NCBI GenBank assembly: GCA_021200955.1
Contig: JAJQFU010000001.1
Coordinates: forward strand, 1-51,413
DNA from: Clostridiales bacterium
GTDB lineage: Bacteria; Bacillota; Clostridia; Lachnospirales; CAG-274
Direction: 5' to 3'
Length of the DNA stretch: 51,413 nucleotides
Shown here: positions 1 to 51,413 of the stretch, piece after piece
How the letters are laid out: the number at the start of each line of letters is the position of its first letter
Position numbering within the stretch: the stretch's first letter is position 1
The notes under the pieces: generated by a model
Told to the model about the DNA's origin: nothing
The model's input: only the letters and a program-made list of their open reading frames with translations
Databases searched by the model: none
Position numbers and translations under genes: made by a program

Positions 1-52
1 TTTATTATAATAGATAACTATATTTTTTGTCTACTTTTTTAGTATAGCACCA
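1..52. mobile_element. Possible IS3-like insertion-sequence end (right end, partial)
   Basis: Bases 28-52 read inward from position 52 as a TG-started 25-bp end finishing in AAGTAGACA. The window's other edge (51362-51386) carries a TG-started end of the same length finishing in GAGTAGACA; 15 of 25 positions agree, including the last eight in a row. From memory, IS3-family elements of Firmicutes have TG termini and an AGTAGACA-like inner block. The tail-fibre reading frame resumes right after base 52, which fits an insertion into that gene. No transposase lies in the window, so the identity is inferred. Confidence 0.35.
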
Positions 53-1836
53 GTTCGAACTTCGGAGCCGCAGGGTGGGAAATATATCTTAAGAGCCTTT
101 TGGGGGATTATCTGCCCTTAAGCGGGGGAACAATGAGCGGCGGAATCGATATGGGCGGAAACAGCATTACAGAAGCAAAGAGCGTAACCGCCGACAAGGT
201 AATTACGCCGAAGGTGACCGCTGAGGACGGAACGAATGTAGAAATTACAAATAACTTTGAGACGAGCAGCTATGAATCTGTTGTAAGCAAGGTGAAGCTT
301 AACAGCGCGGGGTTTGACATAAGCGGAGTTTCCACAAAATCAGACGGCTCAGTTCTTACGAACAGGATTAAGACAAGCAACAGCAAAATAACTGTGGACG
401 CCAACGATTTGGGTGTAAGCAGTGGGAAGAATATTGATATAACCGCAAGCGGAAGCTTTGACGTAAGTGCATCAAACGAAATGAATTTAGCCGCAGGGGC
501 TACGGCAACGCTTTCGGGGGAAAAGGCAGTAATAAACGGAGACGTCGATGTTGAAATAACAGCAAACAATTCAAATGTTAAGATAAATGCGGCAAACGGA
601 GATTTTAACGCCGCAGGGGAAAATATAGACATTGAGACGAACAGCGACAACGGGGACATAAAGATTATTTCGCCGTATAGTGGGGACGCATATTATACTA
701 TAGATGAGGACGGCAATAGAGACGATGACGGCGGGACAGGTGTCTTCGGAACCATAAGAGCAGCCCTGACCAATATGGACACTGAGGACTTGGACAGTTA
801 TGGTTCAAGCAAGGTTTATCTTGGAAAAAATGAGGTTGCTCTCGGTATGCTTAACGGTCGGGATATGGACGAAGAAGAAACTGAGCCCACAGTAACGGCG
901 AACATAACAAACGGCATTAAGGTAAGAAAAACGAATGATGGATTTTATACTCAGGTTGTTGGGGATTTGGAAACAGATGACGTAACAGCGGACAGCTTAG
1001 ATGTGGAAGGAACTCTGACGGCGAATAATATAAGCCTGACGGAGCCCTTAAGCGTGAAAAGCGGCGGAACAGGGGCAGCGACGGCGGCAAAAGCAAGGAC
1101 TAATTTAGGGCTTGACAGCACATACAGAAAATATAAGTATGCGTATGCGGGAATAGGAACCGACACAGGGACGGACAACTGGTTTAAGTTTGCGGAAATA
1201 AGCACATCAACGAATAACGTTGACTTAAGGATAAGCTTTAAGGTAAGCGCGGGAACGGGAGTAGGCTTAAGCGGATATGCGGGGATTTTGACAGCTCACG
1301 TAAGGACAACGTCGGCAGGGGCGTTTTATGCGGCGCAGTCTGAATTCGGCTGGGAGTACGCGGGAAGCAAGGTTAAGCCCGAAAACTTTGTAATGGCTTA
1401 CAGCGAGGGGACGCCGACAGTGGTTGAGCTGTGGGTGAATATTCCTACGCAGTAGGACTATTGGCATTTTGACGTAATAGCAGAGGGCAGAAGAAACAGC
1501 AACTCGAACTTTACGGACTGGACGCTGTATCAGACAACGAATTATTCAAGCGAGATTACAAGCGGATATACACAGCTTGCGTCAACGATCGGAACCCTTC
1601 AGAATGACACAGCGGGGTCGGCGGCAACGCTTTCCGAAACACTGGCTATTGAAAAGGGCGGAACGGGAGCCGAGACAGCCGAGGACGCAAGGGCTAATTT
1701 GGGCTTGGGGGACGCGGCTGTAAAGGGCGTAGACACTGAGGTAACAGAGGGCAGCGAAAACCTTATAACCAGCGGGGCGGTGTATGAAGCTATTCAGGCA
1801 GCTATTAATGAATTGTATGAGAAGCTGACCGAATAA
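53..1836 (+). pseudogene. Phage tail-fibre-like gene, 5'-truncated and with an internal amber stop
   Basis: An open frame runs from the putative IS end at base 53, through a TTG at 100 that has no convincing ribosome site, to a TAG at 1453-1455. It continues in the same frame for 126 more codons to TAA at 1834-1836. The protein shows phage tail-fibre hallmarks: YLPLSGGTMSGG near the start, a long Asn/Asp/Thr-rich beta-repeat body, and two copies of a GGTGA-x-A-NLGL motif, one on each side of the TAG (SGGTGAATAAKARTNLGL and KGGTGAETAEDARANLGL). It ends with an ENLITSGAVYEAI-like segment typical of fibre C-termini. The continuity across TAG shows one gene broken by a nonsense change or read through. 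Other genes here stop with TAG (2227, 44279), so TAG is a normal host stop. A decaying prophage remnant is the likeliest reading. Confidence 0.7.
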
Positions 1837-1987
1837 CACCTCTCGGCGCTGCAATTTTCAATACTATTAATAAATAAAAAAATAATACAAAAATGGTGTT
1901 GAAAAAAGAAACATAATGTGGGAGAATAGAATAAATGGAAAAAAATGGAAATACGTTGTCTTGATGTAAAACGGAGGTTATTATGAT

Positions 1988-2227
1988 ATGAAAGGAAAAG
2001 AGCTAACAGAGAAGCTTGGCTTAATAAGGCTTGACAAGCTGCCGGAAGAAAAGGAATCCGATAAAATTATGCTTAGCCTGCTTAACAGGCTTAACCCTGA
2101 CGAAAGAAGAGAGTTTGAAGAAATTCTTTGCCGCCGGTGTGAAGAACAGGCTTCAAGAGAACAGCTTATTTATGAAACGGGCTTGAAAGACGGCGCTAAG
2201 CTTTACTCATTCTTGCTTTCCGAATAG
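1988..2227 (+). CDS. Small hypothetical protein (79 aa)
   Basis: The ATG at 1988 follows a GGAGG about ten bases upstream. An ATG five bases earlier is closed at once by TGA, so 1988 is the start. The product is short, highly charged and probably helical (KLPEEKESDKIMLSLLNRLN, then an ERREFEEILCRRCEEQ stretch) with two cysteines and no signal peptide or membrane segment. I do not recognise the family. It sits between the tail-fibre remnant and the SLH gene, so it may be a phage accessory gene or a host gene. The good ribosome site and codon use like its neighbours support a real gene. Confidence 0.6.
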   Translation: MKGKELTEKLGLIRLDKLPEEKESDKIMLSLLNRLNPDERREFEEILCRRCEEQASREQLIYETGLKDGAKLYSFLLSE

Positions 2228-2335
2228 CTGTGAGAGGTCTGCGTTTTTGTGATTTTTTACTTAACGAAATATGTTCTTTTATTGCGAATTTGTTAAAAGA
2301 ATATAAAAAAATTAATTAAAATTTAATCTTTGCTA

Positions 2336-2364
2336 TTGATTTTTTTGTGACGCTGCTGTATAAT
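2336..2364 (+). promoter_or_regulatory. SigA-type promoter of the SLH pectate lyase gene
   Basis: TTGATT (2336-2341), a 17-bp spacer, then TATAAT (2359-2364). Transcription would start near 2371, giving a leader of about 300 nt before the ATG at 2676. The stretch 2371-2675 contains no credible gene: the short open frames there lack ribosome sites. Confidence 0.65.
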
Positions 2365-2675
2365 AAATTATAGCTGTAATGGCGGCTTGTGTAAACAGCC
2401 TTATTTTTAAGTTAATTATTTGCTTTCGGCTTTTCGGCGTGCGGCAAAATTGCCGGGGACTCGTTATTCAGGTTCTTTTCTTAAAAATTTTCTGTTTAAA
2501 GCTGTCATTCAGAGCGATAAACGGTCAAAAAGTCCGAAAAAATCATATTTTCCGTCTTGCTTTGTTTTGTACGTCTCTTTCGGGGCTGAAAAAATTGGGG
2601 GTATACTCGGATGATAAATTTTTTTTCGGCAAAAAAATAAAAATGTGACCGACAAAAAAAGGAGTGAAAATATTA

Positions 2676-5600
2676 ATGAAAAAACGCAGACTTTTAGCAT
2701 GGGTTTTGGCGCTTGCTATGATGGTAAGCTCAATATCCGTAACTTCCTTTGCGGAAGAAGCTGATGCCGAAGCTGCTGTTGAAGAAACAGTATCAGGCTC
2801 TGCGGTAGAAGCCTCCACAGACGAAGCTTCCGAAGGAACTGACACCGATACAGAGGTTGAGGTTTCGGCAAATATCGAAGCTGAAAATGTTGACCTTAAC
2901 AGTATGACAACAGGTGTTTATGCAGAAACACAGTTTGTTACTGCCGGTGACTGGCAGGCTGCTACCTTCGGAAACAGCTGTGACACAGAGAACATTGAAA
3001 CTTCCACCGGTTATAAAAACTGGGTGTCAGCTTCCGATGAATCTACCGTTACTATGCACGCTGAAAAAGGTAAAATCGGCGACGGTTCAGCTACTGCAAA
3101 CTCAGAAGGTATTGTGTTCTATTATCAGCCTGTTGCAGAAGGCGAAGACTTTACTATCAGCGCTACCGCTACAGTAAATGACTACACAACCGACAATCAG
3201 GTTGCCTTCGGTCTTGAAATGAGAGATCAGGTTTTTGATAATATGACAAATCCCTCACAGGCTCTCGGGGCTTCTGTAGCAGCCGGTGTTTTCAGACTTG
3301 GCAGCGATAAGACACTCACAGGCGTTCTCGGCGCTTCGGGTTTCTACTATAATGACGAAGGCGTATATGTTTCCGCAAACAAGTCGGCTACATATCCTAC
3401 TGATGCAGCTCTCTTTACAGGCAGCGGCGCAGACCTTAATGTCGGCGACGAAATCAGCATTAAGCTTGCTTATACTGCAGCTTTAGGTATGGTAACCTAT
3501 ACTGTAGGCGACATAACTCAAAGCTTCTCAATCAGCAGCCTTGAAACAGCGGCTACTTTCTCAGGCGAGATTTATGTAGGTCCCTTCGTTGCAAGAGAAG
3601 CTGATGTTACCTTCTCAAACCTTAAGCTTACTGTAGGTGCTCAGGAATATGAAGCAGGCGCTTGGACAGAAGGCAAGTCATATTCAGGTTTAGGAAGCTA
3701 TTCAATCAAGCCTACATATGACGGTGACGACCTTACAGACGTTTCATTCTCTTTCTCAGGCACTAACAAGGGTAAGCTTACAGAAAACGATGAAGAATAT
3801 CCTTATATCGTTTCAAGCGTAGACTCAGCTGCTAACTTCTCACTGAGTGCTCACGTTAAAATCGATGAATATCTTGACGGAAGCAGTATGAACCAGACAG
3901 CCTTCGGTATCACTTTCAGAAGCGATGTTGATATGGACGATACAGCAAGCGGTACTCCTTATGTATCAAAGGGATATACTCCCACTGTAATGCTTGCTTT
4001 CTATAACACATTGAGAGCAGACTGCTATGATCCCGGTGCTGTTTTAAGATATCAGGATAAGAGTATGTCTACTCCTTCATATCCCGTTGTTATGAGCAAG
4101 GATATCGCAGCAGGCGACGAATTTGATATTACTCTTAAAAAATCAGGTGATTCCTATAAGGCTACAGTTGTTGACGCAGACGGCAACACTTATTCAAACG
4201 CAATCACCAATACAAACACTTATTCAGATATGATCTACCCCGGTTTCTTTGCCGCAAGAAACGTAGGTGTTACTTTCTCTGATATCGACCTCTTTGTAGA
4301 TAACAGAGTTGTTGAGAGTATTGAGGTAGTAACACCTCCTACTCAGACAGAATATTACTACGGCGAAACAATCAATACCGACGGTATGGTAGTAAGAGCT
4401 ATTTATGACGACGGTTCTTATGAAGACGGTGTTGATTTCGTAGCTACAATTGATTCAACTACCTTAGGCAGCGGCGAAATGACTGTTGTTGTAGGTTCCG
4501 CTACAACTACAACTCCTATTACCGTTCGTAAGAAATACATCACAAGTGTAGACCTTACATATGTGCCTATTATTGACAGATATTATGAATATCAGCTCTT
4601 TAATACAGACGGTATTGAAGGTACCTTCACTTATGAAGACGGTACAACAGAATCTATAAACAGTGAAAACGTAGCTTATATCGTTGACGGCGAATATATT
4701 GACGAAACAAAATATTGGCGTGCAAGCGATAAGGGAACAAAGACTGTTTATGTAACACTTGTTGAAACAGATACAACTGCTCCCAACAGTGTAACAGCTT
4801 CTTTCGACATTAAGATTCTTCCTTATACATTGTCAGCAATCAATATTGCTACAAATCCCTATAAGACAGAATATTCACTTGATGAAGAGCTCGTTCTTGA
4901 CGGACTTTATATCTTAGGCGAATATACTGACGGAACAAGCTATTATTATGAAACAATTTATGAAGATGCCTTCACTTTCACAGGCTTCAGCTCTGCAAGT
5001 GCAGGTACTGTTACAGTAAATGTTACTCTTACAGCTAACTCAGCTTTCAAGGCTTCATTTACATGTACAGTAAGCGCTAAGGTTCTTATCAGCACTGCAA
5101 TTACAAAGTATCCCAGAACATCATTCCCCAAGGGAACAAGCATTGATGACATTGAGACTGCTTTTATTACCGGTACTGTAATTACTAAGAGCTACAGCGA
5201 TGAATCTACAGATGAAATCGGTGTTGTAGGTTCTGACGCAACAGATCTTACATCAGATGACTATGTAGGCGACTACAGCGAAATTTCAGTTAATACAAAC
5301 GGTGACTATATCGTTACACTTACTCCCGTTGATACTGCACTTCCCGAATTTGAAGTTACAGTAACAATTTGGGACGACAAGACCTTCTATTGGAGAGCTT
5401 GTAAGTTCGGTTCTTCATCAAGCAACTCTTCTTACAGCATTACAAATGCCGACGAAACAGGTCTTGCAGAAGAAGTACAGCTTACTTCTTGGGACGGTGC
5501 CGGAAAGGTTACCAACTCAGGTCATGACGGTATGGTATATTACTACACAAGAATTAATGCCGACAACAACTTCTCTATCAGCGGCGACGTTTATGTAAAC

Positions 5601-8600
5601 AAGTTCCTTCAGAACGAAACAAACATCGGCCGTTACGGACAGGAAGCCTTCGGTATTATGGCAAGAGACGTTATTCCTCTTACTCCCGCTTCAGGCTACT
5701 CTGAAGACAGCGAGACATATGAGGGCTACGGCACATCTGTTGTTGTTCAGACAGAAAACGCTAAGACTGATGAATACGGCGAACCCGTTCCTTCAAACTC
5801 AGGAAGCGACTTCTTCAGCAACGTTGTTCTTGTAGGCGGCTTCCCCACATCTTCTTATAAGACAGGCGACGAAGCTACAGCTAAGAACGCTAACAACAAC
5901 CGTATGAAGCTTTGGATCAGAACAGGTATGTCAGCTTGGGACGGAACCTCCGGAACAGTTACAAACCTTGAATATCTTCTTTACGACGGTTCTGAATTCG
6001 GCGACTATTTAACAACTGACGAACAGTTTGCAACAGGCGAATGCTTCTATCCTCAGAAGGGCGACAAGTATAACCTCGTTCTTACAAGAATAAACGGCGG
6101 TTATTATGTTGAAACTACTATTCTCGGAGTAGGCGAAGGCAACGAAGAATATTCCGATCTTATCGGCACAACATGGTCATACGCTTGGGATTATTCCGCA
6201 GACGGCGACCTTGAAGAAGATCCTCTTCTTGAACAGACTGACGACGTTATCTATGCAGGCTTCTTCGCTGCAAGATGGGCTGACATCAATGTTACAAACA
6301 TTAATGTTTATGAATCAAATACAGAAACAGACGCTAACAGCGCAACCGGAACTGACGAGGTAGAAACACCTTCACTTTCAATCGTTTCCGACCTCTACAC
6401 AACAAACACAAACTATACCCTTATGCTTAAGGGCGGCAACACATCAGGCGGACGTGTAATCATTAAGCTTGGTGACAATGTTGTTTACAATGGTTATCCC
6501 GTAACAAAGAAAGTAACATCATTCCCTCTTAGTCTTGAGGTTAATACAAAATATGATCTTACAATTTGTTATACACCCAGCTCAGATGATAACCTGACAA
6601 CCTATGATACAATTACCTACCGTGAGAAACTCTATTGTCTCTCAGGCGTAGATATTGACGGCGACACAATTTACGCTGCTCCCGTTGAAGGCGAAGGCGA
6701 AAGCGCTAACGGCGTATACGGAAGCTTCACAGGTAAGGGTACTAAGGAATCACCTCTTGATATTGACGCAGCTCTCGCTGTTGTTGAGGCAGGACAGGAA
6801 ATTATCCTTCTTAACGGTACATATTACAGAGATGAAACCATCAGCATCACAGAAACAAACTACGGCAACAAGTCTCAATATAAGAAGATGACTGCCGAAA
6901 CAGACAGAGAAGTTATAATCGATATGCAGAGATCTGCAGAGGGTCTTAATATCGCCGGCGACTGCTGGTGGGTTAAGGGTCTTGTAATCAGAAACTCAGC
7001 TGTAAACTCACAGGGCGGCGGTCTTTCCGCACAGAATTGTATCGTTGAAAACTGTGTATTTGAAGACTCAGGTACAACAGGCTTCCAGATTTCAGGAAAC
7101 AGCTCTGATACATTCGATTTATGGCCAGCTAACAACCTTATCATCAACTGTGAATCCTTCAACTCTTGTTCAGGTTCCGCAGGTTCGGCAGACGGCTTCG
7201 GCTGTAAGCTTACTGTAGGTAACGGCAACATCTTCAAGGGCTGTGTATCTCACAACAACGATGATGACGGCTGGGATCTTTACACAAAGACATCTTCAGG
7301 CGCTATCGGTGCAGTTCTTCTTGAAGACTGTATCTCTTATAACTGCTCATACTATCTTATTACAGAAAACAACGTAGGCGGTATTAACTCAACAGATGCC
7401 CGTAACAAGGCTATCTACGGCAGCTCACTCAACGCTTCAAACTATGCAGTAGGCGATCAGGTTCTTGTTCAGTCTGCTTCGGCATCAGGCAATGGCTTCA
7501 AGCTCGGCGGTGAGAACACCTACGTTCAGCACTACATCAAAGACTCCTATGCTTTCAGCAACAAGGCAAAGGGCTTTGACTCTAACTCTAACCCCGCTAT
7601 GAAGGTTAGAAACTGTGTATCATTCCATAACGGCAACGCAAGAGAAGCTATCAACAGCAGAGGATTTGAGTGGACAGCAAGCAAGTCTCCTTCAACAGCT
7701 GCTAACTACGGCTTATACTCAGGCGTAACCGATTTGGTATTTAACTACAACATTGACGGCGCAATCTCAGTTTGTGCTCTTACAAGTGACAATATTGCAA
7801 CATATTCAAGCTACCTTACAGGTACAAACCAGGCTGACAGTGCAGATACTCTTAAGTCTCTCACTTCAACAGCTAACTCAACAAATTCAGAGAGATATGC
7901 TGTTCTTACACTTGACCGCTCAACAGAGGCTTATCCTGTTGAGAGTGCTGCAAACTATCTTGTTAAGTCAACAGACGATGCTTCAAGCACAACTTGGGGA
8001 ACATCGGCGTATGACGGATATACCTACACAGGTTATGCAGGATATAACTCAGAAGGCGAAGAAGTTACTCCCGACTGGTTCGTAAGTACAGAAGAAAGCG
8101 ACGCAGTAGACTCCTACGGCTTCATTTCTCAGAATGCCGACGGAACCTACAACATGAACGGTTTCCTTGAACTTACAAGTGATCATGCATACAGCTATGC
8201 AACAAATGATATTCCTATTTACAATAGTGCATATCTTATGTACTTCGGTATCTCTAATGTTGATGTAAGCTCTGATTCTGAATCAGAAGAAACTACCGAA
8301 GCCCGTATTAATAAGGGCGGCGGCGGATCTTCAGGCGGCTCAGGCGGATCAGGCAGTGCAGCTGCTGCAACAAGCACAACTGCCGACACTGATACATCGG
8401 CTTCAACCGATACTTCCGATTCAACAGGCTCAAGCTCAACAGGCTCAAGTTCAGCAGCCGAAACAAGCAAGGTTACTATTAATCCTCCTACAGCGACTGT
8501 AGCAGCTCCTGCATTTGAGGATATTGCAGACAAGGCTTGGGCAGTAAGCGCAATCGAAAAGCTTGCTTCTGTTGGTATTATCAACGGCGTAACAGAAACT

Positions 8601-9299
8601 CAGTTCTGTCCTGACAATGCTTTGACAAGAGGCGACTTCTGTGTACTTATCACTAAGCTCCTCGGCGTATCAGGCACATCAAGCAAGACTCATTATTCAG
8701 ATGTTGATGATTCAACATACTATGCAACAGCTGTATCTGTAGCCACAGATTTAGGTATTGCTTCAGGCTACGGCGACGGAACATTCAAGCCTTCTCAGTA
8801 CATCACAAGACAGGAAATGTTCGTTCTTATCGCTAAGACTTATGAAGCTATCGGCGTTGACATCAGCGCAGGCTCATCAGCTATAAGCTCCTTCGGCGAC
8901 AGTGCCGACGTAGCAGAATGGGCTGTTCCTTACGCAGCATTCTGTGTATCAAACGGTCTTGTAAACGGCGACGATTTAGGTAACCTTAACCCCACAGCTC
9001 CTGTTACAAGAGCTGAAGCAGCAGTTATGCTTGAAGGTATCTATGATGACGCAGTAGAGTATGCAGAAGCTTATGCAGCTATGCTTGAAGCTGAAACAGA
9101 ACTCGAAGAGGCTGAAGAAGCAGAAGAGGAAGAAACAGATGCAGAGGCTGAAACAGATGAAACCGAAGCAGTAGAAGCTGAGGAAACAGATGCAGAAGCA
9201 GCTGAAGAAGAATCTTCTGAAACCGAATCTACAGACTCTGAAGCTGTAACTGAAGCTGAAACAGAAGTTACAACAGAATCAGCAGCAGTTGAGGCTTAA
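2676..9299 (+). CDS. Secreted S-layer-anchored polysaccharide lyase (PL9-type pectate lyase) with SLH domains, 2207 aa
   Basis: The ATG at 2676 starts a clean signal peptide (MKKRRLLAWVLALAMMVSS, cleavage near residue 26); a GTG 12 bases upstream overlaps the ribosome site and is rejected. Then come three copies of a beta-sandwich-like module (about 95-325, 330-545 and 905-1220), each ending in a conserved G-F/P-F-AAR/VAR segment. Four Big_3-like Ig domains lie between the second and third copies. A right-handed beta-helix at about 1320-1720 has PL9 features: SADGFGCK (about 1505), the Asp cluster NNDDDGWDLY (about 1528) that would bind calcium, and a Lys in GNGFKLGG (about 1606) at the place of the catalytic base. 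A Gly/Ser then Thr/Ser linker leads to three SLH repeats (about 1945-2124) for attachment to cell-wall polymer. After the SLH repeats comes an unusual Glu/Thr/Ala-rich acidic tail of about 80 residues. Likely role: cleaving polygalacturonate at the surface. Function is inferred from motifs. Confidence 0.85.
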   Translation: MKKRRLLAWVLALAMMVSSISVTSFAEEADAEAAVEETVSGSAVEASTDEASEGTDTDTEVEVSANIEAENVDLNSMTTGVYAETQFVTAGDWQAATFGNSCDTENIETSTGYKNWVSASDESTVTMHAEKGKIGDGSATANSEGIVFYYQPVAEGEDFTISATATVNDYTTDNQVAFGLEMRDQVFDNMTNPSQALGASVAAGVFRLGSDKTLTGVLGASGFYYNDEGVYVSANKSATYPTDAALFTGSGADLNVGDEISIKLAYTAALGMVTYTVGDITQSFSISSLETAATFSGEIYVGPFVAREADVTFSNLKLTVGAQEYEAGAWTEGKSYSGLGSYSIKPTYDGDDLTDVSFSFSGTNKGKLTENDEEYPYIVSSVDSAANFSLSAHVKIDEYLDGSSMNQTAFGITFRSDVDMDDTASGTPYVSKGYTPTVMLAFYNTLRADCYDPGAVLRYQDKSMSTPSYPVVMSKDIAAGDEFDITLKKSGDSYKATVVDADGNTYSNAITNTNTYSDMIYPGFFAARNVGVTFSDIDLFVDNRVVESIEVVTPPTQTEYYYGETINTDGMVVRAIYDDGSYEDGVDFVATIDSTTLGSGEMTVVVGSATTTTPITVRKKYITSVDLTYVPIIDRYYEYQLFNTDGIEGTFTYEDGTTESINSENVAYIVDGEYIDETKYWRASDKGTKTVYVTLVETDTTAPNSVTASFDIKILPYTLSAINIATNPYKTEYSLDEELVLDGLYILGEYTDGTSYYYETIYEDAFTFTGFSSASAGTVTVNVTLTANSAFKASFTCTVSAKVLISTAITKYPRTSFPKGTSIDDIETAFITGTVITKSYSDESTDEIGVVGSDATDLTSDDYVGDYSEISVNTNGDYIVTLTPVDTALPEFEVTVTIWDDKTFYWRACKFGSSSSNSSYSITNADETGLAEEVQLTSWDGAGKVTNSGHDGMVYYYTRINADNNFSISGDVYVNKFLQNETNIGRYGQEAFGIMARDVIPLTPASGYSEDSETYEGYGTSVVVQTENAKTDEYGEPVPSNSGSDFFSNVVLVGGFPTSSYKTGDEATAKNANNNRMKLWIRTGMSAWDGTSGTVTNLEYLLYDGSEFGDYLTTDEQFATGECFYPQKGDKYNLVLTRINGGYYVETTILGVGEGNEEYSDLIGTTWSYAWDYSADGDLEEDPLLEQTDDVIYAGFFAARWADINVTNINVYESNTETDANSATGTDEVETPSLSIVSDLYTTNTNYTLMLKGGNTSGGRVIIKLGDNVVYNGYPVTKKVTSFPLSLEVNTKYDLTICYTPSSDDNLTTYDTITYREKLYCLSGVDIDGDTIYAAPVEGEGESANGVYGSFTGKGTKESPLDIDAALAVVEAGQEIILLNGTYYRDETISITETNYGNKSQYKKMTAETDREVIIDMQRSAEGLNIAGDCWWVKGLVIRNSAVNSQGGGLSAQNCIVENCVFEDSGTTGFQISGNSSDTFDLWPANNLIINCESFNSCSGSAGSADGFGCKLTVGNGNIFKGCVSHNNDDDGWDLYTKTSSGAIGAVLLEDCISYNCSYYLITENNVGGINSTDARNKAIYGSSLNASNYAVGDQVLVQSASASGNGFKLGGENTYVQHYIKDSYAFSNKAKGFDSNSNPAMKVRNCVSFHNGNAREAINSRGFEWTASKSPSTAANYGLYSGVTDLVFNYNIDGAISVCALTSDNIATYSSYLTGTNQADSADTLKSLTSTANSTNSERYAVLTLDRSTEAYPVESAANYLVKSTDDASSTTWGTSAYDGYTYTGYAGYNSEGEEVTPDWFVSTEESDAVDSYGFISQNADGTYNMNGFLELTSDHAYSYATNDIPIYNSAYLMYFGISNVDVSSDSESEETTEARINKGGGGSSGGSGGSGSAAAATSTTADTDTSASTDTSDSTGSSSTGSSSAAETSKVTINPPTATVAAPAFEDIADKAWAVSAIEKLASVGIINGVTETQFCPDNALTRGDFCVLITKLLGVSGTSSKTHYSDVDDSTYYATAVSVATDLGIASGYGDGTFKPSQYITRQEMFVLIAKTYEAIGVDISAGSSAISSFGDSADVAEWAVPYAAFCVSNGLVNGDDLGNLNPTAPVTRAEAAVMLEGIYDDAVEYAEAYAAMLEAETELEEAEEAEEEETDAEAETDETEAVEAEETDAEAAEEESSETESTDSEAVTEAETEVTTESAAVEA

Positions 9300-9341
9300 A
9301 TCTTAAACTAAAATAACAGCTTAACAAATAAGTGATTTTTT

Positions 9342-9377
9342 GCCCCGAAGGGAAATGCTTCCTTTCGGGGCTTTTTT
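9342..9377 (+). terminator. Rho-independent terminator of the SLH gene
   Basis: GCCCCGAAGG pairs with CCTTTCGGGGC around a short loop and is followed by six T. Confidence 0.9.
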
Positions 9378-9417
9378 GTTGTGTCAGAAAAAAATGCTCA
9401 TAGTCTTTGACTTGTGC

Positions 9418-9446
9418 TTGTTTTTTTATTTATAGTTTGTTATAAT
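9418..9446 (+). promoter_or_regulatory. Promoter of the tmk operon
   Basis: TTGTTT (9418-9423), a 17-bp spacer, TATAAT (9441-9446), about 40 bp ahead of the tmk start. Confidence 0.6.
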
Positions 9447-9484
9447 TAAAATGTATTATCATAACTCAGATTGGAGAAGATTTT

Positions 9485-10117
9485 ATGTCGGGTTTGTTTA
9501 TAAGCTTTGAGGGAAATGACGGCGCAGGCAAGACTACACAGGCTAAGCTGTTTAAAGAATATCTTGAAGGCTGCGGCTACAGCGTCAGACTTTTCAGAGA
9601 ACCGGGCGGAACCGAAATTTCCGAAAAAATCAGAGAGATTATTCTTGACAACGAAAACTATAAAATGAAGCATATGACAGAAGCTCTGTTATACGCTGCT
9701 GCAAGGTGTCAGCTTGTTTATGAGGGTATTTTGCCTGCACTTAAAGGCGGTCAGATCGTAATCTGCGACAGGTTTTTAGACTCGTCTCTGGTTTATCAGG
9801 GCGTAGGCAGAGGTCTTGGCATAGATGTTGTCAAAGACATAAACAGCTACGCCACAGGGGGTATTATGCCCGATTTGACCTTTTTCCTTCATTTGGATTT
9901 TTCCGAAGCCCTCAGCAGAAAAAATTATCAGCATGAGCTTGACAGAATGGAAAATCAAAAGGCATATTTTCATAACAGGGTTTACAAGGGCTTTATGGAG
10001 CTTGCGGAAAGCGAAAAAGAAAGAATTGTGACTATAGAAGCCGATAAAAAGCCCGAAATCATAGCCGAAGAAATCGCAGATTATTTTAACTACTTTGTAG
10101 GGAGCAGAGGATTATGA
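9485..10117 (+). CDS. tmk: Thymidylate kinase
   Basis: Phosphorylates dTMP to dTDP with ATP. At 210 aa it has the normal family length. The P-loop GNDGAGKTTQ is near residue 10, FREPGGTEIS is the DR/E-P-G substrate loop, and DRFLDSSLVYQG carries the conserved D-R-x-x-D-S-S/Y signature. The start follows TTGGAGAAGATTTT. Its stop overlaps the start of the next gene (ATGA), so it is co-translated with the clamp-loader subunit, a classical Firmicutes pairing (tmk-holB-ricT). Confidence 0.97.
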   Translation: MSGLFISFEGNDGAGKTTQAKLFKEYLEGCGYSVRLFREPGGTEISEKIREIILDNENYKMKHMTEALLYAAARCQLVYEGILPALKGGQIVICDRFLDSSLVYQGVGRGLGIDVVKDINSYATGGIMPDLTFFLHLDFSEALSRKNYQHELDRMENQKAYFHNRVYKGFMELAESEKERIVTIEADKKPEIIAEEIADYFNYFVGSRGL

Positions 10118-11112
10118 TTAAAGGCTTTGACGATTTTTTGGGCAATGTTTCCGCCGTAAAGGGGCTTAAGTCTATGATAGCTTCCGGCAGGGTCAGTCAC
10201 GCCTATATTTTTGACGGGGCTTACGGTACGGGTAAAAAGACACTTGCCTATGCCTTTGCAAAGGCTCTTCAGTGTGAAAACGGTGCGGAAAACGGCTGCG
10301 GAAAATGCTATTCCTGCAAGGCTTTAGACAGCGGCGAACACCCGGACGTTTTTTTCGTTGACACAGACAAAACCACCATAGGCGTTGACGTAATAAGAGA
10401 CGAAATTATAGATAGGGCAAAAACAAAGCCTTATTCTTCAAAATATAAGATTTTCATACTTAACGGAGCAGAAAGACTGACGGAACAGGCTCAAAACGCA
10501 CTCCTCAAAACTATAGAAGAACCTCCTGCCTACGGAGTTTTTATACTTCTCGTTTCAAATTATAATAAGCTTCTTGTTACAGTCCTTTCAAGGTGCGTCC
10601 TTATACGCCTTAATGCCTTGGGCAGAGAAACCTTGGAACGGGAGCTTTTAAAGACAAAGGCTTGCGACAGGCAAATGTGCGGTCTTATTGCAGAATGTGC
10701 CGGGGGAAGCTTGGGCGAAGCCCTGAGACTTTGCAGTGACGAAGGTTTTTTCACGCTAAGAGAAAAGGCTGCAAAATTTTTCGACAGGGTCGAAGCCGCC
10801 GATCTTATGGGGCTTTATGAAATAATTGACGAAGCTATTGAACTTGACAAAAGCCACGATAAGGGGCTTGACAGCTTTTTAAGCCTGATTTATCTTTTTT
10901 ACAGAGATTTGCTTGTGTTTAAAACCTGCGGAGAAGAGGGTGTAATTCAAAAGGACTATTTGGGCTTGATAGAGGATATTTGCGGAAGGCTCACCCTTAA
11001 AAAGCTTATAAAGGGTTCTGAGGCGGTATCTGAGGCAAGACGTGAAATAGGTATGAATGTGAATAAACAGCTCTGCCTTGAGCAGATGCTTTTCAAAATA
11101 AAGGAGAAATGA
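10114..11112 (+). CDS. holB: DNA polymerase III delta' subunit (clamp loader)
   Basis: Member of the AAA+ clamp-loader family, 332 aa. Visible are a P-loop-like GAYGTGKKTL (about residues 34-43), a four-Cys zinc module (CENGAENGCGKCYSC), the sensor region QNALLKTIEEPP, and the SRC motif (LSRCVLI) of clamp-loader subunits. It helps load the sliding clamp at the replication fork. It overlaps tmk by four bases and is followed seven bases on by ricT. C-terminal collar sequences diverge, as usual. Confidence 0.93.
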   Translation: MIKGFDDFLGNVSAVKGLKSMIASGRVSHAYIFDGAYGTGKKTLAYAFAKALQCENGAENGCGKCYSCKALDSGEHPDVFFVDTDKTTIGVDVIRDEIIDRAKTKPYSSKYKIFILNGAERLTEQAQNALLKTIEEPPAYGVFILLVSNYNKLLVTVLSRCVLIRLNALGRETLERELLKTKACDRQMCGLIAECAGGSLGEALRLCSDEGFFTLREKAAKFFDRVEAADLMGLYEIIDEAIELDKSHDKGLDSFLSLIYLFYRDLLVFKTCGEEGVIQKDYLGLIEDICGRLTLKKLIKGSEAVSEARREIGMNVNKQLCLEQMLFKIKEK

Positions 11113-11119
11113 TAAAAAT

Positions 11120-11959
11120 ATGGTAACAATTATAGGGGTAAGATTTAAAAAAGCGGGAAAAATATATTATTTTGACCCTGCCGGTGAGCAGTTTTGCTGC
11201 GGTCAGGGAGTTATTGTGGAGACAATCAGGGGAATCGAATACGGCACAGTTGTTATTGCAAACAGAATAATCGACGAAAACACCTTCAATAAGCCCGTCA
11301 AGAAGATAATTCGGGGGGCTACGGAGCGTGACGACGAAATTAACGCCTATAACAAGGAGAGAGAAAAGGAAGCCTTTGACATCTGCATTGACGCAATCAA
11401 ACGTCACGGCTTGGATATGAAACTGATTAAGGTGGAATTTACATTTGACGTCAGCAAGATTATTTTTTACTTTACCGCCGACGGCAGAATTGACTTCAGA
11501 GAGCTGGTTAAAGATTTGGCTTCCGTTTTCCACACCAGAATTGAGCTTCGCCAAATCGGTGTAAGAGACGAGGCTAAAATGGTTTCCGGCATAGGCAGCT
11601 GCGGAAGAAGCCTTTGCTGCGCCACATTTTTGGGAGACTTTCAGCCTGTTTCAATAAAAATGGCTAAGGATCAAAACCTTTCTTTAAACCCCTCCAAAAT
11701 TTCGGGAAACTGCGGCAGCCTTATGTGCTGTCTTAAATATGAAGAGGACGTCTACAAGGAGCTTAACAAGAATATGCCCAAGGAGGGCGATTTAATCGAA
11801 ACCGATATGGGCGAAGGCGAGGTTCTTGCGGTGAATGTTCTCAGAGGAATAATTAAAGCAGCCATAAGAGAAGAAGAAAACGACAACGTAAATATAGCCT
11901 ATTTCAGTGCAGACGAGGTTAAAATTATTCACAAGAGACGGGGCAGAGCCGATGGCTGA
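11120..11959 (+). CDS. ricT: RicT/YaaT, PSP1-domain protein
   Basis: PSP1-domain protein, 279 aa, homologous to B. subtilis RicT (YaaT). There it forms the RicAFT complex, which carries iron-sulfur clusters and promotes RNase Y-dependent mRNA maturation and entry into sporulation and competence. Conserved cysteine blocks are clear: GSCGRSLCCATFLG and GNCGSLMCCLKYE. The ATG at 11120 lies somewhat far from the AAGGAG but is the only in-frame choice. The order holB-ricT-methyltransferase-rsmI matches the B. subtilis yaaT-yabA-yabB-rsmI area except that yabA is missing between ricT and the methyltransferase. Confidence 0.93.
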   Translation: MVTIIGVRFKKAGKIYYFDPAGEQFCCGQGVIVETIRGIEYGTVVIANRIIDENTFNKPVKKIIRGATERDDEINAYNKEREKEAFDICIDAIKRHGLDMKLIKVEFTFDVSKIIFYFTADGRIDFRELVKDLASVFHTRIELRQIGVRDEAKMVSGIGSCGRSLCCATFLGDFQPVSIKMAKDQNLSLNPSKISGNCGSLMCCLKYEEDVYKELNKNMPKEGDLIETDMGEGEVLAVNVLRGIIKAAIREEENDNVNIAYFSADEVKIIHKRRGRADG

Positions 11960-12689
11960 GCGAATTGACGATTTGCAGAGAAAGGGCTTTAAAATAATTC
12001 AGGACGATGAAATGTTCTGTTTCGGAACAGACGCAGTTTTGCTGTGTCACTTTGCAAGGCTTAAGCCGGGAGACAGGGTTGTTGACTTAGGCTGCGGAAA
12101 CGGTGTAATAGGTCTGCTTCTCTGCTCCCTTTACGATAATATTAACGTTACGGGGCTTGAAATCCAGCCTAAGGCGGCGGAGCTTGCGAAGAGAAACATT
12201 AGCCTTAACGGCATTGAGGACAGAATGACAGCGGTTTTAGGGGACATCAGCCGAATTTCCGATTATTTTCCCATCGGCGAAGCGGACGTTGTTATAACCA
12301 ATCCTCCATATATGAAGGTTCAGGGCAGCCTTAAAAACGAAAGCGAAGAAAAACGTTTAGCCCGACACGAAATACTCTGCTCCCTTAATGACGTAGTCAA
12401 GGCAGCGGCTTATCTTCTGAAGTTCGGCGGCAGATTTTTTATGGTGCATAAGCCGGAAAGGCTCACCGAAATTTTCGAAGCTATGAAAAGCTGCGGAATT
12501 GAACCCAAAAGGCTCAGACTTGTTCAGGCAAATTCAAAAAAAGAACCCTCTATGGCTCTTATCGAAGGGGCAAAAGGGGGCAAGCCCGGGCTTAGAGTTA
12601 TGCCGGCTCTTGTTATAAGCGGCGATGATGGAAAGCTCAATAACGAATACGAAAGAATTTACAACAGCAGTGAGACTGTTTTGATATAA
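11952..12689 (+). CDS. TrmN6/YabB-like SAM-dependent adenine-N6 methyltransferase
   Basis: Start chosen at ATG 11952, overlapping the end of ricT by eight bases; the longer in-frame extension lies inside ricT and is not needed. The 245-aa product has SAM motif I VVDLGCGNGVIGLLL (about residues 41-55) and the N6-adenine/guanine signature NPPYM (about residue 117). This places it with tRNA1(Val) A37 N6-methyltransferase TrmN6 and B. subtilis YabB. It sits between ricT and rsmI, the usual place for yabB. The exact RNA substrate is inferred from the family, not from the sequence. Confidence 0.85.
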   Translation: MAERIDDLQRKGFKIIQDDEMFCFGTDAVLLCHFARLKPGDRVVDLGCGNGVIGLLLCSLYDNINVTGLEIQPKAAELAKRNISLNGIEDRMTAVLGDISRISDYFPIGEADVVITNPPYMKVQGSLKNESEEKRLARHEILCSLNDVVKAAAYLLKFGGRFFMVHKPERLTEIFEAMKSCGIEPKRLRLVQANSKKEPSMALIEGAKGGKPGLRVMPALVISGDDGKLNNEYERIYNSSETVLI

Positions 12690-12704
12690 GGAATTGATGA
12701 AATT

Positions 12705-13535
12705 ATGTGCGGAAAGCTGTTTGTTTGCGGAACTCCGATCGGAAATCTTGAGGATATGACCCTAAGGTGCTTAAGGGTCTTAAAGGAATGCGACCTGATT
12801 GCCGCTGAGGACACCAGAAACACCCTGAAGCTTTTAAATTATTTTGAGATTAAAACCCCTATGACCTCTTATCACAAATTCAACGAGGAGGAAAAGGGGA
12901 AAAAGCTTGTTGAAAGAATTTTGAACGGCGACAACATTGCCCTTGTCAGCGATGCCGGAATGCCGGGAATTTCCGACCCGGGAGCAGTTGTCATAAATAT
13001 GTGCCGAAAAGCCGGGGTCGAGGTCTGTGTTGTTCCCGGACCTACGGCTGTAATTTCCGCCCTTGTGCTTTCCGGTATGGAGGGCAGAAGCTTCGCCTTT
13101 GAGGGCTTTCTTCCCGCAAATAAGCATATGAAAAAGGCGGTTTTGGAGCGTCTTAAAACGGAAAAGCGAACCACCGTTTTTTATGAAGCCCCTCACCACC
13201 TGAGAGAAACCCTTGCTGAAATCTATAAGACCTGCGGAGACAGAGAAGCGGCGGCAGTCCGCGAAATAACCAAAAAGCACGAGGAAACTCTGAGAATGGG
13301 GCTTAAGGAGCTTATTGACTATTTTGAAGAAAACGAACCCCGTGGGGAGTTCGTTCTCATTATAGGCGGTGCAAAGGAAGAAGAGGTTAAAACCGACCTT
13401 TCAGCCGCCGAAAGAGTGGCTCAGCTTATGAATGAAGGCATTGATAAAAAAGAAGCTATGAAAATCTGCGCTAAAGAAAGAGGAGTTTCAAAAAAGGTAA
13501 TTTATGCCGAATTGCTTAAGGACGATAGCCTTTAA
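12705..13535 (+). CDS. rsmI: 16S rRNA (cytidine-1402-2'-O)-methyltransferase
   Basis: Tetrapyrrole-methylase fold enzyme that 2'-O-methylates C1402 of 16S rRNA in the decoding centre. At 276 aa the length is normal. Conserved segments: LFVCGTPIGNLEDMTLR at the N-terminus, AAEDTRNTLKLL, ALVSDAGMPGISDPG (SAM loop), VPGPTAVISALVLSG, and EAPHHLRETLAEI. The C-terminus carries a helix-turn-helix-like tail (KKEAMKICAKERGVSKKVIY). It is last in the tmk operon and is followed by a terminator. Confidence 0.97.
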   Translation: MCGKLFVCGTPIGNLEDMTLRCLRVLKECDLIAAEDTRNTLKLLNYFEIKTPMTSYHKFNEEEKGKKLVERILNGDNIALVSDAGMPGISDPGAVVINMCRKAGVEVCVVPGPTAVISALVLSGMEGRSFAFEGFLPANKHMKKAVLERLKTEKRTTVFYEAPHHLRETLAEIYKTCGDREAAAVREITKKHEETLRMGLKELIDYFEENEPRGEFVLIIGGAKEEEVKTDLSAAERVAQLMNEGIDKKEAMKICAKERGVSKKVIYAELLKDDSL

Positions 13536-13564
13536 ACATCGTCGAATAAAAAAATTACAGCGAT

Positions 13565-13597
13565 TAACCGATACTGAATTGTGTCGGTTATTTTTTT
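13565..13597 (+). terminator. Terminator after rsmI
   Basis: TAACCGA pairs with TCGGTTA and is followed by seven T. Confidence 0.85.
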
Positions 13598-13631
13598 GTC
13601 TGAAATTAATTTTAGCGAAGGGGGAAAATAA

Positions 13632-14349
13632 ATGACTTACGGATATGCAAGGGTCAGCAGCAAAGACCAAAACGAGGACAGGCAGCTTATAGCCTTTGAA
13701 GAAAGCGGCTATAAATTTGACAGAATTTTTGTTGAGAAGCAAAGCGGCAAGGACTTTAACAGAGCCGAATACCGCAAAATGATTAAGGCTGTCAGAAAAG
13801 GTGACATCATTGTTGTAAAGAGTATTGACCGAAGGAATCGGAAAGATGTCCGAACGAGTACTGCGAATTTTTTCAAAGAAAAAAATCGTAGCAAGGCTCG
13901 GCTTTTCCCGAAGGGAAAAGTTCTGAAAGGGGAGAAATTACAATGAGATAATCGAGCAGTGGCGGAAGATAACAAAGGTTAAGAACGCCGATATAATCGT
14001 CCTTGATATGCCCATTTTAGACACCACAAAAAACAAGGATTTATTGGGAACACTTATAAGCGATTTAGTTTTACAGCTTCTATCTTATGTAGCTGAAAAC
14101 GAAAGGGTGAACATAAAACAGCGTCAAACCGAGGGCATAGCCGCCGCCAAAGCCAAAGGGGTCAAATTCGGCAGAAAGCCAATTTATGACTATCGAGACT
14201 ACATAGAAATTTATGACAAATTCAGACGTCAGGAATTAACCCAAAAACAGGCTATGGAGATTATAGGCTGCTGCAAAACCACATATTATCGTATTATGAA
14301 AGATATAAGAGCCGCAAAAAAGCTTGAAGAAGCCCAATATGAAATTTGA
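13632..14349 (+). pseudogene. Serine recombinase (resolvase/invertase family), interrupted by a hairpin repeat
   Basis: The first fragment (13632-13832, 67 codons) has the serine recombinase N-terminus, TYGYARVSSKDQNEDRQ, with the catalytic Ser at 9 or 10 and conserved Arg residues, ending at SIDR. The family continues with LGRNY; instead a foreign segment of about 95 bp follows. The second fragment resumes at 13930 in another frame as GRNYNEIIEQW. It runs to 14349 through the long E-helix region and ends in a helix-turn-helix (LTQKQAMEIIGCCKTTYYR). Joined, the gene would encode about 207 aa, the normal size for small resolvases and invertases. The insert adds a frameshift and stops, separating catalytic and DNA-binding parts, so the product is very probably inactive. 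It ends 23 bp before an inverted repeat that it may once have recombined. Confidence 0.85.
13833..13929 (-). repeat. Three-hairpin repeat inserted in the recombinase gene (copy A)
   Basis: The segment is bounded by the interrupted recombinase codons. Read on the minus strand it aligns along its length with 32470-32556: both begin CAGAACTTTT, continue xCCxxCGGxAAAAGCCG, share TTTCTTTGAAAAA in the centre, and end TCTTTC-x-G-x-TTCC. Three stems are visible on the plus strand: TCGGA/TCCGA near 13838-13853, a long A/T-rich stem with arms either side of TTTTTTCAAAGAAAAAA, and a perfect CTTTTCCC/GGGAAAAG hairpin at 13902-13920. It contains no gene. I infer a small non-autonomous mobile repeat; no clear target-site duplication is visible. 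Confidence 0.7.
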
Positions 14350-14372
14350 TTATTGGTAATAATAACTAAAAA

Positions 14373-14392
14373 TTCCTATTAAAGTATACTTT
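14373..14392 (+). repeat. Left inverted repeat of an invertible segment
   Basis: TTCCTATTAAAGTATACTTT matches the reverse complement of 14500-14519 at 19 of 20 positions. Its 3' twelve bases are the perfect palindrome AAAGTATACTTT, as expected for a site bound by a recombinase dimer. Confidence 0.85.
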
Positions 14393-14428
14393 GGTAATCA
14401 TAGCAACATTAAACAACTTTACGCATTT

Positions 14429-14458
14429 ATTATACATTATTTATTGTTCAAAAGTCAA
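14429..14458 (-). promoter_or_regulatory. Consensus-like promoter inside the invertible segment, pointing left (OFF orientation)
   Basis: On the minus strand TTGACT (14453-14458), an 18-bp spacer and TATAAT (14429-14434). As drawn it fires toward the recombinase pseudogene (antisense to its 3' end) and away from the secreted-protein gene at 14575. Inversion of 14373-14519 would place the -35 near 14434-14439 and the -10 near 14458-14463 on the plus strand, aimed at that gene. On the plus strand as it stands I see only weak matches (TTGTTT, 19-bp spacer, TATACT within the right repeat). Confidence 0.7.
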
Positions 14459-14499
14459 CATAAAAATCAAAAAGTTTTTTGTTTAAATTATAGTACGCA

Positions 14500-14519
14500 A
14501 AAGTATACTTTAGTAGGAA
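14500..14519 (-). repeat. Right inverted repeat of an invertible segment
   Basis: AAAGTATACTTTAGTAGGAA, the inverted partner of 14373-14392 with one mismatch. The two repeats enclose 107 bp of very A/T-rich DNA holding a promoter and no gene. The start codon of the downstream gene lies 56 bp beyond this repeat. Confidence 0.85.
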
Positions 14520-14574
14520 ATCTGTTGATTTTATTACGGCAGCATAAGAATATTTAATTTAGGGAGGAAATACA

Positions 14575-15327
14575 GTGAAAAAATTATTACTTATTCTTGC
14601 AGCTATAACTGCAGCGGTTTCTTTTACGGTTAGTCCATATGCCAATGAAGGATATACCGAGGTTACTCTTGTTATCGACGGTCAAGAAGTTGAATCCGAT
14701 CAGCCGGCGGTTATTGTAGACGGCAGAACTATGGTCCCCGTCAGAGTTATTGCCGATGCTTTAGGTATATGGATTGACTATATTGAAAATACTAAAACTG
14801 TTCTTTTTGAAAAGAACAACACGGACATAATGCTTACAATAGGCAACAATTTTGCGGTTGTTGATGATGAAGAGGTAGAAATCGATTCTCCTGCTGTTAT
14901 TATTAACGGCAGAACTATGGTTCCTGTCAGATTTATTTCGGAAATTTTCTCCGCAGAGGTTGGTTGGAATGCCGACACAAAAACCGTTACAATTACAAAT
15001 ATTGCTGTTGAAGCAGAGCCGGATGACTCTGATGAACCTTTGTATGTTGATTCTGAATTATATTATGTAGCAGGAAGAAAAAGAAGTGAATCCTCTTCTG
15101 ACAGTGAACATATGATTTTTGCAGATGGTGTGTTTGTCTATGAAGAATATTCCCATATAGACGGAAAAGGCAGCTATGGAATATACCCCGGAGATACGGA
15201 ACCGGCAGCTGAAATTCTTGAACGCTCTCCTTATTATGGTATGACTATGGAAGAGATTATAGCTTCTCTTGAAGCGGACGGTTATGAGGTTGTAAGCGGA
15301 ACTGACAGCAGTTTGCTGTATTATTAA
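14575..15327 (+). CDS. Secreted protein with two copper-amine-oxidase-N-like domains
   Basis: The GTG at 14575 follows GGGAGGAAATACA. The 250-aa product begins with a signal peptide (KKLLLILAAITAAVSF) and contains two tandem stalk-type repeats recognised by V-I-x-GRTMVPVR: VDGRTMVPVRVIADALG (about residues 49-65) and INGRTMVPVRFISEIF (about 106-121). These are Cu_amine_oxidN1 domains, common in surface proteins of Clostridia and thought to act in binding or structure rather than catalysis. The C-terminal 100 residues are acidic, Tyr-rich and unrecognised. No membrane anchor or SLH domain is visible. It lies directly downstream of the putative invertible promoter, so its expression is probably phase-variable and currently off. 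Confidence 0.85.
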   Translation: MKKLLLILAAITAAVSFTVSPYANEGYTEVTLVIDGQEVESDQPAVIVDGRTMVPVRVIADALGIWIDYIENTKTVLFEKNNTDIMLTIGNNFAVVDDEEVEIDSPAVIINGRTMVPVRFISEIFSAEVGWNADTKTVTITNIAVEAEPDDSDEPLYVDSELYYVAGRKRSESSSDSEHMIFADGVFVYEEYSHIDGKGSYGIYPGDTEPAAEILERSPYYGMTMEEIIASLEADGYEVVSGTDSSLLYY

Positions 15328-15390
15328 TTTTGACATCATAAATATTTTCAGTTTTAACTATATCTAAGAACTTCTGAAATAAAACCATAA

Positions 15391-15433
15391 AAAGGATAGA
15401 AATCAAGGTCAATTCCCTGTTTTTCTATCCTTT
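15391..15433 (+). terminator. Hairpin after the secreted-protein gene
   Basis: AAAGGATAGAAA pairs perfectly with TTTCTATCCTTT (12 bp). The following run is CATTTTA, so termination on the plus strand is likely but not textbook. Confidence 0.6.
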
Positions 15434-15442
15434 CATTTTAGC

Positions 15443-15471
15443 TTGTGTGTTTTTACAATATATGCTATAAT
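15443..15471 (+). promoter_or_regulatory. Promoter of the candidate small RNA
   Basis: TTGTGT (15443-15448), a 17-bp spacer and TATAAT (15466-15471) with an extended -10 TG at 15463-15464. Confidence 0.6.
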
Positions 15472-15477
15472 ATTCTT

Positions 15478-15733
15478 GTTACCGCCCCTATACCGGTACG
15501 GAGGGGTTTTAACAGTGGTTGTATTTGTAACTATAAAAGTCTGCTACACGCTGAACCTCGGTTCTCGCTGAAAACCTTAGTTTTCAGCGATTAAGGAACA
15601 CTTCCGCAGTGTATCTTTTTTCTGTGCTTGCACAGAAATGAATGCACGTAGGCAAGTGTGACGCAGTGCGGTCTAAGCCTCCGCAAAAAAGGCTAGAAAA
15701 GCCCGGAGAACGGAACTCTCCGGGCTTTTTGTG
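15478..15733 (+). ncRNA. Candidate structured small RNA of about 255 nt
   Basis: This region has no credible gene but lies between a good promoter and a strong intrinsic terminator (AAAGCCCGGAGA/TCTCCGGGCTTT, 15698-15728, then more T). Predicted pairings by eye: long-range ACCGC (15481-15485) with GCGGT (15668-15672), and CTGCtACAC (15541-15549) with GTGTgacGCAG (15656-15666). These enclose GAAC/GTTC (15553-15564), a perfect 10-bp CGCTGAAAAC/GTTTTCAGCG (15566-15589) and a 9-bp TTTCTGTGC/GCACAGAAA (15619-15638). It does not show motifs I know for RNase P, SRP RNA, tmRNA or 6S RNA. The terminator also reads well in reverse and probably serves luxS, which converges from the right. Transcription and structure are inferred. 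Confidence 0.5.
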
Positions 15734-15825
15734 GTGTTTGAGTTGTATGAACTTTTTGTCATTAACCTTCTGACACATTAATTATAACGCTTTTACATTC
15801 TTCTGTCAAGCAATTTTTTATGACT

Positions 15826-16305
15826 TTATTCGGGATAAATCATATTCTCAGGCTTAATGCAATAGAGAGTTTCCCTCAAATACTTATCGGCTTCATACTT
15901 TGCGAATGTCAGATTATGGTCTAAATAGTTTCCGCACTCCTTAGCTTCCGTCGCAGGCACTTTTCCCTGAAAATCTCTTGTATACTCAAAGGCTTTAACC
16001 ACATATGGCAGAATATCCTCTGAGGTCAGGTCACCCTTAAAAATAAGATACATACCTGTTCGGCAGCCCATAGGCCCTACATAAATAACCTTGTCGGCTA
16101 TGCCGCTTTCGTCGCTTCTGAGATACACAGCCAAAAGATGCTCCAGTGTGTGAATTGCCGAAATTTCAACAGGTGGTTCGATGTTGGGGTGTTTAAGACG
16201 CACGTCGAATGTGGTCACTGTTTCATTTCCCACGCTGTCCTTTCGGGAAACATATATCCCCGGCAGAAGCTTGGTATGGTCGATTGTAAAGCTTGTTACA
16301 TTCAT
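15826..16305 (-). CDS. luxS: S-ribosylhomocysteine lyase (AI-2 synthase)
   Basis: Cleaves S-ribosylhomocysteine to homocysteine and DPD, the precursor of autoinducer-2, in the activated methyl cycle. The start is ATG at 16305 behind GAAGGATTT; a start six codons upstream overlaps the ribosome site. The 159-aa product has the metal-binding HTLEH motif (about residues 53-57), GPMGCRTGMY, and ATEAKECGNYLDHNL with the metal-ligand Cys. All catalytic residues known to me appear present. It stands alone, without pfs or methionine-cycle neighbours. Confidence 0.96.
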   Translation of the reverse strand: MNVTSFTIDHTKLLPGIYVSRKDSVGNETVTTFDVRLKHPNIEPPVEISAIHTLEHLLAVYLRSDESGIADKVIYVGPMGCRTGMYLIFKGDLTSEDILPYVVKAFEYTRDFQGKVPATEAKECGNYLDHNLTFAKYEADKYLRETLYCIKPENMIYPE

Positions 16306-16360
16306 TTTAAATCCTTCTTTCATTTTTTCAATAAACAGTTTTATGAATTATCTTTATTCT

Positions 16361-16389
16361 ATTTTAATATAATTCAATTAAAAGTACAA
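16361..16389 (-). promoter_or_regulatory. Probable luxS promoter
   Basis: On the minus strand TTGTAC (16384-16389), a 17-bp spacer and TAAAAT (16361-16366), about 55 bp upstream of the luxS start. The rest of the luxS-rnfC gap (16390-16642) holds only the possible rnf promoter and a short AAAGGC/GCCTTT stem near 16575-16604. Confidence 0.55.
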
Positions 16390-16487
16390 GTTTTATTTTT
16401 TCGGCTCAGAACTCATTATATTGTATAAAGTTACCTATTGCTAACCAAAATCGGTGAAAATTTTTGGCGAAATCGTGCAAAAGGGCT

Positions 16488-16517
16488 TGTATTTTTCTCG
16501 AAAATATTTTATTATAT
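16488..16517 (+). promoter_or_regulatory. Possible promoter of the rnf operon
   Basis: TTGTAT (16488-16493), an 18-bp spacer, TTATAT (16512-16517). This would give a leader of about 120 nt before rnfC. The -10 is imperfect and the region is A/T-rich, so this is tentative. Confidence 0.35.
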
Positions 16518-16642
16518 AAGATAGATATTGTATGATTGAGTTCTGATTGATAAAGAACTGCTGGCGGTGTTTTTGAAAGGCAAAAATGCAGCAGCCTTTG
16601 ACCACACTAATATCAGACAAAATTTATAAGGAGGTAAAATCT

Positions 16643-17980
16643 ATGGAAATTAAAACCTTCAAAAGAGGCGTTCATCCGCATGACGGAAAAGAGCTTTCCA
16701 ACAAGGCTGCCATAAGGGTCATAAACCCCGAGGTTGGCGAACTTATTACAATTCCCTTAAGCCAACACATCGGCGCACCCTGTGATCCCCTTGTGAAAGC
16801 AGGCGAAAGAGTTCTTGCAGGTCAGAAGATCGGCGAAAGCTCCGCTTTTGTCTCCGCTCCGGTTTACGCTTCCGTCTCCGGTACGGTTAAGTTTGTAAAG
16901 CCTATGCTTACACCCGGAGGCACAATGGTTAATTCCGTAATTATTGAAAATGACGGGGAGTATGAACAGGCTCCCTCTCTCGGCGAGAATAAGGACATTT
17001 CTTCACTTACTCCCGAGCAGATTGTAGCACGTGTTAAAGAAGCGGGTATCGTCGGTATGGGCGGTGCGGGCTTCCCCACACAGGTTAAGTTAAGCCCCGG
17101 CCCTGACGCTAAAATCACCGACATTATTGTTAATGCCGCTGAGTGCGAACCCTTTTTGACCTGCGACCACAGATGCATGGTTGAAAGAGGTGAAGAGCTT
17201 GTTAAGGGTCTTGAAATTATGCTTAAGATTTTCCCCAATGCCAAGGGTCACATCGGTATCGAAGTGAATAAGCCCGACGCTATTGCCGAAATGGAGAAGC
17301 TCACTAAGGGAATTAGCAACATTTCCGTTGTAAGCCTTAAGTGCAAATACCCCCAGGGCTCAGAAAAACAGCTTATTGACGCTATTACAGGTCGTCAGGT
17401 TCCCTCAGGCGGTCTTCCTGCAGCAGTAGGCTGCATCGTTGACAACGTAGCTACGGTTATGGCTATAAAGGCTGCGGTAATCGACGGAAAACCCCTTATC
17501 AGACGAGTTGTTACGGTAACAGGCGACGCAATCAACAACCCTTCAAACCTTGAAGTGCCTATCGGTATGACCTATGCAAAGCTTATCGAAGCTGCAGGGG
17601 GCTTTAAAGAAGACCCGGCTAAGGTTATTTCAGGCGGCCCTATGATGGGTATTGCCCTTTTCGACACTGAAGTTCCCGTTACAAAGACAACCTCGGGCAT
17701 ACTGTGCCTTACAAAGAAGGCGGCTGAAATTCCGCCCGAAAGCAACTGTATCCGCTGCGGAAAGTGCGTAGAACACTGCCCCATGGGTCTTATGCCTCTT
17801 CATTTGAACGCAGATACTCTTGCAGGTGATATGGATGCATTTATTGCCCACCATGGCGTTGACTGTATCGAGTGCGGCTCATGCTCATTCATCTGCCCCG
17901 CAAAGAGACAGCTTGCCCAGTCTATTCGTGTTAATAAGCGTGCCGCTATGGCAGTGCTTCGTGCAAAGGGGGGTAAATAA
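16643..17980 (+). CDS. rnfC: Rnf complex subunit RnfC
   Basis: Soluble electron-entry subunit of the ferredoxin:NAD+ oxidoreductase (Rnf), binding NADH, FMN and two [4Fe-4S] clusters. The ATG at 16643 has AAGGAGG at the right distance; the longer frame from 16586 lacks one. The 445-aa protein has the Gly-rich nucleotide-binding GIVGMGGAGFPTQVK segment (about residues 137-151), and two Cys motifs near the C-terminus: CIRCGKCVEHCP (about 368-379) and CIECGSCSFICP (about 407-418). It is first of six co-directional genes in the clostridial order C-D-G-E-A-B. Confidence 0.97.
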   Translation: MEIKTFKRGVHPHDGKELSNKAAIRVINPEVGELITIPLSQHIGAPCDPLVKAGERVLAGQKIGESSAFVSAPVYASVSGTVKFVKPMLTPGGTMVNSVIIENDGEYEQAPSLGENKDISSLTPEQIVARVKEAGIVGMGGAGFPTQVKLSPGPDAKITDIIVNAAECEPFLTCDHRCMVERGEELVKGLEIMLKIFPNAKGHIGIEVNKPDAIAEMEKLTKGISNISVVSLKCKYPQGSEKQLIDAITGRQVPSGGLPAAVGCIVDNVATVMAIKAAVIDGKPLIRRVVTVTGDAINNPSNLEVPIGMTYAKLIEAAGGFKEDPAKVISGGPMMGIALFDTEVPVTKTTSGILCLTKKAAEIPPESNCIRCGKCVEHCPMGLMPLHLNADTLAGDMDAFIAHHGVDCIECGSCSFICPAKRQLAQSIRVNKRAAMAVLRAKGGK

Positions 17981-17982
17981 TT

Positions 17983-18960
17983 ATGGAAAAATTAGTTGTT
18001 TCTTCAACTCCTCACGTTAGGTCTAACGACAGCGTTCAAAGAATAATGCTCGACGTTATTATTGCGCTGGCTCCTGCTGCAATCGCAGGTATAATTTTAA
18101 ACAACAACAGCATTAACGCAGCTTTGACGGTGGCTATTTCCATCGTTGCCTGTGTTATTTTCGAAGCGGGCTTTCAGAAGCTTACAAAACAGACCTGTAC
18201 AATAAGCGATCTTTCTGCAGTTGTTACCGGTTTGCTTTTGGCTATGAACCTTCCCGAAACTTCACCCTGGTGGATGCCTATTGTAGGTGCTTTCTTCTCA
18301 ATTATAGTTGCAAAGCAGCTTTTCGGCGGTTTGGGTCAAAACTTCATTAACCCCGCTCTTGCCGGCAGAGCCTTCCTTTTGGCAGCTTACCCCACAAAGA
18401 TGACGGGCAGCGCGGCTTTCGGCCCCGCTAAGTTCGAGAGCGTTGTTGACGCCGCTACTTACGCAACTCCTCTTACAGCACTTAAGGAGTCCGCAGGTGC
18501 AGTTACATCTTCGGATATTATTAACGGATTTTTGGGAAACGTGGGCGGAACAATCGGTGAAACCTGTGCGGTTCTCCTTATTCTCGGCGGTATCTATCTT
18601 ATCGTAAGAAAGGTTATAAGCTGGAGAATACCCGTTACATATATCGCTACAGTATTTATTCTTATGCTTATTTTCGGAAGAAACGGTGCAGGCGACTTTA
18701 TGGGCGCAATTAACGAGCTTTTTGTGGGCGGTCTTATGCTTGGTGCCTTCTTTATGGCTACCGACTATGCATCATCTCCCGTAACTCCCATAGGTCAGCT
18801 TATTATGGGCGTAGGCTGCGGCGTTTTGACGGTTATTATAAGACTTTGGGGAGGCTACCCCGAGGGCGTATCCTACTCAATTCTTCTTATGAACCTTTGT
18901 GTACCTCTTATTGACAGGTTTACTGAACCTAAAATTTTCGGGGAGGTGAAGAAGAAATGA
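17983..18960 (+). CDS. rnfD: Rnf complex subunit RnfD
   Basis: Membrane subunit of the Rnf ion pump, 325 aa, with many hydrophobic helices (for example VIIALAPAAIAGIIL and AALTVAISIVACVIF). Family features: the early ASTPHVRS-like start (SSTPHVRSND), FGGLGQNFINPALAGRAFLL, and YATPLTALKE, whose Thr is the expected covalent FMN site. It starts two bases after rnfC stops, behind a GGGGGG-type ribosome site, and its stop overlaps rnfG by four bases. Confidence 0.97.
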   Translation: MEKLVVSSTPHVRSNDSVQRIMLDVIIALAPAAIAGIILNNNSINAALTVAISIVACVIFEAGFQKLTKQTCTISDLSAVVTGLLLAMNLPETSPWWMPIVGAFFSIIVAKQLFGGLGQNFINPALAGRAFLLAAYPTKMTGSAAFGPAKFESVVDAATYATPLTALKESAGAVTSSDIINGFLGNVGGTIGETCAVLLILGGIYLIVRKVISWRIPVTYIATVFILMLIFGRNGAGDFMGAINELFVGGLMLGAFFMATDYASSPVTPIGQLIMGVGCGVLTVIIRLWGGYPEGVSYSILLMNLCVPLIDRFTEPKIFGEVKKK

Positions 18961-19550
18961 AAATAATTAAACCGGGTATTATTCTTTTAATTATTTGTGC
19001 CGTTGCGGCAGCTCTTCTTGGATTTGTAAATTCCGTTACCCTTGAGCCTATTGCAGAGCAGACAGCTAAAAAGACAGCCGAAGCTATGGAAGCGGTTTTC
19101 GAAGGTGCAGAATTTGGTGACAGTGTTGAAACAGAAATCAGCGGTGCAGACCTTGACACAGGCGACGAGGACTTAAGCGACGCCACTATTACGGCTTATG
19201 CAGAGGCTGAAATCGACGGCAGCTCAGCAGGATACGCAGTTTCGGTTGAAACAAACGGCTACGGCGGAACTCTTTCAATGATGGTTGGTATCGACAATGA
19301 CGGAGTTATTACAGGCGTAAGCGTTATCGATATGAGTGAAACAGCCGGTCTTGGTGCTAACTGCCAAACAGAGTGGATCGATCAGTATCAGGGCAAGGTT
19401 GCTCCCATAACAGTCAGCAAAACAGGCGCTCAGGGCGACAGCCAGATTGACGCAATCACTTCCGCCACAATCACTTCAAAGGCTGTTACAAGAGGCGTAA
19501 ACGCTGTTTATTATGCTTTCTCACAAGGTCAGTTAGGAGGTGCAAATTAA
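18957..19550 (+). CDS. rnfG: Rnf complex subunit RnfG
   Basis: FMN-binding subunit, 197 aa, anchored by one N-terminal transmembrane helix (IILLIICAVAAALLGFV). The FMN_bind domain follows; DAITSATITSKAV (about residues 166-178) matches the S/T-x-A-T motif whose last Thr carries covalent FMN. A strong GGGGAGG lies just before the start, which overlaps rnfD (ATGA). The region between the helix and the FMN domain is Glu/Asp-rich. Confidence 0.96.
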   Translation: MKIIKPGIILLIICAVAAALLGFVNSVTLEPIAEQTAKKTAEAMEAVFEGAEFGDSVETEISGADLDTGDEDLSDATITAYAEAEIDGSSAGYAVSVETNGYGGTLSMMVGIDNDGVITGVSVIDMSETAGLGANCQTEWIDQYQGKVAPITVSKTGAQGDSQIDAITSATITSKAVTRGVNAVYYAFSQGQLGGAN

Positions 19551-20152
19551 TGCAAAATCCTGTTAAAATTTTGAAAAACGGTTTGCTTAATGAGAACCCT
19601 ACATTCGTTCAGGTTATAGGTATGTGTCCTACACTTGCGGTTACAACCGGTGCGGTTAATGCGGTAGGTATGGGTCTTTCCGTTACTGCGGTTCTTACCT
19701 GTTCAAACCTGTTTATATCACTTATTAGGAAGTTTGTTCCCGATGAAATAAGAATACCTTCATTCATCGTTGTTATAGCAACCTTCGTTACAATAGTTCA
19801 GCTTGTTCTTAAGGCTTTCATTCCAACTCTTGACAGTGCTTTGGGCTTATTTATTCCTCTTATCGTTGTAAACTGCCTTATCCTTGCAAGAGCCGAGGCT
19901 TTCGCTTCTAAGAATGACCCCATTTCCTCTGTTTTCGACGGTATCGGTATGGGTCTCGGCTTTACGGTTGCTCTTACATGCATCGGTATCGTAAGAGAGT
20001 TCCTGGGAACAGGGGCTGTTTTCGGAATTACTGTTCTTCCCGAAGCATTCCCTAAGACAATCACAATGATTCTTCCTCCCGGAGCATTCTTCACATTGGC
20101 ATTCTTAATGATAGCTGTAAACAAAATCAGAAGCTCAAGGGCTAAGGCATAA
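19550..20152 (+). CDS. rnfE: Rnf complex subunit RnfE
   Basis: Integral membrane subunit paralogous to RnfA and to NqrD, 200 aa with about six transmembrane helices. It begins NPVKILKNGLLNENPTFVQ and has the conserved IGMCPTLAVTT segment with a Cys that, with RnfA, is thought to hold an iron-sulfur centre within the membrane. Its ATG shares one base with the rnfG stop and follows TTAGGAGG. Confidence 0.97.
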   Translation: MQNPVKILKNGLLNENPTFVQVIGMCPTLAVTTGAVNAVGMGLSVTAVLTCSNLFISLIRKFVPDEIRIPSFIVVIATFVTIVQLVLKAFIPTLDSALGLFIPLIVVNCLILARAEAFASKNDPISSVFDGIGMGLGFTVALTCIGIVREFLGTGAVFGITVLPEAFPKTITMILPPGAFFTLAFLMIAVNKIRSSRAKA

Positions 20153-20165
20153 GGAGGGGATATAA

Positions 20166-20744
20166 ATGAGATTAATTGCTATAATTGTTACGGCGATATT
20201 TATTAATAACTACGTTATGTCCCAGTTCCTCGGCATTTGTCCGTTCTTGGGCGTATCCAAAAAGGTAGAAACAGCTGCCGGTATGGGTGTTGCGGTTATT
20301 TTCGTAATGGCTCTTGCCTCCGCTGCTTCATGGCTTGCTTATAACTTCATTCTTGTTCCTTTAGGTCTTGAATATCTTTATAATATTGCCTTTATTCTTA
20401 TTATTGCGTCACTTGTTCAGTTTGTGGAGATGTTTATTAAAAAGTCTTCTCCCTCACTTTATCAGGCGCTTGGTGTGTTCCTGCCTCTTATAACAACAAA
20501 CTGTGCCGTTTTGGGCGTTGCTGTTTCAAATATGCAGGCAGGCTATAACTTTATTGAAGCTGTTGTAAACGGCGTAGGCGGTGCTGCAGGCTTTGCTATG
20601 GCTATTATTCTGTTTGCCGGTATTCGTGAAAGAATTGCCCGCAACAAAATTTTGCCTGCTGTCAGCGGTTTCCCTATTGCGCTTATTTCAGCCGGTCTTA
20701 TGTCTATAGCCTTTTTGGGCTTCTCGGGCATAAGCCTTATGTGA
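20166..20744 (+). CDS. rnfA: Rnf complex subunit RnfA
   Basis: Integral membrane subunit, 192 aa, about six helices, inverted-topology paralogue of RnfE. It has the conserved FINNYVMSQFLGICPFLGVS N-terminus and ITTNCAVLGVAV, each with the Cys expected to share an iron-sulfur centre with RnfE. It sits behind AAGGAGGGG. Confidence 0.97.
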   Translation: MRLIAIIVTAIFINNYVMSQFLGICPFLGVSKKVETAAGMGVAVIFVMALASAASWLAYNFILVPLGLEYLYNIAFILIIASLVQFVEMFIKKSSPSLYQALGVFLPLITTNCAVLGVAVSNMQAGYNFIEAVVNGVGGAAGFAMAIILFAGIRERIARNKILPAVSGFPIALISAGLMSIAFLGFSGISLM

Positions 20745-20763
20745 TAAGGGAGGTGCAGATTTA

Positions 20764-21561
20764 ATGGATATTACAAGTATTCTTTATCCGGTATTGAGTA
20801 TCGGCGGTATGGGTGTTGTATTCGGCGCTTTCCTTGGTTTTGCCGCTATTAAATTTAAGGTTGAAACAGATCCGAAGGTTCCTCTTGTAAGAGAGTGCCT
20901 TCCCGGTGCTAACTGCGGCGGCTGCGGATATGCAGGCTGCGACGCTTTGGCTGACGCTATCGTTAAGGGCGAAGCTCCTGTTAATGCGTGCCCTGTCGGC
21001 GGTGCTGCTGTAGCTGAAAAGGTCGGAGCTGTTATGGGCGTTTCTGCCGGATCTTCTGAAAAAATGGTTGCTTTCGTTAAGTGTAACGGAAACTGCGAAG
21101 CAGCTAAAAGCAAGTATGAATATTTCGGTATTAACGACTGCGTAATGGAAGCTAACCTTGCCGGCGGCAACAAGCTTTGTTCCTACGGCTGTTTGGGCGA
21201 CGGAAACTGTGTCAGAGCCTGCAACTTCGATGCAATTCATATCGTAAACGGCATTGCTGTTGTTGACAAAGAAATGTGCGTTGCCTGCGGAGCTTGTACA
21301 AAGGCTTGTCCCAAGAGCCTTATCGAGCTTATTCCTTATTCGGCTAAGGTTGTTGTTCAGTGTAACTCCAACGATATGCCTAAGGTTTCTAAGGATAACT
21401 GCTCAAACGCTTGTATGGGCTGTCAGCTTTGCGCAAGAAACTGCCCCGAAAAGGCTGTTGCAGTAACGAAGTTCCTTGCTAAGGTAGACTATTCTAAGTG
21501 TACCGCCTGCGGAACTTGTACGGAAAAATGCCCCACAAAGGCAATTAAACATATTTCATAA
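20764..21561 (+). CDS. rnfB: Rnf complex subunit RnfB
   Basis: Polyferredoxin subunit that takes electrons from reduced ferredoxin, 265 aa. One N-terminal membrane helix is followed by the RnfB-type cluster motif GANCGGCGYAGCDAL with NACPVGG, a central Cys-rich domain (LCSYGCLGDGNCVRAC), and ferredoxin-type C-x2-C-x2-C-x3-C motifs: CVACGACTKACP, CMGCQLCARNCP, CTACGTCTEKCP. That is enough cysteine for about six clusters. It closes the operon and is followed by a strong terminator. The Rnf complex would couple ferredoxin oxidation to Na+ or H+ export. Confidence 0.97.
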   Translation: MDITSILYPVLSIGGMGVVFGAFLGFAAIKFKVETDPKVPLVRECLPGANCGGCGYAGCDALADAIVKGEAPVNACPVGGAAVAEKVGAVMGVSAGSSEKMVAFVKCNGNCEAAKSKYEYFGINDCVMEANLAGGNKLCSYGCLGDGNCVRACNFDAIHIVNGIAVVDKEMCVACGACTKACPKSLIELIPYSAKVVVQCNSNDMPKVSKDNCSNACMGCQLCARNCPEKAVAVTKFLAKVDYSKCTACGTCTEKCPTKAIKHIS

Positions 21562-21579
21562 GTAAATATTAACAATAAT

Positions 21580-21614
21580 AAAACACCGCAGAGAGAAATT
21601 TCTGCGGTGTTTTT
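21580..21614 (+). terminator. Terminator of the rnf operon (reads in both directions)
   Basis: AAAACACCGCAGA pairs with TCTGCGGTGTTTT around a short loop. The convergent regulator gene can use the same hairpin. Confidence 0.9.
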
Positions 21615-21633
21615 CAGTGAAAAAAAGTAATCT

Positions 21634-21855
21634 TTAATTTTTGGGATAAGGTTTTTTAACTTTTGTTCTATTAATAAGATAGTCGACGCTTGTCCCATAT
21701 AGATCGGCAATTTTCGAAAGAATTTCTACGGGGACGGCTCTATCTCCGCCTTCATAGTAAGAATAGGCTCTTTGAGAAATATTTAAATATTTTCCCATAT
21801 CAGACTGGGTTAAGTCATTATCTTCTCTTAGGTTTCTTATACGTTCATATTTCAT
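21634..21855 (-). CDS. Small XRE-family helix-turn-helix regulator
   Basis: Start chosen at ATG 21855 (73 aa), six bases after GAGGTG; the GTG three codons upstream lies inside that ribosome site. The product is almost entirely one HTH_3 domain: RIRNLREDNDLTQSDMGKYL, then SQRAYSYYEGGDRAVPVEIL, then DLYGTSVDYLINR. Such single-domain Cro/C1-type regulators often control their own gene; the target is unknown. It lies downstream of ftsZ on the same strand but beyond a terminator. Confidence 0.9.
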   Translation of the reverse strand: MKYERIRNLREDNDLTQSDMGKYLNISQRAYSYYEGGDRAVPVEILSKIADLYGTSVDYLINRTKVKKPYPKN

Positions 21856-21870
21856 AGCTTTCACCTCAAA

Positions 21871-21899
21871 GAAAAACGGCTGTCAAAATCAACAGCCGT
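21871..21899 (-). terminator. Terminator after ftsZ
   Basis: On the minus strand ACGGCTGT pairs with ACAGCCGT and runs into TTTTTC, just before the ribosome site of the XRE gene. Confidence 0.8.
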
Positions 21900-21920
21900 A
21901 AAATACATAATTAAGTTTTA

Positions 21921-23072
21921 TCAAAATCCACGTTTGGGGTTGATTATATCAAGCCTTCCGGGACGTGAAAAAGGATTGTCGTTTGTGGCAGCGGTTTCTC
22001 TGCGGCTTTCCTCTTCCTCAAGCTTTTTAAAGGGGTTGGAATAATCTTTTTTAACAGCCTGTTGAGCAGGGTGATATTTAACCGTATTCTGTGTCGAAAC
22101 AGGTGCAATTGTGTCATCGATTAAGCCCGTAGCCACAACAGTAACCTTAACCAATCCCTCAGCAGTGTCAGATGACCTTGAAGTACCGAAAATAACCTCG
22201 GCTTCGGGGTCAAGAAGTTCACTGATTGAGTCAACGGCGTTAGCCACGTCAACCATAGAAATATCCCCTGTGTAGCTAATGTTTATAAGAACGCTCTTAG
22301 CTCCGTCAATAGAGGTCTCCAAAAGAGGGCTCTTTATAGCAAACTGAGCCGCATCCATTACATTGTCTGCCGAGCCTACGCCCATAAGAGCGAAGCCTCT
22401 GTTTTCCGTCATAACGGTCCTTACGTCCGCAAAGTCAAGGTTGATTTCGCCGGGACGGGCGATAAGGTCGGAAATACCTATTACGCCCTGAACAAGAACG
22501 CTGTCAGCCAGCTTAAAGGCGTCTTTAATGCTTGTTTTCTGGTCGGCTGTTTCAATAAGCTTTTGATTGGGAATTACAATAAGAGTGTCAACGTTTGCCT
22601 TAAGGTTTTCAATTCCCTGTAAAGCGAACTTCATACGTTTTCTTCCCTCAAAAAGGAAAGGCTTGGTAACAACGCCTACCGTGAGAACACCTAATTCCTT
22701 GGCGATTGAAGCCACAACGGGGGCTGCCCCTGTGCCTGTTCCGCCGCCCATACCGGCAGTAATAAACGCCATATCCACATCAGCCATTGCGGCATAAATT
22801 TCTTCCTTTGTTTCTTTGGCAGCCTCTGCCCCAACCTCAGGTCTGCCCCCTGCGCCTAAGCCCTTTGTGCTTTTGGGACCTATAGCAATTTTAACCTTTG
22901 AAAGGTTATCGGCGAGAGCCTGCTTGTCGGTGTTGACTGCAACAAACTCAATTCTGTCATCGGCTCCTGTTTCAATCATTCTGGTGACGGCGTTTCCGCC
23001 TGCTCCGCCTACGCCGAAAACCACTATTCTTGCGTTTTCGCTTCTGTTTACTTCATTAACAACATCTATCAA
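21921..23072 (-). CDS. ftsZ: Cell division protein FtsZ
   Basis: Tubulin-like GTPase forming the Z ring, 383 aa. A TTG start at 23072 has GGAGGG six bases upstream. [14 protein letters not shown] is the N-terminal nucleotide loop; [15 protein letters not shown] (about residues 104-118) is the tubulin signature; [11 protein letters not shown] is the catalytic T7 region. The C-terminus ends [15 protein letters not shown]: the expected conserved tail of the D-I-P-x-F-x-R type is not recognisable beyond LDI. That tail normally binds FtsA, SepF or ZapA. The upstream promoter at 23147-23175 allows separate expression from ftsQ. Confidence 0.98.
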
Positions 23073-23146
23073 CGGTATCCCTCCAAGTATATTTTTTCAT
23101 CTTCAGCTTCGGTGATTTCCGATTGTTTTCAATATATGCTTATCTT

Positions 23147-23175
23147 ATTATACTACATTTCAATAAAGATTTCCA
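23147..23175 (-). promoter_or_regulatory. Probable ftsZ promoter
   Basis: On the minus strand TGGAAA (23170-23175), a 17-bp spacer and TATAAT (23147-23152), in the 162-bp gap between ftsQ and ftsZ. A TTGACA further upstream has no good partner. Confidence 0.5.
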
Positions 23176-23234
23176 TAGTTATTTTAAATAAATTTTAAAA
23201 AATGTCAAGAGTTTTTACAAAAATTTACTCAGAT

Positions 23235-23954
23235 TTAGGTTTTAAGCTTAAAACTGGGGTTATTTGACGTGTCCGAAATGTCCAAAGTGCCTGCTTCAGA
23301 GGAGTCAAGCTGCTTCAGAATTTCGTTTAAGGTTGCGATTTTGGTGTGGGCGTTGTCTATGTTTCCGAAAACCACATCGATTTTGTCTATGTAAAGATGT
23401 ATGTCGTCCGGGTTAGACACGTCAAGCTTAACCACAACGTCGTTCAGGTCATAGGCGTCAATAAGCTTTGAAATCTGCACAACATAGTCAAGAGAATATC
23501 CGTTTGTAACGGACAAAACCTCGCCCAGTGTAAAGCTGTCAAACTTAAGCCCCAAAACAACAGGGTGTGAAGCGTCAGTTTCCTTCTGAATGTCTATAAC
23601 CCGACCGTCAATATCTATGTAAAGGTAGCTGCCCATATATGGAACATAACTGCGAACACGTCTTTCCTCAATTGTAATCAGCAGTGTAGAGGGCAGCCTT
23701 TTGGATATTTTCGCCGACTTTATATAGTTGCTTGATTTCAGGCGTGAAACAACGGCTGAAGAAGGGTAGGTGAATATATTTCTGCCTACGCCGTCAATTT
23801 CGCCCAGCTCAAAAATCTCCTCATTTGAAAGCTGAGAATTGCCTACAATCTGAATTTCCTGAATTTCAAAAACAGGACTTATGAGAGCGGCTATAACAAG
23901 CAGAAAAAACAGAACTATTAAAACCGCCAGCATAAACTTTTTCCTTTGTGTCAT
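23235..23954 (-). CDS. ftsQ: Cell division protein FtsQ/DivIB
   Basis: Bitopic divisome protein of 239 aa. One transmembrane helix near the N-terminus (FMLAVLIVLFFLLVIAALIS) is followed by a POTRA domain (FEIQEIQIVGNSQLSNEEIF) and the FtsQ domain with LPSTLLITIEERRVRSYVPY. It links late divisome proteins FtsL/FtsB in the family. Ribosome site AAAGGAAATGATGTT. It lies between murA and ftsZ, a reduced dcw-type cluster. Confidence 0.9.
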   Translation of the reverse strand: MTQRKKFMLAVLIVLFFLLVIAALISPVFEIQEIQIVGNSQLSNEEIFELGEIDGVGRNIFTYPSSAVVSRLKSSNYIKSAKISKRLPSTLLITIEERRVRSYVPYMGSYLYIDIDGRVIDIQKETDASHPVVLGLKFDSFTLGEVLSVTNGYSLDYVVQISKLIDAYDLNDVVVKLDVSNPDDIHLYIDKIDVVFGNIDNAHTKIATLNEILKQLDSSEAGTLDISDTSNNPSFKLKT

Positions 23955-24016
23955 AACATCATTTCCTTTCCCTTATACCATTTTAAGATATTTCTCTTAA
24001 AATGTCTATATTTTTT

Positions 24017-25261
24017 TTATAAAATCTCAATATTTCCTCCCAAAGACGTAATCTTTTGAATAAGCCCCTCATATCCTCTGAAAATATGGTGAGGATTATG
24101 AATTTCGCTTGTTCCTTTTGCAGCAAGTGCCGCAATAACAAGGGCTGCTCCGCCCCGAAGGTCATAAGCGTTAAGCCCTGCACTCTTCAGACAATCAACA
24201 CCGCTTATAATAAAGCTTCTGTTTTCCTCGGCTATTTCAGCCCCTGTTTTTATAAGTTCCCCAATGTGGCGGTTTCGGGCTTCGAAAACAGTTTCTTTCA
24301 CAATGCTTTTTCCATGAGCCAAAGACAGAAGTGCACAGATTTGGGGCTGCAAGTCTGTGGGGAAGCCGGGATAGGGGGCTGTTGTTATTTCATTTACAGA
24401 ATTGAGTTGTTGAGGTGCTTTTAGAAAAATGCCGTTTTCTTTTTCCGTCAGAATACAGCTTGTTTCCTTAAGCACGTCTCCGATTATACCGAGCTCCGAA
24501 AGGGTTATGCCCCTTATTGTGATTTTTCCCCTTGTGGCTGCTGCGGCGCAAAGATAGGTTGCGGCTTCAATTCTGTCGGGAATAACCCTTGCTTTAGCCG
24601 AGTGAAGCTGCTCTACCCCCTCAATTTCAACTCTGTTTTCATAAAAGCTGATTTTTCCTCCGCAGGCGTTTAGAAAGTCTGTAAGAGCAAGGGTTTCCGG
24701 TTCTTTTGAGGGGTTAGTTATTACAGTTGTACCTTTGGCAAGACAGGCGGCGGCCATAAGGCTTTGGGTTGCTCCCACACTAGGAAAGGGCAGATTTATT
24801 TCAGCTCCCTTAAGACTGCCCTTAAGGGTTATTTTTCCTCTTTCTTCAACAACCTCCGCACCCATAGCCTTAAAGCCCATAATGTGCAGATCTATGGGAC
24901 GTTTCCCCAAAACACATCCTCCCGGCTCATAAAAGCCGATGCAGCCGAAACGAGCCAAAAGAGGACCGCAGAAGGTTATGCTTGAACGCATTTTTTCACA
25001 AAGCCTTTGGGGTATTCGGGTTAAGTTAAGACCGGAACAGTCAATTGTCAGAGTGTTTTTGTCAAATTCGGCACATCCGCCCAAAGCCTTTATAATCTCC
25101 GCCGATGTTTCTGCGTCTGTTATTCTCGGGCAGTTTGTAAGTGTGATTTTTCCGCTTATCAAAACAGAAGCGGCTGTCATAGGCAGTACGGCGTTTTTTG
25201 CGCCTGAAGCATAAATTTCACCCCTTAAGGGCGTACCGCCTTTAATTCTCAATACGGGCAT
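24017..25261 (-). CDS. murA: UDP-N-acetylglucosamine 1-carboxyvinyltransferase
   Basis: First committed enzyme of peptidoglycan precursor synthesis: transfers enolpyruvate from PEP to UDP-GlcNAc. At 414 aa it is full length. Visible are the N-terminal GGTPLRGEIYASGAKNAVLP with the active-site Lys, and EPGGCVLGKRPIDLH (about residues 113-127) with the catalytic Cys targeted by fosfomycin, so sensitivity is expected. DLRGGAALVIAALAAKG closes the second domain. Start ATG behind AAAAGGAGTC. A tentative promoter lies upstream (minus strand TTAACA at 25317-25322, TATTAT at 25293-25298). Confidence 0.97.
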   Translation of the reverse strand: MPVLRIKGGTPLRGEIYASGAKNAVLPMTAASVLISGKITLTNCPRITDAETSAEIIKALGGCAEFDKNTLTIDCSGLNLTRIPQRLCEKMRSSITFCGPLLARFGCIGFYEPGGCVLGKRPIDLHIMGFKAMGAEVVEERGKITLKGSLKGAEINLPFPSVGATQSLMAAACLAKGTTVITNPSKEPETLALTDFLNACGGKISFYENRVEIEGVEQLHSAKARVIPDRIEAATYLCAAAATRGKITIRGITLSELGIIGDVLKETSCILTEKENGIFLKAPQQLNSVNEITTAPYPGFPTDLQPQICALLSLAHGKSIVKETVFEARNRHIGELIKTGAEIAEENRSFIISGVDCLKSAGLNAYDLRGGAALVIAALAAKGTSEIHNPHHIFRGYEGLIQKITSLGGNIEIL

Positions 25262-25338
25262 AGGCGCAGACTCCTTTTTAAAGCATATTGATATAATATG
25301 ACTGTTTTCTGCTTTGTGTTAAAAATCTTTGAAAATAT

Positions 25339-25367
25339 TTGAAATGTTTAAATATATATGATATAAT
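25339..25367 (+). promoter_or_regulatory. Promoter of the panE-like gene
   Basis: TTGAAA (25339-25344), a 17-bp spacer and TATAAT (25362-25367). It may also drive smc and ftsY, which follow closely. Confidence 0.65.
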
Positions 25368-25430
25368 GCTTTATAAATGTTTATTAAGACTGAGATGATG
25401 AAGATTAGATTTCACTTGGGAGGAATTGAC

Positions 25431-26345
25431 GTGATTAAAAAGGTAGGAATTGTGGGCTTCGGCGCTTTGGGAATATTGTTCGGGTCATATTTAAGCGACA
25501 AGGTGGGCAAGGAAAATTTTTTCGTTATTGCCGATGAAGAAAGAGTTAAAAGATATAAGGAAAAGGGAATTTACAAAAACGGCGTTTTGTGCGATATGAA
25601 CTACGTTTCGCCGGGAGAAAGCTCCCCAAAGGTTGACCTTATGCTTTTCGGAGTAAAATATTCCGCTATGGGAGAGGCTCTTAAGATTGCGGAGGGTTTT
25701 GTTCACTCAAAGACTATTTTCGTTTCCCTTCTTAACGGCATAGCCAGCGAAGAGGATATTGCAGAAAAATTCGGCTCGGAAAATGTGGTTTATTCCACAG
25801 CCCAGTGTATGGATTCCCTTAAGGTTGACAACGCCATAACCTACAGAGATATGGGCTTTTTGAACTTCGGCAGGGTCGGCTCAGTAGGCAGCGACGAAAA
25901 CATTGCCGCTTTAAAGGAATTTTTCGACAGAACCGCCTTTCCCTATAAAATGCCTGAGGATATGTCCAAAAACCTTTGGGGGAAGCTTCTTTTAAACACA
26001 GGCTGCAATCAGGCTGCGGCGGTTTTCGACTGCTGCTTTGACGTGCTTCAGAAAGAGGGCAGACCCCGTGAGGTTATGATCGGGGCTATGCGAGAGGTTA
26101 TGGAAGTAGGTCAGGCAGAAGGCATAAACCTTGACGAAGGCGACGTAGAATATTGGGTAAAGGTTCTTGACGGGCTTAACCCGCAGGGTATGCCGTCATT
26201 AAGACAGGACGTTTTAAACAAGAGAAAAACAGAGGTTGAGCTTTTTTCGGGCACAATAAACAGGCTTGGGAAAAAGCATAATATAAAAACACCCTATAAT
26301 GAATTTTTATATAAAGAGATAAAAAAGATAGAAGAAAACTATTAA
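25431..26345 (+). CDS. Ketopantoate reductase (PanE/ApbA) family protein
   Basis: Start assigned to GTG 25431, preceded by GGGAGGAATTGAC; the in-frame ATG at 25377 has no ribosome site. The 304-aa product has a Rossmann GIVGFGALGILFG NADP motif, FGVKYS, and NLWGKLLLNTGCNQ with the catalytic Lys and Asn arrangement of the family. The C-terminal helical domain ends with RLGKKHNIKTPYN. The likely reaction is NADPH reduction of 2-dehydropantoate in CoA synthesis. Several paralogues of this family have other 2-oxoacid substrates, and no panB or panC is nearby, so specificity is open. Confidence 0.85.
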   Translation: MIKKVGIVGFGALGILFGSYLSDKVGKENFFVIADEERVKRYKEKGIYKNGVLCDMNYVSPGESSPKVDLMLFGVKYSAMGEALKIAEGFVHSKTIFVSLLNGIASEEDIAEKFGSENVVYSTAQCMDSLKVDNAITYRDMGFLNFGRVGSVGSDENIAALKEFFDRTAFPYKMPEDMSKNLWGKLLLNTGCNQAAAVFDCCFDVLQKEGRPREVMIGAMREVMEVGQAEGINLDEGDVEYWVKVLDGLNPQGMPSLRQDVLNKRKTEVELFSGTINRLGKKHNIKTPYNEFLYKEIKKIEENY

Positions 26346-26357
26346 AAGAGGTTGGCT

Positions 26358-29300
26358 ATGTATTTAAAACAGCTTGAAATGCAGGGGTTTAAATCGTTCC
26401 CCGAAAAAATAAGACTTAAATTCACAAGGGGAATAACTGCGGTTGTAGGGCCTAACGGCAGCGGAAAAAGCAACGTTGCAGACGCTGTCCGCTGGGTTTT
26501 GGGCGAAGCCGGAGCAAAAAATCTCCGTGGGCAAAAAATGGAGGACGTAATTTTCGCCGGGACGCAAAACAGAAAGCCTTTGGGCTTTGCGGAGGTTTCC
26601 CTTGTTATTGACAATGAGGACAAGAAGCTTAATATAGACTTTGCGGAGGTTACTGTCACAAGACGGCTCTACCGCTCAGGTGAAAGCGCATATCTCATAA
26701 ACGGCGCAGTCTGCCGAAGAAAGGACATTTTAGAGCTGTTTATGGATACGGGCGTAGGCAAAGAGGGCTATTCTATTGTAGGTCAGGGCAGAATTGACGA
26801 GATTTTGTCTGCTAAAAGCGAAGACAGACGTGCCCTTTTTGAAGAAGCCGCCGGAATTGTTAAGTTCAAAAACAGACGAAACGAGGCGGCTAAAAAGCTT
26901 GAAAACGAAAGGGCAAATCTTCTGCGAGTGGAGGATATAATTTCCGAAACAGAGGGAAGGCTTGAACCCTTGGAGAAGGCAGCCGAAAAGGCTAAAAAAT
27001 ATTTGAAGCTTTCAGAGGAGCTTAAAGAGACGGATATAAGCATATTTGTTTTAGACGTAAAAAAATATGAAGCCCAAATAGAAAAGCTTTCCGCTGCGGC
27101 TGAAACCCTTCAAACCCAAATCGAAGAGACGGAAAAAAAGCTTAATGAAGCCGAAGGCAAAAAAAGTCTTAAAAAAGAGAACTCCGAAAAGCTTAACAGC
27201 GATATTGAAAAGCTGAACGAAGAAATAACAGAGCTTAAGGTAGGCTATAACGACAAATTAGGCGAAATCAAGCTTTTAACAGCGGAGCGTGAACACAGAC
27301 TTCAGCAGACTGCCAAAATGGCTGAAAACCGAAAAGCGGCTTTAAAATCAATTGAAGAAAAAACAAAGGAGCTTGAAGCTGTTGAAACAAGGAGCAGACT
27401 TTCTCTGACAGCCCTTGAGGGCATAAACCAAAAGGCAGAGACAGCAGAGGGCGAGGTTAAAGCCCTTCAGGCTGAAATTGCCGAAAAGGAAGCCCTTGCG
27501 GAAAAGGTAAACGAAGAAATTTTGGGAGTTATGAAAGGCTCAGCAGACAAAAAGGAAGAAATTGCCAAGCTTTCGGAAAGAATGTCCGGCATTAAAGACA
27601 GACGGGCAAAGCTTCTTGAAGAAACAGAGGTCAGCGAGGGTCAGTTAAACCAAAAGGAAGCTCTATTGGCTTCATTAAATAAGGAAAAGCAGGATATTTT
27701 GTCGGCGGTTGATACCCTTGAAAAAAGCCGTCAGGCACTTTTAAGCGAAAGCCGTGACTTAAGCATAAAATCCGAAGGCTTGGAAAAAAAGCAGAAGGAG
27801 CTGACCTTCGGCATAAACAACAAAAAGTCCGAAATCAACATACTTTCGGGACTGGAATCCTCTTATGAGGGCTATTATAACGGCGTTAAAGCCGTTCTTA
27901 AAAACAGAAACGGACTTAAGGGGATTTGCGGCGCAGTAGGTGAGCTTATTTCGGTAAACAAGAAATACGAGCTTGCTATAGAGACGGCTTTAGGGGGCGC
28001 ATTGCAAAACGTAATTGTCGAAAGCGAAGAAACCGCCAAGGAAGCCATTAATTTTCTCAAGAAAACCAAGGGCGGAAGGGCTACCTTTATGCCCTTAACC
28101 GCAGTTAAAAAGAGCTTTTCCGGTCTTAATAACGAAGTGATAAGCTTTAAGGGCTTTGTAGGCTCGGCTGACGAGCTTGTAAGCTGTGACGCAAAATATT
28201 CGGGGGTTATAAAGGGGCTTTTGGGCAGAACCGCCGTTGTTGACACACTTGAAAACGGAATTGCCCTTGCAAAAAAGACAGGCTACTCCGTCAAAACCGT
28301 TACCTTAACAGGTGAAATTTTCAATGCCGGCGGCTCTATAACAGGTGGCGCATCCTCACGAAAACAGGGCAGTATTCTTTCACGTAAAAACGATCTTGAC
28401 AGGCTCAAAGCCGAAAAGACAAGCCTTGAAGCCGAACTTGCCAAAATAAACGACCGGCTTGCAGGGGTTAATTTCAATTTGTCATCGGTTAAAAGAGACA
28501 TTGAAAGCAACAGAACCGCCTATAACGGCAAAGCCGTAAGGCTTGAAAGCATTAAAACACGTATCGAAAGCGAAGAAAAGCTTTTGAAAGAGGGCAGAGA
28601 AAGGCTTGAACGCCAAAACAGTGAGCTTAAGGGCTTGACTGAAGAGGAACAGACAGGGACTGACCTTTTGGGGGCTGCCGGAAAGGGTCTTTCAGAAAGC
28701 GAAGAAAGGCTTCAGGGGCTTAACGAAAGCCTAGGGGTATCCCGTGAAAAGGCTCAGAAGCTCAGAGAAAGCCTTGAAGAAAAAAACATGAGCCTGACGG
28801 CTTTAAGGCTTGAAAGCGAAAGAACCGCCGCCGAGCTTTTATCTCTTGAAAAGGACACCGAGAGACTGAAGGGCGAAATTGAGGGCATTAAAAACGATGA
28901 TGAGCTTAGCACTCAGGAAAGCGAAAAGCTTGCCGCTGATATTGAAAAAGCGGAAGCGGACAAAAAGCGTCTTGAAGAGGAAGCCCAAGGCTTAAGCCTT
29001 GAAGCGGACAAAAAGACGGAGACCTATAACGGACTTTTGAAGGAAAGATATGAAATAAACAAGGCTGTTTCCGAAATTGAAGAAGAAATTAAGGATATAA
29101 ACGACACGCTTCTCAATTTAAACAGACAAAAGACATCGGGAGACGAAAGACTTTCAGCCGTCAGAGAAAAAAGCCGCAGTCTTTATGACAGTATGTGGGA
29201 AAGCTATGAAATAACCTACCCCGAAGCGGTTAAGCTTTTCAAAGAGGGCTTAAGCCTGAACGACCTTAACAAAAGAGCTAAGGAGCTTAAGGGGCAGATT

Positions 29301-29921
29301 AAGTCTCTGGGCAGTGTAAACACCGCCGCGCCGGAGGAATACGCCGAAACAAAAGAGAGATACGAGTTTTTGACATCTCAAAGGGCTGATATTTTAAAGG
29401 CGGAACAGGACTTAGCCCAAATTACCGATCAGCTTGAAACGATTATGAAGGACAAGTTTTCAGAGGGCTTTAAGGCTATAAACGAAAGCTTTAAAAAGGT
29501 GTTTAAAGAAATGTTCGGCGGAGGAACAGCTTATGTTGCTCTTTCGGACGAAAACGATGTTCTCAATTCGGGAATTGAAATTAACGCTCAGCCCCCGGGA
29601 AAGAAGCTTCAGAGTATGCTTCTGCTTTCAGGCGGCGAAAGGGCGCTGACAGCTATGGCCCTGCTTTTTGCGATTCTCAGGCTTAAGCCCTCGCCCTTCT
29701 GCATACTTGACGAAATCGAAGCGGCTCTTGACGAAGCCAATGTAAGCCGCTACGCAAAATACATAAAGAGCCTTTCCGACACGTCGCAGTTTATAGTTAT
29801 AACCCACAGAAAAGGCACTATGGTTGAAGCGGACAATCTTTACGGAATAACTATGCAGGAGCAGGGCATTTCAAAAATGGTTTCCGTAAGTCTTAAAGAG
29901 GCAGACGCATTAACTGATTAA
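26358..29921 (+). CDS. smc: Chromosome partition protein SMC
   Basis: SMC-family ATPase, 1187 aa, full length. ATG 26358 follows AGAGGTTGGCT; a TTG two codons upstream is too near the ribosome site. Walker A GPNGSGKSNV is near residue 33; two long coiled coils flank a hinge at about 505-660 (EGYYNGVKAVLKN to GGSITGGASSRKQGS). The C-terminal head holds the LLLSGGERALTAMALLFAI signature (about 1090) and Walker B FCILDEIEAALDEANV. With ScpA/ScpB it organises the origin-proximal chromosome. Its stop lies in an 8-bp tandem repeat leading to ftsY. Confidence 0.98.
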   Translation: MYLKQLEMQGFKSFPEKIRLKFTRGITAVVGPNGSGKSNVADAVRWVLGEAGAKNLRGQKMEDVIFAGTQNRKPLGFAEVSLVIDNEDKKLNIDFAEVTVTRRLYRSGESAYLINGAVCRRKDILELFMDTGVGKEGYSIVGQGRIDEILSAKSEDRRALFEEAAGIVKFKNRRNEAAKKLENERANLLRVEDIISETEGRLEPLEKAAEKAKKYLKLSEELKETDISIFVLDVKKYEAQIEKLSAAAETLQTQIEETEKKLNEAEGKKSLKKENSEKLNSDIEKLNEEITELKVGYNDKLGEIKLLTAEREHRLQQTAKMAENRKAALKSIEEKTKELEAVETRSRLSLTALEGINQKAETAEGEVKALQAEIAEKEALAEKVNEEILGVMKGSADKKEEIAKLSERMSGIKDRRAKLLEETEVSEGQLNQKEALLASLNKEKQDILSAVDTLEKSRQALLSESRDLSIKSEGLEKKQKELTFGINNKKSEINILSGLESSYEGYYNGVKAVLKNRNGLKGICGAVGELISVNKKYELAIETALGGALQNVIVESEETAKEAINFLKKTKGGRATFMPLTAVKKSFSGLNNEVISFKGFVGSADELVSCDAKYSGVIKGLLGRTAVVDTLENGIALAKKTGYSVKTVTLTGEIFNAGGSITGGASSRKQGSILSRKNDLDRLKAEKTSLEAELAKINDRLAGVNFNLSSVKRDIESNRTAYNGKAVRLESIKTRIESEEKLLKEGRERLERQNSELKGLTEEEQTGTDLLGAAGKGLSESEERLQGLNESLGVSREKAQKLRESLEEKNMSLTALRLESERTAAELLSLEKDTERLKGEIEGIKNDDELSTQESEKLAADIEKAEADKKRLEEEAQGLSLEADKKTETYNGLLKERYEINKAVSEIEEEIKDINDTLLNLNRQKTSGDERLSAVREKSRSLYDSMWESYEITYPEAVKLFKEGLSLNDLNKRAKELKGQIKSLGSVNTAAPEEYAETKERYEFLTSQRADILKAEQDLAQITDQLETIMKDKFSEGFKAINESFKKVFKEMFGGGTAYVALSDENDVLNSGIEINAQPPGKKLQSMLLLSGGERALTAMALLFAILRLKPSPFCILDEIEAALDEANVSRYAKYIKSLSDTSQFIVITHRKGTMVEADNLYGITMQEQGISKMVSVSLKEADALTD

Positions 29922-29941
29922 CAGATTAACGGATTAACAGG
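29910..29941 (+). repeat. Four tandem 8-bp repeats across the smc stop codon
   Basis: TTAACTGA, TTAACAGA, TTAACGGA, TTAACAGG in direct succession. The repeat places stop codons in all three plus-strand frames and ends at the ftsY ribosome site. Confidence 0.8.
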
Positions 29942-29954
29942 AGGAATTAAAAAA

Positions 29955-31151
29955 ATGGCATTTTTTAATATTTTCAAGAAGAAAAAAGAAGAGGAAAACG
30001 AAAAACCGAAGAACACAGAATCCGAGATTTTAACGGCTGAGGAAGAAACAGAAGAAGCACAGGAAGCCCAAGAGGAAGCTGTGACGGAAGAAGCGGAAAC
30101 AGAACTCGAGGTTTCCGACGAGATAACTGCCGAAGATGATTTTTCAGACGAAACAGAAGAAAATCCCGTTGCCGAAGCAGAGGAAAACGAGCCTGTTGAA
30201 GAGACTGAAATTCAGCAAGAGCCTGAGCCTAAAAAGGCAAAGGGCGGCTTTTTCTCAAAAATCAAAGCCGGACTTCAAAAAACGAGAGAAAACATTCTTT
30301 CAGGAGTAGAACAGGTTTTGAAGGGCTTTACCGAAATAGATGACGACCTGTATGACGAGCTTGAAGAGGCTCTTATTATGGCGGATATTGGGGTTGAAAC
30401 CTCCCTTGATATAATTTCAAGAGTAAAAGAGGTTGTTAAGAAAGAAAAAATCAAGGACGTGGCGGAGGTCAAAAACATTATCGTCAGAGTTATTTCCGAA
30501 ATTCTTTCCGAAGGCGACGACGAGCTTAATCTGCCTTCACCTTCAATTATGCTTATAATCGGTGTAAACGGCGTGGGCAAGACCACCACAATAGGAAAGC
30601 TTACAAGCTACTATAAAAGCGAGGGCAAGTCGGTTATGCTTGCCGCTGCCGACACATTCAGAGCCGCTGCAATCGACCAGCTTCTTGTTTGGGGCGAAAG
30701 AAACGACGTAACCGTCATAAGGCACAGCGAAAATTCTGACCCGGCTGCCGTTGTGTTTGACGCCGCCGCAGCAGCAACAAAAAGAAATACAGACCTTCTT
30801 ATATGCGACACAGCCGGCAGACTTCACAACAAGAAAAATCTTATGGAAGAGCTTAAGAAAATTTCAAGGGTTATTGAAAGAGAAGCACCAAACGCCCATA
30901 AAGAGGTTTTCCTTGTTCTTGACGCAACAACAGGTCAAAACGCCCTTCAGCAGGCGAAGCTTTTTAAAGAGGTCTGCGATATTACAGGCATTATTTTAAC
31001 AAAGCTTGACGGAACCGCAAAGGGCGGCATAGTTATTGCAATTAAGAACGAGCTTAAAATCCCCGTTAGGTTTATAGGCGTGGGAGAGGGCATAGACGAT
31101 TTACGCCCCTTTGAAGCGGAAAGCTTCGCCAGGGCGCTTTTCGAAGAGTAA
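29955..31151 (+). CDS. ftsY: Signal recognition particle receptor FtsY
   Basis: SRP receptor GTPase, 398 aa. A very acidic, repetitive Glu-rich A domain covers about residues 10-95, which is long for a Firmicute. The NG domain follows: GVNGVGKTTTIGKLT (P-loop, about 197-211), DTFRAAAIDQLLVW, CDTAGRLHNKKNLMEEL, and ILTKLDGTAKGG. It docks Ffh-bound ribosomes at the membrane. It follows smc after 33 bp behind AGGAGG, in the smc-ftsY order typical of Firmicutes. Confidence 0.98.
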   Translation: MAFFNIFKKKKEEENEKPKNTESEILTAEEETEEAQEAQEEAVTEEAETELEVSDEITAEDDFSDETEENPVAEAEENEPVEETEIQQEPEPKKAKGGFFSKIKAGLQKTRENILSGVEQVLKGFTEIDDDLYDELEEALIMADIGVETSLDIISRVKEVVKKEKIKDVAEVKNIIVRVISEILSEGDDELNLPSPSIMLIIGVNGVGKTTTIGKLTSYYKSEGKSVMLAAADTFRAAAIDQLLVWGERNDVTVIRHSENSDPAAVVFDAAAAATKRNTDLLICDTAGRLHNKKNLMEELKKISRVIEREAPNAHKEVFLVLDATTGQNALQQAKLFKEVCDITGIILTKLDGTAKGGIVIAIKNELKIPVRFIGVGEGIDDLRPFEAESFARALFEE

Positions 31152-31164
31152 TATTAATATTAGT

Positions 31165-31632
31165 TTAAGAATTGTTTTCGGCATTTTCCTCAGCCTTGTC
31201 TTTTTTTCGAAGCCAAACCTGAGCGGCGGCTTCGGTTAAAATTAAGCCTATGGCTATTGACCCGGCGCAGAGTATTGTCTGAAAGAGATAGTTTACGCCT
31301 TCAATTGTGTTTTTCTCCAAAAAAGAAATCATTGTGCGGTAAAGACCTATCCCGGGGACTAAGGGCATTATAGCAGGCATTTCATAGGCTGTAACGGGGT
31401 TTTTCTGAATAAAGGCGAAAAACTCGGACATAAGGGCGATTATTACGCCCCCTAAAACACAGCCCATAATATCGGAGTTTACCATATAATTCGACATTAT
31501 ATAATAGGCTATGTAGCCGCAGGCGCCTGTGAGAGCCGAACAGGGCAGGGTTTTTGGAGGGGCATAAAAAACTATGCCGAAAGCAATTGTTGCAAAAAAG
31601 GCAACACCGAAGTGAAATAAAAGCTGTGTCAT
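31165..31632 (-). CDS. Threonine/serine exporter family protein, small half (ThrE_2-like)
   Basis: Integral membrane protein of 155 aa with four or five hydrophobic helices and the family segment EMPAIMPLVPGIGLYRTMISF. It matches the DUF3815/ThrE_2 half of split ThrE transporters. It starts directly after the stop of the large half (TAAATG) behind AGGAGG, so the two are co-translated and probably form one transporter. The substrate (threonine or serine export) is inferred from the family. The C-terminus is charged. Confidence 0.87.
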   Translation of the reverse strand: MTQLLFHFGVAFFATIAFGIVFYAPPKTLPCSALTGACGYIAYYIMSNYMVNSDIMGCVLGGVIIALMSEFFAFIQKNPVTAYEMPAIMPLVPGIGLYRTMISFLEKNTIEGVNYLFQTILCAGSIAIGLILTEAAAQVWLRKKDKAEENAENNS

Positions 31633-32403
31633 TTATACCAGACCTCCTAACATTAAATAAATCTCCAATACAAGGGCTACCCCCACAGCCAGGCTTCCGC
31701 CTACAAGAAGGGATTCCGCAAGGCGTGACGTTCCGGCGGAAAGGTTGCCTGCCAAAAAGTCTCTTAAACACAGCAGAATGGCAATCCCGGGGAAGAAGGG
31801 CTTCATACCCCCTACAATAATAGGCTCAAAAAATATTTTATCTGACAAATTGCTTGCAATAACGGCTATTGCCCCTGTTATTAAGCCTGCCAAAAAGCTT
31901 TTTAAAAATACCTTTGCAGGCAGATTTTTGATAAGTACCGCCGCGGCGCCCGAAAGCAGACCGCAGACAAAGGCGGCAATAAGGTCATAAAGCGTAGCCC
32001 CGGCAAGAGCGGCAAAGCCTGCACTGACTGCTCCGCACATTACAAAATAGAGCCAGTCGGGGTAGGGCTTCTTTTGGGGAATTGCCTTTAAATATTCCAT
32101 AATGTCGGTGTAAGGGCGTTCGTCAGTTTCAAGATTTTTCGCAAATGTGTTTATTTTGCACATATTGCTTATGTTAATTTGGCGGTCTCTTGTCTTTTTA
32201 ATTTTTGTCTGCTCACCCTTTGTGTTTGAGGTCAGAATTATTACCGTAGGCAGAACAAAGGCTTCTGCGTTTGAAAGACCCTCTTTTTTGCAGATTAAAC
32301 GGCAGGTTTCTTCAACGCTGTAGGTTTCCGCCGTTGATTTTAAAAGAACCTCTCCTGCCCTGACGGAGATGTTTAATATTTCATGTTCGGAAAGATTTTG
32401 CAT
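31633..32403 (-). CDS. Threonine/serine exporter family protein, large half (ThrE/DUF1212-like)
   Basis: Start fixed at ATG 32403 with GGAGGAAG just upstream; a longer frame runs back through the intergenic repeat and is spurious. The 256-aa product has a soluble N-terminal domain (LNISVRAGEVLLKSTAETYSVEE) typical of DUF1212/YjjP proteins, then about five membrane helices (GAVSAGFAALAGATLYDLI and so on) and FFPGIAILLCLRDFLAGN. It is the partner of the small half. A near-consensus promoter at 32606-32635 drives it, and the hairpin repeat lies in its leader. Confidence 0.88.
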   Translation of the reverse strand: MQNLSEHEILNISVRAGEVLLKSTAETYSVEETCRLICKKEGLSNAEAFVLPTVIILTSNTKGEQTKIKKTRDRQINISNMCKINTFAKNLETDERPYTDIMEYLKAIPQKKPYPDWLYFVMCGAVSAGFAALAGATLYDLIAAFVCGLLSGAAAVLIKNLPAKVFLKSFLAGLITGAIAVIASNLSDKIFFEPIIVGGMKPFFPGIAILLCLRDFLAGNLSAGTSRLAESLLVGGSLAVGVALVLEIYLMLGGLV

Positions 32404-32451
32404 GGCTTCCTCCTTTATATATTCAGTCGTTAGCGTAAAGCAGTCAACAAG

Positions 32452-32584
32452 CCTCCCCTTGAGGGCGTTCAGAACTTTTGCCTGCGGCAAAAGCCGTACA
32501 CCTTGAAATTTTCTTTGAAAAAAACAAGGTGTACGTCCCGAACTCTTTCGGGTTCCGGCTGGCACACGTAGTGTGACGGAGAGG
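32452..32584. repeat. Fold-back intergenic repeat containing copy B of the three-hairpin element
   Basis: Outer arms CCTCCCC (32452-32458) and GGAGAGG (32578-32584) can pair. Inside, 32470-32556 is homologous to the insert in the recombinase gene. It has hairpin 1 CTTTTGCC/GGCAAAAG (32475-32493), hairpin 2 GTACACCTTG/CAAGGTGTAC with TTTTC/GAAAA nested inside, and hairpin 3 CCCGAA/TTCGGG. A further CACAC/GTGTG-type stem lies near 32562-32575. It sits between the thrE promoter and start codon, so it is transcribed as their 5' leader. The outer arms resemble a CACCTCTCC...GGGGAGGC intergenic repeat I recall from gut Firmicutes; I could not search for it. Confidence 0.75.
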
Positions 32585-32605
32585 TGTTGCAGTTTTACCA
32601 CATTC

Positions 32606-32635
32606 ATTATATACTATAAAACTTATCTATGTCAA
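32606..32635 (-). promoter_or_regulatory. Promoter of the thrE-like operon
   Basis: On the minus strand a perfect TTGACA (32630-32635), an 18-bp spacer and a perfect TATAAT (32606-32611). Transcription would begin near 32598, at the edge of the repeat. Confidence 0.7.
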
Positions 32636-32669
32636 TATTGCATAAAACAATTTATAAGGCGTGATTATT

Positions 32670-34916
32670 ATGGAAAAGCTTTTAACAACCGAGGGTGTTG
32701 TGGAAAATATAATATTTGCCAATGAAGAAAACGGCTACTGCGTCTTTGCCTTAAGCGATGATGAGGGTGAAGGGGCTGACGCCGAGCTTGTCTGCGTGGG
32801 TACTCTGCCCGACATTCACGAGGGTGAAAGCATAAGGGTTACAGGCAGCATTATAAACCACCCGTCCTACGGCAGACAGCTAAGTGTTTCCGCCTATGAA
32901 AAGACATTGCCCAAAACCGAAAGAGGTATTGAAAAATATTTGGGAAGCGGCTTAATTAAGGGCATAGGAGCCGGGCTGGCAAAGCGAATTGTCAAGATGT
33001 TCGGCGATGAAACCTTTAAAATAATAGAGGAAGAGCCTTTAAGGCTTGCTGAGGTAAAGGGCATAAGCAAGGGAAAGGCTATGACCGTAGGCGCTGTTTT
33101 TCACGAACAGGCGGAGCTGAGACGTGTCATTGTCTATCTTGACAAATACGGCATAAGCCCCCTTTACGGCTTAAAAATATTCAAGAAATACGGCGAAAAA
33201 AGTATTGACATAGTAGAAAAAAATCCCTACCGCCTTGCGGACGAAATTCAGGGCATAGGCTTTAAAACCGCTGACACAATTGCCTTTAATATGGGGGTTG
33301 AGCCCGATTCCTCCTTCAGAATTAAAGCGGGAATTAAATATGTTTTAAATCTTGCATCCCAAAGCGGTCATACCTATCTGCCCTTGGAAAGCCTTTTGAG
33401 AAACACTTCAACAGTTATAGGCGTTTCCGAGGAGCTTATTAAGGACGTAACCGCCGAAATGGGAGCGGAACAAAAGGTTTTCTGCGAAAAAAAGGACGAT
33501 AAAATAAGGGTTTATCTGAATATATATTATTATGCCGAGAGCTACGCCGCAAGAAAGCTTTTGGAGCTTGACAAAACAGCGGAGAAAATACCCTTTGACT
33601 TTTGGCAGGATATGAAATATCTTGAAAAGGAATGCTCAATAAAGCTTGCTCCCGAACAAAAGGCTGCTGTTCAGGCGGCTATGGAAAACGGCGTCTGCGT
33701 CATAACAGGCGGCCCCGGTACGGGCAAAACCACCACAATAAACGCAATAATAAAGCTTCTTTCGGCGGAAAACGCCGAGATTGTTTTGGCTGCTCCCACA
33801 GGCAGAGCCGCCAAAAGAATGACGGAAACAACAGGGCTTGAAGCCCAAACAATACACAGGCTTTTGGGTACGGGCTTCTTAGCCGAAAACAGCCGTCACC
33901 AAACCTTTGAAAAGGACGAGGATAACCCTATTGAAGCAGATGTTGTTATTGTGGACGAATGCTCAATGATTGACCTTATGCTTTTTTACAGCCTTTTGAA
34001 AGCCGTTGCCCACGGAACAAGACTTATTTTGGTAGGGGACTCCTATCAGCTGCCGTCAGTAGGGGCAGGCAGTGTCCTCAAGGACGTTATATCCTCCGGC
34101 TGTGTGAAGGTTGCACGCCTGAGCGAGGTTTTCAGACAGGCGGCTCAGTCCGACATTGTTCTTAACGCTCATAAAATAAACAACGGCGAATACCCGGAGC
34201 TGACTAAAAAAAGCAATGACTTTTTCTTTATTAAACGCCTTGACATAAATGACGTTATAAGGGAAATCGTCAGCCTTTCAAAGGATAGGCTTCATAAGTT
34301 TTTAAACTGCGACCCACTTAAAGACATTCAGGTTTTGACCCCCATGAGAAAAAATCCCTTAGGCGTCAACAATCTCAATATAGTGCTTCAAAACGCCTTT
34401 AACCCCAAAAGCCCCTTTAAAGCCGAAAAAGAATACAGAGACACTGTTTTCAGAGAGGGCGACAAGGTTATGCAGATAAAAAACAACTACAACATCATAT
34501 GGCAGATTATGGAGAACGGTATTGTCACAGCCGAGGGAACAGGGGTTTTTAACGGTGACGAGGGCATTATTAAAAGAATTTCAAGCGGAGAGGAATTTAT
34601 AGAGGTGGTTTTTGACGAAAACAAATATGTCAAATATGACTTTTCCCAGCTTGACGAGCTTGATCTGAGCTACGCCGTGACTATTCACAAGTCACAGGGC
34701 AGTGAATATAAGGCGGTTATAATTCCTGCCTTTAACGGCCCTGCGGCACTTCTTTCACGAAATCTTCTTTACACCGCCGTAACAAGAGCCAGAGAGCTTT
34801 GCGTAATTGTGGGTAACCCGGCTATTCTCAAAAAAATGATTGACAACAATAAAGAGGTAAACAGATATTCTTCACTTTGCGACAGACTGACCGATATGGC
34901 GGAGACAATTATATGA
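32670..34916 (+). CDS. recD2: RecD2-type ATP-dependent DNA helicase
   Basis: SF1B 5'-3' helicase, 748 aa from ATG 32670 (AAGGCG about eight bases upstream; a GTG three codons earlier is less well placed). The long N-terminal region lacks RecB/C-binding character and includes helix-hairpin-helix-like GIGAGLAKRIV and KGISKGKA segments, as in RecD2. Motor motifs: ITGGPGTGKTTTINAI (Walker A, about residue 345), VVDECSMIDLMLF, VGDSYQLPSVGAGSVL, and VTIHKSQGSEYKAVIIP (motif V/VI region). It acts in DNA repair independently of RecBC. The stop overlaps comFC (ATGA). Confidence 0.95.
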   Translation: MEKLLTTEGVVENIIFANEENGYCVFALSDDEGEGADAELVCVGTLPDIHEGESIRVTGSIINHPSYGRQLSVSAYEKTLPKTERGIEKYLGSGLIKGIGAGLAKRIVKMFGDETFKIIEEEPLRLAEVKGISKGKAMTVGAVFHEQAELRRVIVYLDKYGISPLYGLKIFKKYGEKSIDIVEKNPYRLADEIQGIGFKTADTIAFNMGVEPDSSFRIKAGIKYVLNLASQSGHTYLPLESLLRNTSTVIGVSEELIKDVTAEMGAEQKVFCEKKDDKIRVYLNIYYYAESYAARKLLELDKTAEKIPFDFWQDMKYLEKECSIKLAPEQKAAVQAAMENGVCVITGGPGTGKTTTINAIIKLLSAENAEIVLAAPTGRAAKRMTETTGLEAQTIHRLLGTGFLAENSRHQTFEKDEDNPIEADVVIVDECSMIDLMLFYSLLKAVAHGTRLILVGDSYQLPSVGAGSVLKDVISSGCVKVARLSEVFRQAAQSDIVLNAHKINNGEYPELTKKSNDFFFIKRLDINDVIREIVSLSKDRLHKFLNCDPLKDIQVLTPMRKNPLGVNNLNIVLQNAFNPKSPFKAEKEYRDTVFREGDKVMQIKNNYNIIWQIMENGIVTAEGTGVFNGDEGIIKRISSGEEFIEVVFDENKYVKYDFSQLDELDLSYAVTIHKSQGSEYKAVIIPAFNGPAALLSRNLLYTAVTRARELCVIVGNPAILKKMIDNNKEVNRYSSLCDRLTDMAETII

Positions 34917-35566
34917 TTAAGCTTTTTGAAAACATTTTAGATATAATTTACCCCAAAAGCTGCGGACTTTGCGGCGGTCTTTTGGAGTTCGGCTCTGAAA
35001 AGGCTGTCTGCGAAGCCTGTTTTGAAAAGCTTAACAAAGAGGGCTTTCCCTTCAGAAGCGGCAGAGAGGGCATTTCTCTCTTTCCTTACAGCGGAGATAT
35101 AAGAAAACGTATAATCGAGCTTAAATATGACGGAAGAACGGAGCTTTGTTCACTTTTCGGCTTTTTTATGGCTGAAGCCTTTAAAAAATCCGGGCTGACT
35201 GCTGATTTTGACGAGGTTTTGGCTGTGCCCGCAAGCAAAAAGGGCTTTAAGGCAAGGGGCTATAACCAAGCGGAGTTAATGGCAAAAGAAGTAGGAAAAC
35301 GCCTTAATATCCCAATAGGGTCGGAGCTTGTAAGAATTAAGGAAACACTGCCTCAAAACAAGCTTGACCAAAGCAAAAGAGCCGAAAATATAAAGGGTGC
35401 TTTCGGTGTCACAGGCAATCTGCATAACAAGAAAATACTTCTGATTGACGATATTTATACAACGGGAAGTACAATAAACGAGTGCAAAAGAACCTTAATA
35501 TCAGACGGAGCGGAAAGCATATTTTACATAACGGCGGCAAAGACGGTTCTGCATAATGACAATTAA
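34913..35566 (+). CDS. comFC: ComF family protein (phosphoribosyltransferase fold)
   Basis: Start at ATG 34913, overlapping the recD2 stop by four bases; a longer frame inside recD2 is spurious. The 217-aa product has an N-terminal zinc ribbon (CGLCGG, then CEAC), and a PRTase domain with the PRPP loop ILLIDDIYTTGSTINECKR and VPASKKGFKARGYNQAELMA. ComFC is needed for DNA uptake in competent bacteria and acts with ComFA; orthologues without comFA, as here, are common in Clostridia and their role is unclear. Confidence 0.92.
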   Translation: MIKLFENILDIIYPKSCGLCGGLLEFGSEKAVCEACFEKLNKEGFPFRSGREGISLFPYSGDIRKRIIELKYDGRTELCSLFGFFMAEAFKKSGLTADFDEVLAVPASKKGFKARGYNQAELMAKEVGKRLNIPIGSELVRIKETLPQNKLDQSKRAENIKGAFGVTGNLHNKKILLIDDIYTTGSTINECKRTLISDGAESIFYITAAKTVLHNDN

Positions 35567-35638
35567 CAAAAAACGGACGTTCAACAAATCATTCCCAAGA
35601 GCATATATTTTTAACAAATGCTTTTTGGAGTGATTTTT

Positions 35639-36355
35639 TTGTATTACAAAGGGGCAAGATACAGAAATTATATAAACAGCGAAATAAGAAACTGGCTTAA
35701 AGACGGCAGGCTTCAGCCGGAATCGGGTTACGGCGTAAGGGCTTTTGCGGAAGAGACAAATCAAGGCGACGACTTAAGAAGGGGAGCAGACAATTTTGAA
35801 TATTATAGGGGAGAACAGGCTGAAAGCCCTGTTTCAAACGGATTAGGCGGCTATGTACCTAATTCGAATGTTCCCATGCCCCCTGAGGGCGAAAAAAGCA
35901 GACTTGAACCCGTAAGCTACGACGGAGCATACAGCCGTGATATAAGGCTTATGCATGAGCTTTTCGGCAGAATTAACGCCTTTTTATACCCAATTGTTGT
36001 TGAGGTTTTAAACAGCAGAGAATATTCGGGCAGCGACCTCTATGACTATGACCGGCCCCAAAGGGAAAACGGCGGCGGTTCAATAAGAGACAACGAAATC
36101 GACAGAGAAAATTTAAACAGAATGATAACCGAGGTTTACAACAAGGCTGTTAAAATGTCGGATGATTATGACGAAATTATGAATGACGACAACGGGCTTC
36201 TTGCAGGTGAGTCAAGAGAGGAGCTGCTCAGAGCGGCAATAGAAAGCCTTATTTTAACGGAAATTTTTCTCTCACGCAGACCATATTACAGAAATACCGC
36301 CAAAGCCTACAGATATTTTGAGGGCAGATATGACGGCGTAAACCCGCTATATTGA
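35639..36355 (+). CDS. Hypothetical Tyr/Asp/Arg-rich protein (238 aa)
   Basis: I do not recognise this protein. TTG 35639 is the likely start, eight bases after TTGGAGTG; an ATG seven codons upstream lacks a ribosome site. The N-terminal half is polar and low-complexity (GARYRNYINSEIRNWLKDG, many Gly/Asn/Pro). The C-terminal half looks helical: DIRLMHELFGRINAFLYPIV, NLNRMITEVYNKAVKMSDDY, LLRAAIESLILTEIFLSRR, ending in a Tyr/Arg-rich PYYRNTAKAYRYFEGRYDG. No signal peptide or membrane helix. Codon use resembles its neighbours. It could be a spore or coat-type protein by composition, but that is a guess. Confidence 0.8.
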   Translation: MYYKGARYRNYINSEIRNWLKDGRLQPESGYGVRAFAEETNQGDDLRRGADNFEYYRGEQAESPVSNGLGGYVPNSNVPMPPEGEKSRLEPVSYDGAYSRDIRLMHELFGRINAFLYPIVVEVLNSREYSGSDLYDYDRPQRENGGGSIRDNEIDRENLNRMITEVYNKAVKMSDDYDEIMNDDNGLLAGESREELLRAAIESLILTEIFLSRRPYYRNTAKAYRYFEGRYDGVNPLY

Positions 36356-36403
36356 AATTAAAAATTCGTTGTAAAATTTTCACAAAAATTTAATTTTAAA
36401 AAG

Positions 36404-36428
36404 AGGAAAACCATAACTTTTGACGAAT
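36404..36428 (+). promoter_or_regulatory. SigH-like promoter upstream of hpf
   Basis: AGGAAAA (36404-36410), 14 bases, GAAT (36425-36428), close to the SigH pattern AGGAWWT-N12-14-GAAT. The hpf homologue of B. subtilis (yvyD) is known to be controlled in part by SigH. A SigA-type alternative is TTGACG at 36420 with only poor -10 partners. Confidence 0.4.
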
Positions 36429-36501
36429 ATTATAATCAGAAGGATATGAAAGGAAAATAGATATTTCATACCCCCGAATTTATATGTCAGGAGTTGATTT
36501 T

Positions 36502-37038
36502 ATGCGTTTTAAGTTTATCGGTAAGAATATTACAATATGGGATACTATTAAAGAAAAGGTTGAAGCCAAGGTAGGCAAGCTTGAAAAGCTTCTGCCGGAA
36601 GATACCGTTGTTAATGTGGCGGCTTCAAACACAAAGGGCGTCAGCAAGCTTGAAATTACAATTCCTCTCTATAAGAGAATTTTAAGAGCAGAGGTCTCCG
36701 ACCCGGATATGTATGCGGCAGTTGACCTTGTTGTTGACAAGCTTGAAAGACAGCTTAAAAGATATAAAGGCAGACTTAAAGACAGAGCCAAAAAAGGCGG
36801 CAGCTTTGCCGAAGAGCTCGGGCTTGTTCAGGGTGAAGAAGAAACTGTTGACGAAAGCGCAAGAATTTCGAAGGTTAAAACTTTCCCCATTAAGCCTATG
36901 GATCCCGAAGAAGCAGTTATGGAAATGGGTCTTTTGGGGCATACTTTCTATATGTTTATAAATGAGGCAAACGGAGAAATCTGTCTCGTATATAAGAGAG
37001 ATGACGGAACCTACGGGCTTCTGGAACCTCAAAAATAA
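36502..37038 (+). CDS. hpf: Long-form ribosome hibernation promoting factor
   Basis: ATG 36502 follows CAGGAGTTGATTTT; an ATG six codons upstream is inside that leader. The 178-aa protein joins the N-terminal S30AE domain (MRFKFIGKNITIWDTIKEKV, with basic KLERQLKRYKGRLKDRAKKG) to the C-terminal dimerisation domain (KTFPIKPMDPEEAVMEMGLLGHTFYMFINEANGEI). That architecture makes 100S ribosome dimers in Firmicutes at stationary phase. It stands as a single gene with its own probable promoter. Confidence 0.97.
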   Translation: MRFKFIGKNITIWDTIKEKVEAKVGKLEKLLPEDTVVNVAASNTKGVSKLEITIPLYKRILRAEVSDPDMYAAVDLVVDKLERQLKRYKGRLKDRAKKGGSFAEELGLVQGEEETVDESARISKVKTFPIKPMDPEEAVMEMGLLGHTFYMFINEANGEICLVYKRDDGTYGLLEPQK

Positions 37039-37067
37039 ATAAATTAAAAAATAATTCACAGTGTATA

Positions 37068-37110
37068 GAGGGGGCAGCACGCCGACAGTTGTTCAGGCGG
37101 CTGTCCCCTC
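37068..37110 (+). promoter_or_regulatory. Long hairpin between hpf and the Hrb-like gene
   Basis: GAGGGGGCAGC (37068-37078) pairs with GCTGTCCCCTC (37100-37110) with one G-T pair; CGCC/GGCG extends the stem inside. There is no T-run after it, so it is either a processing/stability structure, a leader element of the next gene or a weak terminator for hpf. Confidence 0.6.
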
Positions 37111-37149
37111 GACGCATTATTTCTAAAAATGATAAGAGAGGATGATTTT

Positions 37150-37755
37150 ATGAACGGCAGCGCTATGTATAAGCTCGGCTACGGTCTTTACGTTTTAAGT
37201 GCGAAAGATGAAAACAAGGATAACGCCTGTATTATTAACACTGCAATTCAAGTTACAAGCTCTCCCAATCGAATTGCCGTAACCGTAAACAAAAACAACT
37301 ACACCCACCAAATGATTAAAAACACCGGAGTTTTTAACATTTCCGTAATTTCCGAAAAAGCGGATTTTTCACTTTTCAAACGCTTCGGCTTTTCAAGCGG
37401 CTTAAACACAGACAAGCTTGAAGGCTTTGAGGGCTGGCTTCGCGCTTTAAACGGCGTAATTTATGTTACCGAAAACACAAATGCCTATTTAAGCGGAAAG
37501 GTTGAAAGAGAAATCGACCTCGGCTCTCACACAATGTTTATAGCCGATGTTACGGACGGCGAGGTTCTCTCGGATGTTCCCACAGCCACCTATGACTACT
37601 ACCACAAAAATATTAAGGAAAAGCCCCCTGTTAATGAGAAGAAAAAGGGCTTCAGGTGCAAAATCTGCGGATATGTTTATGAGGGGGACGAGCTTCCTGC
37701 CGACTTTGTCTGCCCAATCTGTAAGCACGGCGCAGAGGACTTTGAAAAAATTTAA
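37150..37755 (+). CDS. Flavin reductase-rubredoxin fusion (Hrb-like, high-molecular-weight rubredoxin)
   Basis: ATG 37150 follows AGAGGATGATTTT. The 201-aa product has an N-terminal FMN-binding flavin-reductase domain (YKLGYGLYVLSAKDENKDNAC, then VTSSPNRIAVTVNKNNYTHQMIKNTGVFNISV). A linker then leads to a C-terminal rubredoxin (CKICGYVYEG, then CPICKHGAEDFE, the four iron-binding Cys). The same arrangement occurs in Hrb of Moorella, which passes electrons from NADH to flavodiiron protein FprA in oxygen and NO detoxification. No fprA lies nearby. A terminator follows, so this is a single-gene unit. Confidence 0.92.
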   Translation: MNGSAMYKLGYGLYVLSAKDENKDNACIINTAIQVTSSPNRIAVTVNKNNYTHQMIKNTGVFNISVISEKADFSLFKRFGFSSGLNTDKLEGFEGWLRALNGVIYVTENTNAYLSGKVEREIDLGSHTMFIADVTDGEVLSDVPTATYDYYHKNIKEKPPVNEKKKGFRCKICGYVYEGDELPADFVCPICKHGAEDFEKI

Positions 37756-37772
37756 CAGAATAAGCAGTTTTG

Positions 37773-37803
37773 CCGCAGAGTTCAAAAGACTTTGCGGTTT
37801 TTT
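37773..37803 (+). terminator. Terminator after the Hrb-like gene
   Basis: CCGCAGAGT pairs with ACTTTGCGG around a short loop; six T follow. Confidence 0.85.
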
Positions 37804-37816
37804 GTTTGAAAAGCCC

Positions 37817-37845
37817 TTGATTTAGTAGGTTTTTTGTGATAAACT
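37817..37845 (+). promoter_or_regulatory. Probable promoter of the Rrf2 gene
   Basis: TTGATT (37817-37822), a 17-bp spacer, TAAACT (37840-37845). Confidence 0.5.
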
Positions 37846-37920
37846 ATGATAGATTTAGTTGGATTGCCGAAAGCGCATATTTCCCTGATTTTCGGGAAGT
37901 GGCAAAGGAGAATGGTTTTT

Positions 37921-38325
37921 ATGATGATTTCCACAAGGGGGCGTTATGCTCTCAGGGTTATGATTGATTTGGGTGAAAGAGAGGGTCAGGGCTTTGTGGC
38001 CCTGAGAGAAATTTCCGAAAGACAGGATATTTCGGAAAAATATTTGGAGTCTATTGTTAAAAGGCTTGTTAAAAACGGTCTTGTTGTGGGGATAAGGGGT
38101 AAAAACGGCGGCTATAAGCTTGCCAAAAAGCCCTCTGAATACACAGTGGCTGAAATTTTAACCGCTGCCGAAGAAGTTTTAGCCCCCGTTGCCTGTTTAA
38201 GCTGCGGCGAAAACCCCTGTGAAAGAGCGGAAAGCTGCAAAACACTGCCTATGTGGAAGGAGCTTCAGGGTGTTATTACCGATTTTTTTGCCGGCATTAC
38301 CCTTCAGGGCTTGATTTCTTCTTAA
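37921..38325 (+). CDS. Rrf2-family transcriptional regulator with three conserved Cys
   Basis: The ATG at 37921 follows AAAGGAGA at about nine bases; upstream in-frame starts lack spacing. The 134-aa protein has the Rrf2 winged helix (MISTRGRYALRVMIDL, then YLESIVKRLVKNGLVVGIRGKNGGYKLAK). It also has a Cys-rich loop, ACLSCGENPCERAESC, resembling the cluster-binding region of IscR-type members. It could sense iron-sulfur or redox state, or cysteine supply as CymR does; CymR lacks the cysteines, which favours an iron-sulfur type. No isc or cysteine genes are adjacent. Confidence 0.9.
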   Translation: MMISTRGRYALRVMIDLGEREGQGFVALREISERQDISEKYLESIVKRLVKNGLVVGIRGKNGGYKLAKKPSEYTVAEILTAAEEVLAPVACLSCGENPCERAESCKTLPMWKELQGVITDFFAGITLQGLISS

Positions 38326-38382
38326 AACAGGATTATAATGGTTATTAAATTTGTTGATTATTATATAAGGAGTTGAAACATA

Positions 38383-40356
38383 GTGGAAAAGGAGAAATTT
38401 TATATTACTACGCCTATCTATTATCCCAGCGACAAGCTGCATATAGGCCATTCCTACTGCACCGTTGCCACAGACGCAATGGCGAGATACAAGAGGGCGA
38501 GAGGCTATGACGTTATGTTCCTTACGGGAACTGACGAGCACGGTCAGAAAATCGAGAGAATTGCCGACGAACACGGCGTAACCCCCAAGGAATACGTTGA
38601 CGGAATAGTTGAAAGCGTTAAAGAGCTTTGGAAGCTTATGAACATAAGCTATGACAGATATATAAGAACCACCGATGATTATCACGTAAAGGCGGTTCAG
38701 AAGATTTTCAAAGCCCTTTACGATAAGGGCGAGATTTATAAAAGCGAATATGAGGGGCTTTACTGCACGCCCTGTGAGTCCTTCTTTACGGAAAAAGACC
38801 TTGTTGACGGAAAGTGTCCCGACTGCGGCAGACCTGTTGAAAAGGTTAAGGAAGAAAGCTATTTCTTCAGACTTTCAAAATACGGCGACAGAATTATTAA
38901 GCTTTTGGAGGAGCACCCGGAGTTTTTGGAGCCTGCTTCAAGAAGAAACGAAATGATAAACAACTTCTTAAAGCCCGGTCTTACAGACCTCTGCGTTTCA
39001 AGAACATCCTTTAAGTGGGGCGTTCCCGTTGACTTTGACGAGGGTCATATTGTCTACGTTTGGATTGACGCTCTTTCAAACTATATTACAGCTTTGGGCT
39101 ACGGCTCAGACGATGACAGCGACTTCAAGAAATACTGGCCTGCCGACGTTCACGTTGTGGGAAAAGAAATTGTGCGTTTTCATACTATAATATGGCCCGC
39201 TATTCTTATGGCTCTTGATCTGCCTTTGCCCAAAAAGGTTTTCGGTCACGGCTGGCTTATTATAGACGGCGGCAAAATGAGCAAGTCAAAGGGCAATGTG
39301 GTTGACCCTGTTGTTTTGTGCGAGAGATACGGCGTTGACGCTATAAGATATTTCCTTTTGAGAGAAATTGCCTTCGGCCAGGACGGAAACTTCACAAACG
39401 AAGCCCTTATTAACCGCATTAACTCAGACCTTGCCAACGATTTCGGAAACCTTCTGTCAAGAACAGTAGGTATGATTGACAAATATTTCGGCGGTAAGCT
39501 GCCTGCCGAGCAGGAAGAACATCCTCTTAATGAAGAAATTAAGGCTTTTGCCGAAAAAACAGCCTGTCAGATTGAAAAGTATTATGACGAAATGCTTTTC
39601 TCAGACGCACTTAACGAAATTTGGGGCTTCATAAGAAGGCTGAATAAATATATAGACGAAACTGCTCCGTGGGTTCTTGCCAAGGACGAAAGCAAGAAGG
39701 GGCTTCTTGCAGGCATAATGTACACTTTGGCAGAGGGCTTAAGAATAATTTCGATTATGATCGAACCCTGTATGCCCGACACGCCAAGCAAGTGCCGTGC
39801 TCAGCTGGGCATCGAAGGCGAAGAGCTTTCAGCATGGGACAGTATTCACAGCTTCGGACTTCTTAACAGAGAGGTTAAGGTAACTAAGGGTGCTGTAATT
39901 TTCCCCAGAATTGACGTTAAAAAAGAGCTTGAAGCCATAGAAAAGACTGCAGGCACAGATAAGAAAGAAGAAAAGGCAGCCAAGAAAGCCGAGAAAAAAC
40001 AGGATAAAAAGAAGAAAGCTGCCGAAGCGCCTTCCGAAATAGGAATTGAAGATTTCGGAAAGGTTCAAATGAAGGTGGGCAAAATTTTAGAGTGCAAGCC
40101 CGTTGAAAATTCGGACAAGCTTTTGGTTTCACAGGTTAAAATAGGCAGTGAAACAAGACAGATTGTTTCCGGCATTGCAAAGTGGTATTCACCGGATGAC
40201 CTTGTAGGCAAAAAGGTTATTGTTGTAGTAAACTTAAAGCCCGTTAAGCTTAGGGGCGTACTTTCACAGGGTATGCTTTTGGCTGCTTCCGCAGGGGACA
40301 GACTTGTCCTTGCAGGGGTAAACGGAGATATTGACGACGGAGCGGATATATCCTGA
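38383..40356 (+). CDS. metG: Methionyl-tRNA synthetase
   Basis: Class I aminoacyl-tRNA synthetase charging tRNA-Met, 657 aa. Start GTG 38383 behind AAGGAG. Motifs: HIGHSYC (about residues 21-27), a zinc knuckle with two Cys pairs (CTPC and CPDC, about 127-148), KMSKSKGN (about 298-305), anticodon-binding helices, a Lys/Ala-rich linker (about 520-545), and a C-terminal EMAP/tRNA-binding domain (about 550-657: IEDFGKVQMKVGKI). The stop overlaps tatD. The metG-tatD-yabE order is conserved with B. subtilis metS-yabD-yabE. Confidence 0.98.
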   Translation: MEKEKFYITTPIYYPSDKLHIGHSYCTVATDAMARYKRARGYDVMFLTGTDEHGQKIERIADEHGVTPKEYVDGIVESVKELWKLMNISYDRYIRTTDDYHVKAVQKIFKALYDKGEIYKSEYEGLYCTPCESFFTEKDLVDGKCPDCGRPVEKVKEESYFFRLSKYGDRIIKLLEEHPEFLEPASRRNEMINNFLKPGLTDLCVSRTSFKWGVPVDFDEGHIVYVWIDALSNYITALGYGSDDDSDFKKYWPADVHVVGKEIVRFHTIIWPAILMALDLPLPKKVFGHGWLIIDGGKMSKSKGNVVDPVVLCERYGVDAIRYFLLREIAFGQDGNFTNEALINRINSDLANDFGNLLSRTVGMIDKYFGGKLPAEQEEHPLNEEIKAFAEKTACQIEKYYDEMLFSDALNEIWGFIRRLNKYIDETAPWVLAKDESKKGLLAGIMYTLAEGLRIISIMIEPCMPDTPSKCRAQLGIEGEELSAWDSIHSFGLLNREVKVTKGAVIFPRIDVKKELEAIEKTAGTDKKEEKAAKKAEKKQDKKKKAAEAPSEIGIEDFGKVQMKVGKILECKPVENSDKLLVSQVKIGSETRQIVSGIAKWYSPDDLVGKKVIVVVNLKPVKLRGVLSQGMLLAASAGDRLVLAGVNGDIDDGADIS

Positions 40357-41132
40357 TGTTTTTCGAAACACACGCTCATTATGATGACGAAAAGTTTGAC
40401 GCAGACAGAGAAGAATTAATTTCTTCTCTGTTTTCACAGGGGCAGATAGATTATATCGTAAATGCGGGCTGTGACGTAAAATCTTCCCTGACAGGGCTTG
40501 AATTAAGCAGAAAGTGGAAGAATTTTTATGCCGCAAGCGGTATACACCCCCACAGCGCAGACGAAATGAACGATGAAAGCTATGAAACTATAAAAAAGCT
40601 GTGCGGCGACCCTAAGTGCGTTGCGGTAGGGGAAATAGGGCTTGACTATTATTATGACTTCTGCGACAGAGAGGTTCAGAGAAGCTGCTTCAGGCGTCAG
40701 CTTGAACTGGCGGCAGAGGTAGACCTTCCCGTAATAATTCATTCCAGAGAAGCCGCCGCCGAAACCTTCAATATTATTAAGGAAAGCAATGTTCGCAAGG
40801 GCATAATTCACAGCTACAGCGGACACACCCAAATGGCTCTTGAATATATAGAAATGGGCTTTTATATAGGCATTGGGGGAATGGTTACATTTAAGAACGC
40901 AAAGAAACCCGTTGAGGTTGTTAAGAATATACCCCTTGAAAGGATAGTTTTGGAGACTGACTCCCCTTATTTAGCCCCTGTTCCCGTAAGAGGACGGCGA
41001 AATGATTCACAAAATTTACGCTATATTGCGGAGAAAATTAGTGAAATTAAACAAATTTCCCTCGAAAAAGTGGCTGAAACGACCCGAAATAACGCCTTGA
41101 CAATATTCGATAAAAAAATAGTTGTTGCATAA
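40356..41132 (+). CDS. tatD: TatD-family metal-dependent deoxyribonuclease
   Basis: Amidohydrolase-fold nuclease of the YabD/YcfH group, 258 aa. Metal ligands appear intact: FETHAHYDD (H-x-H), GEIGLDYYYD (Glu), PVIIHSREA (His), GIIHSYSGH (His) and LETDSPYLAPVPVRGRRND (Asp). It overlaps the metG stop by one base and is probably co-translated. The cellular role is probably DNA repair or quality control; direct substrate evidence is absent. Confidence 0.95.
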   Translation: MFFETHAHYDDEKFDADREELISSLFSQGQIDYIVNAGCDVKSSLTGLELSRKWKNFYAASGIHPHSADEMNDESYETIKKLCGDPKCVAVGEIGLDYYYDFCDREVQRSCFRRQLELAAEVDLPVIIHSREAAAETFNIIKESNVRKGIIHSYSGHTQMALEYIEMGFYIGIGGMVTFKNAKKPVEVVKNIPLERIVLETDSPYLAPVPVRGRRNDSQNLRYIAEKISEIKQISLEKVAETTRNNALTIFDKKIVVA

Positions 41133-41153
41133 TTGTTACGAATGTGTTAAAAT
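41125..41153 (+). promoter_or_regulatory. Promoter of the yabE-like gene and its structured leader
   Basis: TTGCAT (41125-41130), a 17-bp spacer, TAAAAT (41148-41153), overlapping the tatD stop. A leader of about 360 nt would result. Confidence 0.5.
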
Positions 41154-41167
41154 AAAATCCGTAAATG

Positions 41168-41338
41168 TTAAGGAAACGATGATTAATTCACCGAAGCAGA
41201 TTTGACACTGATTTTTTCTTGTGCGCGGAATGTATTCGCAGGCGTAGTCGACAGCCCTACGTCAAGAATACAATGACAAAGCACAAGGTAAAATCAGGGG
41301 TAAAACTGCGATGAGTTAATTAATCAGCGGTTCCTTAT
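41168..41338 (+). ncRNA. Rod-folding structured element in the yabE-like leader (RNA element or MITE)
   Basis: Nested pairings run from the ends inward. TTAAGGAA...TGATTAATT (41168-41188) pairs with 41318-41338 (18 of 21); CTGATTTT..CTTGTGC (41208-41224) with GCACAAG..AAAATCAG (41281-41297, all but a TT/GT bulge). Then GTATTC (41232-41237) pairs with GAATAC (41266-41271), and CGTAG (41243-41247) with CTACG (41257-41261). The whole 171 bp collapses into one rod with internal loops. A cis-regulatory RNA, a 6S-like RNA or a miniature inverted-repeat element all fit; there is no coding potential. I looked for the conserved blocks of the c-di-AMP (ydaO) riboswitch, often found before such genes, and did not find them. 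Confidence 0.5.
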
Positions 41339-41425
41339 AAAAGGAAAACAGAGGGATTGCAAAACGCTATCCCCGATGTTTAAACAAAAGAGATGTTTAA
41401 ATAGACCTTTCGCACTAAGGACAAA

Positions 41426-41452
41426 AAAACCGCAAAGCGGACTTGCGGTTTT
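41426..41452 (+). terminator. Terminator-like hairpin inside the yabE-like leader
   Basis: AAAACCGCAA pairs perfectly with TTGCGGTTTT (10 bp, 7-nt loop), 68 bp before the start codon. It could attenuate the downstream gene or end a separate upstream RNA. The T-run is only four and is part of the stem. Confidence 0.5.
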
Positions 41453-41519
41453 CAGGTATAAATCTTTGCTTATATTAAGCCGGGATTTTATACAGTCCGA
41501 ACAAGGAGGATTTTATTTT

Positions 41520-42641
41520 ATGAATAGTTTAGTACACAAAGAGAAAAAGGGCTTGAAAATTTTAATTTATCCCTTTTTGATCTTGGCAATTATGGTTATG
41601 CTTTCTTCTATAGTAAAAGCCGAAGAAGAAACTGCGGCTGAAGAAACAACCGAAGCGGCAGAAGCAGCAGAGGAAGAAGTAAAGGTAGCAAGCGGTAAAT
41701 ATACAATAGTAGTTCAGGATAACTACGGAACATATGTTTACCCCACAAACTGCGATACAGTAAGAGAGCTTTTTAATGAACAGAACATTGTCTTAGGCGA
41801 CCTTGATATTCTTAAGTGCGGTCTTGACGACGAGCTTAAGCAGGGACTTGTTATAAACATTAAAAGAGCCGAAGATATTTCATTTTTGATAGACGGCGAA
41901 GAGGTTTACACAATATATATGAATGTAAACACACTGGGCGAGGCTCTTTCAAAGCTTAAGGAAGAAAAGGGCGTTAATTATGTTTTGGGCGAAGGCTTCA
42001 GCTCTTCACAGGCTTATAACGCCGTTGACCTTATTCCCGTTGTTTCGGCTTACACAAAGGTTGAAACAAAGATAATCGACTGTTATTTTGACACAGAAAC
42101 AGTTGAAAACCCCGATCTTGAAGAGGGCGTTACAAACGTTCTCTGCGAAGGAGCGGAAGGCTCAAGCGAGGTTGTTATAAGAGTTAATTATGAAAACGGA
42201 AGCGCTGTTTCCACTGAAATTTTAAGCGAAAACGTTATAGTTGCTCCCGTAAACAGAGTTATTGAAGTAGGTACTAAAAAGCCCGAACCGGAGCCCGAGC
42301 CCGAAGCTGTTCAGACAGTTACATCCTACGGTTCTGTAGTGGGTCAGCTTGTTATGAACTCATCGGCTTATTCAATTGATTATGCCTGCACAGGCAAAAC
42401 TCCCGGTATGGCAGGCTACGGCATAACCGCCAGCGGTATGAGAGCCGGCTACGGCGTTGTTGCCGTTGACCCCAGGGTTATTCCCTTGGGAACAAGGCTC
42501 TACGTTGAAGGCTACGGCTATTGCATAGCTGCCGACACAGGCGGAGCCATTAAGGGCAACAAAATAGACCTTTGCTTTAATTCATACAGCGAAGCCGTTA
42601 ATTACGGCAGAAAGAATGTAACGGTTTATATTTTAGCTTAA
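41520..42641 (+). CDS. YabE-like cell wall protein with G5-type region and 3D domain
   Basis: ATG 41520 follows AAGGAGGATTTTATTTT; the longer frame lacks a ribosome site. The 373-aa product has an N-terminal membrane helix or uncleaved signal (LKILIYPFLILAIMVMLSSI) and a Glu/Ala/Thr-rich linker. DUF348-like repeats follow (TYVYPTNCDTVRELFNEQNI), then a G5-like stretch, a Pro/Glu linker, and the C-terminal 3D domain (TASGMRAGYGVVAVDPRVIP, AADTGGAIKGNKIDLCF) with the Asp triad of lytic transglycosylase-like enzymes. Relatives (YabE, RpfB) remodel peptidoglycan. The long structured leader suggests post-initiation control. Confidence 0.93.
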   Translation: MNSLVHKEKKGLKILIYPFLILAIMVMLSSIVKAEEETAAEETTEAAEAAEEEVKVASGKYTIVVQDNYGTYVYPTNCDTVRELFNEQNIVLGDLDILKCGLDDELKQGLVINIKRAEDISFLIDGEEVYTIYMNVNTLGEALSKLKEEKGVNYVLGEGFSSSQAYNAVDLIPVVSAYTKVETKIIDCYFDTETVENPDLEEGVTNVLCEGAEGSSEVVIRVNYENGSAVSTEILSENVIVAPVNRVIEVGTKKPEPEPEPEAVQTVTSYGSVVGQLVMNSSAYSIDYACTGKTPGMAGYGITASGMRAGYGVVAVDPRVIPLGTRLYVEGYGYCIAADTGGAIKGNKIDLCFNSYSEAVNYGRKNVTVYILA

Positions 42642-42654
42642 TCCGTAAACTAAC

Positions 42655-42679
42655 GCCTCCGCTTTTGCGGAGGCTTTTT
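42655..42679 (+). terminator. Terminator after the yabE-like gene
   Basis: GCCTCCGC pairs with GCGGAGGC around TTTT, followed by five T. It lies just before the convergent dpaA stop. Confidence 0.9.
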
Positions 42680-42684
42680 GACAA

Positions 42685-43539
42685 TTAGCCTGTAAGGGCA
42701 ATGTTCAAAACCGCCGTTTTTAATATTTCCGCAGCGGTTTTGGGGGCTGTTCTTCCGGGTAAACCGGGGCAGTATAAGGCTCTTAGGTTAAGATCCCTTG
42801 CGAAGCCGAAGTCTGTTCCCCCGGGGGCCTGAGCCAAGTCTATAATAAGACATCGCTTGTTGGCTTTTTTCAGCACATCTCTGTTTAAAATTTCAGCGGG
42901 AATAGTGTTGAAAATAAATGAAAATTCGCCTATGCGACTTTTTAGCTCATACAGGGGTATGCCCTTTATGCCGAAGGCTTTAATGAAGGCTGCCGTCTCT
43001 TCCGACCGGTAGGTTGAATAGGTGTCGGCTCCCATACCCTTAAGCATATTGGCGAGAACCTTTCCCACACGTCCGTAGCCCAAAACCAAAACGGGGTTTC
43101 CGAAAAGTGTAATGTCGCTTTCTTCTACGGCTGTGGCTATGGCTCCCTCCGCAGTGGGAATGGCGTTGTAAACAGCCACGTCCTCACAGGCAAAAAAGTC
43201 ATATGCTTTAATATTGCACTTTAAGGCAAGGCTTTTGACCTTGGGGCTTATGACTCCGCCGATGTAAATCCCTATGTTGTTTTTATACATATTTTCAAAA
43301 AGAGACTTTAATGTAACGGAAGGCACGTCGGAAAGATAAAGGGTTTCATCGTCCTTTGACGTAGGTATAGGACCTATAATTACGTCGGTGTCCTCCAAAA
43401 GCTCTGAAATCCCCGAAACGCAGGGGCTTATAAAGCTGTTGGCATAGGCTCTCACAGTATATCCGTCTGAAATCAGGCTTTCATAAATCAATTTATAGCG
43501 GTAGTCGCCGCCTAAAACCGCAAATCTGAATCTGCTCAA
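42685..43539 (-). CDS. dpaA: Dipicolinate synthase subunit A
   Basis: Subunit of the enzyme that makes dipicolinic acid, the spore-core chelator, from the DHDPS product in the mother cell. The TTG at 43539 follows AGGTGATAA and gives the family start SRFRFAVLGGDYR; an ATG 14 codons upstream has no ribosome site. The 284-aa product has an NAD-binding VLVLGYGRVGKVLA motif (about residues 148-161) and DLAQAPGGTDFGFA. The partner dpaB, usually next in line, is absent here. Expression would be expected from SigK, but I could not identify a convincing SigK promoter. Confidence 0.93.
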   Translation of the reverse strand: MSRFRFAVLGGDYRYKLIYESLISDGYTVRAYANSFISPCVSGISELLEDTDVIIGPIPTSKDDETLYLSDVPSVTLKSLFENMYKNNIGIYIGGVISPKVKSLALKCNIKAYDFFACEDVAVYNAIPTAEGAIATAVEESDITLFGNPVLVLGYGRVGKVLANMLKGMGADTYSTYRSEETAAFIKAFGIKGIPLYELKSRIGEFSFIFNTIPAEILNRDVLKKANKRCLIIDLAQAPGGTDFGFARDLNLRALYCPGLPGRTAPKTAAEILKTAVLNIALTG

Positions 43540-43640
43540 ATTATCACCTGAATGGCTTATTATTAATTTTATTTTAGTCATTTGGCATTAATTACAGAAA
43601 ATATTATGAAAATTTAGTGAAAATTTTGTAGAATAACAGT

Positions 43641-43670
43641 TTACTTATTGTGTGCAGATGTGGTATAATA
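43641..43670 (+). promoter_or_regulatory. Promoter of rsmD-coaD
   Basis: TTTACT (43641-43646), an 18-bp spacer, TATAAT (43665-43670) with an extended -10 TGG. Confidence 0.6.
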
Positions 43671-43706
43671 TTTATGTAGTAGGTTTTGCGTTAAGGAGCT
43701 GTTTTT

Positions 43707-44279
43707 ATGCGTGTAATATCCGGCAGCAAAAGAGGCGCTGCCCTAAAAGCCCCTGAAGGGCTTTCCACAAGACCCACAACCGACAGAATAAAAGAGTCTC
43801 TCTTTAATATACTTGCTCCCGACCTTAAAGACTGCGTCTTTTTAGACCTTTTTTCGGGCAGCGGCGGTATGGGTATCGAAGCTCTCTCAAGAGGGGGAAA
43901 GCTTTCCGTCTTTGTTGACAGAGACAAAAAGGCTCTTTCCTGTATAAAACAGAACATTTCCAAAACAGGTTTTGAAGATAAATCTCTTGTTTTGGCTTCC
44001 GATTATAAACAGGCTCTTAAAATGATGTCGGCAAAGGGTATTAAGGCAGATATAATTTTCGCAGACCCTCCATATTATTCCGATTTTATTGAAAATATAC
44101 TTGACGAAATTGAAATTTCGGGTATACTAAATAATGAGGGTTTAATTGTCATTGAACAGGCAAAGGATGAACCCGAGGTTAAATCAGCCGGTTTTTTCCT
44201 TTACAGAATTAAGGATTACGGGAAAACGACAAAAATGAGCTTTTTCAAAAAAGCCGGTCTGAAAACGGAGGAAGAATAG
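43707..44279 (+). CDS. rsmD: 16S rRNA (guanine966-N2)-methyltransferase
   Basis: SAM-dependent methyltransferase of 190 aa acting on G966 of 16S rRNA. RVISGSKRGAALKAPEG and TRPTTDRIKESLFNIL are family-specific N-terminal segments; FLDLFSGSGGMGIEALSRG is SAM motif I; FADPPYYSD is the catalytic D-P-P-Y. Preceded by AAGGAGCT. rsmD-coaD-ylbJ is the ylbH-ylbI-ylbJ order of B. subtilis. Confidence 0.97.
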   Translation: MRVISGSKRGAALKAPEGLSTRPTTDRIKESLFNILAPDLKDCVFLDLFSGSGGMGIEALSRGGKLSVFVDRDKKALSCIKQNISKTGFEDKSLVLASDYKQALKMMSAKGIKADIIFADPPYYSDFIENILDEIEISGILNNEGLIVIEQAKDEPEVKSAGFFLYRIKDYGKTTKMSFFKKAGLKTEEE

Positions 44280-44281
44280 GA

Positions 44282-44773
44282 ATGTTAAAGGCAGTTTATC
44301 CGGGCAGCTTTGACCCGGTGACCAACGGACACATCGATATTATGGAGCGGTGTTCCGGTTTTGTGGAAGAACTGATTGTGGCTGTGCTCGATAACCCCGC
44401 TAAAAATTCGCTTTTTACGGTAGACGAAAGAGTGCAGCAGCTCAAAGAGGTAACAAAGCATATGCCCAATGTTAAGGTAAAGTCTTTCTACGGCTTGCTT
44501 GTGGATTTTTGCAGGCAGGTTGATGCAAAGCTGGTTATCAGAGGCTTAAGGGCAGTTACCGACTTTGAATATGAATTTAAAATGGCTCTTGGCAATAAAA
44601 AGCTTGACGATAATATAGAAACCATATTTATATCTTCAAGTACCAAATATATGTTTATAAGCTCAAGCAGTATTAAGGAAATTGCAATGTTCGGCGGCTC
44701 CGTAGACGATATGGTTCCCCCATATATTAAGGATCAGCTGACAGAAAAATTTAATTCACGGGAGGAAATTTAA
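44282..44773 (+). CDS. coaD: Phosphopantetheine adenylyltransferase
   Basis: Transfers AMP from ATP to 4'-phosphopantetheine in CoA synthesis. The 163-aa length is typical. YPGSFDPVTNGHIDIMER holds the T/H-x-G-H nucleotidyltransferase motif; VIRGLRAVTDFEYEFKMAL binds substrate; ISSSSIKEIAMFGG is the C-terminal I-S-S-S motif. It follows rsmD by two bases, with its ribosome site inside the end of rsmD. Confidence 0.98.
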   Translation: MLKAVYPGSFDPVTNGHIDIMERCSGFVEELIVAVLDNPAKNSLFTVDERVQQLKEVTKHMPNVKVKSFYGLLVDFCRQVDAKLVIRGLRAVTDFEYEFKMALGNKKLDDNIETIFISSSTKYMFISSSSIKEIAMFGGSVDDMVPPYIKDQLTEKFNSREEI

Positions 44774-44775
44774 AC

Positions 44776-45315
44776 ATGGATTCTATTATCGATCTTATTG
44801 ATGAAATTCAAGACTTGCTGGATTCCTGCAAAAAGCAGACTTTTTCAGCCAGCAAAATTATTGTGGATAAAGAGGAAATTACCGAACTTTTGCAGGATAT
44901 AAGGCTTAACATACCTTCTGAAATCGCTCAGGCAAAGCGTATTTCGGAAAAGTGTGAAAAAATCGTTCAGGAGGCTCACAATAAAGCCAACCAGATTATT
45001 AAACAGGCTGAGGATCAGGCTGAAAAGCTTGTTATGGAGCATGAAATTACAAGACAGGCTAAGGCTGAGGCTGATGCTATTGTTGAAGACGCAAGACAGG
45101 ACGCTATTGAAATGAGAAGAAACGCTATTTCATACGCCGACGGTCTTTTAAGCGATGTTGAAAACGCTCTTTCAAAGAGTATGTCTAAGGTTGAAGACGA
45201 ATCAAGAGCGGCTCTCGACACAATTAAAGAGGTTACAGACAGCCTTTCGGACTTTATGGATGACGAGCTTAATATAATCGTAGGAAACAGAGACCAGCTC
45301 AGAGGGGATGTATAA
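44776..45315 (+). CDS. Coiled-coil protein (V-type/F0 subunit B-like, unknown function)
   Basis: The 179-aa protein is almost wholly helical. After an N-terminal DSIIDLIDEIQDLLDSC it has a long heptad-rich stretch (EIAQAKRISEKCEKIVQEAH, ANQIIKQAEDQAEKL, AKAEADAIVEDARQDAIEMR). It resembles the stalk-like or DivIVA-like coiled coils often annotated as ATPase or hypothetical protein and found after coaD in Clostridia. No membrane segment. It starts two bases after coaD behind GGGAGGAAATT, so it belongs to that operon. The similarity to the heptad region of the DivIVA homologue at the window's end is compositional only. Confidence 0.85.
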   Translation: MDSIIDLIDEIQDLLDSCKKQTFSASKIIVDKEEITELLQDIRLNIPSEIAQAKRISEKCEKIVQEAHNKANQIIKQAEDQAEKLVMEHEITRQAKAEADAIVEDARQDAIEMRRNAISYADGLLSDVENALSKSMSKVEDESRAALDTIKEVTDSLSDFMDDELNIIVGNRDQLRGDV

Positions 45316-45352
45316 TCTTACCCTGATTTTTACATACGGAAAATAAAATTAG

Positions 45353-45378
45353 GAGGGGCTGTTTTTACCCCTCTTTTT
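45353..45378 (+). terminator. Terminator between the coaD operon and ylbJ
   Basis: GAGGGG pairs with CCCCTC followed by TTTTT; it overlaps the convergent ylbJ stop codon by two bases. Confidence 0.8.
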
Positions 45379-46363
45379 AACTATTGATGAAGGTTTTCAC
45401 AGCGGCGGCAATTATTATGCAGTAGGCAAAGCTTAAAACGGCGCTTATTAGCTTTCCCTTTATGTAGTTTCCGACAGGCAGACCCACACTTGACAAAAAG
45501 CTTATTGACTGGGCGGCTACGCATAAGCCCCCGAAGGAAATCAAAAGGCTTAAAAAGGGCAGCCTTAAAGGCTCGCTCCATTGTGATATAAGGGCGCACC
45601 CCTTTGTCATTTCGACCAAAGCCAAAATAAAGCTTTCGGAAAGTAAAGGGTCTATGCCCAAATGGCTTAAGGGACTTGACACTGACTTAAGTATGCCCGT
45701 TAGGGAAACAAGCTCGGTTATTACAGAGAAAAACACTATAAAGCCGCCTACGTTTATCATTGAAAGAGACGTTTTTTCGATAGCCGGTGATAAAGCCTTT
45801 CCGAAGGACAGGGAAGAATTAGTTTTTTCGTTGCAGCTTGCCCTGAATTTGGGGGCAAAGGGCTTTAGCGCCAAGGCTATTGTTACAGGTGCCAAATAGT
45901 GCGACATAAGCAGAATTAACCCCGATTTTTGATTTTTAAGCATAACCGACCCTACTGTTCCCAAAATGAACAGAGGCCCTGAATTGTTGCAGAAAAGGAT
46001 TAGATGCAGGGCTTCGTCTTTTGAAATCCGGTTTGCTTCATAAAGCCCTGCTATGGTTGAAGCGCCTATGGGATAGCCTGAGGTTATGCCGCTTAAAAAG
46101 GCAAAAAAGCCCTGGGGAGATATACCGAAAAGCTTTTCAGACACAGGAGCAAGAAAACGGCTCAGTGTATTTATAAGGTTTAAATATATAAGCAGAGACG
46201 TGCCTGCCGCAAAGGGAAACAGCGAGGGCAGGGCGGCGTTATACCAAAGCTTAAGCCCCTGTTTGGCGGCTTTTACGGCATTTGAAGGAAAAATTATAAG
46301 CATTATATTAAATAAAAGAATTAAAAAAGGCAGTATGTATTTTTTGTGTTTTATTTTAATCAC
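45377..46363 (-). CDS. ylbJ: Sporulation integral membrane protein YlbJ
   Basis: Polytopic membrane protein, 328 aa, with about eight helices and nucleoside-recognition/GATE-like segments (AALPSLFPFAAGTSLLIYL, GITSGYPIGASTIAGLYEAN, LILFCNNSGPLFILGTVGSVM). In B. subtilis ylbJ is SigE-controlled and needed for spore cortex formation. It keeps its place next to coaD. The start is a GTG with only a weak GAGAGA nearby, so the exact N-terminus is uncertain by a few codons. Confidence 0.93.
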   Translation of the reverse strand: MIKIKHKKYILPFLILLFNIMLIIFPSNAVKAAKQGLKLWYNAALPSLFPFAAGTSLLIYLNLINTLSRFLAPVSEKLFGISPQGFFAFLSGITSGYPIGASTIAGLYEANRISKDEALHLILFCNNSGPLFILGTVGSVMLKNQKSGLILLMSHYLAPVTIALALKPFAPKFRASCNEKTNSSLSFGKALSPAIEKTSLSMINVGGFIVFFSVITELVSLTGILKSVSSPLSHLGIDPLLSESFILALVEMTKGCALISQWSEPLRLPFLSLLISFGGLCVAAQSISFLSSVGLPVGNYIKGKLISAVLSFAYCIIIAAAVKTFINS

Positions 46364-46429
46364 GTCTCTCTTTTTTCTAAATTTATTCTTTTAAGAGGGA
46401 CTTTATGACTTTTAGAGGATTTGATACAG

Positions 46430-48382
46430 GTGGCTGATAGAAGAACAAGCAATAAAAATAAAAAATCAAACAGCAGTTCGAAAACGAGAGCTTCTTCTTC
46501 GCAGACTACAGGAAAAAGAAGCGGAAATGTCATAAGCTTAAGCGATGTCCGCAGCAGCAGAACAAGCTCTTCCGGAAGAACAACATCACGAACTCGAAGC
46601 ACGGGAACAAGCCGAAGCTCCGGCTCAATTAAAACAGTGGGCACTGTCCGCTCAACAGGCACGGCAAGAGGCACGGGTGCACGCCGCAGCTCAGGCACAA
46701 CGCGTACTGCAGGCACTTCCCGAGCAGGCACAACAAGATCAACCCGAACAACAAGAACAACAGGCACAGCCCTGACAACACGAACAAGCTCATCAAGCCG
46801 CACCTCCGGAACAGGAACGGCTTCAAGAAGAACCGCTTCAACAGGCTCGTCCCTTACTGTACGCCGAAGCTCAGGCACGCCGAGAAATACAGCCGCTTCG
46901 AGAAACACTTCAGCAGCTGCCCCCAAAAGAAAAACCCAAACAAGAGTTGTTCATAAAAAGGTCAGCGGCATAGGCTATGAAGGAGCGGCAAGGATTTTTT
47001 TGGCTGCGTTTCTTTTGCTTGCGGTTTTATACATAGGGGGCAATATTATAAGATATGCCTTAAAAAGCGCCGTCAGCTATGACACGGTTCAAATAGGCTC
47101 AATCGATACCCCTAAATCCGCAGAGGGCGTTATTATAAGAACAGAAACGGCTTATCAGTCCGATATGGAGGGCGAAATCTCCTTTTTGGTGCCTGACGGA
47201 GAAAAGGTCAGAACAGGCGAGACAATTGCCACAGTTAAGGTTAAGGACGTTGTTGACGAGGCTCAGCAGTCACTTGACAGCCTTAACGAGGATTTTATAG
47301 AATCTGAAAAGGTTAAAGAAGCTATTGACGAAACAAATGAAGAGGCGGTTAAGCTTAATTTGGAAATAAAGGCTTTGGCTGATGATGCGGCGATGGATTT
47401 TGTTGCCCTTGATACGCTGAGCCTAAGAGACTTTACAAACAACGCTGTGGTTAAGCAGGAAATGAGAAACCAGGCTATTTTAAGCGGAAGCCGCTCTGCA
47501 GAGGAGACCAGCGCAATTCAAAAGGCTGAAAACACAATTGCCGAAAATTCAAGAACCTATACTGCCCTTGAAGGGGGTATAGTTTGCCTTGAAACAGACG
47601 GTCTTGAATCGGAGCTTAACACCGGAAATATGGCTTCTCTTTCGGAAAGCGATATAAAGCAGAGCAGCGACTCCTCACACGTAGCCGGAAACGAGGTCAC
47701 AGAGGGCGAAAACATATTTAAAATAATTACTTCCAACGTGTGGTATATTGCAGCTTACATTGACTCAGACTATGTTTTGGACTGGGAGCAGGGCGACAGA
47801 CACACCATTTATTTAACCGATTCTATGGGTGAGAATATTGAAATGGATGTTGTGGTTGAAACCTTTGTGCCCGATACCAAAAAGACCTATATGGTTTTGA
47901 GAGCGTCAAAGTATATGCTTGATTTTATGTCTGTCAGAAATCTTTCCTTTGAAATAGATAAGGTTCAGACAGGCTATAAAATCGCAAATTCCTCTATTGT
48001 GGAAACTACACTTATAAAAATTCCCGCTGAATATGTAACAGCCGGCACTGTTACAAAATCCAACGGAACAACTGTCTCCGTAGGCTCCGTTAAGGGCGAC
48101 TATGCTTACTTCCCCGTTGGCTATGACAGCCTTGCTTTGGGCGATGTAATAATGAGCCCCGACGGGTCTGATACATACACATTAAGCGAGGTTGAAACGC
48201 GTCAGGGAATTTATATAATGAATACTGGTATAGCCCAGCTCTACACCATAGACACTGAGGGCAGCACCTCAAATTCAACCCATACAATTTTAGACCCGGC
48301 AAAAAATACCAACATAAGCATATATGACAGAGTTGTTGTTGACCCTAAAAATATAGAAGAGGATCAAATGCTTTATAAATAA
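46430..48382 (+). CDS. HlyD-like membrane protein with Arg/Ser/Thr/Gly-rich cytoplasmic region
   Basis: Start taken as GTG 46430, eleven bases after AGAGG; a TTG three codons upstream sits almost on that site. The 650-aa protein opens with about 160 residues made nearly only of Arg, Ser, Thr, Gly and Ala (for example SSRTSSSGRTTSRTRSTGTS), predicted disordered and strongly basic. One membrane helix follows (AARIFLAAFLLLAVLYIGG, about 185-203). The outer part has a biotinyl-lipoyl/HlyD-like start (GVIIRTETAYQSDMEGEISF, VPDGEKVRTGETIATVKV), a helical hairpin, and a second barrel (NIFKIITSNVWYIAAYIDSD). Proteins of this layout commonly precede yggS-sepF in Clostridia. No transporter partner is adjacent, so a septal or envelope role is a guess. 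Confidence 0.85.
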   Translation: MADRRTSNKNKKSNSSSKTRASSSQTTGKRSGNVISLSDVRSSRTSSSGRTTSRTRSTGTSRSSGSIKTVGTVRSTGTARGTGARRSSGTTRTAGTSRAGTTRSTRTTRTTGTALTTRTSSSSRTSGTGTASRRTASTGSSLTVRRSSGTPRNTAASRNTSAAAPKRKTQTRVVHKKVSGIGYEGAARIFLAAFLLLAVLYIGGNIIRYALKSAVSYDTVQIGSIDTPKSAEGVIIRTETAYQSDMEGEISFLVPDGEKVRTGETIATVKVKDVVDEAQQSLDSLNEDFIESEKVKEAIDETNEEAVKLNLEIKALADDAAMDFVALDTLSLRDFTNNAVVKQEMRNQAILSGSRSAEETSAIQKAENTIAENSRTYTALEGGIVCLETDGLESELNTGNMASLSESDIKQSSDSSHVAGNEVTEGENIFKIITSNVWYIAAYIDSDYVLDWEQGDRHTIYLTDSMGENIEMDVVVETFVPDTKKTYMVLRASKYMLDFMSVRNLSFEIDKVQTGYKIANSSIVETTLIKIPAEYVTAGTVTKSNGTTVSVGSVKGDYAYFPVGYDSLALGDVIMSPDGSDTYTLSEVETRQGIYIMNTGIAQLYTIDTEGSTSNSTHTILDPAKNTNISIYDRVVVDPKNIEEDQMLYK

Positions 48383-48395
48383 GAAAGGTGATTTT

Positions 48396-49091
48396 ATGAG
48401 CGAAATTGCTGAAAACTTAAGTGAAATATATAAAAATATAGAGGCTGCGGCAAAAAAATCCGGCAGAACAGCAGATGATATTATGCTTTTGGGCGTAACA
48501 AAAACCGTAGACTGTGAAAGAATACAGCAGCTGGTTGACTTAGGCGTTAAAGAACTGGGCGAAAACAGGGTTCAGGAGCTTATGTCCAAAATCGACATTA
48601 TAAAAGGTGATGTAAACTGGCATCTTATAGGCAGCCTTCAGACAAACAAGGTTAAATATATTATAGGCAGGGTTAAGCTTATTCACTCAGTTGACAGCCT
48701 TAAGCTTGCTTCCGAAATAAGCAAACGCTCTTTGGCTGAAGGCCTTGTGACGGATTTTTTGCTTGAGTTAAATGTTGCCGAGGAGGAAAGCAAGCATGGC
48801 TTTAAAGCCGTGGAGCTTTCAGACACAATAGAAAAGCTTAAGGAATTTAAGGGAATCAGAGTTAAAGGTCTTATGACCGTTGCACCCTATGTCGAAAACC
48901 CCGAAAATAACAGACCTGTTTTTAAAAAAATGCGTGAATTATTTATTGACATTAAGGCAAAAAACTGTGATAATATAGATATGACTTATTTGTCTATGGG
49001 AATGACCAACGATTATGTTGTTGCAATAGAAGAAGGCGCCGATATTGTTCGTATAGGAACGGGTATTTTCGGCAAGAGAAATTATGCTTAG
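48396..49091 (+). CDS. yggS: Pyridoxal phosphate homeostasis protein YggS/YlmE
   Basis: PLP-binding alanine-racemase-like barrel without known catalytic activity, 231 aa. MLLGVTKTVD contains the Schiff-base Lys; GENRVQELMSKI, WHLIGSLQTNKVKYI, and YLSMGMTNDYVVAIEEGADIVRIGTGIFG (the phosphate-binding end) are all family blocks. It keeps amino-acid and PLP pools balanced. Strong AAAGGTGATTTT. First of the ylm-type run to divIVA. Confidence 0.97.
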   Translation: MSEIAENLSEIYKNIEAAAKKSGRTADDIMLLGVTKTVDCERIQQLVDLGVKELGENRVQELMSKIDIIKGDVNWHLIGSLQTNKVKYIIGRVKLIHSVDSLKLASEISKRSLAEGLVTDFLLELNVAEEESKHGFKAVELSDTIEKLKEFKGIRVKGLMTVAPYVENPENNRPVFKKMRELFIDIKAKNCDNIDMTYLSMGMTNDYVVAIEEGADIVRIGTGIFGKRNYA

Positions 49092-49104
49092 GAGGAAGCT
49101 TGAA

Positions 49105-49605
49105 ATGATCAGTGTTTTGGAAAACTTAAAGGATAAGCTGTTTCCCGGTAATTACGGAGAGGAATATTATGACGAGCCTGTTGAAGCAGAGGAATATGAT
49201 GATTATGAGGAGGCTCCGTCTCCCAGACCTGTCTCTAACAACAGAAAATATACTTCAAGCCGCTACGGAAGCAATTCCAAGGTTTATAAAGTAAATACAA
49301 ATGTTCAAATGGAGGTTCTCGTCAGCACACCCACCAGCGTTGAAGAAGCAGGGGAAGCCTGCGACGCTTTGAGAGACAGAAAAACAGTTGTGGTTAATCT
49401 TGAAAAGGTTAATTTTGAAACGGCTCAGAGAATAAGCGACTTTTTAAGCGGAGCAAGCTATGTTTTAGACGGCAGTGTTCAGCTTATTTCAGACGAAATT
49501 TTGATTATCGGGCCTATGAATGTTGATATTACGGGCAACTTTGCAGATGAGCTTCAGGCAAACGGAATTAATATTCCCAAAACATCTTCTGCTAAGTGGA
49601 GATAA
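49105..49605 (+). CDS. sepF: Cell division protein SepF
   Basis: ATG 49105 follows TAGGAGGAAGCTTGAA; an upstream ATG inside yggS is rejected. The 166-aa protein has the SepF layout: an N-terminal amphipathic membrane-binding helix (MISVLENLKDKLF), an acidic Tyr/Glu/Asp-rich linker (about 12-60), and the DUF552 core (KVNTNVQMEVLVSTPTSVEE, VVVNLEKVNFETAQRISDFL, LISDEILIIGP). It tethers FtsZ polymers to the membrane. In its usual place after yggS. Confidence 0.97.
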   Translation: MISVLENLKDKLFPGNYGEEYYDEPVEAEEYDDYEEAPSPRPVSNNRKYTSSRYGSNSKVYKVNTNVQMEVLVSTPTSVEEAGEACDALRDRKTVVVNLEKVNFETAQRISDFLSGASYVLDGSVQLISDEILIIGPMNVDITGNFADELQANGINIPKTSSAKWR

Positions 49606-49699
49606 TTGTGTGTCACCACACTTGCAAAAATGTTTTGCGTTTTTGTGAATTATCTCACTGTAGGAGTATTAACCATATCCAATAAAAAAGGTGATTTTT

Positions 49700-49984
49700 T
49701 TGATTAAATATTTTATTATCAGGGCAATCGGAAATATGTCAAAGCTTTTTTATCTGCTTATTGTGGCAAGGTGTCTTTTGAGCTGGCTGCCTGTAAACAG
49801 AAGCAATAAAATCGTTGATTTGATTTATACCCTTACGGAGCCTGTTCTTGCGCCCATAAGGCGGCTTTTCGACCGCTCGCCCTTAGGGGGCTACGGTATG
49901 AGAATTGACTTTTCTCCCGTAATTGCCGTAATTTTGATTGAAATTGTATGCGATGTTATTATTAATATAATATACGCTCTTTAA
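49700..49984 (+). CDS. YggT/YlmG family membrane protein
   Basis: TTG 49700 follows AAAGGTGATTTTT; the GTG three codons upstream is inside that site. The 94-aa protein has two hydrophobic helices around the family segment RCLLSWLPVNRSN, PVLAPIRRLFDRSPLGG. YlmG proteins sit in the division gene run and affect membrane or septum organisation; the mechanism is unknown. A GCAAAA/TTTTGC weak hairpin with five T lies in the gap after sepF (49624-49641). Confidence 0.9.
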   Translation: MIKYFIIRAIGNMSKLFYLLIVARCLLSWLPVNRSNKIVDLIYTLTEPVLAPIRRLFDRSPLGGYGMRIDFSPVIAVILIEIVCDVIINIIYAL

Positions 49985-49987
49985 GCT

Positions 49988-50773
49988 ATGACGGATAAAC
50001 ACAGTGTTTTAAAAAACATACAGGATAACGAACTTAAGCTGTTTTTGGCTAAGGGTTTTGACAAAGCCGCTATGGCTCAAAAGCGGCAGATACCCTGTTT
50101 TACTGAATTTGCGGAGCCTGTGAGAGTTGAGAAGCTCAAAGAACTTTTAAAGAAGGAACAGGGGCTTGATGTCAGAATATGGGGCGGCTATGAGGGCGCT
50201 GAACGCCTTATGGCGGGGATTTACCCCGAATACGGCGAGGAGGAGCCTTTTCCCATATGCGCCGTTAAAATCGATTATAACGCCAAATACTCAAAGAGCT
50301 TAAGCCACAGAGATTTTTTGGGCTCAGTTTTGGGGCTTGGAATCGAACGGGGCAAAACAGGGGATATTATCCCCTCGGAGGGCTTTGCTCTTGTTATTTG
50401 CTGCACTGACGTTGCGGATTTTATTTCAGCCAATCTTGAAAAGGTGGGCAGAACCTCCGTCAGGTGTAAAACCGTTTCAGATTATGAGGGCTTAATTGCG
50501 GCTCCCGAGGTTAAAGAGGCTGTTAAGACCTTTGTGTCTTTAAGGCTTGACGCGGTTTTGGCAGGGGCGTTTAATATTTCACGCTCCGCAGCTAATGAAG
50601 CGGTCAAAAGCGGCAGGGTTTTCATAAACAGACTGCCTGTAGAAAACCCGTCAAAGAAAACCGGCTGCGGCGATATTATTACCCTTAGAGGAAAGGGCAG
50701 AATTAAGCTGCTTGAGGTTTTGGGCAGTACTAAAAAGGATAAATTAGTTGTTAAATTTCAAAGCTATATTTGA
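49988..50773 (+). CDS. ylmH: YlmH, S4-domain RNA-binding protein
   Basis: RNA-binding protein of 261 aa. The central YlmH domain includes VRIWGGYEGAERLMAGIYP and FLGSVLGLGIERGKTGDI; the C-terminal S4 domain runs from LRLDAVLAGAFNISRSAANE to VFINRLPVENPSKK. Family members bind stalled or split ribosomal 50S complexes. No Shine-Dalgarno sequence is visible before the ATG, three bases after the yggT stop, so translational coupling is likely. Confidence 0.94.
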   Translation: MTDKHSVLKNIQDNELKLFLAKGFDKAAMAQKRQIPCFTEFAEPVRVEKLKELLKKEQGLDVRIWGGYEGAERLMAGIYPEYGEEEPFPICAVKIDYNAKYSKSLSHRDFLGSVLGLGIERGKTGDIIPSEGFALVICCTDVADFISANLEKVGRTSVRCKTVSDYEGLIAAPEVKEAVKTFVSLRLDAVLAGAFNISRSAANEAVKSGRVFINRLPVENPSKKTGCGDIITLRGKGRIKLLEVLGSTKKDKLVVKFQSYI

Positions 50774-50786
50774 GGAGGGAAATGTT

Positions 50787-51344
50787 TTGCTTACACCTAT
50801 TGATATTGAAACCGCCGAATTTAAAAAGGTTGCTTTGGGCTATGCCCCCGACGCAGTAGACGAATTTTTAAATAAGGTTATTGAAGAATTTGAAGTACTT
50901 TATAAGGAGAACACCTTCCTCAGAGAGAAGCTTAAAAACACAGAGGAAACCATTAAGCACTACAAGTCTATGGAGGACTCTATTAAAAGCTCTATTTTGC
51001 TTGCCGAAAAGGCTTCCTCCGCTGCTAAGACAAACGCTGCGGAACAGGCTGAAAATATAATTAAAGCGGCTCAGGCAAAGGCAGACGAAAAGATTGTTGA
51101 AGCTGCAAATGAAAAGGCGAAGCTTGAAAGCGCAATTACACAGCTTAAAAGCAGATATGCTATGCTTACATCGGGAATAAGAGGGCTTATAAACGATGAG
51201 CTTGAATATTTAAATAACAGCGAAGAGCTTTTAAACGATATGACGGCGGACGAAGCGGAGATTGCCGCAGCAAAGGAAAAACAGCATAAAACACCGGAAA
51301 AACAGTATGTTAAATCGGGAGTAAAACAACTTAATATAAAATAA
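50787..51344 (+). CDS. divIVA: DivIVA domain protein
   Basis: TTG 50787 follows GAGGAGGGAAATGT; upstream in-frame codons lie inside ylmH. The 185-aa protein has the DivIVA N-terminal membrane-binding domain (LTPIDIETAEFKKVALGYAP, then VDEFLNKVIEEFEVLYKEN) and a long coiled coil (about 50-150) with the AEKASSAAKTNAAEQAENII segment. It recognises negatively curved membrane at poles and septa. Last gene of the window; no terminator is visible before the putative IS end. Confidence 0.95.
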   Translation: MLTPIDIETAEFKKVALGYAPDAVDEFLNKVIEEFEVLYKENTFLREKLKNTEETIKHYKSMEDSIKSSILLAEKASSAAKTNAAEQAENIIKAAQAKADEKIVEAANEKAKLESAITQLKSRYAMLTSGIRGLINDELEYLNNSEELLNDMTADEAEIAAAKEKQHKTPEKQYVKSGVKQLNIK

Positions 51345-51361
51345 AAGAAAGGGCTGCGAAA

Positions 51362-51413
51362 TGATATAATCCCCTTAGAGTAGACACTTGAAATAACAAA
51401 AACATTTCAAAAC
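51362..51413. mobile_element. Possible IS3-like insertion-sequence end (left end, partial)
   Basis: A TG-started 25-bp stretch (51362-51386) finishing in GAGTAGACA mirrors the one at window bases 28-52 in inverted orientation, 15 of 25 matching. The sequence stops at 51413, which is what an assembly break at a multicopy element would look like. No transposase is visible. Confidence 0.3.

Follow-up and report, generated by a model that had tools for sequence, protein, structure and literature searches.

How can a gene be expressed when the best promoter in its neighborhood points the other way? In the window, i.e., the whole 51,413-base stretch of clostridial DNA analyzed here, this question is raised by a short segment, 14373-14519, which separates the remains of a serine recombinase gene from the gene for a secreted protein and carries a promoter between inverted repeats. 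Judging from sequence, the segment is with good probability an invertible promoter, i.e., a phase-variation switch, now in the OFF state, whose ~203-aa serine recombinase would be supplied in trans. From left to right, the locus comprises:

13632-13847, plus strand: N-terminal portion, with the catalytic serine region, of a broken serine recombinase of the Sin/resolvase type
13834-13927, plus strand: 94-bp dispersed repeat inside the recombinase gene, which shifts the frame
13927-14349, plus strand: C-terminal portion of this recombinase with its DNA-binding end, ~90% identical to an intact copy on contig C149 of the same genome (G000)
14373-14392, plus strand: left inverted repeat TTCCTATTAAAGTATACTTT, the putative recombinase-side recombination site, with core AAAGTATACTTT at 14381-14392
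14393-14499, no strand: 107-bp interior, putatively invertible, with homology to the interiors of the other four copies in this genome
14429-14458, minus strand: predicted sigma-70-type promoter TTGACT-18-TATAAT, now toward the recombinase (OFF)
14500-14519, plus strand: right inverted repeat AAAGTATACTTTAGTAGGAA, the putative cargo-side recombination site, with core at 14500-14511
14575-15327, plus strand: cargo gene for a 250-aa secreted protein with a copper amine oxidase N-terminal domain (PF07833, Cu_amine_oxidN1), with a GTG start and the ribosome-binding site AGGGAGG

A Promoter Between Inverted Repeats

The two arms, 14373-14392 and 14500-14519, are 20 nt long, 95% complementary (one mismatch) and 107 nt apart, and each contains a perfect 12-bp palindrome, AAAGTATACTTT, at 14381-14392 and 14500-14511. 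The pair stands out beyond chance: the 51,413-base window holds no second 20-nt inverted pair with at most one mismatch and a gap of 20-300, and 20 first-order Markov replicas of the window hold none at all. An earlier note on this DNA had described two 20-bp repeats, identical at 19 of 20 positions, each with a 12-bp palindrome and with 107 bp between them; the description is accurate, and this is the sole such pair in the window. In the 2.5-Mb genome the perfect core occurs exactly four times, each time within a copy of this element.

The promoter inside the segment has its -35 hexamer TTGACT at 14458-14453 and, 18 bp away, its -10 hexamer TATAAT at 14434-14429; it matches 11 of 12 consensus positions, lies on the minus strand pointing left, and is the best-scoring promoter-like site of 13500-15500. 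When the interior was shuffled by mononucleotide 2000 times, an equal or better score on either strand arose in 27 cases, so the promoter by itself is moderate evidence. Its direction, away from the signal-peptide gene at 14575, bears out the OFF state assigned to it by the earlier note, and so does simple arithmetic for the companion claim that a flip would aim it at that gene: inversion is predicted to place the -35 element at 14434-14439, the -10 element at 14458-14463 and the transcription start near 14470, ~105 nt ahead of the cargo start codon. The cargo gene (14575-15327) has a good Shine-Dalgarno sequence, and a promoter scan between 14520 and 14575 found no promoter of its own. An outward promoter that would face the cargo gene once inverted is thus present inside the segment.

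Two other uses of the region were considered and dropped. For a riboswitch or leader RNA, Rfam gave no match in 14373-14575 even at E ≤ 1. A leader ORF (ATGATTACTAAAGTATAC across the site), which inversion would fuse to the cargo, was abandoned because its frame is not preserved between L029 and L030, two of the related loci.

Related Copies in the Genome and Genus

A genome-wide census by pattern and homology searches places the segment in a family. A search with the 241-bp region recovers five homologous copies in this genome, on contigs C133 (the window), C88, C53, C149 and C8, and homologous copies in seven of the eight other genomes of the genus. Across ten aligned copies the sites are conserved, as is the promoter region in all ten, in one common orientation. 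Most copies sit between a cargo gene and, on its upstream side, the 3′ end of a gene for a recombinase or else for CotJC or glutamate dehydrogenase (the latter two read from sequence). For the remaining four copies of this genome, the cargo is in each case a secreted BspA-type LRR_5 protein, which carries a dockerin domain at one locus and a cohesin domain at another.

Dispersal in multiple copies, with homology of ~190 bp that includes both arms, would also suit a MITE-like mobile element whose arms are terminal repeats, which carries an outward promoter and is moved by a serine recombinase. This origin is scarcely credible: the copies are fixed between the end of an upstream gene and the start of a secreted-protein gene, often with flanks in common with a relative, what is seen among them is inverted alleles (see below), and to our knowledge serine resolvases of this type do not mobilize such repeats.

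A more divergent switch-like element with sites AACGTATACTTT / AAAGTATACCTT (L040:2435-2586, on G000:C107) lies between an intact recombinase, 62% identical, and a WYL-like regulator gene, with its promoter again toward the recombinase. In a sister species, L038:1890-4400 (G001:C122) repeats the order of window 12705-15327, an RsmI-like methylase, a broken recombinase and the switch, followed by other cargo; the comparison reads as cargo replacement next to a conserved switch.

The Recombinase

The enzyme that would act on these sites is a serine recombinase by family. The associated gene product is a PF00239 resolvase in Pfam, and its closest PDB chain is Sin, 2r0q (phmmer E 4.4e-31); a tyrosine recombinase of the kind that operates the Clostridioides difficile RecV-type switch is not what is found here. 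In the window this gene is a pseudogene, its frame split into 13632-13847 and 13927-14349 by the 94-bp insert, so that no intact recombinase adjoins the window element. The earlier note, which placed a serine recombinase gene 23 bp before the left repeat, had the position of the 3′ end right and missed that the repeat splits the frame.

The 94-bp repeat is rich in palindromes (GGAATCGGAAAGATGTCCGAACGAG...) and has ~20 further matches in the genome, one of them at 32468-32523, and is also matched in two sister species. It occupies the same position in the recombinase paralogues of G000:C88 and G001:C122; the C88 gene is broken at the same point as the window copy and then again further along, where a second repeat (GGAACCCGAAAGAAATCGGGGCGTGCG...) interrupts both the C88 and the G001:C122 recombinases. 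An intact 203-aa paralogue, ~90% identical to the window recombinase, is encoded on C149 (G000:C149:1511-2119).

Within the family, the site is linked to its cognate serine recombinase. Among 30 recombinases collected by protein homology alone, without regard to the site, 16 have a site with at most one mismatch within 420 bp downstream and one has it upstream, against the ~0.5% expected from 28 sites across the 2.5-Mb genome. Inverted repeats of at least 10 nt lie downstream of 31 recombinases in a larger set of 56, compared with 6 upstream and 3 in shuffles; this set was partly chosen by site, which leaves the count of 30 genes as the fair comparison.

Adjacency is not universal: the elements on C53 and C8 have no recombinase alongside. 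With two of five elements thus without an adjacent enzyme gene and the window gene broken, switching would have to act in trans, and the enzyme for the window copy would come from elsewhere in the genome, most likely from C149. In the proposed mechanism, a Sin/Tn3-resolvase-type serine recombinase of ~203 aa would bind the two near-identical AAAGTATACTTT sites and exchange strands within them, flipping the 107-bp interior together with its outward promoter. Transcription would then run toward the recombinase in the OFF state and into the Cu_amine_oxidN1 gene at 14575 in the ON state. Because the local gene is broken, an intact paralogue would provide the enzyme in trans, the best candidate being G000:C149:1511-2119, which may also serve the sister switches ahead of BspA-type LRR genes on C149, C88, C53 and C8.

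Inverted Alleles Among Relatives

Every pair of elements whose interiors are alike was checked, in both senses, for homologous flanks, and both orientations were found among family members, with no flipped allele seen for the window locus itself. Loci L078 and L097 belong to a single MAG and are bordered on either side by homologous sequence; the two segments match at 72 of 137 positions as they stand and at 117 of 117 after one is inverted; for the flagellin loci L066 and L072 the corresponding values are 74/144 and 116/126. These pairs are paralogous or separate loci, not two states of one locus.

A second kind of evidence comes from contig ends. In G018, contigs C167 and C12 start with exactly 55 identical bases (the end of the interior plus the site), beyond which C167 continues into a recombinase and C12 into a TIR gene; in G037:C330 the same recombinase and TIR flanks surround one segment. 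Similarly, L090 and L108 (1-280 each), two contigs of another MAG, have exactly 77 bases in common, after which the segment follows in opposite senses. The usual assembler k-mer sizes include 55 and 77, so the shared ends in both cases look like assembly graph forks from mixed orientations. The far flanks of L090 and L108 are not the same, so a simple inversion is not enough to account for these two contigs, which may reflect a duplication or a site-specific exchange between two loci. MAG assemblies could in principle contain duplicated rather than flipped loci.

A switch precedes a CAP12/Pycsar-type TIR effector gene at L007:29-1267, L011 and L025, with both junctions present in G018, and may constitute phase-variable anti-phage defense.

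The comparison with relatives urged by the earlier note has turned up inverted alleles (L078/L097, L066/L072 and the G018 forks), and the layout of a phase-variation switch is backed by a repeated family whose members occur in both orientations relative to homologous flanks. The same data bear on the proposal that a transcription factor binds the AAAGTATACTTT palindromes as a paired operator and represses or loops the promoter with no inversion. Perfect palindromes in a promoter region do resemble operators, a viral contig has an array of the same palindrome close to a gene for a ParA-like protein, and most copies share one orientation; against this stand the alleles in inverted orientation, the assembly forks that fall at the sites, the position of sites directly downstream of serine recombinase genes, and a main promoter that is not aimed at the cargo. 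For the family, repression or looping from a paired operator is rejected because inverted alleles exist, which an operator does not predict; for the window copy, it is very unlikely. The earlier note had named a conserved operator in genomes lacking the recombinase as grounds for giving up the switch: an adjacent recombinase is indeed absent at some loci, while the checked genomes of the genus carry one elsewhere.

Orientation Bias and Possibly Locked Copies

The five copies of this genome are all OFF, like nearly every two-site copy in the genus; the switching rate may therefore be low, or the copy locked. In 28 recombinase-adjacent elements, the better promoter points toward the recombinase in 23 and toward the cargo in 4, with 1 tie; where the promoter margin is clear, the ratio is 17 OFF to 1 ON, among copies that are related and not independent. 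ON is therefore rare rather than one of two equally frequent states and is clearly the rarer state in assemblies. In the window's genus, L033, with both sites decayed, and L024, with the left site lost and one remaining, carry the same promoter toward the downstream gene, as expected of switches that became locked ON.

The window copy may likewise have been locked OFF recently: a once-invertible promoter frozen by the death of its recombinase in cis, with sites that are relics and a cargo gene that is silent or read through from upstream. The disrupted recombinase, the OFF state of every copy in the genome, and the evidence from L033 and L024 that site decay can lock copies (both of them ON) speak for such a fate. 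It is nevertheless unlikely, given that the window sites, with perfect 12-bp palindromes and arms matching at 19 of 20 positions, are better kept than those of C8 or C53, and that the intact, ~90% identical C149 recombinase lies next to an element with perfect 21-bp arms. A segment that can still invert, with the enzyme provided in trans, is the preferred reading.

Wider Distribution and Cargo

When GTDB genomes were scanned for pairs of perfect cores at a distance of 92-120 bp, 87 stretches emerged, mainly in MAGs of gut Clostridia and otherwise in a few cultured strains; Dielma fastidiosa and Lachnospiraceae bacterium 10-1 are cultured carriers of the paired sites. The genes that follow encode LRR proteins, flagellins, lipoproteins, a TIR effector and others. 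For 41 likely cargo proteins, Pfam assigns LRR_5 (9), flagellin (7), Cu_amine_oxidN1 (3) and NPCBM (2), with single cases of SLH, MCP, glycosyltransferase 11, WYL and CAP12/Pycsar TIR; the proteins were picked by an adjoining recombinase, a hydrophobic N-terminus or flagellin motifs, so these counts do not describe a random sample. Such cargo is typical phase-variable surface material. At L104:5497-5762, two switch segments stand in tandem ahead of the same cargo, with the middle site in common.

A phage origin of the core was also considered and set aside: a viral scan gave three contigs, and the one inspected (L163:1725-2100, an IMG/VR viral contig) has AAAAGTATACTTTT palindromes arrayed ahead of a ParA-like gene, an arrangement that looks like a partition site, a use unrelated to inversion.

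The result is a predicted multi-locus phase-variation system for gut Clostridia, mostly uncultured, that can be recognized by a 12-bp motif, so that assemblies can directly supply calls of phase variation for surface proteins, for flagellins and even for a TIR defense effector. A bolder idea, tentative and rather doubtful at present, is that AAAGTATACTTT represents a Clostridia-wide “flip code” in which one Sin-like recombinase lineage sets up promoter-switch regulons, often in trans, with cargo exchanged between loci; if true, the code would extend to LRR proteins of the surface, to flagellins and in occasional cases to TIR effectors against phage. Promoters and cargo may also be reshuffled by recombination that joins sites of separate loci; L090/L108 (same flank, inverted segment, different far flank) and the G001 methylase-recombinase-switch locus with its different cargo hint at this.

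Comparison With Known Systems

A literature search with the core sequence returned a Plasmodium microsatellite paper alone, and no paper came up for invertible promoters in combination with serine recombinase, Clostridia and leucine-rich repeat. A comparable description is that of the Firmicutes_A inverton groups in the hCom2 survey of gut invertons, likewise defined by inverted repeats in Clostridia with recombinases nearby; that survey reports new Firmicutes_A motifs, names two groups, 139 and 125, and links 139 to tyrosine recombinases (PMC11892184). The present family is possibly identical to one of these groups and hence already described. As far as searched, this is a previously undescribed, widespread family of invertible promoters.

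Within Clostridia, the RecV switches of C. difficile, the flagellar switch and cwpV, are similar in that an invertible segment precedes surface or flagellar genes and one enzyme serves several loci. The C. difficile switch has 154 bp between 21-bp repeats, and RecV is a tyrosine recombinase whose switches have no recognizable common core (PMC5386303). By contrast, the family described here has a nearly invariant core and a serine recombinase. It shares its enzyme family (PF00239) with the Sin/Tn552 and γδ resolvases. These enzymes resolve directly repeated res sites by deletion, whereas the promoter here lies between two single sites in inverted orientation at a distance of ~100-130 bp.

In overall design, the family resembles the switches governed by Mpi, a serine recombinase, in Bacteroides fragilis: a single recombinase serves, in trans, many short promoter segments that have a common core, and surface structures are switched. 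At least 13 Mpi switches with a 10-bp core are cited in PMC5386303. The clostridial family differs in phylum, in its core AAAGTATACTTT, in its Sin/Tn3-resolvase-like enzyme, in its sigma-70-type promoter, and in its LRR, CuAO-N and flagellin cargo.
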